A stretch of DNA of 42,840 nt from a virus, in the IMG/VR virus record IMGVR_UViG_3300032083_000404, positions 1 through 42,840 of that record; one strand, 5' to 3'. Under the pieces are notes generated by a model. The model made no database searches and had not been told where the DNA came from. It was given only the letters and a program-made list of their open reading frames with translations. Positions 1 to 42,840 of this stretch are shown piece by piece; position 1 is the stretch's first letter; every line of letters starts with the position of its first letter. The translations under genes were made by a program, and so were the position numbers.

Positions 1-1
1 A

Positions 2-1078
2 CTGTTTGCGTTACTCAGTCAGACGCAACAACTTCATTCGTCTGTTGATATAGGCTCTATCTCAGAAGTTAGAGGTAATGCACAAGTTCTAAGAGATAAA
101 CCTTATGGTGCTGAACTTGAGTTCAACATCCAGCAAATGGATGATGTACGCACAGAAGCTGGCAGAGTTGCCATAACCTTTGAAGACGACTCTACAGTCA
201 AACTTACTGAACATTCCAAGCTGGTTATAGATGAATACATCTACGACCCAGACCCTTCTAAATCTAAAATGGCTTTGAAGTTTGCTAGTGGTACAGCACG
301 ATTTATTACAGGTAAATTCAATAACAAAAGCAATATATCTATTAAGACTCCTACTGCTGACATTGCTATACGTGGTACAGATTTTACTTGTACAGTAGAT
401 GAGCTTGGAAGGTCACTTGTAATTCTGTTGCCAGATGAAAATGGCATATCTAGTGGTGAAATTATTGTGGCCACTGCTATGGGTAGTGTCACGCTTAACA
501 AACCCTATCAAGCTACCACAGTATCTGTTTACGAAAACAACCCAACAAAACCAGTTACCTTAGACATATCACTTGATTTGATTGATAACATGTTGATTGT
601 TAATCCACCGCAAGTAGTAGACCAACAACTAGAAGAAACTCAGACACAAGCTACCGCTGACTACCTTGACTTTAATGACTTGGATATTGATTTTCTTAAC
701 GAAGACTTCTTAGATGCAGAAGCAGAACTAGAATTCACTGAGCTAGACATCAACTACTTAGATGTAAACTTTTTAGAAGACTTGCTTAACGTACTAGATG
801 CACTAGCTATATCTAAAGAAGAAGATGCACTTAAACAAGGAGGTGTGGGAATTCGTATTGTAGGTACAGATATAGGACAAGATAAGGACACGCAGATAAC
901 AACCATAGTCTCTGGTCAAAATATTAGCCTTACCAGAACAGTTAGCCAAAGTGCTAAACTAAACCTAGATGGTTCTAATAGCTATACAATAATACTAATA
1001 CAAGATGGCGTAGCCAATACAGTAAAAATAAATGGTGGTTCTTCAACAACAATAACAATCAAACAAGGTTCTGGATGA
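2..1078 (+). CDS. FecR-domain protein, 5'-truncated by window edge
   Basis: The frame is open from the window edge, so the real start lies to the left; the ATG at 137 falls inside the domain and is not the start. The first visible residues (LFALLS) could be the end of a signal peptide. A FecR-like beta domain runs from about nt 50 to 430: a G-x-I-x-x-V-x-G-x-A opening, a D-V-R-T-x-x-G-R segment, and the hallmark TPTADIAIRGTDF near nt 347-385. An Asp/Leu-rich segment with a repeated D-x-x-x-L-D/N-F pattern follows (nt 658-810), then a beta-rich tail. The stop overlaps the cyclase start as ATGA, implying translational coupling. In bacteria FecR-domain proteins act in the envelope and sit beside CHASE2 signalling genes; partnering with the cyclase is inferred. 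No membrane segment is visible in the rest of the protein. Confidence 0.85.
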   Translation: MFALLSQTQQLHSSVDIGSISEVRGNAQVLRDKPYGAELEFNIQQMDDVRTEAGRVAITFEDDSTVKLTEHSKLVIDEYIYDPDPSKSKMALKFASGTARFITGKFNNKSNISIKTPTADIAIRGTDFTCTVDELGRSLVILLPDENGISSGEIIVATAMGSVTLNKPYQATTVSVYENNPTKPVTLDISLDLIDNMLIVNPPQVVDQQLEETQTQATADYLDFNDLDIDFLNEDFLDAEAELEFTELDINYLDVNFLEDLLNVLDALAISKEEDALKQGGVGIRIVGTDIGQDKDTQITTIVSGQNISLTRTVSQSAKLNLDGSNSYTIILIQDGVANTVKINGGSSTTITIKQGSG

Positions 1079-2838
1079 AAAAACTTATACTACTATCACT
1101 CATATTTATATTGGTCTTGCCATTTATCTATCAAACCACACCACTCGAAGTGTTAAAACTCAGAACTTTTGATGCTTTGATACCAGAACAGCCAGAAAGT
1201 GGTAATTTTGTAATACTCAACATCACTGAAAATGATATTGCAAATGAAGGGGGTTACCCGTTATCAAGGCAAACATTAGCGCAAATACAAATTAATCTTT
1301 TGCGTAAAGGTGCTATAGGTGTAGGTTGGGTTATGGCTTTTCCTCAACCAGATAGATTTGGTGGTGACTTTGAGTTTATGGAAGCTTTGTCATTTTCTCC
1401 TAGTGTCCTCGCAATGTTTGAAGGTAAAGGTAATTACCCACCTACATCTGGTACAGTTATTTTAGGTGAAGATGCTGGCGGTATGATGGCAGAAGGCGTT
1501 ATAGAAAACATAGATGTTTTAAAAGAAAACAGTGCACAAGGCATAGCAGTCGCTAGAACAGACGTTGACAATTTAATTAGAAGATTGCCATTGCTTATGA
1601 AAACACCAGATGGTTGGGTGTCTTCATATGCCACAGAAGTTTTGAAAGTTTTGGCTGGAGCTGAAACATATGTAATAAAAACTAACGACAACGGTATAGA
1701 ACAAATCAGAGTAAGAGGCATACCACCTGTGTCAGTAGATTCGCTAGGTCGTAAGTGGATAAGTTGGGTAGATACACCACAAACAGACTTGGCAACTATG
1801 GACGTAGAAAACAAGTTTGTATTTGTAGGTTTTACAGCCAAAGGCATTATGCCACAGCTGGCAACTCCTGTAGGCTTATTAGAGCCACATAAAATACAAG
1901 CAGCTCTAGCTGAGTCAATTCTTATAGAAAATAGTCCTTACGTACCAGATTATGCTCTGGCTGTAGAAGTAATGATTTTATTGTCTTCAATGGTCCTTAT
2001 ATGGCTTGTGTTGAACGCTTTTGGTATAACTCTTGGTATTAGTATAGGAGCTGTTGTAATGACCGCTACGGCTTACTATGGCTATTGGACCATACAACAA
2101 GGCGTTTTAGTTGATGTTACTTGGGCCTTAATCTCACAGTTTATTACTGGTTCTACAGCTTTTTACTTGCGTTTTAGAGAACAATACAAGGCCAGACAGC
2201 TCATAAAACAGCAGTTTGGTAAATACTTAGACCCCAGAATGGTCAAAAAACTGCAATTAAATCCAGAACTGTGCCAAATTAATGGTGCTAGGGTCGATTG
2301 CTCGATAATTTTCACCGATCTAAGGGGTTTTACGAGCCTTTCTGAGTCAGTAGAGCCAGAAATGGTCACCTACATAATGAACTCTGTACTAGATGCACAG
2401 GTTAAGGCAGTGAACCAGTATATGGGCGTTACGGATAAATTCATCGGCGATGCGGGCATGTACCATTGGAACACAATCATACCGCAAGAAGATCATCATA
2501 ATCTCGCATTAGATGCAGCCATACAAATGGAAGAGAACATGCGCGAGCTTAACAAAAAATTTGTTGAAGAAGGCATACCAGAGGTTGCAGTGGGCGTGGG
2601 AGTAAACAGCGGAATTTGTGTTGCTGGAAATTTTGGAGCTACCGATAGGTTTGCGTTCAGTTTAATTGGTGACCCTTGCAACGTAGCAGCTCGCCTAGAA
2701 TCAGGAACTAAGGAGGCTGGTGTAAGCACATTGATTGGGCACGAAACAGCACAAAATTGTAGATATGTGTTAAAGTCACTACCAGATTTAAAAGTAAAAG
2801 GTAAAGCAAAAGCGCTAAAAGTATATACATGGGCATGA
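1075..2838 (+). CDS. CHASE2-domain membrane class III adenylate cyclase
   Basis: Predicted to make cAMP from ATP at the inner face of the membrane in response to an extracytoplasmic signal. An N-terminal membrane segment (residues 1-20) is followed by a CHASE2 sensor domain (about 25-290, beginning L-K-L-R-T-F-D-A), three more membrane segments (about 294-365), a short linker (LIKQQFGKYLDP) and a C-terminal cyclase domain (about 400-587). All catalytic positions are present: metal-binding D415 (FTDLRGFT) and D459 (DKFIGDAGM), adenine-specifying K455 and D533, and transition-state N536 and R540 (GDPCNVAARLE). It should therefore be active and ATP-specific. It overlaps FecR upstream and the i-spanin downstream by ATGA junctions, placing it in a phage lysis operon, which is very unusual. 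Base composition resembles its neighbours by eye. Confidence 0.93.
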   Translation: MKKLILLSLIFILVLPFIYQTTPLEVLKLRTFDALIPEQPESGNFVILNITENDIANEGGYPLSRQTLAQIQINLLRKGAIGVGWVMAFPQPDRFGGDFEFMEALSFSPSVLAMFEGKGNYPPTSGTVILGEDAGGMMAEGVIENIDVLKENSAQGIAVARTDVDNLIRRLPLLMKTPDGWVSSYATEVLKVLAGAETYVIKTNDNGIEQIRVRGIPPVSVDSLGRKWISWVDTPQTDLATMDVENKFVFVGFTAKGIMPQLATPVGLLEPHKIQAALAESILIENSPYVPDYALAVEVMILLSSMVLIWLVLNAFGITLGISIGAVVMTATAYYGYWTIQQGVLVDVTWALISQFITGSTAFYLRFREQYKARQLIKQQFGKYLDPRMVKKLQLNPELCQINGARVDCSIIFTDLRGFTSLSESVEPEMVTYIMNSVLDAQVKAVNQYMGVTDKFIGDAGMYHWNTIIPQEDHHNLALDAAIQMEENMRELNKKFVEEGIPEVAVGVGVNSGICVAGNFGATDRFAFSLIGDPCNVAARLESGTKEAGVSTLIGHETAQNCRYVLKSLPDLKVKGKAKALKVYTWA

Positions 2839-3233
2839 AGTTAAGTTTAATACTCGGAGGCTTGTTAGTCGTTTCTGTTGCTGGTTCTGCATGGTATATA
2901 GATTATCAAGCAGATCAAATTAGCACGTTAAAAGGCAATCAAGTAGTTTTAGAAACTGAAATAGAAAAACAAAACGAATCAATACAAAACTATTTAGCAG
3001 AACAAAAGAACCAACAAGCACAACTAAATCAGTTAGAAAATGATAAAAGAGCAGCTATGGAAGATGTCAATAGACTTAGAAAAACATTTGCTAATCACGA
3101 CTTAGATGAGTTGGCACTTGCTAAACCGGGTATGTTGCAAAGTCGTGTGAACAAAGCCTCAAACAGAGTGATGACTACCTTAGAGAATTTAAGCAATCCA
3201 AATCAATTTGATGAAAAACCTAGCACTAATTAG
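2835..3233 (+). CDS. Inner-membrane spanin (Rz-like i-spanin)
   Basis: A 132-residue protein with one N-terminal membrane segment (about residues 2-22), then a long Gln/Glu/Lys-rich coiled coil (about 28-85) and a C-terminal tail (N-H-D-L-D-E-L-A ... K-P-G-M-L-Q) of the type seen in phage i-spanins. The start is taken at 2835 because its ATG overlaps the cyclase stop as ATGA; an in-frame ATG at 2829 would add two residues. The lipoprotein gene starts inside its 3' end, the classic Rz/Rz1 overlap. Spanin pairs bridge and fuse the inner and outer membranes in the last step of lysis of Gram-negative hosts, so the pair also indicates a diderm host. Identification rests on architecture and context, since spanin sequences diverge quickly. 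Confidence 0.82.
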   Translation: MKLSLILGGLLVVSVAGSAWYIDYQADQISTLKGNQVVLETEIEKQNESIQNYLAEQKNQQAQLNQLENDKRAAMEDVNRLRKTFANHDLDELALAKPGMLQSRVNKASNRVMTTLENLSNPNQFDEKPSTN

Positions 3234-3576
3234 TTTAAGTATTTTCTTGGCCAGCTGCTCTTTGATGCAACCAATCAAACCTGTGGAAGTGAGAAGCATT
3301 GCAGAGAGAGCACCGTTGTATCACCCACCGTTACCTTACCCTATGTCTCTTACCAAAGTAGATTGGGAGATAATTACACCAGAACTTATGCAAGAGTATT
3401 TAGATTTGGTTGAAAAAGGTGAAGCACCTAGAAAAGCTTATTACGCATTATCTAGTAAAGAATACGAAAATCTTAGCATGGATATGGCAGAAATAACTCG
3501 TTATACCAAAGACATACTTTCTATAATCAAATACTATAGAGAATTAGACAAACCACAGGAAAAAGAAGATGAGTAA
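3211..3576 (+). CDS. Outer-membrane lipoprotein spanin (Rz1-like o-spanin)
   Basis: A 121-residue predicted lipoprotein. The signal peptide MKNLALISLSIFLASC ends in a canonical lipobox (L-A-S-C) with lipidated Cys16. A proline-rich stretch (YHPPLPYPM) follows, then a helical domain with Y-Y-x-L-S-x-K-E-Y and R-Y-T-K-D motifs that I associate with marine-phage proteins of this type. The ATG at 3211 lies 23 nt inside the i-spanin gene in another frame; an upstream TTG at 3208 is less likely. At 121 residues it is longer than lambda Rz1, so the C-terminal helical part may have an additional role. Its 3' end overlaps the nuclease gene by 8 nt. Confidence 0.82.
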   Translation: MKNLALISLSIFLASCSLMQPIKPVEVRSIAERAPLYHPPLPYPMSLTKVDWEIITPELMQEYLDLVEKGEAPRKAYYALSSKEYENLSMDMAEITRYTKDILSIIKYYRELDKPQEKEDE

Positions 3577-3964
3577 GACACCAGATGAATTTGTATATAG
3601 AGCTACGCTAGATCGCATAGTTGATGGTGACACTTTTGATTGCATCTTAGACCTTGGTTTTGACGTAAAACTACACAAACAAAGAGTCCGGTTGGCTGGA
3701 ATAGATACACCAGAGAGCCGTACTAGAAATTTAGAAGAAAAAGCATTAGGTCTAAAAGCGAAAGAAAGACTTAAAGAGCTTTGCGAAGGCACATTTAGAA
3801 TTAAATCTCTTGGGAAGGGAAAATATGGAAGGATTCTTGGCATACCTTATACAGCTGATGGAGAAGATATTTGCCAAAAGCTTATTAAAGAAAAACACGC
3901 AGTTGAATACTGGGGTGGAACCAAAACAGGCAAAGTTTTGGAAGATGGAACTTGGGGAGAATAA
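3569..3964 (+). CDS. Staphylococcal nuclease-like (SNase/TNase) endonuclease
   Basis: A 131-residue single-domain nuclease of the thermonuclease fold (PF00565). Residues matching the known active site are visible: D21 (VDGDTF), R41, D46 and E49 (RVRLAGIDTPE), and R88 (GKYGRILG). This is the spacing of the staphylococcal enzyme, which cleaves DNA and RNA using Ca2+. No signal peptide is present, so it should act in the cytoplasm, perhaps degrading host nucleic acid or processing phage DNA. It lies between the o-spanin (8 nt overlap) and the lysozyme (1 nt gap), and is thus expressed with the lysis genes. Confidence 0.92.
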   Translation: MSKTPDEFVYRATLDRIVDGDTFDCILDLGFDVKLHKQRVRLAGIDTPESRTRNLEEKALGLKAKERLKELCEGTFRIKSLGKGKYGRILGIPYTADGEDICQKLIKEKHAVEYWGGTKTGKVLEDGTWGE

Positions 3965-3965
3965 A

Positions 3966-4409
3966 ATGCAAATATCACAAGAGGGTTTAGCGCTAATAAA
4001 AAAGTTTGAAGGTTGTGAGTTAGAAGCTTACAAGTGCCCAGCTGGCGTATGGACCATAGGCTATGGCCACACTAAAGACGTAAAAGAAGGCGACAAAATA
4101 AACAAAGACGAAGCCGATTATCTTTTACAAGAAGAAATGATTGAGTACGAAAGCTATATTAACGACATGGTTGATGTTGACCTAAATCAAAGCCAATATG
4201 ATTCTATGTGTGCGTGGGTTTACAACTTAGGGCCATCCAACTTAGGTAGTTCTACCATGCTTCGTGTTTTGAACGAAGGTAAGTATGATGAAGTACCACA
4301 ACAAATGAAAAGATGGAACAAGGCTAATGGTGAGGTGTTAGACGGTTTGATACGCAGACGAGAAGCAGAAGCTTTATTATTTCAAGGTAAAGAGTGGAGT
4401 GAGGTTTAG
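3966..4409 (+). CDS. Endolysin, T4/P22-type lysozyme (GH24)
   Basis: A 147-residue muramidase that cleaves the glycan strands of peptidoglycan at lysis. The catalytic core is E15 (KFEGCE), C24 and T30 (YKCPAGVWTIGYGHT). This is the E-8-C-5-T variant known from several phage endolysins, in place of the E-D-T of T4 lysozyme. C-terminal family motifs are also present (S-M-x-A-W-V-Y-N-L-G and L-I-R-R-R-E-A-E). There is no signal peptide or SAR segment, so it would normally need a holin, and no obvious holin lies next to it. The ATG at 3966 follows the nuclease stop directly; a longer in-frame extension to 3810 lies inside the nuclease gene and is rejected. Confidence 0.95.
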   Translation: MQISQEGLALIKKFEGCELEAYKCPAGVWTIGYGHTKDVKEGDKINKDEADYLLQEEMIEYESYINDMVDVDLNQSQYDSMCAWVYNLGPSNLGSSTMLRVLNEGKYDEVPQQMKRWNKANGEVLDGLIRRREAEALLFQGKEWSEV

Positions 4410-4427
4410 CATGTTACATAAATGCAC

Positions 4428-4433
4428 TATACT
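4428..4433 (+). promoter_or_regulatory. Possible weak -10 box ahead of the terminase gene
   Basis: TATACT resembles a sigma70 -10 hexamer in the 94-nt gap between lysozyme and terminase. No good -35 lies 16-18 nt upstream (the best is TTTAGC), so this is a weak candidate only. Confidence 0.2.
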
Positions 4434-4455
4434 GACTACAGACACTATGTGTTTA

Positions 4456-4496
4456 GGGTCAGGTGGCTACTATGTCACTACCTAGTTGCTTGACCC
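4456..4496 (+). other. Inverted repeat / RNA hairpin upstream of terL
   Basis: GGGTCA (4456-4461) pairs perfectly with TGACCC (4491-4496). Inside, GGTGG (4462-4466) can pair with CTACC (4478-4482) with one G-T wobble, leaving an 11-nt apical loop and an 8-nt bulge on the 3' side. The structure ends 7 nt before the terminase ATG, where no Shine-Dalgarno sequence is visible. It lacks a T-tract, so it is not a standard terminator. It could modulate terL translation or mark a processing or protein-binding site; the role is unknown. Confidence 0.5.
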
Positions 4497-4503
4497 GTTT
4501 CTT

Positions 4504-5985
4504 ATGAAAGAAGTATCTTTTAAAGACTTTGACATACTTTCAGAACAAGACAAATCAGAAGCTCTTGCTCTTTTACATCGCTACGATCAAATAGATAAGC
4601 AAGATAGCTGTCAAAAAGATTTTATAAGTTTTGTAAAACATTTGTGGCCTGAATTTATAGAAGGCAGACACCATAAGATTATAGGCGACAAGTTTAACAA
4701 AATAGCACAAGGTAAATTAAAACGATTGATTGTGTGTTTACCTCCCAGACACTCTAAATCAGAGTTTGCATCTACCTACTTTCCAGCATGGATGATGGGC
4801 AAAAGAGGTGATCTAAAGATTATACAAACCACTCACACCGCTGAATTAGCTGTACGATTTGGACGTAAGGTTAGAAACATAATAGACAGTGAGGAATACC
4901 AACACATATTTCCTGAGTTAAAGTTACAAGCAGATAACAAATCAGCTGGTCGATGGACCACAAACCAAGAAGGTGAGTCGTTCTATGCTGGTGTTGGTGG
5001 TGCGATTACAGGTCGTGGTGCTGATTTACTTATTATTGATGACCCACACTCAGAGCAAGACGCACTATCTCCTAAGTCGTTAGAGTCGGCCTATGAGTGG
5101 TACACGTCTGGTCCAAGACAAAGACTACAGCCGGGCGGCATCATTGTGATAGTTATGACAAGATGGAGCACCAAAGACTTAGTAGGAAAGGTGTTAAAGA
5201 AACAGGGTGATGACAACGCAGATCAATGGGAAGTTGTAGAGTTTCCAGCAATTATGCCTGAAACAGAAACACCTTTATGGCCAGAGTTTTGGAAAAAAGA
5301 TGAATTATTATCGGTTAAAGCCTCGCTGCCAGTATCAAAATGGAATTCACAGTGGATGCAGAATCCTACCTCTGAGGAAGGTTCTATAGTAAAAAGAGAA
5401 TGGTGGAGGGAATGGAAGCAAGAAGAAGTACCAGATTACGAGTATGTTATACAAAGTTACGATACCGCTTTCTCTAAAAAAGAAACAGCTGACTACTCAG
5501 CTATAACCACATGGGCAATATTCAAAGACCGTGATGAGGTCGATCACATAATACTACTGGACGCAAAAAGATTTAGAGTAGACTTTCCAGAGCTGAAAAG
5601 AATAGCTTTTGACGAGTACAAGTATTGGGAACCTGACTGTGTATTGATCGAAGCAAAGGCTTCTGGAACACCACTAACACAAGAGCTTAGACGTATGGGC
5701 ATACCTGTGACCGCATATTCACCGAGTAGAGGCCAAGATAAAGTAGCAAGAATGAACAGTGTCGCGCCTATATTTGAATCTGGTATGGTTTGGGCACCTG
5801 ATGAAGACTATGCAGACTTAGTAAGGGAAGAATTAGCATCTTTTCCATTTGGTGATAACGATGATTTCTGCGATAGTACAACAATGGCTTTGATGAGATT
5901 TAGACAAGGTGGTTTTTTATCTTTGAAAGAAGATTATCAAGATGAAGCAAAATTTTTATCTAAAAACAGAACAGTATATTATTGA
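4504..5985 (+). CDS. terL: Terminase large subunit (packaging ATPase/nuclease)
   Basis: A 493-residue packaging motor that pumps DNA into the prohead and cuts the concatemer. The N-terminal ATPase has a Walker A-like PPRHSKSE (residues 80-87) and Walker B LLIIDD (D179/D180). The C-terminal RNase H-like nuclease has D320 (QSYDTAFS), E383 (VLIEAKASG) and an acidic DNDDFCD near the end. Length is normal for the family. ATG 4504 is preferred; a TTG six codons upstream (4486) is possible, and neither has a clear ribosome-binding site. The small subunit is not adjacent but lies at 40345. A 59-aa gene overlaps its stop. Confidence 0.96.
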   Translation: MKEVSFKDFDILSEQDKSEALALLHRYDQIDKQDSCQKDFISFVKHLWPEFIEGRHHKIIGDKFNKIAQGKLKRLIVCLPPRHSKSEFASTYFPAWMMGKRGDLKIIQTTHTAELAVRFGRKVRNIIDSEEYQHIFPELKLQADNKSAGRWTTNQEGESFYAGVGGAITGRGADLLIIDDPHSEQDALSPKSLESAYEWYTSGPRQRLQPGGIIVIVMTRWSTKDLVGKVLKKQGDDNADQWEVVEFPAIMPETETPLWPEFWKKDELLSVKASLPVSKWNSQWMQNPTSEEGSIVKREWWREWKQEEVPDYEYVIQSYDTAFSKKETADYSAITTWAIFKDRDEVDHIILLDAKRFRVDFPELKRIAFDEYKYWEPDCVLIEAKASGTPLTQELRRMGIPVTAYSPSRGQDKVARMNSVAPIFESGMVWAPDEDYADLVREELASFPFGDNDDFCDSTTMALMRFRQGGFLSLKEDYQDEAKFLSKNRTVYY

Positions 5986-6164
5986 TGAAAATATTTTTAA
6001 CAACATTCTTACATGATGCTAAAGAGTACGAAGGTCCTGACATTCATGCTGAAAACGAAGATCAAGCTTTGCTTATAGCAGAATCACAAGGCTTAATACT
6101 AGAAGGAGAGCTGACAGAATTATACTCTTTGGGTGACGAGATCAACCGTAGAGTGCTACACTAA
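5985..6164 (+). CDS. Small conserved-looking protein between terL and portal
   Basis: A 59-residue protein whose ATG overlaps the terL stop (TGATG). It begins MKIFLTTFLHDAKEY and continues with an acidic central part (A-E-N-E-D-Q-A-L-L-I-A-E). I do not recognise a family. It is accepted because it is tightly coupled to terL, ends 6 nt before the portal start, and no better reading frame fills the gap. Confidence 0.7.
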   Translation: MKIFLTTFLHDAKEYEGPDIHAENEDQALLIAESQGLILEGELTELYSLGDEINRRVLH

Positions 6165-6170
6165 ACGATT

Positions 6171-8654
6171 ATGGCAATAGACAAAGCATTAGGAACCCAA
6201 TCAAATCCAGATTTGAACATACAAGGGTCTTCGGTAACAATTCCACAAGAACCAACAAGACAAGAATTAATTAGTGACGCAGCACAAATACTGGTCAATG
6301 AAAATGAGATATTAGTAGGTGATGAGCTTGAAGAACAACCTATGCCACAGATGGATTTTAATTCTAATTTAGTTGATTTTATAGACCCAAGCACCTTACA
6401 AAAACTGGCCTCAGACTTAATAAGCTCTGTTGATAGCGACAAACAATCCAGAAGCGAGTGGGAAAAAACTTACACAGAGGGTCTTGAGTATCTTGGTATG
6501 AAGTTTGACGAACAAAGATCACAACCGTTTGAAGGCAGTTCTGGCGTTATTCATCCGATTTTGGCAGAAGCCGTAACCCAATTCCAAGCGCAAGCTTACA
6601 AGGAAATGCTGCCAGCTAAAGGTCCAGTGAAGACAGAAATTGTTGGCGCTAGAACCATAGAAACAGAAAATCAAGCAGAAAGGGTACAAGAGTTTATGAA
6701 CTATTACATTATGAATGTAATGCAAGAGTATGACCCAGAGTTAGATATGCTCTTATTTTATCTACCACTTGCGGGTTCAGCTTTTAAGAAAGTTTATTTC
6801 GATTTTGTAACAAACAAAGCTGTATCTAAATTTATAGCACCAGAGGACTTAATTGTTCCTTACGAAGCCAGTGATATGTCATCAGCAGAAAGAATCACAC
6901 ACGCCTTAAACATGTCACTGAATGAGATAAAAAAACAACAAGTTACAGGTTTTTATGCTGACGTTGAAATAAACGAGACAGACTATAACGATGACGATTC
7001 GGATGTAAAAACACAAATAGACGAAATACAGGGTATAGAATCAAGTTACAAAGAAGACAGAAGCAGAACAATATATGAAATACATACTGTTTTAGACATA
7101 GAAGGCTTTGAGGATGTAGACGCAAACGGACAGCCAACAGGTTTAAAACTACCTTATATAATTACCATAGATGAAGGTTCAGAAGCTGTACTGGCCATAA
7201 GAAGAAACTACATAGAAGGCGACCCGCTTAAAAACAAGATAAATTATTTTGTGCAGTACAAATTCTTACCGGGCCTTGGTTTCTATGGTTTAGGTCTTTC
7301 ACACATGATTGGTGGTTTATCTAAAGCCTCTACTTCTATACTCAGACAACTTATAGATGCTGGAACATTAGCTAACTTACCAGCTGGATTTAAAGCCAGA
7401 GGCATGCGAATTAGAGATGAGGACGAACCATTACAACCCGGTGAATTTAGAGATATTGACACTACAGGTGGCTCACTCAGAGAGAACCTAATACCGCTAC
7501 CTATAAAAGAACCTAGTAATGTGCTTATGCAATTACTTGGTTTATTAGTAGATTCAGGAAAAAGGTTTGCAGCTATAGCTGATATGAATGTTGGCGATAG
7601 TAATGCAGCTATGCCAGTAGGTACAACTGTAGCTCTCCTAGAAAGAGGAACCAAAGTAATGAGTGCAATACACAAAAGATTGCATTATGCACAAAAACAA
7701 GAGTTTCAGTTGTTGTCAAAAGTCTTTGCAGAGTATCTACCACCTTCATACCCGTTTGCTATGGGCACTGGGCCAAGTGAAATAAAACAACAAGACTTTG
7801 ATGGTCGTATTGATGTAATACCAGTATCTGACCCTAATATATTCTCACAAAGTCAAAGAATTACATTAGCACAAGAACTGCTACAAATGGTTCAATCAAA
7901 CCCAGAAATACATGGCCAACAAGGTATGTATGAAGCGTATAAAAGAATGTATGCAGCTCTAGGTGTAGATAACGTAGAGTCGCTTATACCTCCACCACCA
8001 GACAACACACCACAGCCAGTTGATGCTGGTTTAGAGAATAGTAGTCTTATGTTGGGTATACCAGCACAAGCATTTGAAGGGCAAAATCACGAAGCGCATT
8101 TGGAAACACACAAAAGCTTGTTTTTAACACAAGTTGTTAAAGAAAACCCTCAAATACAGTCTCTTATAATTAGTCATTGCATGCAGCATTTACAATTTTT
8201 GTCAGCACAAATAGCGAGTCAACAGATTCCAGAAGAAGTGCAAATGCAATTACAAGAGGTACAAGGTCAAATGCAACAAATGTCACCACAAGAAGCACAG
8301 CAAGTGCAGCAACAAATACAGATGACATTGGACCAATTCAGTGCGCCAATCATGGCACAGCTTACATCTGAATTCTTACAGTCTATAGGTCAGGGCCAGA
8401 GTGGTGACCCATTAGTAGAAATAAGAAAAACTGAGCTAGATTTAAAAGACAAAGAGCTAGACATAGAATCACAACAGTTTATACAAAAGCAGAACCAAAG
8501 GGCACAAGAGAAGATGCAAGAAAATATGTTGCAAGAACAACGCATAAATGTGCAAAAAGATATAGCTGATGATAAACTAAATGTAGCAATAGACAGACTT
8601 AAACAAAATGCTGATCTAAAGCTTATGGAATTAGGTACAAAAACGAGGAATTAA
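6171..8654 (+). CDS. Portal (head-tail connector) protein
   Basis: An 827-residue protein in the expected place after terL. It has portal-like features: E-x-x-Y-x-E-G-L-E-Y-L-G-M-K near residues 100-115, F-E-G-S-S-G-V-I-H-P-I-L-A-E, a helical centre, and a long Gln-rich, coiled-coil C-terminal region (about 690-827). The length suits the large portals of podoviruses, whose C-terminus forms a barrel or helical tail. Twelve copies would form the ring through which DNA enters and leaves. No Shine-Dalgarno is evident before the ATG. Confidence 0.9.
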   Translation: MAIDKALGTQSNPDLNIQGSSVTIPQEPTRQELISDAAQILVNENEILVGDELEEQPMPQMDFNSNLVDFIDPSTLQKLASDLISSVDSDKQSRSEWEKTYTEGLEYLGMKFDEQRSQPFEGSSGVIHPILAEAVTQFQAQAYKEMLPAKGPVKTEIVGARTIETENQAERVQEFMNYYIMNVMQEYDPELDMLLFYLPLAGSAFKKVYFDFVTNKAVSKFIAPEDLIVPYEASDMSSAERITHALNMSLNEIKKQQVTGFYADVEINETDYNDDDSDVKTQIDEIQGIESSYKEDRSRTIYEIHTVLDIEGFEDVDANGQPTGLKLPYIITIDEGSEAVLAIRRNYIEGDPLKNKINYFVQYKFLPGLGFYGLGLSHMIGGLSKASTSILRQLIDAGTLANLPAGFKARGMRIRDEDEPLQPGEFRDIDTTGGSLRENLIPLPIKEPSNVLMQLLGLLVDSGKRFAAIADMNVGDSNAAMPVGTTVALLERGTKVMSAIHKRLHYAQKQEFQLLSKVFAEYLPPSYPFAMGTGPSEIKQQDFDGRIDVIPVSDPNIFSQSQRITLAQELLQMVQSNPEIHGQQGMYEAYKRMYAALGVDNVESLIPPPPDNTPQPVDAGLENSSLMLGIPAQAFEGQNHEAHLETHKSLFLTQVVKENPQIQSLIISHCMQHLQFLSAQIASQQIPEEVQMQLQEVQGQMQQMSPQEAQQVQQQIQMTLDQFSAPIMAQLTSEFLQSIGQGQSGDPLVEIRKTELDLKDKELDIESQQFIQKQNQRAQEKMQENMLQEQRINVQKDIADDKLNVAIDRLKQNADLKLMELGTKTRN

Positions 8655-8656
8655 TT

Positions 8657-8914
8657 ATGGCAACATCATTCAAAGTTAAGGCAGTACAAGAGTTACGAGC
8701 TGCAAAAAAAATAGAGAGAGAACTAGAGGCAAAAGCTGCTGCTGAACACGAAGAACAAAAAGCGGCTAAACAAGCGGCTAATGAAAAAAGAATAGCTGAT
8801 AAAATGGCTAGAAAAGATGAAACTGAACCAACACCAGAACCTGTGGTTAAAGAAAAGAAAACAGCCAAACCAGCTGCAAAAAAAAGAGGTAGACCAGCGA
8901 AAGCTAAGAAATAA
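8657..8914 (+). CDS. Small Lys/Ala/Glu-rich helical protein with AT-hook-like end
   Basis: An 85-residue highly charged protein. The first 55 residues form a probable continuous helix rich in Ala, Lys and Glu; a T-E-P-T-P-E-P linker follows, then a basic tail AAKKRGRPAKAKK containing an R-G-R-P core like an AT-hook. This tail could contact DNA in the minor groove. It starts 2 nt after the portal stop and overlaps the next gene by 1 nt. The function is unknown; a head-associated or DNA-binding role is inferred from composition and position. Confidence 0.75.
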   Translation: MATSFKVKAVQELRAAKKIERELEAKAAAEHEEQKAAKQAANEKRIADKMARKDETEPTPEPVVKEKKTAKPAAKKRGRPAKAKK

Positions 8915-9096
8915 TGGATGAAATACAGCTGCTTGATAAGATCAAAAAAATTATCGCAGATAGAGAATCTCAGGTGCGAGAAACTTTAATGTCAGGTGGT
9001 TTAAAAGATATGGAACACTATAGATACTTGCAAGGTGAACTATCTGCTCTATACTATATGCAAGGAGAACTTAAAGGATTTTTTAAAGAGGAATAA
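8914..9096 (+). CDS. Small helical protein of the head module
   Basis: A 60-residue protein with predicted amphipathic helices (M-D-E-I-Q-L-L-D-K-I-K-K-I ... Y-R-Y-L-Q-G-E-L-S-A-L-Y-Y). Its ATG overlaps the preceding stop (TAATG) and its stop abuts the GroES-like gene. It resembles short proteins seen near portals in marine phages, but no function is known to me. Confidence 0.75.
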   Translation: MDEIQLLDKIKKIIADRESQVRETLMSGGLKDMEHYRYLQGELSALYYMQGELKGFFKEE

Positions 9097-9528
9097 ATGG
9101 CAGAACTTAAATCAACAAACGACATAGTTGCGGATGCTTATATACAAGAAGAGGCAAGAGTCCTTGACCCTACTTTACTAGACAAATCATTAGTGGACCG
9201 CATGCCACAACCAACGGGTTGGCGCATGTTGGTTTTACCATACGCTGGTAAAGCTACAACAAAAGGCGGCATACATTTAGCACAAAGCACTGTAGACAGA
9301 GAAGCATTAGCAACGGTTGTTGCGTATGTGGTCAAACAAGGTCCTGAGTGCTACAAAGACGAAAAAAGGTTTGGCGGCAAACCTTGGTGCGAAGAAAAAC
9401 AATGGGTTTTAATAGGGCGTTACTCTGGCTCTAGGTTTAAATTGGAGGAAGGTGCAGAGGTTCGCATCATCAATGACGATGAAGTGATAGCCACCATTCT
9501 CGACCCTGATGACATAGTGAGTTTATGA
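9097..9528 (+). CDS. GroES-like co-chaperonin (Cpn10 fold)
   Basis: A 143-residue protein with a Cpn10-like core from about residue 37 to the end. P-T-G-W-R-M-L-V-L-P-Y (residues 39-49) matches the GroES opening. ATTKGGIHL corresponds to the mobile loop with its GGI tip (57-59), which in GroES docks on GroEL. ATVVAYVVKQGP and VRIINDDEVIATI match the later strands. The first ~36 residues are an extra N-terminal extension. T4 gp31 is the known precedent: a phage GroES replacement needed to fold the capsid protein. Location inside the head module fits that role. Confidence 0.8.
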   Translation: MAELKSTNDIVADAYIQEEARVLDPTLLDKSLVDRMPQPTGWRMLVLPYAGKATTKGGIHLAQSTVDREALATVVAYVVKQGPECYKDEKRFGGKPWCEEKQWVLIGRYSGSRFKLEEGAEVRIINDDEVIATILDPDDIVSL

Positions 9529-10451
9529 TGAATGAACAAGAAAATGCACAACAAATTCAGCCAGAAGCTGATGATGTTGAAGTAGAGGTAGTAGAACAGG
9601 AAGCTTTAGTAGAATCTAGCCCAGACGATGAGCTAGAAAATTATACTAAATCGGTTTCCAAAAGAATAAATAAGTTGAATGAACGCAACAGACAAGCTGA
9701 AGAAAAAACAGCTGAGTTAGAGCGTAGATTGGCTCAAAAAGAGCAAGAAACAGCTTATATGGCTCAAGAAAGGTTGCAAACGCACCAAACCTTGATACAA
9801 AAAGAAAAGGAAGCAATACAAGCTAAAGAGATGCAAGCTGATGACTTGTACAAAAAAGCAGTTGATTCTGGTGATGCTGAGTTAATGTCAAAGGCTGACA
9901 CTCTTAAAAGTGATCTGAGCATACAAAAAGAAAAAGTTAGAATGGCTGAAGCACAGTCACAACAAACTTTTCAAAATCCACAGCCAGTACAACAACAACA
10001 ATACCAAGAACAAGCACCAGCTACTGTAGAGCCTAGTACACAAGCAAAAGGCTGGCATGACAAAAACCAATGGTATGGTGACAGTAGTAATGATGACAAT
10101 GTACAAGCGACACAATTCGCTTATTTCACACACTACAATTTAATTAACGAAGGTTATGAAGCTGATTCTGATGACTATTACAGTGAGCTAAATAACAGAG
10201 TTTATAAAGTTTACCCTGATTTACAGGGCAATAATGACGTTCAAAATGAAGACAGACCCACTGTGCAAAGAGTCGCTTCAACTTCTGTAGGAAGTCGTCA
10301 AAAAACACAAGGCAAGAAGAACGGAGTGACTTTTTCTAAATCAGAAGTTGAACGTCTCAGAGGATTGAAACCACATAATATGTCTGAAGAGGCATGGTTA
10401 AAATCTGTTGCTAAAGAGAAACAAAAAATTTCACAAAGAGAGGCAAAATAA
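9525..10451 (+). CDS. Probable scaffolding protein
   Basis: A 308-residue protein (307 if the second ATG at 9528 is used). It has an acidic N-terminus, a long coiled coil (about residues 45-150, rich in Glu, Gln, Lys), a Gln/Pro-rich linker, and a basic C-terminal end (L-K-S-V-A-K-E-K-Q-K-I-S-Q-R-E). Acidic/coiled-coil body plus basic C-terminal capsid-binding hook is typical of internal scaffolds that guide prohead assembly and then leave. Its position between portal and capsid genes agrees. The assignment is by architecture; no enzymatic motif is seen. Confidence 0.75.
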   Translation: MMNEQENAQQIQPEADDVEVEVVEQEALVESSPDDELENYTKSVSKRINKLNERNRQAEEKTAELERRLAQKEQETAYMAQERLQTHQTLIQKEKEAIQAKEMQADDLYKKAVDSGDAELMSKADTLKSDLSIQKEKVRMAEAQSQQTFQNPQPVQQQQYQEQAPATVEPSTQAKGWHDKNQWYGDSSNDDNVQATQFAYFTHYNLINEGYEADSDDYYSELNNRVYKVYPDLQGNNDVQNEDRPTVQRVASTSVGSRQKTQGKKNGVTFSKSEVERLRGLKPHNMSEEAWLKSVAKEKQKISQREAK

Positions 10452-10452
10452 A

Positions 10453-10932
10453 ATGACTAACGAAATAGAACAAGAAACTACAACCAGAAAATCCCGTGAA
10501 TCCGAGTCACACGCTAAAGAAACTCGTAGAACCCCATGGAGACCAGTAAGAAAACTAGAAACACCTCCAGCACCTGAAGGATATGAATATCGATGGATAA
10601 GAGAATCAATGATGGGGCAAGAGGATAGGGCTAATGTAAGTAGAAGAATTAGGGAAGGTTGGGAGCTTGTAAAAGGTTCTGATTTACCTCAAGAATTTGA
10701 CTTACCAACTATGGATTCTGGCAGACATACTGGTATTGTATATAACGAAGGACTACTCTTAGCGAAGATACCACTTGAAACCATTGCTGAACGTAATGCT
10801 TATTACCAAGGTAAAAACCAACAAGCGAAAGAAGCGTTAGACAATAATATGTTTAATGAATCTTCAAAAGATGGAAGGTATGTCAAGTATGACTCGCAAA
10901 GAAAGTCTAATGTTACTTTTGGAAAAAAGTAA
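10453..10932 (+). CDS. Capsid-module protein of unknown role
   Basis: A 159-residue protein. The N-terminus is charged and Arg-rich (T-R-K-S-R-E-S-E ... R-R-T-P-W-R-P). A conserved-looking middle P-P-A-P-E-G-Y-E-Y-R-W-I-R is followed by R-I-R-E-G-W-E-L-V and G-L-L-L-A-K-I-P. I recall similar proteins just upstream of capsid genes in marine phages, but their role is not established. The ATG at 10453 is chosen because it lies 1 nt after the scaffold stop; an in-frame upstream start at 10408 would lie inside the scaffold gene. Confidence 0.8.
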   Translation: MTNEIEQETTTRKSRESESHAKETRRTPWRPVRKLETPPAPEGYEYRWIRESMMGQEDRANVSRRIREGWELVKGSDLPQEFDLPTMDSGRHTGIVYNEGLLLAKIPLETIAERNAYYQGKNQQAKEALDNNMFNESSKDGRYVKYDSQRKSNVTFGKK

Positions 10933-10955
10933 TTAATATAAATAGGTAAAAAATT

Positions 10956-11543
10956 ATGGCTAATAAAGATGCCCCATTTGGATTAAAACCTGTTCGTATG
11001 ATGGGCGGAGCACCCTATTCTGGAGGTCAATCCAGATACAGGATAGCTAGTGGAGCCACAACACCAATTTTTAATGGCGATTTAGTTACGCAATTAACAG
11101 CTGGAGTTTTGGGTCGACATGCTGCAACTGGTACTGTTCCGATTGTCGGAGTGTTTAATGGAGTCAGTTATACTGACCCAACTACTGGCGAACAAGTATT
11201 TAAAAATTACTATCCCGGAAGCATTAGTGCTTCTGACATAGTAGCTAACGTGATTGACGATTCCAATGTCGTTTTTGAAGTACAAGCAGACGCAGCATTG
11301 CCTGTTGCTGACTTGTTTGGAAACTTTGACATTGTTGACGGCTCTCCCGTTGGCGATACAGCCTCTGGACGATCTAATGCCGAGCTAGATGTAACTACTG
11401 GTGCTACCACTGCTACTCTACCTCTAAAAGCAATAGACATCTCTGAGGACCCTGATAACGATGATGTTTCATCATCCAACACCAATGTTCTGTGTGTGAT
11501 TCAAAACCACATCATGGGGCAAAAAGGTGCTGGTCTAGCATAA
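10956..11543 (+). CDS. Capsid-associated protein (candidate decoration protein)
   Basis: A 195-residue protein with the opening APFGLKPVRMMGGAPYSGG and a beta-rich body. No enzyme motif is visible. It sits immediately before the major capsid gene, where decoration or head-stabilising proteins are usually encoded. The gap to the capsid gene is 12 nt with an AGGTAGG ribosome-binding site. The virion role is inferred from context. Confidence 0.75.
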   Translation: MANKDAPFGLKPVRMMGGAPYSGGQSRYRIASGATTPIFNGDLVTQLTAGVLGRHAATGTVPIVGVFNGVSYTDPTTGEQVFKNYYPGSISASDIVANVIDDSNVVFEVQADAALPVADLFGNFDIVDGSPVGDTASGRSNAELDVTTGATTATLPLKAIDISEDPDNDDVSSSNTNVLCVIQNHIMGQKGAGLA

Positions 11544-11555
11544 GGTAGGTAAAAA

Positions 11556-12473
11556 ATGGCAATATCAAGAGCTCAACTCGCTAAAGAGTTAGAACCCGGA
11601 TTAAACAGCCTCTTTGGCTTATCTTACGATGAGTACGACAGAGAGTACGAAGACATCTTCTCTATAGAAGATTCAAACCGTGCTTTTGAAGAAGAAGTGT
11701 TAATCACTGGTTTCGGTTCGGCACCAACTAAAAGTGAAGGTCAAGGCGTTAGCTTCGACAACGCATCTGAAAGTTACAGTGCACGTTACACCCACGATAC
11801 AGTGGCGTTAGCGTTTGCTTTAACAGAAGAAGCGATTGAAGATAACCTCTATGATTCTTTAGGTAAAAGGTATACAAAAGCACTAGCGAAATCTATGGCT
11901 AATACCAAAGAAGTTAAAGGTGCTGATGTGTTAAACAACGCTTTCTCATCCAGTTTTACTGGTGGAGATGGTAAATCTCTAATAGCAACAGATCACCCAC
12001 TGTCAGGTGGTGGTTCAGCTGCTAACAGAGCAACATCAATGGCCGATCTTAACGAAACTTCTTTAGAAGATGCGTTGATCGACATAAGCGGATTCACAGA
12101 TGACAGAGGACTTACAATTTCTGTTCAAGCGTCAAAAATGATAGTTCCTAGTGAACTGGTTTTTGTTGCTGAAAGAATTTTAAATTCTAATTTAAGGTCT
12201 GGAACATCAGACAATGATCTAAATGCTGTAAGAAGCACAGGGGTATTACCCGGTGGTTATTCAGTAAATCATTATCTAACTGACCCAGATGCTTTCTTCA
12301 TCTTAACTTCTGTCACCGATCAAGGCGATGGTCTGAAAATGTTCCAAAGAAGTGGTATGGAAACTTCTATGGAGCCTGACTTCGCTACAGGAAACATTAG
12401 ATATAAAGCGCGTGAGCGTTATTCTTTTGGTTTCTCTGATTGGAGAGGAATTTATGGGTCGCAAGGTGCATAA
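11556..12473 (+). CDS. Major capsid protein
   Basis: A 305-residue protein resembling the Mu gpT-like branch of HK97-fold capsid proteins. Motifs include E-L-E-P-G-L-N-S-L-F-G at the N-terminus, a conserved A-T-D-H-P-L-S-G-G-G segment in the middle, a T-D-P-D-A-F-F-I-L-T segment and a C-terminal Y-S-F-G-F-S-D-W-R-G-I-Y-G. Size, position after portal and scaffold, and a strong terminator directly downstream, as usual for a highly expressed gene, support the call. No long propeptide is visible. Confidence 0.88.
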   Translation: MAISRAQLAKELEPGLNSLFGLSYDEYDREYEDIFSIEDSNRAFEEEVLITGFGSAPTKSEGQGVSFDNASESYSARYTHDTVALAFALTEEAIEDNLYDSLGKRYTKALAKSMANTKEVKGADVLNNAFSSSFTGGDGKSLIATDHPLSGGGSAANRATSMADLNETSLEDALIDISGFTDDRGLTISVQASKMIVPSELVFVAERILNSNLRSGTSDNDLNAVRSTGVLPGGYSVNHYLTDPDAFFILTSVTDQGDGLKMFQRSGMETSMEPDFATGNIRYKARERYSFGFSDWRGIYGSQGA

Positions 12474-12516
12474 CTCGAACGATTAGAAATACCGTTTATA
12501 ACTCAAGTATTTCAAG

Positions 12517-12542
12517 AAAAGGCCCTTCGGGGCCTTTTTTTT
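12517..12542 (+). terminator. Rho-independent terminator after the major capsid gene
   Basis: The stem GGCCC / GGGCC encloses a TTCG tetraloop and is followed by a T8 tract; A residues precede the stem. It closes the head operon. The same hairpin is repeated at 13471. Confidence 0.95.
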
Positions 12543-12576
12543 GTTTTGATTCTTTTATTTTATTATGTACATAAAC

Positions 12577-12637
12577 TTGCACATTTGTGTAAATAGTGTA
12601 TTATGTATATGTGAGATTAATAAATGAAGGAGAAAAA
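12577..12637 (+). promoter_or_regulatory. Promoter cassette copy 1 with operator-like dyad
   Basis: The -35 box TTGCAC (12577-12582), a 16-nt spacer and the -10 box TATTAT (12599-12604) form a sigma70-type promoter. The -35 lies inside a near-perfect dyad TTGCACA-TT-TGTGTAA (12577-12592), a likely operator. The conserved leader GTGAGATTAATAA and AAGGAG (12627-12632) precede the ATG at 12638. The arrangement recurs at 13532 and 32663. Confidence 0.85.
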
Positions 12638-13459
12638 ATGTTTGATTCAGAAAATTATGATAAGAGGTTGAGAAGAGCAGAGGCCACATATAATGGTCAG
12701 TTCTACACCAAAGCAGCTAAAAAAGATGCTATGGCCGATCTCAACGAAGCTTATAAAATTTGTTTAAATCACGCTAATAAGTGTTGGAGAAATAAAGTAA
12801 GAGAAGAGTTAGGCACAGACTATGATTTTCTAGGTTCAGAGTGGCAAGCTTTTAAAGATGCTAACCCTAGTAACGATGTTCCTTATGATCTACACCAAGT
12901 AAGAGAAGCTAAACACTCCGAGTATTTCCAAGCTTTCGGTGGAGTCTGGAATTACATAGATAGCTTGGTTAAGCTTAGAGCGTTTTACAAAGAAGCAGAG
13001 ATTATTGCCAAACCAAAAAAAGTTAAAACCGAGGGTGTTAGAACTGATAGGTCTGCTAAATACTGGGGCCACTGTCAGATATGTCAAAAAAGACACAAGA
13101 TAGATGTTCAAACTAATAAAATAGCTGACCACGGTTATACAGTTGATGGTTGGAGAAACGGCAGCTGCATGGGCATACACGCTCTTCCATTAGAACTTTC
13201 ATGTGATTTGGTCAAAAAAGAAATTGTAAATCTTAAAGAAGCTTTGGCTCAATATCAAGAAATGGAGAGACAGGGCAAAAAAGTCTTTGAGGGTATAGCT
13301 GGCAGATGGGATAGACAAGAAGAAGGAACTCCAATATATGGTGAGCCTACTAAGTACATCAAATACTGCAAACAAGACCTTGGAGTTTACGAAAAAGTCG
13401 TAGAGAAATGGTATGCACTTAATCTTGAAGACTTAGAAGAAGTTTTGTATGACGACTAA
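12638..13459 (+). CDS. Accessory protein with C-x2-C ... H ... C zinc-like motif
   Basis: A 273-residue protein with its own promoter and terminator. A helical, charged N-terminal half precedes a probable zinc site (W-G-H-C-Q-I-C-Q-K-R-H) followed by A-D-H-G-Y-T-V-D-G-W and G-S-C-M-G, a pattern I associate with phage and plasmid proteins of unknown function. The C-terminal part is helical and charged. ATG 12638 is fixed by the AAGGAG ribosome-binding site; an upstream in-frame start at 12596 would lie inside the promoter. Flanking repeats of a terminator-promoter cassette mark it as a moron-like insertion between capsid and later virion genes. No enzymatic activity can be assigned. Confidence 0.85.
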   Translation: MFDSENYDKRLRRAEATYNGQFYTKAAKKDAMADLNEAYKICLNHANKCWRNKVREELGTDYDFLGSEWQAFKDANPSNDVPYDLHQVREAKHSEYFQAFGGVWNYIDSLVKLRAFYKEAEIIAKPKKVKTEGVRTDRSAKYWGHCQICQKRHKIDVQTNKIADHGYTVDGWRNGSCMGIHALPLELSCDLVKKEIVNLKEALAQYQEMERQGKKVFEGIAGRWDRQEEGTPIYGEPTKYIKYCKQDLGVYEKVVEKWYALNLEDLEEVLYDD

Positions 13460-13470
13460 ACTTACAATCA

Positions 13471-13496
13471 AAAAGGCCCTTCGGGGCCTTTTTTTT
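13471..13496 (+). terminator. Rho-independent terminator, second copy
   Basis: The same GGCCC-TTCG-GGGCC hairpin with preceding A-tract and T8 tail as at 12517. It ends the single-gene unit at 12638-13459 and is followed by promoter copy 2. Confidence 0.95.
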
Positions 13497-13531
13497 GGCC
13501 TAAATTTATTAATATTTATATGTATAAATAG

Positions 13532-13594
13532 TTGCACATTTGTGTAAATAGTGTATTATATATATGTGAGATTAATAAATAAAGGAGAAAAAAA
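13532..13594 (+). promoter_or_regulatory. Promoter cassette copy 2 with operator-like dyad
   Basis: TTGCAC (13532-13537), a 16-nt spacer and TATTAT (13554-13559), with the dyad TTGCACA-TT-TGTGTAA at 13532-13547. The conserved GTGAGATTAATAA leader and AAAGGAG (13581-13587) lie upstream of ATG 13595. It is nearly identical to copy 1, and shares an extra upstream AT-rich block (ATTAATATTTAT) with copy 3. Confidence 0.85.
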
Positions 13595-13705
13595 ATGATA
13601 AGAGTGCTTAATTTTTTAGAACAATGGAGCATGCTTGCTGGGTTATTTAACATGTTTGCTTTTGTCTTTGTGATCGAAGCAGTAATTAAAATGTTGGGGG
13701 TGTAA
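13595..13705 (+). CDS. 36-residue single-span membrane peptide
   Basis: The ATG at 13595 lies 7 nt after AAAGGAG and directly follows promoter copy 2. The product has 36 residues: a short N-terminus (MIRVLNFLEQW) and one hydrophobic segment (about residues 12-34, rich in Leu, Phe, Val, Ala). Its stop is 2 nt before the next start. The strong promoter and ribosome-binding site make it credible despite its size. Its role is unknown; inhibition of a membrane function or superinfection exclusion are possibilities only. Confidence 0.7.
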   Translation: MIRVLNFLEQWSMLAGLFNMFAFVFVIEAVIKMLGV

Positions 13706-13707
13706 AG

Positions 13708-14121
13708 ATGGGTAACAGAGCAGTGATAACAATTAAAGAGGATGGAGTTGCAAAAGAAAATTGGAACTCTTTATATCTACATTGGAATGGTGGCAGAGAC
13801 AGTGTTGAGCCGTTTCTTCATGTAGCTAAACTTTACGGTTTCAGAAGCGCTGATTCAACTTACGGCATCGCTAGACTTGCTCAGTTGATAGGCAACTGCT
13901 TTGGTGGCACCTTGTCTTTAGGTGTCGGTAGATACGGCAGACTTGATACCGATAATTACGATAATGGTGTTTATGTCATAGGCAATAATTGGGAAATAAT
14001 CGATAGAGAGTTTTTCAAGGGCAAAGAACAACAAGAATATGATTTTGACGAGTTTGTTGAAACCATAAGACTAAAAAACGACCATGTGTTTGGATATGAA
14101 GATAAAGAGGAGGTGGCATAG
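13708..14121 (+). CDS. Accessory-island protein with YLHWNGG motif
   Basis: A 137-residue protein starting MGNRAVITI, with Y-L-H-W-N-G-G-R-D-S-V-E near residues 23-35 and an acidic C-terminus. Proteins with this N-terminal pattern occur in many phages and some plasmids as far as I recall, without known function. It is the second gene of the unit driven by promoter copy 2 and overlaps the next gene by one base (TAGTG). Confidence 0.85.
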   Translation: MGNRAVITIKEDGVAKENWNSLYLHWNGGRDSVEPFLHVAKLYGFRSADSTYGIARLAQLIGNCFGGTLSLGVGRYGRLDTDNYDNGVYVIGNNWEIIDREFFKGKEQQEYDFDEFVETIRLKNDHVFGYEDKEEVA

Positions 14122-14462
14122 TGGCTGGAACTTGTTTTGAAACATCTTTAAAAAAGTGGTTAGAGCTTTTTTATAAAGGTGGCAAAGACATAAAAATTGC
14201 TCACGGTTTAGTAACAGGTCAAGTTGGTTATGTAAAAGATAAAAAATATGGACATGCTTGGGTAGAGATAAATGACCAAGTGTGTCTGGACACAGAAACA
14301 AACATTACATTTCCTAAAAAAGAATATTACAAGATTGGCAAAATAAATCCAGAAGACGTGTATCTTTACGATAAAAAAGAAATCGGGCATTGGGTAACGA
14401 CAAACGGAACTTATGGCCCTTGGGAACTAGAAGAAACAGAATTTGAAAAGGAGATGGGATGA
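14121..14462 (+). CDS. Small protein with transglutaminase/papain-like Cys-His-Asp pattern
   Basis: A 113-residue protein with a GTG start at 14121, supported by AGGAGG at 14107-14112 and overlap with the previous stop. A Cys near the N-terminus (A-G-T-C-F-E), then Y-G-H-A-W-V-E-I and C-L-D-T-E about ten residues later, resemble the Cys, His and Asp blocks of transglutaminase-like peptidases. The spacing is compact and the Cys helix is not clearly of the family, so this is a hypothesis. Its 3' end overlaps the deoxyribonucleotidase gene by ATGA. Confidence 0.75.
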   Translation: MAGTCFETSLKKWLELFYKGGKDIKIAHGLVTGQVGYVKDKKYGHAWVEINDQVCLDTETNITFPKKEYYKIGKINPEDVYLYDKKEIGHWVTTNGTYGPWELEETEFEKEMG

Positions 14463-14947
14463 TAAAAAAAATATTTGTAGACATGGACGGTGTACTAGCT
14501 GATTTCGTCAAGGGTGTTGAAGGACCTAAGTATCTAAACGGGCCGTTTGTAAATGTGCACGACTATGATTCAAGAAAGATAGAACTCAGCAACAATGGTT
14601 TATTTAGAGACTTGCCATTGCTTGATGGTATGGACCAACTAATGAAACACATAAAAACAGAGTGTGCAGCCAAGGACATATATTGGGAAATACTCACCTG
14701 TACAGGCATGCAAAACAGACAGATAGTGGCCAACGATAAAATAGAATGGATAAGAGAGCATGTCGATAAAGATGTGGTTATAACTTGTACTTTCAAGGGT
14801 GTGCAGAAAGCTGCTTATGCAAAAGAAGGCTACATATTGATTGATGATACAGAAAAAAACATAGACGCATGGAAAGGTGCTGGAGGCATAGGCATACTTT
14901 TTAAAGATGCTGAGAGCTGCATCGATGAGCTAAAGACACTTCTATAG
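14459..14947 (+). CDS. 5'(3')-deoxyribonucleotidase-like HAD phosphatase
   Basis: A 162-residue HAD-superfamily protein of the NT5C type (PF06941). Motif I is FVDMDGVLADF with nucleophile D8 and acid/base D10; motif II is L-T-C-T-G; the C-terminal acidic motif is Y-I-L-I-D-D-T-E-K-N-I. Family members remove the phosphate from deoxynucleoside monophosphates. In a phage this would adjust dNMP pools, for example by removing an unwanted nucleotide. It is coupled by ATGA to the preceding gene and ends the island before a strong terminator. Confidence 0.88.
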   Translation: MIKKIFVDMDGVLADFVKGVEGPKYLNGPFVNVHDYDSRKIELSNNGLFRDLPLLDGMDQLMKHIKTECAAKDIYWEILTCTGMQNRQIVANDKIEWIREHVDKDVVITCTFKGVQKAAYAKEGYILIDDTEKNIDAWKGAGGIGILFKDAESCIDELKTLL

Positions 14948-14963
14948 TTTGCTAATTTAAGGT

Positions 14964-14998
14964 CCTAGTAGTATGATTTTACTACTAGGATTTTTTTT
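14964..14998 (+). terminator. Rho-independent terminator closing the accessory island
   Basis: A perfect 10-bp stem CCTAGTAGTA / TACTACTAGG with a 6-nt loop, followed by A and T8. It insulates the island from the next virion operon. No clear promoter is visible between it and the gene at 15067, only a strong AAGGAGG ribosome-binding site. Confidence 0.95.
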
Positions 14999-15066
14999 AC
15001 ATTGTTTTATCAACTGACCTAGCAGACAAGCCGAGATGATAAGACTTATTTCCGAAGGAGGAAATT

Positions 15067-15594
15067 ATGGCAAATTCGACATTTAATGGACCTGTAAGGT
15101 CCGAGAATGGCTTTAAAGTCATTTCAAAAGCAGCCAAAACAGGAACTGTAACCACATCATTTACTTTAGACGGTAATGGTATGCAAGTTACACCTGTGGC
15201 TTTAGCTGATACTACAGCTATTTCATTAACCGCAGCAACACATGGTGGAAGAGTTGCAGTTGTGCCAGCATTAAGTGCTAATTGCACACTTACTCTACCG
15301 TCACCATCTGCTGGTGTTTACTTTAAATTTGTTTATGGCGGTGCAGCAGAAGAAACTGAAAACCTTATCATTGATACAGGTTCAGACACTAATTTCTTTT
15401 TAGGTGGAATTGTTCATTTAGATTCTAATGCAGATAATGTTTCTGTATATGCAGATGGCAACTCTAATTCTATACTTACCCTAACTGACTTTGGTTTGTT
15501 TGAAATAAACATACTAGCCAAAGATTCAACTAATTGGTATATATGGGGCAATCAAGAAGGTGCAGACGTTCCAGCATTTACTGACCAATCTTAA
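15067..15594 (+). CDS. Beta-rich virion protein (candidate decoration/fibre component)
   Basis: A 175-residue protein with opening ANSTFNGPVRSENGF, low charge and high Thr/Ser/Ala content, suggesting a beta-sandwich or trimeric virion protein. The AAGGAGG site before the ATG predicts high expression. It starts the second virion block. No catalytic motif is visible; the structural role is inferred from composition and context. Confidence 0.8.
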   Translation: MANSTFNGPVRSENGFKVISKAAKTGTVTTSFTLDGNGMQVTPVALADTTAISLTAATHGGRVAVVPALSANCTLTLPSPSAGVYFKFVYGGAAEETENLIIDTGSDTNFFLGGIVHLDSNADNVSVYADGNSNSILTLTDFGLFEINILAKDSTNWYIWGNQEGADVPAFTDQS

Positions 15595-15606
15595 TAGGAG
15601 TAAATA

Positions 15607-16008
15607 ATGGCAGACGCAGTAACCTCACAAACTATTCAAGATGGGCAAAAAATTGCTATTTTGAAGTTTACAAATGTATCTGATGGCACAGGTGAAAGTG
15701 CTGTCAAAAAGGTTGATGTATCAGCTTTACAAGCAAATAATAGTGGTGATGCTTGCACTTCTGTTTCTGTGGCTCGTATTTATTGGGCCACAAGAGGCAT
15801 GGGTGTAAACCTAGAATTTGACGCTAGTACAAATGTACTTTTGACTGGTTTACCAGCAGACAGTACGGGAGATGAATACTATGACTTGTTTACAGGCATA
15901 CCCAATAATGCGGGCAGCGGTGTAACAGGTGATATTGATTTTACGACTGTATCACATTCAAGTGGTGATACTTATTCGATCATATTGGTTTTGAATAAGA
16001 ATTATTAA
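15607..16008 (+). CDS. Beta-rich virion protein of unknown role
   Basis: A 133-residue Thr/Ser/Gly/Ala-rich protein (ADAVTSQTIQDG at the start, SIILVLNKNY at the end). Its repeated short beta-type segments resemble capsid decoration or head-fibre proteins. It follows the previous virion gene by 12 nt with a TAGGAG ribosome-binding site. I do not recognise a named family. Confidence 0.75.
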   Translation: MADAVTSQTIQDGQKIAILKFTNVSDGTGESAVKKVDVSALQANNSGDACTSVSVARIYWATRGMGVNLEFDASTNVLLTGLPADSTGDEYYDLFTGIPNNAGSGVTGDIDFTTVSHSSGDTYSIILVLNKNY

Positions 16009-16011
16009 TGA

Positions 16012-16320
16012 ATGGCTGTAAAGAAAACCAGAAAAGAGGCTAAACCTATAAGGAAAACGACTGGGAAGGGCGGTAATTACCGCCCTACTGGTAAAGGTGC
16101 TGGAATGACCAAAAAGGGTGTTGCTGCTTATCGTAAAGCAAACCCCGGTTCTAAGTTAAAAACTGCTGTAACAGGCAAAGTAAAGAAAGGTAGCAAAGCA
16201 GCTAAAAGGCGCAAGTCTTATTGTGCAAGGTCACTTGGACAGTTAAAAAGAAGCTCTGCTAAAACAAAAAATAATCCTAATTCAAGAATTAGGCAAGCAA
16301 GAAGAAGGTGGAAGTGCTAA
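16012..16320 (+). CDS. Small very basic protein (basic cluster, 1 of 4)
   Basis: A 102-residue Lys/Arg/Gly-rich protein. The segment K-G-A-G-M-T-K-K-G-V-A-A-Y-R-K-A-N-P-G-S-K-L is followed by KAAKRRKSYCARSLGQLK and a basic end R-R-R-W-K-C. I recall short phage proteins with the R-R-K-S-[FY]-C-A-R pattern in marine phages. The extreme charge implies nucleic-acid binding. It could be a packaged, DNA-condensing protein or a transcription-related protein; only composition and context support this. It overlaps the next gene by TAATG. Confidence 0.8.
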   Translation: MAVKKTRKEAKPIRKTTGKGGNYRPTGKGAGMTKKGVAAYRKANPGSKLKTAVTGKVKKGSKAAKRRKSYCARSLGQLKRSSAKTKNNPNSRIRQARRRWKC

Positions 16321-16604
16321 TGGCAATATCAAGATCACAGGTACCTAAAAGCGTAGCAAACCCAAGTTTATACAGAAAAGCTAAAAGTAAAGCTAAAGCA
16401 AAGTTTGATGTTTACCCATCAGCTTACGCCAATGCTTACATGGTTAAAGAATATAAAAAAATGGGTGGCAAGTACAAAGGTAAAAAGAAAGCTGCTGGTG
16501 GAGCAATCAAGTTTAACCAAGGCGGTACAGTTATGGTACAAGGCAGAGGATGCGGTGCTATGATGAACGACAGGCGTAAGAAAACAAAAATGCCAAGAAC
16601 CTAG
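16320..16604 (+). CDS. Small basic protein with RGCGAMM motif (basic cluster, 2 of 4)
   Basis: A 94-residue protein; the ATG at 16320 overlaps the previous stop, and a GTG at 16308 is less likely. The first half carries a compact basic motif (Y-R-K-A-K-S-K-A-K-A-K-F and Y-M-V-K-E-Y-K-K-M-G-G-K-Y). The end carries G-R-G-C-G-A-M-M-N-D-R-R-K-K-T-K, a Gly-Cys-Gly plus basic tail motif that recurs in marine phage proteins to my knowledge. No function is established. Confidence 0.8.
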   Translation: MAISRSQVPKSVANPSLYRKAKSKAKAKFDVYPSAYANAYMVKEYKKMGGKYKGKKKAAGGAIKFNQGGTVMVQGRGCGAMMNDRRKKTKMPRT

Positions 16605-16606
16605 TT

Positions 16607-16909
16607 ATGAGTTTAACGAAGTGGTTTAAAGATGACTGGGTTGATATAGGCGCACCAAAAAAAGGTGGCGGCTATAAAAAATGTGGTAGGTCTAAAACCA
16701 AAGGTTCTAAGCGCAGTTATCCAAAATGCGTACCAGCTTCTAAAGCTTCGAGCATGAGCAAAAAACAAATTTCTTCTGCTGTAAGACGCAAAAGAGCAAA
16801 AAAACAAGGTGTTGGTGGTAAACCAACTAATGTTTCTACATTCGCCTCAACAGGTGGTAAGATAAGTAAATCAAGGTCAAACAACATAGGTTTGTTTGGC
16901 AGAAGATAG
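16607..16909 (+). CDS. Small basic Cys-containing protein (basic cluster, 3 of 4)
   Basis: A 100-residue protein. The N-terminus has K-W-F-K-D-D-W-V-D-I-G-A-P-K-K, G-G-Y-K-K-C-G-R and S-Y-P-K-C-V-P-A-S-K-A, then a Ser/Lys/Arg-rich tail. The W-V-D-I ... C-G-R ... Y-P-K-C-V-P pattern is familiar from short phage and bacterial proteins of unknown function. The two Cys could bind a metal. It lies 2 nt after the previous gene. Confidence 0.8.
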   Translation: MSLTKWFKDDWVDIGAPKKGGGYKKCGRSKTKGSKRSYPKCVPASKASSMSKKQISSAVRRKRAKKQGVGGKPTNVSTFASTGGKISKSRSNNIGLFGRR

Positions 16910-16917
16910 GAGTAATT

Positions 16918-17166
16918 ATGAAAGGCACTAAATACATGAAAAAAGGTGGAGCATCTAAAGGCACTAAATACATGAAAAAAGGTGGAGCAGCTAAAGGCAC
17001 TAAATACATGAAAAAAGGTGGAGCAGCTAAAGGCACTAAATACATGGCCAAAGGCGGTAGCGCTAAAGGCACTAAATACATGTCAAAAGGTGGTCGTGTT
17101 GGCAAGAAAAAAGGTGTAGCAAGAGGTATGGGAGCAGCTATTAGGGGTGGCGACTATACAATCTAA
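16918..17166 (+). CDS. Tandem-repeat basic protein (basic cluster, 4 of 4)
   Basis: An 82-residue protein made mainly of five consecutive 12-residue units of consensus KGTKYMKKGGAA (residues 2-61), then a basic glycine-rich tail. The net charge is strongly positive and there is no hydrophobic core, so it is probably disordered and DNA- or RNA-binding. The last two units diverge (Y-M-A-K-G-G-S and Y-M-S-K-G-G-R). It has a TAGGAG ribosome-binding site and lies between other basic proteins and tail-adaptor genes. The function is unknown. Confidence 0.82.
   Translation: MKGTKYMKKGGASKGTKYMKKGGAAKGTKYMKKGGAAKGTKYMAKGGSAKGTKYMSKGGRVGKKKGVARGMGAAIRGGDYTI
16921..17100 (+). repeat. Five tandem 36-bp in-frame repeats
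   Basis: Five consecutive units begin AAAGGCACTAAATACATG. Units 1-3 are nearly identical at DNA level, while 4 and 5 differ mainly in the second half. The identity of the first three suggests recent expansion by slippage or recombination, so copy number may vary between related phages. Confidence 0.95.
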
Positions 17167-17188
17167 ATAAACAAAGGAGTTAAATATT

Positions 17189-17884
17189 GTGGCGTATTTA
17201 ATATCAAACATTCCCCAGTTCAAATGCTGGGTGAGAAAAGAGTTTACAGCTAACCATAGCGATTATCATGGCGAGTATCTTCACGCTTTAGCTATAGCAG
17301 TAAATACTTTACCAGACAGATCATTGTCCTTTCAGGTGGTTTTTACGGGTTGTGAAATAGACGATATGGAAGATGCTCCAAATGTACATGGCGGAGCTAT
17401 GTGGGCAAGGATGCCCATACAGGCTTTAGTAGCAGACGTGCCTTTAGAAGAATGGCCAGAACCAATGGAAGATCATCTAGCTCAACCTTGGGATTGCTTG
17501 AGTCACGACCATTCTGTGGTTATTATGGACAGGGTAAGCTCATCTCCATGGATATGTAAGATAGGAGGAGAGTTTGTAACAGGTAAGTATATGTTTACAG
17601 TTGATTACACAGATAACTCGATAGCTGATGACCCAGCTCAACATAAACAGTCACATGTGTTATATTTAACAGAAGCTGGTCCTTGGACTGGAAATTTTGT
17701 AGCCTTACCTAATAATAGAGTAAGAGCAACAAATCCAGCCTTGTGGCGTGTTGGTGAAGGGGCACCAGATTTTATGCCTTCTCAATGGACACATTCAGCA
17801 GAACAACATGAGAGCTATATGGACCCAAACATAACATTTAACAATCTATACGCTCCAGAGGATAAAGAATATGGCGACAAGTAG
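17189..17884 (+). CDS. Conserved virion-module protein of unknown function
   Basis: A 231-residue protein with a GTG start at 17189 and AAGGAG upstream. It opens AYLISNIPQFKCWVRKEF, with tryptophan-rich later segments (P-L-E-E-W-P-E-P, H-L-A-Q-P-W-D-C-L-S-H-D-H). I recall this opening from marine phage proteins lying next to head-tail adaptors, but not a function. Its 3' end overlaps the next gene by 14 nt. A structural or assembly role is inferred from position. Confidence 0.8.
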   Translation: MAYLISNIPQFKCWVRKEFTANHSDYHGEYLHALAIAVNTLPDRSLSFQVVFTGCEIDDMEDAPNVHGGAMWARMPIQALVADVPLEEWPEPMEDHLAQPWDCLSHDHSVVIMDRVSSSPWICKIGGEFVTGKYMFTVDYTDNSIADDPAQHKQSHVLYLTEAGPWTGNFVALPNNRVRATNPALWRVGEGAPDFMPSQWTHSAEQHESYMDPNITFNNLYAPEDKEYGDK

Positions 17885-18566
17885 CAGTAAGAATTTTGAG
17901 CTTGATGTAGCTGAATACATAGAAGAAGCTTTTGAAAGATGTGGCATAGAGCTGCGTACTGGTTATGATCTCAAAAGCGCGACTAGAAGCCTTAATATTA
18001 TGTTGGCAGAATGGGCCAACAGAGGACTAAACCAATGGACAGTTGCAGAAAAAACTGTAGCCATGGTCAAAGATACCAAAACATACAATATTGATAGTAC
18101 CAATGCTACTGCACCTATTGACGTACTGGACGTATTTATAAGAGAAACATCTGGTTCAGAAACAACTGACATACCTTTAAGTAGGTTAAGTAGAGCTGAG
18201 TATTCACACATTACAAACAAGTCATCGACTGGTAAACCAAATCAATACTTTATAAATAAACAGCTGACACCAACTATAACTGTTTGGCCAGCTCCTGATC
18301 TTTCAAGCACTTACACCGTCTACATGAATGTACTTACCAGAATGGATGATGCAGACGCTGCTACAAATACCATGGACTTACCTTTTAGGTTTTACCCATG
18401 CTTAACAGCTGGTCTGGCTTACTACATGTCCATGAAAAGAGCACCACAGCTCACAGGACAACTAAAAGCTATATATGAAGAAGAGTTTGACAGGGCCCTA
18501 TCTACCGATGAAGACAGAAGTTCTTTCAATATATCGCCTAACTTGAGAAGTTATAACAACGCATAA
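17871..18566 (+). CDS. Head-tail adaptor / tail accessory protein (candidate)
   Basis: A 231-residue mixed helical protein with A-E-Y-I-E-E-A-F-E-R-C-G-I near the N-terminus, then L-N-I-M-L-A-E-W-A-N-R-G, Q-Y-F-I-N and I-T-V-W-P-A-P. It resembles P22 gp4-like or gp11-type adaptors that plug the portal exit. It is one of two similar-looking adaptor candidates (the other at 18874). It overlaps its upstream neighbour and abuts the next gene (TAATG). Confidence 0.7.
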   Translation: MATSSSKNFELDVAEYIEEAFERCGIELRTGYDLKSATRSLNIMLAEWANRGLNQWTVAEKTVAMVKDTKTYNIDSTNATAPIDVLDVFIRETSGSETTDIPLSRLSRAEYSHITNKSSTGKPNQYFINKQLTPTITVWPAPDLSSTYTVYMNVLTRMDDADAATNTMDLPFRFYPCLTAGLAYYMSMKRAPQLTGQLKAIYEEEFDRALSTDEDRSSFNISPNLRSYNNA

Positions 18567-18877
18567 TGGCTTTTGCATCAAACAAAAACGCTTATGGTAT
18601 CTGTGACTTAACAGGGTTCAGATACAAACACAAAGATTTACGAAAGACTTGGGATGGTTTGTTGGTGGGCAAAGATCAGTGGGATGCTAAACACCCACAG
18701 TTAATGCCAAAACCTTCTCCAGTAGACCCAGAGGCTATAAGAGATGCAAGAACAGAAAGCAGTGACACAAATAATTTTTTTACACTTTATACTAACGTGG
18801 GTGACGGAAAACTAGGCACTAGCCTTACTTCTTTTGAATTGACAGCAAGCATAGGAACAGTCACGATAACAACATGA
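18566..18877 (+). CDS. Small virion-module protein with C-x2-TGF motif
   Basis: A 103-residue protein containing G-I-C-D-L-T-G-F-R-Y-K-H-K-D-L-R-K-T-W-D-G-L near the start and K-H-P-Q-L later. I recognise this combination from short proteins next to tail adaptors in diverse phages. Only one Cys is present in the motif, so metal binding is doubtful. It overlaps both neighbours (TAATG upstream, ATGA downstream). Probably a structural or assembly component. Confidence 0.75.
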   Translation: MAFASNKNAYGICDLTGFRYKHKDLRKTWDGLLVGKDQWDAKHPQLMPKPSPVDPEAIRDARTESSDTNNFFTLYTNVGDGKLGTSLTSFELTASIGTVTITT

Positions 18878-19521
18878 GTTTTACACTAGCAACATTAAAA
18901 ACAGCAGTACAGGACTACTTACAAGTTTCTGAAACTACTTTTACTACACAATTACCAAGGTTTATACAGGAAGCAGAAGATCGCATATTCAATATGGTTC
19001 AACTGCCTTACCAAAGAAAAAATGTTTCAGCCACTCTAACAGCTAGTAATAGGTTTTTGGCTACACCTACAGATTTTTATGCGCCATTTAGTTTGGCAAT
19101 TACCAGCAGTAATACATACGATTACTTGGACTTCAAACACGCGTCTTTTATTAAAGAATACGCACCATCCTCTACTGCTACAGGGCAACCTAAGTATTAT
19201 TCACAGTTTGATGATACGTCTTTTGAACTTGCCCCAGTGCCTGATGCCGCATATACTATTGAATTACATTATTTGTATAAACCAGCCTCGATTACGAGTG
19301 GTAGTGACAGCGGTACAACAGTGTTAAGTTCTGATTATCCAGACGCTTTGTTGTACGGAAGTTTAGTAGAAGGAGCCATCTTTCTAAAAGAACCCCCTGA
19401 TGTCATTGGCCAATTTGAGGCAAGATTTAAGGAGGCAGTAGGAAGGATGAAGACTCTATCAGAAGGTCGCGGTACTCGCGATGAATATAGATACGATCAG
19501 TTTCGCACTGGCGTGTCTTAA
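18874..19521 (+). CDS. Phage adaptor protein (head-tail connector)
   Basis: A 215-residue protein with pattern L-K-T-A-V-Q-D-Y-L ... L-P-R-F-I-Q-E-A-E-D-R-I near the N-terminus, a beta-rich centre with P-x-D-F-Y-A-P-F, F-E-L-A-P-V-P, and the helical D-A-L-L-Y-G-S-L-V-E-G-A. This matches the general layout of phage adaptor proteins of the P22 gp4 type. It is coupled by overlaps to the genes on both sides. Confidence 0.75.
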   Translation: MSFTLATLKTAVQDYLQVSETTFTTQLPRFIQEAEDRIFNMVQLPYQRKNVSATLTASNRFLATPTDFYAPFSLAITSSNTYDYLDFKHASFIKEYAPSSTATGQPKYYSQFDDTSFELAPVPDAAYTIELHYLYKPASITSGSDSGTTVLSSDYPDALLYGSLVEGAIFLKEPPDVIGQFEARFKEAVGRMKTLSEGRGTRDEYRYDQFRTGVS

Positions 19522-20240
19522 TGCAACCCATAGAATCGCTAGAGGGCAAGAGAGTTGCTCTAGTAGGACTTGGTATATCACAAGTTGATTTTGCTGTAGG
19601 CATACAAAACGGTAAAACTTGGGATGAAGTCTGGACTATTAACTCAGCAGCAGCTGTTTACAAAACAGACAGAATGTTTATGTTGGACCCAGCTAGTCGT
19701 TTTTTTGACAGCGATGACGCGGGTAAACAAACTGGTGCATTAACTAGAATACTACCAAAAGCAGATTATCCGATTTACACCTGTGAGCTAGACGAGAGAG
19801 TGCCTAGTGCTGTGGTTTATCCCATAGAAGCTGTTTGCAATGCTACCCGTTGTGCTTATCTTAATAATACAGTTGCTTATGCAATAGCTTTTGCTTTATT
19901 TAATAAAGTAGGAGCTATAGACCTATACGGCATAGATTTTTCTTACAAAGAAAACATGCACTTTGCAGAGGCGGGTAGAGCTTGCGTTGAGTTTTGGCTA
20001 TGTAAGTGCATGGAGGCAGACATAACCGTTGGTATCAGTTCACGATCTACGGTATTAGATTCTAATGTTGTGGCTACAGATAGGCTTTACGGTTTTCACA
20101 GACTGGATAAACCCCTAGTAGCGGTACCGCATGAGGGTAAATGGATAATAGGACCATACGAAGATATAGATGAAAAGTTATCGAAATATGGTTTAATATT
20201 GGACAAAGAAGAGGAACCACCAGAGCCATATAAAGGATGA
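19521..20240 (+). CDS. Rossmann-fold protein, MptE/DUF115-like
   Basis: A 239-residue protein. R-V-A-L-V-G-L-G-I-S-Q-V-D-F at residues 11-24 is a Rossmann-type nucleotide-binding strand-loop. W-D-E-V-W-T-I-N-S-A, D-R-M-F-M-L-D-P-A-S-R and D-L-Y-G-I-D-F-S-Y-K follow, the pattern of the MptE/DUF115 (6-hydroxymethylpterin pyrophosphokinase/Maf-like) superfamily. Such proteins transfer pyrophosphate or sugar-nucleotide groups. Within phage virion modules I recall homologues of unknown function. It might modify a virion protein or a cell component; this is not shown by the sequence. Confidence 0.65.
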   Translation: MQPIESLEGKRVALVGLGISQVDFAVGIQNGKTWDEVWTINSAAAVYKTDRMFMLDPASRFFDSDDAGKQTGALTRILPKADYPIYTCELDERVPSAVVYPIEAVCNATRCAYLNNTVAYAIAFALFNKVGAIDLYGIDFSYKENMHFAEAGRACVEFWLCKCMEADITVGISSRSTVLDSNVVATDRLYGFHRLDKPLVAVPHEGKWIIGPYEDIDEKLSKYGLILDKEEEPPEPYKG

Positions 20241-20521
20241 CAGACAGTTTTATACAATTAGGAAAAGTTGGTGTGCACACCACACAAAACAAAGGACATG
20301 ACCCTGAGTTTTGGGCAGAACAAGCAACTAAGAAAATATGCGAAATATCTATGGACGCACCAGAGCATGTGAAGCAACAAGCTATGGCTTTTCAAAACCA
20401 AGTTTATACTGTAATCTTATATACTATAAAGAACGCAATAAATTCTAAAAATGTGACGTATGTGAATTTATTAAGGCAACAAGGCCATGAAGACATGGCT
20501 AATATAATTAAGGAGCTTTAA
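20237..20521 (+). CDS. Small helical virion-module protein
   Basis: A 94-residue protein overlapping the previous gene by ATGA. It contains helical segments (W-A-E-Q-A-T-K-K-I-C-E-I and Q-Q-A-M-A-F-Q-N-Q-V-Y-T-V) and the motif L-L-R-Q-Q-G-H-E-D-M-A near the end. No family function is known to me; position suggests an assembly factor or minor structural protein. Confidence 0.75.
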   Translation: MTDSFIQLGKVGVHTTQNKGHDPEFWAEQATKKICEISMDAPEHVKQQAMAFQNQVYTVILYTIKNAINSKNVTYVNLLRQQGHEDMANIIKEL

Positions 20522-20524
20522 GAA

Positions 20525-20950
20525 ATGGCAATTACATCAGCAATAGCAACAAGTTTTAAACAAGAAATACTTGTAGAAGGTCACAATTTAACTAATGGAG
20601 CTGACTCAATTAAGTTAGCTTTATATACGTCATCTGCAACTATGGGAGCTGGCACAACAGCTTATGCAACCACTAATGAGGTAACAGGTACAAATTACAC
20701 AGCAGCTGGAGCAGCGTTGACTAACGTGACACCAACAACGTCAGGCACTACAGCAATAGTAGATTTTGCAGACTTAACATTTGGCACAGCTACAGTTACT
20801 GCAAGAGGTTGCTTAATATACAACAGCACAAATGGTAACAAAGCTTTGGCTACTATTGACTTTGGAGGAGACAAGACAAGCACAGCTGGAGACTTTACAG
20901 TCGTTTTTCCAGCAGCTAGTGCGACTGCTGCCATTATCAGAATAGCTTAA
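20525..20950 (+). CDS. Beta-rich virion protein (tail or fibre component)
   Basis: A 141-residue Ala/Thr/Gly-rich protein of low charge, with F-K-Q-E-I-L, I-K-L-A-L-Y-T-S-S-A and A-R-G-C-L-I-Y-N-S. This pattern is common in phage structural proteins near tail hubs. The 28-nt gap downstream contains no recognisable signal. A structural role is inferred. Confidence 0.75.
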   Translation: MAITSAIATSFKQEILVEGHNLTNGADSIKLALYTSSATMGAGTTAYATTNEVTGTNYTAAGAALTNVTPTTSGTTAIVDFADLTFGTATVTARGCLIYNSTNGNKALATIDFGGDKTSTAGDFTVVFPAASATAAIIRIA

Positions 20951-20978
20951 TTTCTTTTTGAAATGGTAGAGTTAAGAG

Positions 20979-22868
20979 ATGCCACTTACAAAATTTAGTT
21001 TTAAGCCGGGAATCAACAAAGAAGAAACTGACTATTCTAATGAAAATGGTTGGGTCGATGGCAATTTAGTACGTTTCAGAAAAGGTGGTGTTGAAAAACT
21101 AGGTGGTTGGGCAAAGAAAAGTTCTAATACTTTTTTTGATACAGCTAGAGCCTTACACAGTTGGATTTCTTTAGGTGGTCAGCGTTACCTTGGTTTTGGT
21201 ACAACATCTAAATACTACATAGACAATGGTGGTAATTACAACGACATCACACCTATACGAGCCACCACTACAAATGGAATAACATTTGCAGCCACTGATG
21301 GTTCATCTTTAATTACAGCTACTGATTCTAGTCATGGTGCTGTTGTAGGTGATTTTGTAACCATATCAGGAGCAGTTTCTTTAGGTGGTTTAATAACAGC
21401 TAGTGTTTTAAACCAAGAATATAAAATTACAGGTGTGACTAATGCCAACACTTTTACTTTTACAGCTAAAGACACTAGCGGTAACACAGTAACAGCTAAC
21501 AGTAGTGACAGTGGCAATGGTGGTTCTGGAGTTGATGGTGTTTACCAAATTAACTCAGGCTTAGATGTATATGTGCAATCTGCTGGTTGGGGTTCTGGTG
21601 CTTGGTCTGCTAGTACGTACGGCTCTACCAGTGCTTTGGCAGATACTGGTCAACTAAGACTGTGGACACACGACAACTTTGGTGAAGATTTAATTATTAA
21701 TCCCAGAGGTGGCAGTATATACAGATGGGTTGAAAACGATGGTTTATCTACAAGAGCTGTTAGCCTATCAGGCACGACAGGTGCTAATTTAGTACCAACC
21801 AAAGGCTTACAAGTCATAACCTCTGAAACAGACAGACATTTGATAGTATTGGGAGCTGACCCAATAAGCAGTGGTTCAAGAACAGGTGCTGTTGACCCCA
21901 TGTTAATAGCATTTAGTGACTCTGAAAACGCTTTAGAGTTTGAGCCACTCAATACTAACGCTGCTGGAGATGTGAGATTGTCTAGTGGCTCGCTTATTGT
22001 AGGTGGTCTTAAATCGAGACAAGAAGTATTGGTGTGGACAGATACCAGTTTGTATAGCATGACCTTTATAGGACCTCCTTTAACATTTGCAGTCAACCTA
22101 ATTAATGAAGGTGCTGGACTGATAGGTCCTAAAGCTGCTGCTAACGCACCCAATGGTGTTTTCTTTATGTCCAAGAACGCTTTCTATTTTTACAATGGTT
22201 CTGTACAGAAACTACCTTGTTCAGTGCAAGATTATGTTTTCTCTGATCTTAATGTGTCACAGGCATACAAATGTCACGTTGCTACTAATACAGAATTTTC
22301 AGAGATATGGTTTTTCTATCCCTCATTAGCTGATGGTACAGATGAGATTTCACGTTACGTCATCTATAACTATGAAGAAAACTCATGGAGCATTGGTTCT
22401 TTGGTTCGATACGCTTGGCTAGATGCTGGTATAGAAAACAAACCAGTAGCATCAGGCACAAGTTCTTCTGCTAGTTGTTTGTTCTTACATGAGACAGGAT
22501 TTAATGATGATGACAGTGCTATGGATGGTGTCTTTATAGAGTCAGCAGACATAGATATAGCTGATGGTGAGAACTTTGCTTTTGTTAAAAAGGTGATACC
22601 AGACATTAAGTTCGACAGTCAAACAGGCACAGTGCCATCACCAGCCATGAATATAGTGGTTAAAAGCAGAAACTTTAATGGCGAAAGCCTTACCACAGAC
22701 TCAACCACACAAGTAACCAGCTCATCTACTTTTTCTAGTTTGAGAACACGAAGTAGACAGTTGGTACTAAGGTTTGAGTCAGATGATGACAATACTGCTA
22801 GTCGTAAAGACTACAGATGGAGGCTTGGAGCAACACGTTTAGACGTACAAAGTTCAGGTCGTAGATAG
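20979..22868 (+). CDS. Tail hub / packaged-DNA stabilisation-like protein
   Basis: A 629-residue beta-rich protein. The opening S-F-K-P-G-I-N-K-E-E-T-D-Y and W-V-D-G-N-L-V-R-F-R-K-G-G-V-E-K-L-G-G-W match a large family of tail hub or P22 gp10-like proteins. A Gly/Ser/Thr-rich insert (about residues 95-190) looks like an added beta domain. The middle contains a probable propeller-like repeat region. It would form the short tail tube or nozzle below the adaptors. No enzymatic motif is seen. Confidence 0.78.
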   Translation: MPLTKFSFKPGINKEETDYSNENGWVDGNLVRFRKGGVEKLGGWAKKSSNTFFDTARALHSWISLGGQRYLGFGTTSKYYIDNGGNYNDITPIRATTTNGITFAATDGSSLITATDSSHGAVVGDFVTISGAVSLGGLITASVLNQEYKITGVTNANTFTFTAKDTSGNTVTANSSDSGNGGSGVDGVYQINSGLDVYVQSAGWGSGAWSASTYGSTSALADTGQLRLWTHDNFGEDLIINPRGGSIYRWVENDGLSTRAVSLSGTTGANLVPTKGLQVITSETDRHLIVLGADPISSGSRTGAVDPMLIAFSDSENALEFEPLNTNAAGDVRLSSGSLIVGGLKSRQEVLVWTDTSLYSMTFIGPPLTFAVNLINEGAGLIGPKAAANAPNGVFFMSKNAFYFYNGSVQKLPCSVQDYVFSDLNVSQAYKCHVATNTEFSEIWFFYPSLADGTDEISRYVIYNYEENSWSIGSLVRYAWLDAGIENKPVASGTSSSASCLFLHETGFNDDDSAMDGVFIESADIDIADGENFAFVKKVIPDIKFDSQTGTVPSPAMNIVVKSRNFNGESLTTDSTTQVTSSSTFSSLRTRSRQLVLRFESDDDNTASRKDYRWRLGATRLDVQSSGRR

Positions 22869-23179
22869 TGGGTAAATTACTAGAAACCAGATTGCCCATA
22901 GCACAAGGTGACATGGTTTCAATCGAAACGTTTAATCGCTTGGTGCGCGTACTAGAGTTAAACTTGAGTGCACACGACCCAGATAGGATTAAACATTTTA
23001 CAAACACAGAGACTTCTGAATTGCAATTTGCTACAGGTCAGATTATATTTAACTCTACGGTAGAGGTTCATCAGGCTTTTGATGGCAATGAGTTCAGAAA
23101 TCTTTATGAACATAGGACGTACGTTACTGGGGTTAGTGCTACAATGAGCGTTGGTGCAGTAACAGTCACAATAGGTTAA
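22868..23179 (+). CDS. Small tail-module protein
   Basis: A 103-residue protein with GTG start 22868 overlapping the previous stop (TAGTG). It contains P-I-A-Q-G-D-M-V-S-I-E-T-F-N-R-L-V-R and ends in a beta-rich segment (V-T-G-V-S-A-T-M-S-V-G). No family is recognised. Tight coupling to the hub gene supports a structural or assembly role. Confidence 0.7.
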   Translation: MGKLLETRLPIAQGDMVSIETFNRLVRVLELNLSAHDPDRIKHFTNTETSELQFATGQIIFNSTVEVHQAFDGNEFRNLYEHRTYVTGVSATMSVGAVTVTIG

Positions 23180-23181
23180 AT

Positions 23182-25203
23182 ATGAAAACAGCAAACGCAG
23201 ACAATATGATAAAAGCATCACTGATAGCCGCAAATCAACCCTCTATGCAAGATGAAATGATAGGCATGCAAAGAGCAAATGTAATGCCTAGCCTTGGACC
23301 AGCTTTGTCTCAGGCCATGAGTTTACCAACCAAAGGTGCTATATCTAACAGAGAAATGGAAATGTATCAGAAGGCTTCGCCTTCATTTGATATGGTTGGT
23401 GATACTAAAGGTGCTGTGTCTGACAGAGAATTAGCCATAGCCAGAGAAGCTATTGAAAAAACCATGTCACCAGAGGAACTCAATGCCGCTATTGAAGCTT
23501 TAATGATGCAAAAGCAAGGCACTAACGACCCAGAAGAGCTAGAAGAAATAGATGAGGCTATACAATCTACTATCATACAAGGCCAAGCACCTTATAACGA
23601 TTTGATGAATCAATTAGCTTTGACTGGCGGTGAAGACGACATGATCGCACACGTCAGAACAGGTGACATAAATTTATCCAGAGAATTGGTCACACCACAA
23701 ATAGAGTCTTTGATTGAAGAACAGGCAATGAAATCAGGCATAGACCCAGAAACTATTGTTTTCGGTCAAGGTATAGCAAATTTGAGAAACCCAATAACAG
23801 GCCAAGAACAACATGGTTGGTTAAAGAAAACGGCTAAATCAATTAAAAAGAAAGGTAGAGTCATTGCACAAGTTGCTTCGGTAGTACCGGGTCCTTGGCA
23901 AATACCAGCTACCATAGCTACAAAAGCATATACAGCTTATGACGTAGCCAAAGGTAATATCAGTCCTATACAAGCAGCAGCTCAATGGGCGGGTGCTAAT
24001 AAAGCAGCAGCTGGAGCTAGAGCCAGTGCAGCTGCGGGAACACAACCATCTGGTAATATTTTTGCGAGAACAAAAGAGTATTTCACCAAAGGAGCAGATG
24101 GTATGAATTTTTTAGACAACATAACTGCTGCACCAACACTTGACCCGAAGACTGGAGAAATGTCGGGTGGTAGTATTTTTGGACGTGCTAAAGAATACAT
24201 TATGCCGGGCCAAGATGATGTAGGTTTATTTGGTAATCTTGGTCAAACTTTTGGCATGGGTGGTGGACAACCGCAACAAAGCGTTGATGACATTGCCAAC
24301 TCAGTGCCCGGTGCTAAGACTAGAGTGGAAAGGTTAAGAGCAAGTGGTATGTCTGATGCAGACATAATGAAAGATTTACAGTTTTCTGGCTATGCTCCAA
24401 AACCCACAGCGGGTGGTTTCTTTGGTGGCAAAACACCACAAGGTATTAAAACTCTTGGCGATGCAATAGGTTTAGGTGGTCAAAGTGGTTTGAGTGATTT
24501 TTATGGTGGCATGACTGGCGGCCAAGGCGGAGGCGGTATGGGTGGTCTTGGAGGTTTAGCTGGTATGGCTGGAGCTGGCTTGCTGGCTGCCAAACTGGGT
24601 AAGCTTGCTTATGACGAAGCCAAAGATTCTAAAGGTGTATCTTTATCTCCTGTAGTCGCTATGGACGCTACTGGTAGATATAACCTAGAAGCAGAGATGG
24701 CCAGACGAATGGGCCAACAAGCACCGAATCCTGTTGAGTTTGGTTTATTGCCCACAAATACATTTCCACAACTTAGTGGTGGTCAACCAAGAGAAGTAAT
24801 GGCAGCAGCCGAAGGTGGTGAAGTCGATTATCCAAACAAGGGATTAGCTTCTTTGGCAAAAGTAGCTCCAGATGTAGTCAAAAGAATGGGTTACAACATG
24901 GGAGGTTATGTTATGCCAATGGCTTACGCCGAAGGCGGCAATGTGGCTATGGAAGATTTCAACAGAATGAACGGACAGATTAATGGCGAAGGTACAGAAA
25001 CCAGTGACGATATACCCGCCATGTTGTCTGACGGTGAGTTTGTTATGACAGGACAAGCTGTAAGAGGTGCTGGTTCATACAAAATGACTAATAATAGTGG
25101 CATTGTGACGCTCACACCAAACGGTCAGCCTAGCAGAGATGCTGGTACCGAAACTATGTATCAACTTATGGAGGCTTTCAGCAGTCGAGCAAGACCAGCT
25201 TAA
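23182..25203 (+). CDS. Internal virion / ejection protein 1 (candidate)
   Basis: A 673-residue protein of mixed helical and Gly/Met-rich composition. It contains two copies of a KGA[IV]S[ND]RE motif (residues 51-58 and 76-83), an Ala-rich helical centre, Gly-rich spacers (G-G-M-G-G-L-G-G-L-A-G) with a possible membrane-active stretch near residues 455-470, and the C-terminal I-P-A-M-L-S-D-G-E-F-V-M-T-G-Q-A-V motif. I know the last motif from virion-associated proteins of marine phages. Likely ejected with the genome to form a channel, by analogy with T7 gp14-16 and P22 gp7/16/20. Confidence 0.65.
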   Translation: MKTANADNMIKASLIAANQPSMQDEMIGMQRANVMPSLGPALSQAMSLPTKGAISNREMEMYQKASPSFDMVGDTKGAVSDRELAIAREAIEKTMSPEELNAAIEALMMQKQGTNDPEELEEIDEAIQSTIIQGQAPYNDLMNQLALTGGEDDMIAHVRTGDINLSRELVTPQIESLIEEQAMKSGIDPETIVFGQGIANLRNPITGQEQHGWLKKTAKSIKKKGRVIAQVASVVPGPWQIPATIATKAYTAYDVAKGNISPIQAAAQWAGANKAAAGARASAAAGTQPSGNIFARTKEYFTKGADGMNFLDNITAAPTLDPKTGEMSGGSIFGRAKEYIMPGQDDVGLFGNLGQTFGMGGGQPQQSVDDIANSVPGAKTRVERLRASGMSDADIMKDLQFSGYAPKPTAGGFFGGKTPQGIKTLGDAIGLGGQSGLSDFYGGMTGGQGGGGMGGLGGLAGMAGAGLLAAKLGKLAYDEAKDSKGVSLSPVVAMDATGRYNLEAEMARRMGQQAPNPVEFGLLPTNTFPQLSGGQPREVMAAAEGGEVDYPNKGLASLAKVAPDVVKRMGYNMGGYVMPMAYAEGGNVAMEDFNRMNGQINGEGTETSDDIPAMLSDGEFVMTGQAVRGAGSYKMTNNSGIVTLTPNGQPSRDAGTETMYQLMEAFSSRARPA

Positions 25204-25212
25204 AGAAATAAT

Positions 25213-27255
25213 ATGAAATTTAACACTAGAACCGAAGCTGGTAGAAAAGCTCAAGCGGAATATTTGGCAAACCCTTTTCCGCGTTCTGTAGCTGGGTTTA
25301 AAATACCTGATTTGTTCAACACAGATAATTCAGTAACTTTATCCAATCGACCTACTTTGCCTACTGGTTCTTTACCTGTGATAGAACCAGAGTTGCTGAG
25401 ACAGATTGGTGGCATTGGCTCTTTGCCTAATACGAATGTTCCCATGCAAACGATTACATTACCGGGTGGTCAAACTGTGCAAATTCCACAACTTAACATG
25501 GAAGAGATAAACGCTAATTTAGCAGCGTCAGGTATTACACCACAAGCACCTTTACCTAATATAATTCCAGAGGTTGCTACTCCAATTCCATCTCTACCTG
25601 TAGCAGCTCCATCTTTGCCTGTAGCTCCACCAGTAGGTTATCCACCAATTCTTACAAAGAGAGGCCAAGGCTTTAACGACATAAGGACGATTGACGATGG
25701 AATGATGGGACCGAATGAAAAGCCTATTACTCCAATAACCAATGCTAGTCCACCAGCTCCAGTAGAAACAGTAGGTGCTGGTTTTGACCCAACACAAGGT
25801 GGAACTTTAACCCCTCCAGTAGAACAACCACTAGCACCCTACACAGGTGCTGGCTATGATGCTTTTGGTGAACAACCTTTTGTAAGCGGTGTTATAAGAG
25901 ATGAGACAGGATTAGATGCTTTAACCAAACAACTATTATTTGGTTTAGATGGGCAAGGTGGATTTATACCCGGCGCTATGCAAGCCGCTGAAAAAACTTT
26001 TTTCAACCCAGACGGCACACCCAGAATAGTAGAAGAGCAAAGAGCTGGCTTTACAGGAGATCAGACAGCTGGCATGGATTTAGCCAGAAGAAATGTTGGT
26101 ATACAAGAACCATTCCTTACAGGAGCAGAAGGCGCTTTCAGACAAGGTGTTTCTGACATAGGACAAGGCATAGAAAGAGGCAGAGGTTTTCAACAACAGG
26201 GATTAGAGGCTTTACAGAGCGGTATTGGTGGCTTACAAGGTGAGCTAGGTGGTGTAGAAGGTATCGCAAGAGGAGCTGCTGGTAACTTTGGCACACAACT
26301 GGGTGGCATAGCCAGAAGGGGTATGGGTGCTACAGATAGATTTGGTAGAAGACTAAGTGAATCAGAAGGCTTATTAAGAGGCACCACAGGTGCTTACGAC
26401 CAAGGTTTAACCAGTCAATTCTACAACCCCTACGAAGATCGAGTAGTTCAACAAACCATTGATGATGTATTTGAAGCGGGTGAGAAACAAGACATGGCTC
26501 AAAGAGCTAGAGACATAGCAACAGGAGGCGAATCAGCATTTGGTTCCAGAGCTCGTTTAAGCGCCGCAGAGAGACGAGAAGCATTAGGTAGGGGTCTTGG
26601 TGAGGCTTTAGGTGGAATTAGGTCCAGAGGTTTCTCAGAGGCTCAACAAACAGGTTTGGGTGAGTTTGCAAGACAAAGGCAAGCAGAAAGACTTGCATCT
26701 TCTGGTTTAGCTGGATTATCAGGTCAGAGATTAGGTGCACAGCAAGCCTTGGGCAGTCAGTTGACTGGTTTGGCTGGAGCTCAACTTGGTGCACAACAAA
26801 ATTTAGGTTCTACACTGGCTGGTTTGGCTGGTACAAGGTTTGGAGCGGCTCAGACTGGTGCTGGAGCTCTTAGTAATATGGGTGCCTTAGAAGCGCAATA
26901 CGGACAAAATCTAGCTAACGCTCAGTTTGGTTTAGGTAGCAATCTACAAAACTTGGGTGCTGCTAGACAGCAAGCTGGTGCATTTGATGTGAACCAACTG
27001 TTAAGTTCAGGAGCATTGCAACAAGCACAAGATCAATCAGTTATTGATGCACAAAGAAGAAATCAATTACAAGCACAACAGGCTCCATTAGCTCAATATC
27101 AAGCATTAGCGCCATTTGTAAGCATGGCACCAGCGGGTACTTTCCAAACAAGAACACAATTTGCGCCAAAACCATCTGCTTTACAAGCTGGCTTGGCCAC
27201 TGGTCTAGGAGCGTTTGGTGCTATCGGTAACTTTATGAACCAAGGCAGAGGATAG
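25213..27255 (+). CDS. Internal virion / ejection protein 2 (candidate), repeat-containing
   Basis: A 680-residue protein with a proline-rich N-terminal third (P-S-L-P-V-A-A-P-S-L-P-V-A-P-P). It then has the conserved F-Y-N-P-Y-E-D-R-V-V-Q-Q-T-I-D-D and S-A-F-G-S-R-A-R-L-S-A-A-E. A low-complexity helical section follows, with three related units of pattern G-L-A-G-x-x-L-G-A-Q-Q (nt ~26704-26870). The N-P-Y-E-D ... A-F-G-S-R combination recurs in internal virion proteins of marine podoviruses to my knowledge. No peptidoglycan hydrolase motif is visible. A role in DNA ejection is inferred. Confidence 0.68.
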   Translation: MKFNTRTEAGRKAQAEYLANPFPRSVAGFKIPDLFNTDNSVTLSNRPTLPTGSLPVIEPELLRQIGGIGSLPNTNVPMQTITLPGGQTVQIPQLNMEEINANLAASGITPQAPLPNIIPEVATPIPSLPVAAPSLPVAPPVGYPPILTKRGQGFNDIRTIDDGMMGPNEKPITPITNASPPAPVETVGAGFDPTQGGTLTPPVEQPLAPYTGAGYDAFGEQPFVSGVIRDETGLDALTKQLLFGLDGQGGFIPGAMQAAEKTFFNPDGTPRIVEEQRAGFTGDQTAGMDLARRNVGIQEPFLTGAEGAFRQGVSDIGQGIERGRGFQQQGLEALQSGIGGLQGELGGVEGIARGAAGNFGTQLGGIARRGMGATDRFGRRLSESEGLLRGTTGAYDQGLTSQFYNPYEDRVVQQTIDDVFEAGEKQDMAQRARDIATGGESAFGSRARLSAAERREALGRGLGEALGGIRSRGFSEAQQTGLGEFARQRQAERLASSGLAGLSGQRLGAQQALGSQLTGLAGAQLGAQQNLGSTLAGLAGTRFGAAQTGAGALSNMGALEAQYGQNLANAQFGLGSNLQNLGAARQQAGAFDVNQLLSSGALQQAQDQSVIDAQRRNQLQAQQAPLAQYQALAPFVSMAPAGTFQTRTQFAPKPSALQAGLATGLGAFGAIGNFMNQGRG

Positions 27256-27257
27256 TA

Positions 27258-28643
27258 ATGGACGAAATAGATACAGGACTATCGGACCTTGAAAAAGAAA
27301 TAGAGTTTCTTGAAAAGAATAAAGAACGGTTTTCACCAGATTTTTCAAAGTCGTATCAAACTTACATGGAGATGTTAGAGCCGCTTGGCCAAAAACCACA
27401 ACGTGCAAGCATATATGATTTAGCAACAAATTTATCAAAAGGTTTGACAGCACAGGCTGCTAGTGGACAAGCGCCTTCTATTGGTATGGGTTTTGCTATG
27501 GGTTTTAATAGCTTTTCTGATTACGAAAAAGCAAGAAAGCAAGCTCAAACTGAGCGTATGGAAAAAATTAAAACACAAGCTGCTTCTATGGCTATAAATG
27601 ATGTCAGAGATGGGGACAAGCTATATAACCAATTAATTACACAAAGGCTCATAAAAGACTCATCTAAACTCGGCAAGGTGGTTGAATATAGAAAATACAG
27701 TGAAGATGGCAAGACTGTAATTTCTACCGACACCGCTTATGAAAAGGATAAACCAGCTATAGATGCGTTATTACAAGACGGCTACAGAAAGGTTGAAGAA
27801 AAGGACGGCAATGTTTTTAACATCGGAGAACAAGGGCCACAAAAGGTAGAAAATCAATTTGTGTTAGACGCACACAATACAGTCAAAGAAACAGAAGAAA
27901 AAGCAGCCGTATCAATAGACAACGATCAAAATTTAGCAAAATTTACCTACTTACAAAATCAAATACCAGAAGGTGGTTTTGGTAAAGGTGCAAACTTAGT
28001 TGGCGAAGTGCAAGAATATATTGTAGACATACCTATTGTTGGCGAATATTTTGTAGAGCAAGACACAATATCAGCTAGACAGGCTTTAAAAAATACGCAA
28101 ATTGGCTTTGTATTAGGTATTGTAGGCCCCTATAAAGGAGCCATTTCAAACAAAGAGCTGTCTATATTCCAAGCATCTGTCGCTGGTTTGGCAAACGAAG
28201 CAGACGCTAACAAATTTATTTTGGTGACTGGCGCAAGAGCTAATGAGATTGCAAGAAATAAAGCAGTAGCTGAACGCGAAGAATATTCAAGGTTGTATGG
28301 CATGTGGAAAAATGGAGATATTGATGGCAGTCAATTAACGGCTGGAATGAATACATGGAGAAAAGAGTGGGCAAGAGACGATAACCCAGAGTCGATGATA
28401 TTTACAGAAGAAGTATTAGAGCAGCTAGGCAAAACAAGAGATCAGTTGCCGACCAATGACAGAGAAGCTAGAGAATTTTATGCACAGGACTTAATCAATC
28501 AAGGCGTACCAGAAGAAGAAGCCAAAAGACTAGCAAAGGAGATGTTTGTTAATATTGACGACTTTACTTCTTTCTACAACGGTTATAAGTCTGATTACAA
28601 TTCTAAGCTGGTTGGCGAAGAAGAAATTATAGTTTTGGACTAA
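27258..28643 (+). CDS. Internal virion / ejection protein 3 (candidate)
   Basis: A 461-residue, largely helical protein with a charged N-terminus, a central KGAISNKEL motif (residues 293-301) shared with the protein at 23182, and an acidic Glu/Lys-rich C-terminal half. It begins 2 nt after the preceding stop and ends 3 nt before the next gene. Position within a set of four large virion proteins between hub and early genes supports an ejection or inner-core role. No catalytic motif is seen. Confidence 0.65.
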   Translation: MDEIDTGLSDLEKEIEFLEKNKERFSPDFSKSYQTYMEMLEPLGQKPQRASIYDLATNLSKGLTAQAASGQAPSIGMGFAMGFNSFSDYEKARKQAQTERMEKIKTQAASMAINDVRDGDKLYNQLITQRLIKDSSKLGKVVEYRKYSEDGKTVISTDTAYEKDKPAIDALLQDGYRKVEEKDGNVFNIGEQGPQKVENQFVLDAHNTVKETEEKAAVSIDNDQNLAKFTYLQNQIPEGGFGKGANLVGEVQEYIVDIPIVGEYFVEQDTISARQALKNTQIGFVLGIVGPYKGAISNKELSIFQASVAGLANEADANKFILVTGARANEIARNKAVAEREEYSRLYGMWKNGDIDGSQLTAGMNTWRKEWARDDNPESMIFTEEVLEQLGKTRDQLPTNDREAREFYAQDLINQGVPEEEAKRLAKEMFVNIDDFTSFYNGYKSDYNSKLVGEEEIIVLD

Positions 28644-28646
28644 ATT

Positions 28647-31196
28647 GTGCAAGAAAAAGAATTTACCTTAGAAAAAAACGGACAAAAGTTTAAAGTCCGC
28701 GCTTTTTCAGAAGAAGGAGCAAAACAAAAGGTTCAAGGTTATCTTGCATTGCAAGAAATTAAAGATGAAATATCAGACGAACAGGCTAAAAGCGGTATAG
28801 GTGATGCGATACTTTCTGGTTTGTCTAATGATGAAGGCTATAAAACCAGATGGTTAGCAGAGAAAAGATTTCCAGAACTTGTTGAACAAGGTCAGGACCC
28901 AATGGACTCATATTTTATCGACAAAGACGAAGATATTGCGTATGTAGACCCCAGTGACGGAAAGGTCAAAAAAGAATTTAGCGAAGGCATATTTGGCGCA
29001 GACGTAGAAGATATTTTTGGACTTGTAGGCCCAACTTTGCAATTTGCATCAGAAGTTGCTGGCGGCACTTTCGGATTAATAAAAGGCGGTGTTACAGCTG
29101 GCTTGCCCGGTGCTGTTGCTGGTGGGATTGCTGGTACCGCAACTATTGGTGCAACTTTTGGGTATGGCGCAAGAGCTGGTTTGTCTGAGCTGTTTAACGG
29201 TCCACCTTTAAATACTGAAAAAGCCACAAAAGACTTAGCTATAAGTTCGGCTTTTGGCGGCTTGCCTTTTGGTGCGCCAACTAAAAGTTTTGGTGTATTT
29301 GCAGAGGGTATTGTGAAAAGATTTCCCGGTGCTGATGGCAGAGGCGCTTTACAAGACATTGTTACATCTGGTGGCAAAACCGCAGATGAAAAAATAGCTT
29401 ATGCTCAAGATAAATATGGAATTACGATCACAAGAGCAGAAGCACAGAATGTTGTTACTAACGCATCACAAATTCAAAAGTATTTACAAATGCAACCTAG
29501 AGCGGATAAGTTGTGGGACTTCTATCACAAACGTAATGCACAAGTTGAAGAAACAGCCGAAGAATTTTTTGGCGAACTGTTTAGTGGTAAATACGTTAGA
29601 GATGGAGTAACAAATAAATTAACTGGCAAAGAATCTCTTGACGCATCTATGGATGTAGCAGAAGCCGCAGAATCTTTTTTAAAAGAAAGTATGGCAAGAC
29701 GAAAATCAAGAGCCTCAAAAATATATGATGATGCTTTTGAACTAGATGTACCTTTTGATGTATCAGATATTGGTAAAGCAATAGACGATAAATTAGCCGA
29801 TAAAAACGTAAAAGGCCCGCTAAAAAATGCTTTAGAAACTGTTAAAAAGTCATTAATAGATCAAAATACAGGTGCATATAAAAATACTACCGAAGGTCTA
29901 CACAATAGCTTAACTCAAGACTTTACACCTCTACTTGAAGGTTTAACTAAAGACGGACAGAAGTTTATAAAGCGAGAGATTACCATGATGCGTAATCAAG
30001 TCTCACAAAGGTTAAAAAACGGTAACGACATTTATAGGAGAGCATCAGCTGTCTACGACCCCACAAAAGGTCATTTACAACAATTAGAAAGAAGTGTGGT
30101 CAAACAATTAGCCGAGGCCGTTGAAAAAGGTGGCGCACAAGCTGGAAGACTTACACAACGATTGTTCAATGGTTCTATATCGCCTAAAGAAATCAAAGAT
30201 TTAAAAAGAATTTTACAAGCAGAGTTTGTAGATGCTGATGGCGTTACACAGTCTGGCGCTCAAGCATGGCAGAACTTAAAAGGCACTTGGTTAATGACGC
30301 AGTTTGATGATGCTGTAACTGGCACGGTCAATCCGTTGGGTGCATCTAACAAATTCTTAACTAAGTTGGGCATAAGGCAAGTTGATACAGCTTTTCCTAG
30401 TTTAAAACCTAAAACAACACCTAGTGGTATGAACTTACCCTCAACCACTGATGAACTAACAGAATTATCTAGCGAGATAGCGCAATATCAAGCCAGAGGT
30501 AAAAAAGCTAAAGTTTTGGAAGCTATCTTAGAACCAGATGAATTAGCTAACTTTGTAGATTTAGCCGAGGTTATGCAATCGGTTGGCTACATATCGTCAC
30601 AGTCAGCCTCACCAACTCAATCATTTCAAGCCATGGAGAGAATAATGGCACAAGAAGGTATGGGTTTTGGCACCAAAACTGGTGGTGTAATTAAGGCGCT
30701 TTTAAGTGCACCGTCAAGATTTGTTGCAAGAGGTTTTGATGATGTTGGTGAAAATATAATAAGAAATCAAAGAGAGGCTTACGAGGATGAAATTATTGAA
30801 GCCATAATTAATCCAGACAGAGCTGTAGAGCTGCGACAATATTTCGACAAATTGAATCCTAAGTTTTATTACTATACACAAGCATTGGCACGGGGTGGTG
30901 CAGACGCAGTTAATGAAATATTTAACGAAAACCAAGCTAGATTGAATGAAATTATAGACATTGAAAAAGAAAATCCTAGTTTTGGGCCGTTTGAAAAAGA
31001 CCCACAAGTTGAGCCGCCAGTCGAACCTCCGATAAGTAATCTACAGGGCGCACTAAACAACTTTCAGATGCCAAGTGTAAGCGGTGACGCTTTTGGGGCG
31101 ACAGACCCTGTTATGGCGGCTTCACCTACAATCTTGCCTGACGAGAGAGATAGAGAGATCGCTATGAGGCAACAAGGTATCGCAAGCTTGGTCTAA
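28647..31196 (+). CDS. Internal virion / ejection protein 4 (candidate), largest
   Basis: An 849-residue protein; GTG start at 28647. It has a charged N-terminus, a Gly/Ala-rich hydrophobic stretch (about residues 125-185, with A-G-G-T-F-G-L-I-K-G-G and A-V-A-G-G-I-A-G-T-A) that could insert into a membrane, a very long helical body, and a Pro-rich, disordered C-terminus. The design resembles the largest ejection proteins of podoviruses, which span the envelope during DNA entry. No lysozyme or transglycosylase motif is visible. It overlaps the HNH gene by TAATG. Confidence 0.68.
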   Translation: MQEKEFTLEKNGQKFKVRAFSEEGAKQKVQGYLALQEIKDEISDEQAKSGIGDAILSGLSNDEGYKTRWLAEKRFPELVEQGQDPMDSYFIDKDEDIAYVDPSDGKVKKEFSEGIFGADVEDIFGLVGPTLQFASEVAGGTFGLIKGGVTAGLPGAVAGGIAGTATIGATFGYGARAGLSELFNGPPLNTEKATKDLAISSAFGGLPFGAPTKSFGVFAEGIVKRFPGADGRGALQDIVTSGGKTADEKIAYAQDKYGITITRAEAQNVVTNASQIQKYLQMQPRADKLWDFYHKRNAQVEETAEEFFGELFSGKYVRDGVTNKLTGKESLDASMDVAEAAESFLKESMARRKSRASKIYDDAFELDVPFDVSDIGKAIDDKLADKNVKGPLKNALETVKKSLIDQNTGAYKNTTEGLHNSLTQDFTPLLEGLTKDGQKFIKREITMMRNQVSQRLKNGNDIYRRASAVYDPTKGHLQQLERSVVKQLAEAVEKGGAQAGRLTQRLFNGSISPKEIKDLKRILQAEFVDADGVTQSGAQAWQNLKGTWLMTQFDDAVTGTVNPLGASNKFLTKLGIRQVDTAFPSLKPKTTPSGMNLPSTTDELTELSSEIAQYQARGKKAKVLEAILEPDELANFVDLAEVMQSVGYISSQSASPTQSFQAMERIMAQEGMGFGTKTGGVIKALLSAPSRFVARGFDDVGENIIRNQREAYEDEIIEAIINPDRAVELRQYFDKLNPKFYYYTQALARGGADAVNEIFNENQARLNEIIDIEKENPSFGPFEKDPQVEPPVEPPISNLQGALNNFQMPSVSGDAFGATDPVMAASPTILPDERDREIAMRQQGIASLV

Positions 31197-31447
31197 TGGC
31201 TAGGAACTACGCCAAAGAGTACGCTAACTATCACAGCAAACCCGAACAAATAAAGAAGCGATCTTCTCGTAACAAAGTTAGAAGAGAAGCGTTAGCTTCG
31301 GGCAAGGTCAAGAAGGGAGATAAGCTGGATATACACCATGTTGACGGCAACCCACTGAACAACAAGAAGAGTAACTTACGGGCCATGCACAGAAGTAAGA
31401 ATCGCTCTTTTGCAAGAACGAAAACGGCTAGGAAATCTAAAGCTTAG
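31196..31447 (+). CDS. Small HNH endonuclease-like protein
   Basis: An 83-residue basic protein with an HNH motif: D-I-H-H-V-D-G-N-P-L-N-N (H47/H48), N60 and H65 in a compact beta-beta-alpha arrangement, flanked by Lys/Arg-rich ends. It starts on the stop of the last virion gene (TAATG). It is too short for a homing endonuclease with separate recognition domain; it may be a free-standing nicking enzyme or packaging-associated nuclease. Its 3' end overlaps the converging minus-strand gene by 4 nt. Confidence 0.82.
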   Translation: MARNYAKEYANYHSKPEQIKKRSSRNKVRREALASGKVKKGDKLDIHHVDGNPLNNKKSNLRAMHRSKNRSFARTKTARKSKA

Positions 31448-31680
31448 TCAGTTGCTTCTGTAGCTTTTATCATCGCACCTACCACCTCGTAATCCATTTC
31501 GTAACCCATAGTGGATTCTCCATTGATTTCGATTTCTAGGTTTCTTGATATAAGTCTGAGTAATGCGGTTTGATGATGCAAGGTTAAACGGCTAAAAAGC
31601 TCTACGACTTCTGGAGCTTCTATAACTGGTTTGTAAGCTTGCGGCACGTCCTTGTTACCCGACATAAGTTTTTTTAACAT
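31444..31680 (-). CDS. Small acidic protein, second gene of a minus-strand pair
   Basis: A 78-residue protein read right to left. Its ATG overlaps the stop of the ribbon-helix-helix candidate (TAATG), implying one transcript from the 31848-31900 region. It contains A-P-E-V-V-E-L-F-S-R-L-T and L-L-R-L-I-S-R-N-L-E-I, probably helical. No family is recognised. It could be a partner of the upstream regulator. Confidence 0.68.
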   Translation of the reverse strand: MLKKLMSGNKDVPQAYKPVIEAPEVVELFSRLTLHHQTALLRLISRNLEIEINGESTMGYEMDYEVVGAMIKATEATD

Positions 31681-31847
31681 TATGCCTCAACAGCGTTGCG
31701 TTGTTGTATGCGTTTGTGTTCGTTACCAATCAGTTCTCTTAGTTGGTCAATCTTTGATCTGTTCTCAGACTTACACACTACTTGCAACATCTCGTACGTT
31801 TCGATGTCTACTGCTAAACTTTTTCTCATTTTTTTATCTTGGTCCAT
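31680..31847 (-). CDS. Ribbon-helix-helix (Arc/CopG-like) regulator candidate, 55 aa
   Basis: A short minus-strand gene with ATG at 31847 and stop at 31680-31682. The product starts MDQDKKMRKSLAVDI, a probable beta strand with basic residues, followed by E-T-Y-E-M-L-Q-V-V-C-K (helix 1), a turn and S-K-I-D-Q-L-R-E-L-I (helix 2). This is the strand-helix-helix plan of Arc/CopG repressors. It is divergent from the 2OG oxygenase at 31920, and a palindrome (31868-31883) lies between them, fitting autoregulation. Identification rests on pattern only. Confidence 0.68.
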   Translation of the reverse strand: MDQDKKMRKSLAVDIETYEMLQVVCKSENRSKIDQLRELIGNEHKRIQQRNAVEA

Positions 31848-31867
31848 GTGGGGGATTTTATATTAAA

Positions 31868-31883
31868 TTGTATGAATATACAA
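31868..31883. promoter_or_regulatory. Palindromic operator candidate between divergent genes
   Basis: TTGTAT-GAAT-ATACAA is a perfect inverted repeat (6-bp arms, 4-nt spacer) between the divergent regulator gene and the oxygenase gene. A minus-strand -10-like TATAAA lies next to it (31858-31863 region). It may be bound by the ribbon-helix-helix product. Confidence 0.5.
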
Positions 31884-31919
31884 ATAATACTAAAAAAAAA
31901 TATGATAAACTACAAAACT

Positions 31920-32633
31920 ATGTACAAACTCAAAAATTATTTACTCAGTATGCAGTCTCATTGGATGATTAACCAACCTACTTATCAGGCTGTACAAGAC
32001 ACGATACCTTTGATTGCAAAGTATAAAGCCAGTGATGGCCAAGAAGACTTACCCAAAACACCTGTGCATAAAGTGGTTAAGAAGATTTATCCGGAGATTT
32101 ACAAGGTGCCATTGTTCCGTAGGCATTTCTGTAATCTATTGGTTAAAGAGATAGAGCTAATGAAGAAAGAAATATCTTTTGTGGGCAATGAAGAAGAAGA
32201 CGAGCTGCGACAGATACCTGAGATTGTCTTAAAAGAACAGGTGCCAGAGCTATATCGCAACATGTGGTTTGTGGTGCAATCGGTTTTAAATCCTATGTTC
32301 AACGCGCTGTGGCAAAGGGACTGCAAGGACCCAACCACCATACAGATAGCCAACTACAATCTTGTAGATAAAAAACAAGGCGCTTGGCACCATGATGATA
32401 GTGCTGAGATCAGCGTGGTGGTTCCTCTTAATACAGGTGCTTACAAAGGTGGCGGCACTGCTTTCCATAACTATGGTGAGATAGGGCCCTTGCCCACAGG
32501 CCATGCACTAATGTTCCCCAGCTTTATCAATCTACACAAAGGCTTACCTGTAGAATCAGGAGACAGGTATCTGTTGGTGTTTTGGTTATGCGACAAGCAA
32601 AGGACCGTAGATTTGTACCATACCCTATCTTAA
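31920..32633 (+). CDS. 2OG-Fe(II) oxygenase A
   Basis: A 237-residue protein (from ATG 31920) with a C-terminal double-stranded beta-helix dioxygenase domain. The iron ligands are in A-W-H-H-D-D-S-A-E-I (H157 or H158, with D159 or D160) and H206 (INLHKGLPV), with R216 to bind 2-oxoglutarate (SGDRYLLVFW). The G-G-G-T-A-F-H ... P-T-G-H-A-L-M-F-P motif resembles prolyl/lysyl-hydroxylase-like enzymes. The N-terminal ~110 residues are helical. The start is uncertain: ATGs at 31902 and 31839 are in frame, but the latter crosses the divergent operator. The substrate is unknown; protein or nucleic-acid hydroxylation are both possible. Confidence 0.82.
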   Translation: MYKLKNYLLSMQSHWMINQPTYQAVQDTIPLIAKYKASDGQEDLPKTPVHKVVKKIYPEIYKVPLFRRHFCNLLVKEIELMKKEISFVGNEEEDELRQIPEIVLKEQVPELYRNMWFVVQSVLNPMFNALWQRDCKDPTTIQIANYNLVDKKQGAWHHDDSAEISVVVPLNTGAYKGGGTAFHNYGEIGPLPTGHALMFPSFINLHKGLPVESGDRYLLVFWLCDKQRTVDLYHTLS

Positions 32634-32662
32634 AATTAATTAATATTTATTTGTATATATAC

Positions 32663-32728
32663 TTGCACATTTGTGCAATTAGTGTATTATATCTATGTGA
32701 GATTAATAACAACAAAGGAGGTAGTGTA
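32663..32728 (+). promoter_or_regulatory. Promoter cassette copy 3 with perfect dyad
   Basis: TTGCAC (32663-32668), a 16-nt spacer and TATTAT (32685-32690). The dyad TTGCACA-TT-TGTGCAA at 32663-32678 is perfect here, supporting it as the true operator form. The leader GTGAGATTAATAA and a strong AAAGGAGGT (32714-32722) precede the ATG at 32729. There is no upstream terminator, unlike copies 1 and 2. Confidence 0.88.
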
Positions 32729-32908
32729 ATGGAGTTTGTAATAAGAGCGTATGGTAATGGTTGGTTCAACTTTGAAGAGTTACCACAAGAAGGTAACTAC
32801 ATTCAGATTCACAATATGAATTGTGGTACTGACAGAAAGGCAGTCAACAGAGCCAGAAAAATAATCGGTGATAAAAAAGCCAAGATTATAGTAAAGGAGG
32901 TAGCGTAA
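32729..32908 (+). CDS. Small protein, first gene behind promoter copy 3
   Basis: A 59-residue protein beginning MEFVIRAYGNGWFNFEELP with a basic C-terminal half (D-R-K-A-V-N-R-A-R-K-I-I). ATG 32729 is fixed by the AAAGGAGGT site; an upstream in-frame start at 32582 lies inside the oxygenase gene and promoter. No family is recognised. A second AAAGGAGGT near its end serves the next gene, which overlaps by TAATG. Confidence 0.8.
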   Translation: MEFVIRAYGNGWFNFEELPQEGNYIQIHNMNCGTDRKAVNRARKIIGDKKAKIIVKEVA

Positions 32909-33270
32909 TGGCATTTAACAGAGCATATTTAACAACTAGCAAATTTGGTAGTAAGGGTTTACTTAAAGGTAAAGAAGAGATCACTTTAGAGGTTGAGATT
33001 CCTGATGGCTACTTGACGCTTGAAGCAGATGCGGAAGCTCCGCTTTATAGGTTTGTGTGGAGAGACGCTTTTGGTTATCACTTAGAACCTGTTGACCAAC
33101 CAGAAGGCATGATTGGCCCAATGGCCAACGGAGTCTACGCTCAGATCGATAGCATGGTCAGAGAGAAACTTGCTAAAGAAAAAGGCATTGCAGAGTACGC
33201 GGTTCCAGAACTTATGAGAGTTCACGATAGGTTCGAGACTCAAGAAATGTACGATATGTTAAGCAGATAA
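32908..33270 (+). CDS. Protein of unknown function, second gene behind promoter copy 3
   Basis: A 120-residue protein (MAFNRAYLTTSKFGSKGLL at the start, a central P-L-Y-R-F-V-W-R-D-A-F-G-Y and an acidic end). It has an AAAGGAGGT ribosome-binding site and overlaps the previous stop. No motif identifies a function. Its promoter places it with the accessory genes controlled by the shared operator. Confidence 0.8.
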   Translation: MAFNRAYLTTSKFGSKGLLKGKEEITLEVEIPDGYLTLEADAEAPLYRFVWRDAFGYHLEPVDQPEGMIGPMANGVYAQIDSMVREKLAKEKGIAEYAVPELMRVHDRFETQEMYDMLSR

Positions 33271-33282
33271 TTAGGAGAAAAA

Positions 33283-33534
33283 ATGATTAAAAATATAACT
33301 TATAAAATCCAAGAGTATCAATTTAATTTGCAAGGTGAACACAGTTTGTTCGATTTAACCATCGAAAAAATTGAATATGATGACCACGATGATGAAAATT
33401 GGTTTATGAGATTCAACTCTTTGGCCGAAGCGTATGCACAAATAGCTGCATTTGCTTCTAAATATCACTTGGGATTAGAGGTCAAAGTTATACAAGCCGA
33501 GCCAATATATCACTACGATAGAGAGGCTTCTTAA
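33283..33534 (+). CDS. Small acidic protein, third gene behind promoter copy 3
   Basis: An 83-residue protein with a TTAGGAG ribosome-binding site. It contains an acidic centre (Y-D-D-H-D-D-E-N-W-F) and a predicted helix (S-L-A-E-A-Y-A-Q-I-A-A-F). No family is recognised. It converges with the exonuclease gene, whose stop is 1 nt away; no terminator is evident between them. Confidence 0.75.
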   Translation: MIKNITYKIQEYQFNLQGEHSLFDLTIEKIEYDDHDDENWFMRFNSLAEAYAQIAAFASKYHLGLEVKVIQAEPIYHYDREAS

Positions 33535-33535
33535 C

Positions 33536-34312
33536 CTAATACAAATCACCCAGTTCTATAGTCTGTACACCATCTAGGTTGTATGGACTATAGTTGTCAC
33601 TTTCTTTTGCGTTCAGTATTGCAGCCAAGGCCTGTTCATTTTTTGATCTAGCATACAACATAGATTCATCTGACATTTCATATATTACATAAGGATAAGG
33701 ATGTGCTTTTTCTTGCGCTAAGAATGAGAAACCTTCTGCTGGTAGACCAACAATACGACAGGCATCGACATAAAGTGCAGCTTGCATGTGATAGTTGAAA
33801 GCGTTTATGGCTTGCCTAAATCCTCTTGGTGAAGCATCTCTACAGGTTTTTAAATCCCATACCCTCTTGCCGTCATACCAATCCAAGCGCGACTTGAATG
33901 GTTGGCCATGGTATTCAAAACAAACTGTCAGCTCTGTCCTATCGTTCTCGCCATTAGGTATCAGATGCTTTACGGTTTCTCTGCGCTCCATACAGGTGTT
34001 GTATAAGTCCTGTGTAATTGGAGTTCTGTTGCCAACGGTAGCCAAGAAGTCTTCATACTCTGCTTTGCCTACTTTGGTTCTTCTGTCTATCGATGGTTGA
34101 ATAACAAAGTCTTTATCAAAGTTGTGAAACTCCAAGAAGACGTTGTGTTGTACGCTACCTTCTAAAAGAGCTGGTGACTCTACAAAACCTTTTCTGTTCT
34201 TCCAAGTGTACAAACACTTAGCTGCATCTTTTAGATCAGATGCCCTATATGCTGGTATCTCATTGTATTCTTCAAACGGCATATCTTCGTATACCCCTAC
34301 TTTAAACTCCAT
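33536..34312 (-). CDS. PD-(D/E)XK exonuclease, RecE/lambda-exo-like
   Basis: A 258-residue nuclease (258 codons from ATG 34312). Visible active-site elements are H56 (EGSVQHNVFLE), E128, D144 (KSRLDWYD), D153-x-K155 (VWDLKT) and Q177-x3-Y181 (YHMQAALYVDA). This is the PD-(D/E)XK set of phage 5'-3' double-strand exonucleases, which make single-stranded ends for annealing. Its operon also encodes an SSB-like protein, so it fits a phage recombination module. No annealing protein (Beta/RecT) is recognised nearby. It overlaps the oxygenase gene by 11 nt. Confidence 0.9.
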   Translation of the reverse strand: MEFKVGVYEDMPFEEYNEIPAYRASDLKDAAKCLYTWKNRKGFVESPALLEGSVQHNVFLEFHNFDKDFVIQPSIDRRTKVGKAEYEDFLATVGNRTPITQDLYNTCMERRETVKHLIPNGENDRTELTVCFEYHGQPFKSRLDWYDGKRVWDLKTCRDASPRGFRQAINAFNYHMQAALYVDACRIVGLPAEGFSFLAQEKAHPYPYVIYEMSDESMLYARSKNEQALAAILNAKESDNYSPYNLDGVQTIELGDLY

Positions 34313-35021
34313 CGTGTACCTCTTTCATTTGTTTTTCTGTTACGTCAAAGCAATTCATATTGCCAGCTACTGTTCGTCTCTCACCTTTGCCGAAGAAAGG
34401 GTAAACCACATGCTGCATCCAAGATGGAAACAACAGCAACTTACCCTCCTCTGGTTTCACATATCGAGACTGTGAAGGTCTTAATCTTTCTGGGTCCGCA
34501 GTCTGATTAAGACCATACGTGAAATTGATGAACCCATCTATAGCTCCAGATGAGTTGTATAAATTGTAATCTTCTATGTCTTTACCGTCCGCAGTCTTGC
34601 CTATCTGCTTGGGCACTTTGGTCCATGTGGTAAAACTTATGCCCATGGGTGTTGCTGTGAGGTGGTCATGTATTGGATTGTAGTCACCTTCATAAGAGTG
34701 AACCGACCAAAGTTTATCTGTGACCACTTGCTTGGGCCTTATCATTGTGCCCGTCTGTTCTACAAAATGTCTGAGATAAGCTACACCTAAGTTTTCAACC
34801 ATGGTTCTAAATTCATGCAGCTCTTCTGTTTCATAGTTCATGGACAGCTGTTCACCTTGGTGTATCTGTCCTACCAGATCACCACTCAAAGACTTCCTGA
34901 ATGGGTCTTTTAGTTTGGCATCTAGGTAGTCGTTTAATGTTTGTATCACCTCTTGTGACATTTTGTGCTCCATCATAATGGCAGCTGGCAAATTGTATAT
35001 GTCGTACTCTAAACTACTCAA
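34302..35021 (-). CDS. 2OG-Fe(II) oxygenase B (TIGR02466-like)
   Basis: A 239-residue protein with a dioxygenase fold. Iron ligands are probably in Y-N-P-I-H-D-H-L (H118, H120) and H204 (WMQHVVYPFF), with R215/R216 binding 2-oxoglutarate (G-E-R-R-T-V-A-G-N). L-L-L-F-P-S-W-M-Q-H-V-V-Y-P is typical of the TIGR02466 / 2OG-FeII_Oxy_5 group. The N-terminal part is helical. It is embedded in the minus-strand recombination operon between the DUF3310 protein and the exonuclease (overlaps of 8 and 11 nt), so it is expressed during DNA replication. The substrate is unknown. Confidence 0.85.
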   Translation of the reverse strand: MSSLEYDIYNLPAAIMMEHKMSQEVIQTLNDYLDAKLKDPFRKSLSGDLVGQIHQGEQLSMNYETEELHEFRTMVENLGVAYLRHFVEQTGTMIRPKQVVTDKLWSVHSYEGDYNPIHDHLTATPMGISFTTWTKVPKQIGKTADGKDIEDYNLYNSSGAIDGFINFTYGLNQTADPERLRPSQSRYVKPEEGKLLLFPSWMQHVVYPFFGKGERRTVAGNMNCFDVTEKQMKEVHDGV

Positions 35022-35289
35022 TGAACTTCCTCGCTTCTTTCATCAGTTCTGCTTTGAACTGTGCATCTAATCTTTCTATTTCTTCTATTAACTTACTAAC
35101 GTACCATTGGTTCTTTTGTAGGTCCTCTATTTCTTTGTCTTTATATTTGAAACGGTGTAAGTATTTAATTGCCGTACCTTCTAGGTAGTATCTAAAATTG
35201 TCACCCAACTGTTGTTGTATGTAATCAATGCACTCTATATCACCTTGGTAATGTGGTGGTTGATTAACCATGTCTATTTTAGTTTTCAT
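35014..35289 (-). CDS. DUF3310 protein (T7 gp1.7 nucleotide kinase-like)
   Basis: A 91-residue protein with the family signature V-N-Q-P-P-H-Y-Q-G-D-I-E-C-I-D-Y-I near the N-terminus, followed by F-R-Y-Y-L-E-G-T-A-I-K-Y-L-H-R-F-K-Y-K-D. DUF3310 (PF11753) includes T7 gp1.7, which phosphorylates dTMP and dGMP. The family often occurs in phage replication modules. The function here, dNMP phosphorylation, is by family resemblance. It is the second gene of the operon that starts at 36073, behind a 76-nt gap containing an inverted repeat. Confidence 0.85.
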   Translation of the reverse strand: MKTKIDMVNQPPHYQGDIECIDYIQQQLGDNFRYYLEGTAIKYLHRFKYKDKEIEDLQKNQWYVSKLIEEIERLDAQFKAELMKEARKFIE

Positions 35290-35301
35290 GTTGTGAAAGG
35301 T

Positions 35302-35355
35302 GTGGGCAGCACCTGTTTGAATGTGAGATCAAAAAGGATAGTAGGGACTGCCCAC
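35302..35355 (-). other. Inverted repeat in the leader of the DUF3310 gene
   Basis: GTGGGCAG (35302-35309) and CTGCCCAC (35348-35355) are perfect 8-bp arms separated by 38 nt. On the minus strand the structure would form in the RNA just upstream of the ATG at 35289. It does not match a riboswitch I know and has no T-tract. It may regulate translation of the distal operon genes or act as a processing site. Confidence 0.45.
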
Positions 35356-35365
35356 GGAAAACTAT

Positions 35366-36073
35366 TTAGAATGGTAGCTTATCATCGTCATCATTACTAG
35401 ACGCTAAGTCTGCTAATGATTCTGTTGGTTCTTCTGCTGGTGTATTCTCACCTTTTTCTACAGCTGCTCTGTATTCGTAACTATCTTCTACTTTCTTCTG
35501 TAGATAAGCTGGTATTTCATCGAAAACATCACACATGGCTTTGGTGTCAGCATTACTGTTGCCGTTGAACTCATCACAGTAAACACTCATATCAAATGCG
35601 ACCTGTGGATTTACAGTGGCTACCTTTTCCATACCGCTGCGTGGTTCAGATAGTCTAACAATCTTAGGATTGCCACCAGCAAATTCTGCTGTCTGTTGTG
35701 TAAGGCCAACTTCTATTTTAACTGTGCATCCTAAGAAATCAGTCAGCTCTAATTTATCCAGCTCTTCTTGTGTGAAGCTCTTACCTCTCCAAGACTCTAG
35801 GTCTTTTCTTAGGTTTGCAGATTCAAACAAAGAAGCTGTGTATTCTTTACCTACACCGAATGGTCTACCGTCTGCCATTTTGACTTCATTGGTGTCTGGG
35901 TCTATAGATTCTGTGATCTCGAAATCGAGTCGGACCTGTAATCTTTTATTGGTTTCACCTTTGTAAGTGTTATCTTGTGTACCGAGATCAACCATTCTGA
36001 AACAGGTAGCATGGTAGATACCTTTTTCTAATTTTTCAAAATCATTGTCACCTTGTTTTAATGTTAAGCTCAT
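35366..36073 (-). CDS. SSB-like single-stranded DNA-binding protein candidate
   Basis: A 235-residue protein. The N-terminal ~150 residues contain K-G-I-Y-H-A-T-C-F-R-M-V-D-L-G, L-R-K-D-L-E-S-W-R-G-K-S-F-T and D-F-L-G-C-T-V-K-I-E-V, consistent with an OB-like beta domain I recall from phage replication modules. The C-terminus is an acidic tail ending D-D-D-D-K-L-P-F, like the D-D-D-I-P-F tip by which bacterial SSBs recruit partners. It is the first gene of the minus-strand recombination operon and is divergent from the primase. TAGGAGACA precedes its ATG. Confidence 0.75.
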   Translation of the reverse strand: MSLTLKQGDNDFEKLEKGIYHATCFRMVDLGTQDNTYKGETNKRLQVRLDFEITESIDPDTNEVKMADGRPFGVGKEYTASLFESANLRKDLESWRGKSFTQEELDKLELTDFLGCTVKIEVGLTQQTAEFAGGNPKIVRLSEPRSGMEKVATVNPQVAFDMSVYCDEFNGNSNADTKAMCDVFDEIPAYLQKKVEDSYEYRAAVEKGENTPAEEPTESLADLASSNDDDDKLPF

Positions 36074-36166
36074 ATTTGTCTCCTATATTGTTTGCTTATT
36101 TGAATTAATTTATGTAGTATCTTACACAATAATACAAATTAAGCAAATGTAAAAAAAGGATGATTG
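36074..36166. promoter_or_regulatory. Divergent control region between SSB-like and primase genes
   Basis: A 93-nt AT-rich gap holding ribosome-binding sites for both divergent genes and an inverted repeat, TTTGCTTA (36091-36098) with TAAGCAAA (36140-36147), symmetric about the centre. Both operons must start here. Promoter hexamers are ambiguous; TTGAAT (from 36100) is a possible plus-strand -35. Confidence 0.6.
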
Positions 36167-38338
36167 ATGTCACTGAAACTAAACCGACCTAAAAAAAAGA
36201 ATTTCGACCAACCCCTCTCAATAAATTATCAACACGAATTCAGCAACTTTTTAGCTGAACACGGGTTGGAACCAGAACCCAGCAAAGGCTTACTCATCGA
36301 TGGCTCAATAGGTCGGGCGTACATCAATGTCGGTGGTAAGCGTAAGCTCACAGGGTGGTATCAGCTGTGGTTAGATCAATCTGTCCCTTACGGCAGATTG
36401 GGTGACTATCGAACCTCGGCTGATGTCCCTACCCATCATTGGAAACCAGAGAATAAGAAGAAGCAGACCATAACAAAAGAAGAGAGAGCTGAGATCGAAG
36501 CGCTCAGAAAAGAAGCTGAGATAAAACAAACCAAAAAACATCTGGAGACAGCTAAGAAGGCCAAAGATTTATGGGACAAGGCCACACCGTGTGAGAAACA
36601 TCCTTACTTAGAAAGAAAGAAAGTCTTACCTTATGGATTGAGGGTCAATCAACACGGCCAGTTGGTCATACCTTTATATGACAAAAGCATGGCGATTGTC
36701 GGACTGCAATACATAGATGAAGATGGCAAAAAACTGTTTCTTACTGGTTCTAAAAAAAGCGGTAGCTTTTTTATCTTGGGACAAGAGATACTCAAAACCA
36801 GCACCATAATTAATTATGCCGAAGGCTATGCAACCGCAGCAAGTATTTACGCTGACTTCTCACAGCCAGTCATCGTGTCATTTGATGCTTACAATCTTAC
36901 GCCTGTCGCAGAGACAATGTTCGAGTTTTTCCATGATCGCAAGCACGTATTCATAGCTGACAATGATGATAGTAAAACGGGTGAGAAGGAAGCGACTAAG
37001 GCCTGTCAGTACATAACCAAGAATAAAGGTAGGGCCGAGGTGCTCATGCCACAGACTCAGGGTGACTACAATGACCATAAGAACGACACAGAAGCTCTAC
37101 AAGGCGAGTTCTTGCCCGCATTGGACAAGTTAGACCTACCCGTTGAATATGAGTTCCAGCGCAACGCCAGTGGACGCTTCTTGAATACTAAGGACAACAT
37201 CAGTGGCGTACTCCAGACACACGGCGTAGACGTGAATTACAACGTGATTAAGAAACGAATGGAGATAGAGATACCTAACATGCAGTTCATCGCTGACATG
37301 AAGGAAGAGGCCAGTTTAATCGAGATCGAAGATCGGTGTATCAATATGGGCATACCGCATACTAAGGTCAGAGATTACTTGAAGATATTGGCCAAGGAAT
37401 ACAACCCAGTTAAGGAATGGATAGACAGCATCCCTTGGGACGGCGAGAGCCGTATGCAAAGGTTCTTGGATAGCATCGTTACACACGACAGTGCTAACCT
37501 AAAAGAGATGCTGATGAAGAAGTGGCTCATCAGTTGTGTGGCCGCTGCTTACGAAGTAAGAGGTGTCTCGACAGAGGGCATACTGGTCTTGCAAGGCGCA
37601 CAAGGATTAGGTAAGACGCTGTGGTTTAAGCGACTTTGCGATTATGAAAAGGGTTGGCTACTAGAAGGCGCTACGTTGAATCCAAGTGATAAGGACAGCG
37701 TGAAGCGAGCTGTTAGCCACTGGATAGTGGAGTTGGGCGAGATTGAGAGCACTTTTAAGAAGTCAGACATAGATCAGCTGAAAGCTTTTGTCACGGCGAA
37801 GACGGACGAGTTAAGACTGCCGTATGACCGAGCCTTCACCACTTACCAAAGGCGCACGGCTTTCTACGCCAGTGTCAACGCTAGAGAGTTCTTGACGGAC
37901 ACGTCTGGCAACCGAAGGTTTTGGGTACTCGCTGTGAAAGATATAGACGTGAACCACAATGTGAATATGCAACAACTGTGGGCCGAAGTTAAAGAGACGA
38001 TGTATGTACAGGGCCAGATGAATTGGTATCTATCACCAGATGAGCGTGAATTACTAAACGAATCGAATGAAATGTACCGCACACAATCCAGTGTAGAGGA
38101 CCTACTGCTGGAGCATGTAGACTTCGATAGCGAGTTCACCAAACCAGTACAGATGACTAAGCTACTGAGAGACATGGGCATAAAAGCACCGAGGATGCCA
38201 GACTTTAAAGAAGCCGCTAGGGTCTTACATGAACGCGGTGTGGAGAAGCGAAGGACCAATGGCAAGAACGTCTATGATATTAACTACACCGCTGTCGAAG
38301 AGTCAGGCGGTTTTAACGCGCGATTTGGGGATGATTAA
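36167..38338 (+). CDS. Primase-helicase: Toprim-like + VirE/P-loop ATPase
   Basis: A 723-residue replication protein (ATG 36167; TTG 36164 also in frame). A Toprim-like part (about residues 170-300) contains Y-A-E-G-Y-A-T-A (E219) and I-A-D-N-D-D (D265, D267). A C-terminal helicase domain of the virulence-associated E type (about 400-620) has W-D-G-E-S-R-M, P-loop GAQGLGKT (477-484), I-V-E-L-G-E-I-E-S and N-R-R-F-W-V-L-A-V. Together these give primer synthesis and fork unwinding. It is the first gene of a plus-strand operon leading to the glycosyltransferase. No replicative DNA polymerase is found in the window. The 3' half looks more GC-rich than the 5' half by eye. Confidence 0.9.
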   Translation: MSLKLNRPKKKNFDQPLSINYQHEFSNFLAEHGLEPEPSKGLLIDGSIGRAYINVGGKRKLTGWYQLWLDQSVPYGRLGDYRTSADVPTHHWKPENKKKQTITKEERAEIEALRKEAEIKQTKKHLETAKKAKDLWDKATPCEKHPYLERKKVLPYGLRVNQHGQLVIPLYDKSMAIVGLQYIDEDGKKLFLTGSKKSGSFFILGQEILKTSTIINYAEGYATAASIYADFSQPVIVSFDAYNLTPVAETMFEFFHDRKHVFIADNDDSKTGEKEATKACQYITKNKGRAEVLMPQTQGDYNDHKNDTEALQGEFLPALDKLDLPVEYEFQRNASGRFLNTKDNISGVLQTHGVDVNYNVIKKRMEIEIPNMQFIADMKEEASLIEIEDRCINMGIPHTKVRDYLKILAKEYNPVKEWIDSIPWDGESRMQRFLDSIVTHDSANLKEMLMKKWLISCVAAAYEVRGVSTEGILVLQGAQGLGKTLWFKRLCDYEKGWLLEGATLNPSDKDSVKRAVSHWIVELGEIESTFKKSDIDQLKAFVTAKTDELRLPYDRAFTTYQRRTAFYASVNAREFLTDTSGNRRFWVLAVKDIDVNHNVNMQQLWAEVKETMYVQGQMNWYLSPDERELLNESNEMYRTQSSVEDLLLEHVDFDSEFTKPVQMTKLLRDMGIKAPRMPDFKEAARVLHERGVEKRRTNGKNVYDINYTAVEESGGFNARFGDD

Positions 38339-38586
38339 TGAGTAAAGACAAACAAAAAGAGTTTTTTGCAAAGTGTGAAGATGAGTGGAACGGTATGCCA
38401 GAATTTGTACAAGAAGATTTAAGGCCTTGGCATCAGGTTAATGTCCGATTTAGAAACCAAGAAGACTTTGATAAATTTAAAGTATTGATGGAGCAAGAAA
38501 TTACGCCAAAACAAAAAACCTTATGGTTTCCACACGCACCCTTTCGTAGAGCTGCTAAATACAAATATATTGATGACGAATCCTAG
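38338..38586 (+). CDS. Small protein coupled to the glycosyltransferase
   Basis: An 82-residue protein whose ATG overlaps the primase stop (TAATG). It contains V-N-V-R-F-R-N-Q-E-D-F-D-K-F and T-P-K-Q-K-T-L-W-F-P. I recall this segment as the C-terminal part of larger ParB-like proteins in phages with glycosyltransferase or DNA-modification clusters; here it stands alone. It overlaps the glycosyltransferase by 14 nt, which suggests linked function. Its role is unknown. Confidence 0.75.
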   Translation: MSKDKQKEFFAKCEDEWNGMPEFVQEDLRPWHQVNVRFRNQEDFDKFKVLMEQEITPKQKTLWFPHAPFRRAAKYKYIDDES

Positions 38587-39439
38587 TTACCCCATATATA
38601 TAGTTTCCAAAGGACGATGGGAAACAAGACACACAAGCAAGGCTTTAGAGTTGATGTCTGTTCCTTACTATATTGTTGTTGAAGAACAGGAATACGATAA
38701 TTATGCTTCTGTTATAGATTCAAAAAAAGTGTTGGTGTTACCCAACCATTATCTAAATGAATATGACACTTGCGATGATCTTGGTGACAGTAAGGGTAAG
38801 GGACCGGGAGCTGCTAGAAACTTTTGTTGGGACCATTCTATAAATTTAGGAGCTATAAGACATTGGGTAATGGATGACAACATTGCTTCTTTTAATAGAT
38901 TGAATCGTAATTTGATGTGTAAAGTTACCAGTGGCACTATATTAAAAGCAGCCGAAGACTTTGTGGACCGATACGAAAATGTCTATCTGGCTGGCTTAAA
39001 CTACGATTTTTTTGCGAAAGCCAAAGAACCTCTGCCACCTTTTGTAAGAAACACGCGCATTTATTCAATACTGTTAATACAAAACAATATACCTTACCGT
39101 TGGAGGGGTAGATACAACGAAGACACGGACCTGTCATTGAGGGTTTTGAAAGATGGCCATTGCACGGTTCAGTTCAATGCTTTTCTGCAAGAGAAGAACA
39201 CAACACAGAAGGTGAAGGGTGGCAACACCGAAGAGTTCTACGCCAAAGAAGGCACTTTGCCTAAGTCAGAAATGATACAGGCATTGCACCCTGATGTGGC
39301 GAAAGTTGTGTGGCGTTTCAATAGATGGCATCACTACGTGAACTACAGGCCTTTTAAAAATAACCGATTTATAAAAAAAGAAGGATTAGATATTCCTGTA
39401 GGGCACAATAATTATGGCATGAGGTTGGTGGAAGCATGA
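38573..39439 (+). CDS. Glycosyltransferase of TET-associated (TAGT-like) type
   Basis: A 288-residue GT-A-like protein (ATG 38573). It opens Y-P-I-Y-I-V-S-K-G-R-W-E and has P-G-A-A-R-N-F-C-W-D-H-S, the metal/sugar-nucleotide-binding W-V-M-D-D-N (D101, D102), R-N-T-R-I-Y-S, and R-G-R-Y-N-E-D-T-D-L-S (N182-D186, candidate catalytic acids). This matches the TET-associated glycosyltransferase family (TAGT, PF20691), described computationally as acting on hydroxylated bases in phage DNA. The window has no recognisable TET/JBP or cytosine methyltransferase, but three 2OG oxygenases. The DNA-glycosylation role is therefore plausible, not shown. Confidence 0.82.
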   Translation: MTNPSYPIYIVSKGRWETRHTSKALELMSVPYYIVVEEQEYDNYASVIDSKKVLVLPNHYLNEYDTCDDLGDSKGKGPGAARNFCWDHSINLGAIRHWVMDDNIASFNRLNRNLMCKVTSGTILKAAEDFVDRYENVYLAGLNYDFFAKAKEPLPPFVRNTRIYSILLIQNNIPYRWRGRYNEDTDLSLRVLKDGHCTVQFNAFLQEKNTTQKVKGGNTEEFYAKEGTLPKSEMIQALHPDVAKVVWRFNRWHHYVNYRPFKNNRFIKKEGLDIPVGHNNYGMRLVEA

Positions 39440-39591
39440 ATATAATTAAAGAATGGCTGTCTGTGTGGTTGTTCATAACAATGGTGGGCGTAGGCTTAGT
39501 CACAGTCGCGGTCCTTATGCCATTACTCGCGGTGCACAAAATGATAGTTGCACTACAAGATTGGTGGTTACTAAAAGATAAAAGGAGATGA
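39436..39591 (+). CDS. 51-residue single-span membrane protein
   Basis: The ATG at 39436 overlaps the glycosyltransferase stop (ATGA). The product has an amphipathic N-terminus (MNIIKEWLSVW), a hydrophobic span (about residues 11-33, rich in Val, Leu, Met), and a charged C-terminus (W-W-L-L-K-D-K-R-R), suggesting the tail is cytoplasmic. The stop is 1 nt before the next ATG. It could be a holin-like or inhibitory membrane protein, but only the topology is visible. Confidence 0.68.
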   Translation: MNIIKEWLSVWLFITMVGVGLVTVAVLMPLLAVHKMIVALQDWWLLKDKRR

Positions 39592-39592
39592 T

Positions 39593-39874
39593 ATGAGGTG
39601 TTGGCATTGCAGTGAGGAATTGATATGGGGTGGAGATCACGACAGTGAGGATGACGGTTACGTCATGTACACCAACTTACATTGTCCGGGGTGTGAGTCA
39701 GAGGTCATGGTGTCGTTGCCTGATAATCAGAACAAAGACTACATGCACGTTCTTACTGTAGAGGCTGGTGAAGTCGTCAGACGAGAGGGTGATTTAGCAT
39801 TAGCGAAGCTGAAACAGGTCTTGAATGACCATGGAATCAGAGCCAGCCTGAGTGTAAGAATAAGGCGGAAGTAG
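39593..39874 (+). CDS. Zinc-ribbon protein
   Basis: A 93-residue protein with two Cys pairs, C-W-H-C at residues 3-6 and C-P-G-C near 31-34, flanking an acidic D-H-D-S-E-D-D-G-Y segment. This is the layout of a zinc ribbon. Similar short phage proteins are known to me without assigned function. An AAAGGAG ribosome-binding site precedes the ATG. The C-terminal third is helical and charged. It ends at the border of a repeat-rich noncoding region. Confidence 0.8.
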   Translation: MRCWHCSEELIWGGDHDSEDDGYVMYTNLHCPGCESEVMVSLPDNQNKDYMHVLTVEAGEVVRREGDLALAKLKQVLNDHGIRASLSVRIRRK

Positions 39875-40169
39875 GGTAGCCTACCCTGTGTGGCGAGGTG
39901 TTGAGAGAGAGCGTGTGTGTAGTAATATGGAGCAATGTATGTATATGAGTAGAGTAGGGTGGGGTGAGTACACTGAACAGGGTATAGTAAAAAAATGCTA
40001 CCCTGTCGAACTTTCCTTTATTTATAGGGCTATTACTACTATTAGTGTATTAGTGTATCTATATTATATATATAACTATTAATCATGGTTACAGTACAAA
40101 TAGGAGAGAACACCACAAGAAAGTGTTTGAGTGCTATACACTGCCCCCTTACACTGTTTAGAGATAACG
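39873..40169. other. Noncoding repeat-rich region, candidate replication origin
   Basis: About 295 nt without a convincing gene. The motif TACCCTGT or its complement occurs at 39882, 39977 and 39999, with related GGGTAG/GTAGGG copies at 39873 and around 39953. AGGGTAG-C-CTACCCT (39873-39887) is a perfect dyad; ACAGGGTA (39977-39984) and TACCCTGT (39999-40006) form another. A strongly AT-rich tract follows (40010-40085, with TATATTATATATATA), like a DNA-unwinding element. Iteron-like sites next to an AT tract suggest an origin or a control region. Confidence 0.5.
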
Positions 40170-40343
40170 ATGAGTAAATTAGAATCGATTACAATAAACA
40201 CCAGCGATGAAAGATTTGAGGTTAGAACTGTATTTTTATCGGTTAAGAACTACTCAGGTGTGATAAGAAAGTTGAAGGGACAAAACGTAATAGCCATAAT
40301 AAAATTAGATGACGGTAAATTTATGGCGTTCATAGAGGAATAA
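40170..40343 (+). CDS. Small protein upstream of terS
   Basis: A 57-residue protein from ATG 40170; an in-frame upstream ATG at 40131 would run into the repeat region and is less likely. It contains R-F-E-V-R-T-V-F-L-S-V-K and I-A-I-I-K-L-D-D-G-K-F-M-A-F, a beta-rich pattern. It ends 1 nt before terS. No family is recognised. Confidence 0.68.
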   Translation: MSKLESITINTSDERFEVRTVFLSVKNYSGVIRKLKGQNVIAIIKLDDGKFMAFIEE

Positions 40344-40344
40344 C

Positions 40345-40863
40345 ATGGCAACAAAAGGAAGACCAAGAAAACCCAAAGAGAAGTTGGTTGATGTACCCAC
40401 ACAATTCGAGAAGGATGACGAGCACGGACTGACTGAGATGCAGTCATCATTCGTGTGGCATTACACCGAAGGTGCGTGTGGCCAGACAGAAGCAGCACGA
40501 AAGGCTGGCTTCGAGTTCCCAGCACAAGCTGCCAACAAGTTCCTGAATGGTAAGGACTATCCGAACGTGGTTAAGGCTATAAGGATTAAGCAAGACGAAT
40601 TAAGAGAGAAGTATGCTATTACGCCAGCCAAGACTGGCAGTATGTTATGGAAGATAACAGAGCAAGCGTATGAGAATGGACAGCTCAACGCAGCTGTGTC
40701 AGCCATCAAAGAGCTTAACCAATTAGCTGGTTTATCTATTAACAGATCGCAGAATATCAACATCAATGCGTCAGTAGATCAGATGAGTAAGGACGACATC
40801 AAAGAGCGATTGTCCAAGCTTTTAGGAGCAGAGATAGACGACTACTCACCTACAGACAAATAA
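40345..40863 (+). CDS. terS: Terminase small subunit
   Basis: A 172-residue protein with a basic N-terminus (T-K-G-R-P-R-K-P-K), then a helix-turn-helix-containing domain with L-T-E-M-Q-S-S-F-V-W-H-Y and G-Q-T-E-A-A-R-K-A-G-F (residues about 28-60), typical of Terminase_2-type small subunits (PF03592). A coiled-coil oligomerisation part and acidic C-terminus follow (A-E-I-D-D-Y-S-P-T-D-K). It would recognise the packaging site and load the large subunit. It is separated from terL (4504) by most of the window. Confidence 0.88.
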   Translation: MATKGRPRKPKEKLVDVPTQFEKDDEHGLTEMQSSFVWHYTEGACGQTEAARKAGFEFPAQAANKFLNGKDYPNVVKAIRIKQDELREKYAITPAKTGSMLWKITEQAYENGQLNAAVSAIKELNQLAGLSINRSQNININASVDQMSKDDIKERLSKLLGAEIDDYSPTDK

Positions 40864-41221
40864 GGTAGGTAACTTAGTTTTAGGCCTCTTCCCCGCTGGG
40901 CCCTGAAAAAAACAGAAAAATTCAGAAATTAGCAAAAAAGCTAATAAAATCAATGACTTACGCGTGTATATTAACATGCAGATATGTACACTAAAGAATA
41001 CGGTGTGCTCACAACAGTAACATTGGAGTCCCTAGGACCCAGTTTTTGCCCAGCTGGAGCCATTTTTTTGACCCCATACACCCATATATTGGTTTGGCCG
41101 TGGCCGAGGTAAATATAACTAAGTTGAGTACACCCAATCACAAAAAAAACTCATCGACCCTTTTCATCTGGTATAGTTTGCACATGTATACAAAAAAAGT
41201 TGGATTGGAAATTTCCTGACG
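40864..41221. other. Noncoding region after terS; candidate packaging/control region
   Basis: About 358 nt with no credible gene on either strand. It holds a hairpin ATTAGC-AAAAAA-GCTAAT (40928-40945), C-rich patches unlike the AT-rich surroundings, GGAGTCCCTAGGACCC (41025-41040), the palindrome CCAGCTGG (41050-41057), and TTGCACATGTATACAA (41178-41193), which shares its first eight bases with the promoter-cassette dyad. Adjacency to terS makes a pac/cos site plausible. No classic terminator or strong promoter is seen. Confidence 0.4.
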
Positions 41222-41650
41222 ATGCCGATTAATTCGCGAACCAAGGGGGCAAGTTACGAAAGAAAGGTCGTAGGAATCCTAAACGAATTTTTTTTGCAAA
41301 ATAATTTTGATGTAACCTGTAAGCGCAACCTAGATCAGTACCAAACCGCTGGGCAGTCCGACATCAACATCCCGTTTCACTCTGTCGAGTGCAAGCACTA
41401 CAAAGAGGGCAACTGGCTCAAGCCAGAATGGTGGAGGCAAGTGTGCGAATCGGCAGACAACGAAGGTACCATACCCGTCCTGATTTTTAAGTTTAATCGC
41501 GTTCCCACAAGAGTGGCCATACCCTTACACGCAGTAAATCCCGAATGGGAGGTAGACAACCAAAAAATGGCCATCATGTCTATGGACGACTGGTTAGATA
41601 TTCTGTTGAAGAATTGGTCGATTTACGAGGAGCAAGATGCAACCATCTAA
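41222..41650 (+). CDS. Hjc-like PD-(D/E)XK endonuclease (Holliday junction resolvase candidate)
   Basis: A 142-residue nuclease. The catalytic set is E13 (SYERKVV), D47 (GQSDINI) and E56-C-K58 (SVECKHY), with N-terminal N-S-R-T-K-G-A-S-Y-E-R as in archaeal Hjc-type resolvases. These cut four-way DNA junctions, which in phages resolves branched concatemers before packaging. Its position beside terS agrees. The C-terminal half is a conserved W-L-K-P-E-W-W-R-Q-V-C ... P-L-H-A-V-N-P segment. It overlaps the oxygenase gene by 14 nt. Confidence 0.82.
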   Translation: MPINSRTKGASYERKVVGILNEFFLQNNFDVTCKRNLDQYQTAGQSDINIPFHSVECKHYKEGNWLKPEWWRQVCESADNEGTIPVLIFKFNRVPTRVAIPLHAVNPEWEVDNQKMAIMSMDDWLDILLKNWSIYEEQDATI

Positions 41651-42182
41651 GCATGGAGTCACGGGCATGGCTCTATCCACCGAAGAGGTAAAGGCTTTCA
41701 AAGACTACTTGGTAGATGCGGTTCCTTCTAAGGCCAAAGTAAACAAGAAAGGTAAGGAGCAAGAAGATACCAACATCAGAGACGCTGACGTTTACTTTGT
41801 CGAACATGAGGCCAAGGAACTATACGAAATCTTCCAGAAGATCGCACAAATGGTTAATCTCTATTTTAAGTATGAGCTGACAGGGATTGAGAAGGCGCAG
41901 ATCATGCACTACAAAGCGCCATCTAATGGCTACGAATATCATATCGACATAGACGCAAATGACAGCGAATCATCTCGGAAGGTCAGCGTATCGATTTTAT
42001 TGAATGAGGATTACAAGGGTGGCGAGATGTGTTTCAGAACTGGCGAGGAACCCAGCTGCACCAAACCCAAGACTGGGAATGTGGTGGCTTTCAGTAGCTT
42101 TATACCGCACAAGATTAATCCGATCACCTCTGGTGAGCGCTATGCAGTCGTTGTTTGGTTTACGGGTCCTTGCTTTAGGTAG
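41637..42182 (+). CDS. 2OG-Fe(II) oxygenase C (prolyl 4-hydroxylase-like)
   Basis: A 181-residue P4H-type dioxygenase. Iron ligands are H102-x-D104 (Y-E-Y-H-I-D-I-D) and H158 (S-F-I-P-H-K-I-N-P), with R168 binding 2-oxoglutarate (S-G-E-R-Y-A-V-V-V-W-F). L-N-E-D-Y-K-G-G-E-M-C-F is the family strand. ATG 41637 overlaps the resolvase gene; an alternative ATG at 41667 would shorten the N-terminus by ten residues. It shows no close resemblance to the other two oxygenases beyond the core fold. The substrate is unknown. Confidence 0.88.
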   Translation: MQPSKHGVTGMALSTEEVKAFKDYLVDAVPSKAKVNKKGKEQEDTNIRDADVYFVEHEAKELYEIFQKIAQMVNLYFKYELTGIEKAQIMHYKAPSNGYEYHIDIDANDSESSRKVSVSILLNEDYKGGEMCFRTGEEPSCTKPKTGNVVAFSSFIPHKINPITSGERYAVVVWFTGPCFR

Positions 42183-42444
42183 CCGCCCTTCTCTTTCTGG
42201 CCAACGCATTGGCCCTATCTTTGACCAGCTGGTTAGCTTCTTCGAGCTCCACCATCATTTCGTCAACGACTTCTTTTTTATCAGCAGCTGACAGTTTGGT
42301 CAGGACCACTATATCATTGCGTTTGACTAAGGCAGTCTGATGCCACTGTTTCTCTTGATCTTTGTAAGACCATTCGATCTCACCGTATTTGTCGGAGCTG
42401 AATCCGAAGGTTACGGGCCCTTTAAATTTTTCATGCCATTTCAT
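42175..42444 (-). CDS. Small charged protein, minus strand
   Basis: An 89-residue protein read from 42444. It has an N-terminal beta-rich half (G-P-V-T-F-G-F, Y-G-E-I-E-W-S-Y-K) and a C-terminal helix (E-V-V-D-E-M-M-V-E-L-E-E-A-N) with a basic end (A-R-K-R-R). No family is recognised. It lies 3 nt after the 113-aa gene in the same operon and converges with the oxygenase gene (8-nt overlap). Confidence 0.72.
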   Translation of the reverse strand: MKWHEKFKGPVTFGFSSDKYGEIEWSYKDQEKQWHQTALVKRNDIVVLTKLSAADKKEVVDEMMVELEEANQLVKDRANALARKRRAAT

Positions 42445-42447
42445 ATC

Positions 42448-42789
42448 TTAGTCCCTAAAGTTTTTGTGATTTAAGATTTTGTCTCTGTGTGGTTCAAAAA
42501 GCTTCATTACATATTTTGGTAAATTAAACTCGTCTAAAGACCACTGGTCTGAAAATTTGCCATCTGAATAAAGATAGATGTGCTGCCAATCTGCTTCATC
42601 TCTTTTAGTATCGTAAAACCATTTCTTGATTCCAAAATAAAATTGAGCGTTATCCATTGTACTCAGCAACCATCCTAAATCTTGGTCGCCTTTTAAATCT
42701 GCATGGTTGGGTTCTACTATGTCGAAGCACCCTTCTTCATATTCTTCCAGCTCTTCCAAGCACCATTCATATCTAATTTGTATTGCCAT
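42448..42789 (-). CDS. Acidic protein of unknown function, minus strand
   Basis: A 113-residue acidic, aromatic-rich protein (E-W-C-L-E-E-L-E-E-Y-E-E-G near the start, F-Y-F-G-I-K-K-W-F-Y in the middle). Its ATG overlaps the stop of the edge-truncated gene (TAATG). No family is recognised. It is the middle gene of a three-gene minus-strand operon. Confidence 0.75.
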   Translation of the reverse strand: MAIQIRYEWCLEELEEYEEGCFDIVEPNHADLKGDQDLGWLLSTMDNAQFYFGIKKWFYDTKRDEADWQHIYLYSDGKFSDQWSLDEFNLPKYVMKLFEPHRDKILNHKNFRD

Positions 42790-42840
42790 TATTTTTCCTC
42801 CTCAAGTCCTTCCATGTCCACAGCCGCCCAGATTTCATAG
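42789..42840 (-). CDS. C-terminal end of a minus-strand gene cut by the window edge
   Basis: Sixteen codons and a stop are visible on the minus strand, ending Y-E-I-W-A-A-V-D-M-E-G-L-E-E-E-K. The stop overlaps the start of the 113-aa gene (TAATG), and the GAGGAGG sequence inside it is the ribosome-binding site of that gene. The rest lies outside the window. Confidence 0.7.
   Translation of the reverse strand, partial: YEIWAAVDMEGLEEEK

Follow-up and report, generated by a model that had tools for sequence, protein, structure and literature searches.

A predicted adenylate cyclase at the probable end of a curli module in an HTVC023P-type podovirus genome

We have analysed a viral record, linear and 42,840 bases long (the window), whose 5′ end falls inside a FecR gene. 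The FecR gene and the CHASE2 adenylate cyclase gene that follows it are very probably the 3′ end of a pelagiphage curli (T8SS) module that has been clipped by the contig edge and is joined to the lysis and packaging cassette of an HTVC023P-type podovirus, because relatives of the window and cultured phages have curli genes before the FecR-cyclase pair. By sequence, the window is an HTVC023P-type podovirus genome. Its terminase large subunit (TerL) is closest to those of 023Pt_psg01, HTVC027P and HTVC023P (61%, 58% and 57% identity, respectively), and for this reason its host, judged by TerL alone, is probably SAR11.

A sequence-only reading of this DNA had supposed that no described phage carries a FecR/CHASE2-cyclase pair. 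That was mistaken, since FecR and an adenylate cyclase have been published within the T8SS/curli module of HTVC023P-type podoviruses and pelagimyophages, in passages that also discuss its regulation (PMC9599517, mSystems 2022), and cyclases are annotated in HTVC008M and Melnitz; our literature search for phage-encoded cyclases returned nothing else relevant. The pair in the window is therefore very probably one more example of this published module and ordinary as a find, of low discovery value because the pairing has already been described. Two points are new here, a cyclase domain that is exchangeable and the apparent absence of a classical cAMP receptor from the inferred host, neither of which is described in the passages available from that paper.

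Results

Gene layout and integrity of the junctions

The genes at the 5′ end of the window, with the two halves of the cyclase, are as follows.

2..1078, + strand, FecR-domain protein, truncated at the 5′ edge of the window (Pfam FecR 1.2e-13; phrog_37870 5e-65)
1075..2838, + strand, CHASE2 sensor, transmembrane helices and class III adenylate cyclase, 587 aa (Pfam CHASE2 7.5e-24, Guanylate_cyc 3.4e-16; phrog_35576 8e-109)
1075..1971, + strand, CHASE2 extracytoplasmic sensor half, residues 1-299 (Pfam CHASE2 at residues 13-299)
2296..2835, + strand, class III cyclase catalytic domain, residues 408-580 (Pfam match)
2829..3233, + strand, Rz-like i-spanin, its translation coupled through the ATGA at 2835 (phrog_739 1.9e-13)
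3208..3576, + strand, o-spanin lipoprotein, overlapping the i-spanin (phrog_812 2.9e-16)
3569..3964, + strand, SNase-like nuclease (Pfam SNase 4.5e-12)
3810..4409, + strand, phage lysozyme (endolysin), lysozyme domain from ~4000 (Pfam Phage_lysozyme 1.5e-48)
4486..5985, + strand, terminase large subunit, HTVC023P type (phrog_38 1e-107)

The FecR and cyclase frames share an ATGA at 1075-1078, and the cyclase and i-spanin frames share another at 2835-2838, given an i-spanin start at the second Met (the first ATG is at 2829). These overlaps, together with the Pfam and phrog matches, bear out the sequence-only description of a membrane sensor cyclase joined to FecR upstream and to a spanin downstream, and coupled to lysis genes in a phage.

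That reading had also asked whether the junction might be a misassembly. One contig (L001) matches window positions 256-5170 (4.9 kb) at 95% identity and unbroken, and four others (L002, L003, L005 and L008) are collinear with the window across the same junctions at 81-84% identity. An assembly chimera is ruled out, because the FecR-cyclase-spanin-terL order is found again in many independent contigs. A search of IMG/VR yielded 122 candidate stretches, from which 80 loci were retained. Elsewhere in the window, positions 38570-39439 and 41637-42182 encode a TET-associated glycosyltransferase (TAGT) of the kind that modifies bases and a 2OG-Fe(II) oxygenase, genes whose presence suggests hypermodified DNA, as reported for the HTVC023P phage type.

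The FecR protein

The N-termini of the relatives' FecR proteins carry a hydrophobic signal-like stretch, and FecR is a probable secreted periplasmic protein encoded by the last gene of the curli block. A signal-peptide-like N-terminus, with FecR as the sole domain found, sets it apart from the canonical FecR anti-sigma regulator, a single-TM protein, and no FecI-type sigma factor gene lies beside FecR in the phage loci examined (HTVC008M, Melnitz and other relatives, including L004). The structure prediction for FecR is unusable (mean pLDDT 43.9), and this model and that of the cyclase sensor half are too poor in quality to judge a FecR-CHASE2 contact. A curlin-like repeat spotted by eye in the FecR C-terminus (QDGVAN...IKQ) was rejected, profile comparison giving it a probability of 1% and Pfam no support.

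The cyclase and its active site

The cyclase has the layout of a CHASE2 receptor cyclase, in which an N-terminal transmembrane segment is followed by an extracytoplasmic CHASE2 domain, more transmembrane helices and a cytoplasmic cyclase domain. Helices are predicted at residues 2-19, 292-341 and 349-380 of a model whose sensor half is of low confidence and whose only reliable part is the catalytic domain, where pLDDT is mostly above 80. There the AlphaFold2 model matches CyaB (3r5g) and Cya2 (2w01) with target TM-scores of 0.82-0.85. All six catalytic residues, which the sequence-only reading had called intact, align with those of solved class III cyclases, the best match being CyaB (3r5g, E 7e-26), and the catalytic-domain model agrees. 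They comprise the two metal-binding Asp residues (D415 and D459), the adenine-specifying K455/D533 and the N536-R540 transition-state pair. The protein is thus apparently an adenylate cyclase, its activity predicted from the intact active site.

Among the relatives, D415, K455 and D459 are present in 83/83 sequences, R540 in 82/82 and N536 in 81/82, and position 533 is occupied by D, S or T. The one departure at the transition-state Asn is in the cyclase of Melnitz (L082), where it is replaced by Ser, and the Melnitz enzyme may therefore be altered or weak. Most bacterial relatives of the cyclase are only ~20-30% identical to it.

The cyclase very probably belongs to a viral curli module

The earlier reading had placed the cyclase in a lysis operon. 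It is instead very probably a member of the curli/T8SS module, since csgF-csgG-csgAB-FecR-(csgAB2)-cyclase, in this order, is found in all 36 viral loci whose sequence extends more than 3.6 kb upstream of the cyclase. Judging by these relatives, the curli genes of the window's own phage would sit upstream of its 5′ edge, outside the window; L003 and L004, whose cyclases are 88% identical to the window's, are among the relatives with a full csgF-csgG-csgA/B upstream of FecR. When loci were instead sought from CsgG, FecR was present in 51/51 and the cyclase in 46/51 of those with enough downstream sequence, although the CsgG-led and cyclase-led sets share some contigs and their counts are not fully independent. 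FecR is retained in the 5/51 curli loci that have no cyclase, so it is not just a regulator devoted to that enzyme. We considered whether another signalling output replaces the cyclase in these five modules and rejected this, the genes after FecR looking, from their lengths and initial residues, lysis-related or structural and not like signalling genes.

Two cultured phages, HTVC008M of Pelagibacter and Melnitz of Methylophilales, both have csgF-csgG-curlin-FecR-curlin-cyclase; the second curlin-repeat protein of HTVC008M (L081:8583-9905) also has a PA14 domain. A cellular origin for the nearest genome matches was rejected, since L084 (NZIO01000054.1), a contig of a Pelagibacter MAG, is of phage origin, with TerL and portal proteins 84% and 77% identical to those of the window. 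In L085-L086, too, curli-type and FecR genes precede the cyclase, as in phages. The MAGs into which L084, L085 and L086 were binned are those of Pelagibacter, Neomarinimicrobiota and Maricaulis, and in each contig phage-type curli/FecR genes adjoin the cyclase.

The cyclase could still be a lysis-timing gene that senses the envelope late in infection and helps to trigger or delay lysis, with the spanins on the same transcript, a view close to that of the earlier reading. Its ATGA coupling to the spanin fits such a role, as do the spanins and lysozyme found downstream of the cyclase in 49/63 and 48/63 loci, respectively, and a lysis-timing role has been proposed for the CsgGF pore of Melnitz (PMC9004378). 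The spanin neighbour is lineage-dependent, however. In HTVC008M and Melnitz no spanin is annotated next to the cyclase, and structural and other genes come after it. Curli/FecR, not the spanin, is the constant partner, and cyclase-domain distances correlate only weakly with those of the spanins (0.27-0.37). On balance we consider a lysis-timing function unlikely.

The usual cAMP circuit appears to be missing from the inferred host family

The host survey used Pfam profiles on 148 genomes from the family of the genome behind L084 (G001, titled Candidatus Pelagibacter). HTH_Crp_2 was above the cut-off in one of the 148, and cNMP_binding occurred in 11/148, against 57/76 above the cut-off across the class. 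No class I cyclase was found in the 148 genomes; class III cyclases were found in two, both with CsgG on the same contig, and one of these contigs is the phage contig L084. By these profiles the inferred host family is seemingly without the usual cAMP circuitry. Of three SAR11 cNMP_binding matches inspected, one is a true CRP and the other two are fusions, one to an acyltransferase and one to an ABC transporter. The acyltransferase fusion (L152:898-3264) is a SAR11 protein of ~870 aa with cNMP-binding and acyltransferase domains, and a frame of the same length occurs in several other SAR11 genomes; in a minority of hosts, such fusions may offer cyclic nucleotides a target other than CRP. Nor did the phages supply a receptor of this type: cNMP_binding was found in 0/26 cyclase-carrying phage records, a set that includes the complete HTVC008M and Melnitz genomes along with many fragments, in a search that receptors outside PF00027 would escape.

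These counts weigh on the canonical route, in which cAMP would activate a host CRP-type regulator and switch host or phage promoters, much as csgD of E. coli is driven by cAMP-CRP. The intact class III active site is compatible with this route, and cAMP control of csgD in gammaproteobacteria is cited in PMC9599517. Given the near absence of CRP-type receptors from the inferred host family, the fusions among the inspected SAR11 proteins and the null result in the phage records, we regard the canonical route as improbable. With CRP-type receptors so rarely encoded in the inferred host family, the earlier suggestion that a rise in host cAMP may redirect metabolism becomes doubtful, and the cyclase product probably acts on a non-canonical target and not on a host CRP regulon.

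The catalytic domain is exchanged among relatives

In ~40 loci the CHASE2 domain is 80-86% identical to that of the window and the cyclase domain only 41-52%. In L010 (2156-3928) the pattern is reversed, with 74% identity in CHASE2 and 100% in the cyclase domain; DNA identity to L010 rises sharply from ~0.65 to ~0.99 near window position 1750, a recombination breakpoint, and stays high onward through the lysis genes, and dS is 0.96 in CHASE2, 0.09 in the transmembrane segment and 0.22 in the cyclase domain. Three cyclase-domain types are found behind the main CHASE2 type. In L030 and L055, identity falls to 0.49-0.63 around 2200-2800 and the flanks match better; the catalytic segment has been replaced in these loci, sensor and catalytic halves recombining independently. 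Pairwise protein distances, which are non-independent data points, correlate at 0.95-0.98 among CsgF, CsgG, CsgAB and FecR, at 0.64-0.75 between these and CHASE2, and at only 0.16-0.22 between these and the cyclase domain. These comparisons indicate that relatives have exchanged the cyclase domain separately from the sensor and the curli block.

Selection probably maintains adenylate cyclase catalysis, because the catalytic residues are near-invariant despite domain exchange and the dN/dS of the cyclase domain is 0.02-0.08. Such strong purifying selection, and a catalytic set conserved even though the domain that carries it is replaced, argue against the cyclase gene being a passenger of the curli module with no selected catalytic function. 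The curli modules that do without a cyclase and the loss of the catalytic Asn in Melnitz speak for a passenger, which we nonetheless judge very unlikely. Interference of the product with nucleotide-based defence, raised by the sequence-only reading and here considered for defence of the host or of a rival phage, is extremely unlikely. Nothing specific favours it beyond the cyclic nucleotide that the enzyme would yield. Against it stand an active site of the adenylate type, with K455 and a D, S or T at position 533, and the constant genomic partnership with an envelope secretion module.

Discussion

The mechanism that we propose for the cyclase is as follows. FecR would be exported to the periplasm, where it would belong with the curli block. 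CHASE2 may read the state of the envelope or of curli export, possibly via FecR, both contact and signal being presumed here, and would control the cytoplasmic class III domain through the transmembrane helices. That domain would make cAMP from ATP, and the cAMP would probably act on some target other than classical CRP. More broadly, we suggest, tentatively and with well under even confidence, that these phages equip hosts having neither CRP nor a cyclase with half of a cAMP circuit, the half that senses and makes the messenger, and do so without a cNMP-binding protein of their own, the cAMP using an undescribed receptor or serving the phage curli otherwise, and that the catalytic domain has been repeatedly exchanged while the curli/FecR/sensor block was inherited separately.

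An active cyclase would give infected cells of one of the most abundant groups of ocean bacteria a second messenger apparently not otherwise made there. This raises the question of what cAMP does in SAR11 cells, in which CRP is almost never encoded and no class I or non-phage class III cyclase was found in the genomes sampled, and of what maintains a cyclase whose catalytic domain can be exchanged next to viral curli genes.

Comparison with known systems

The biofilm operon BiofilmReg (PMC5192318) also has a FecR-domain protein with a CHASE2 sensor; its output is a histidine kinase, not a cyclase, and as described it is without curli. FecR/CHASE2-cyclase pairs are known from bacteria, as the sequence-only reading had stated: CHASE2 cyclases adjoin FecR-domain proteins in Campylobacterota (PMC9239204), the Sinorhizobium cyaD1 region includes the FecR-domain gene SMc02177 (PMC5498481), and in Tistlia (L087) a bacterial FecR lies next to a CHASE2 cyclase. 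As in the phages, the cyclase of the published bacterial clusters is a CHASE2 receptor, and its FecR-domain neighbour is an envelope protein. No curli genes turned up next to the bacterial cyclase relatives in searches with csg profiles, and, as a further difference, Sinorhizobium has a CRP-type receptor, Clr.

Among phages, csgF and csgG were reported in 2020 (PMC7029224). The curli operons of HTVC008M and Melnitz are alike in gene order, with cyclases 30-31% identical to the window's; HTVC008M differs by its PA14 domain and Melnitz by its missing catalytic Asn. The nearest system is the T8SS module of HTVC023P-type phages, given in PMC9599517 as csgF-csgG-csgA/B-FecR-(csgA/B)-adenylate cyclase. 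There a histidine kinase is reported always to stand before csgF, whereas Pfam found none in L004, the single relative checked, where a kinase may escape detection because the kinase sequences are called short and/or diverged in that paper. In the window's lineage FecR passes straight into the cyclase at an ATGA, without an intervening second curlin gene. The full gene order is present in the window's close relatives L003 and L004, and the window very probably holds its clipped end.
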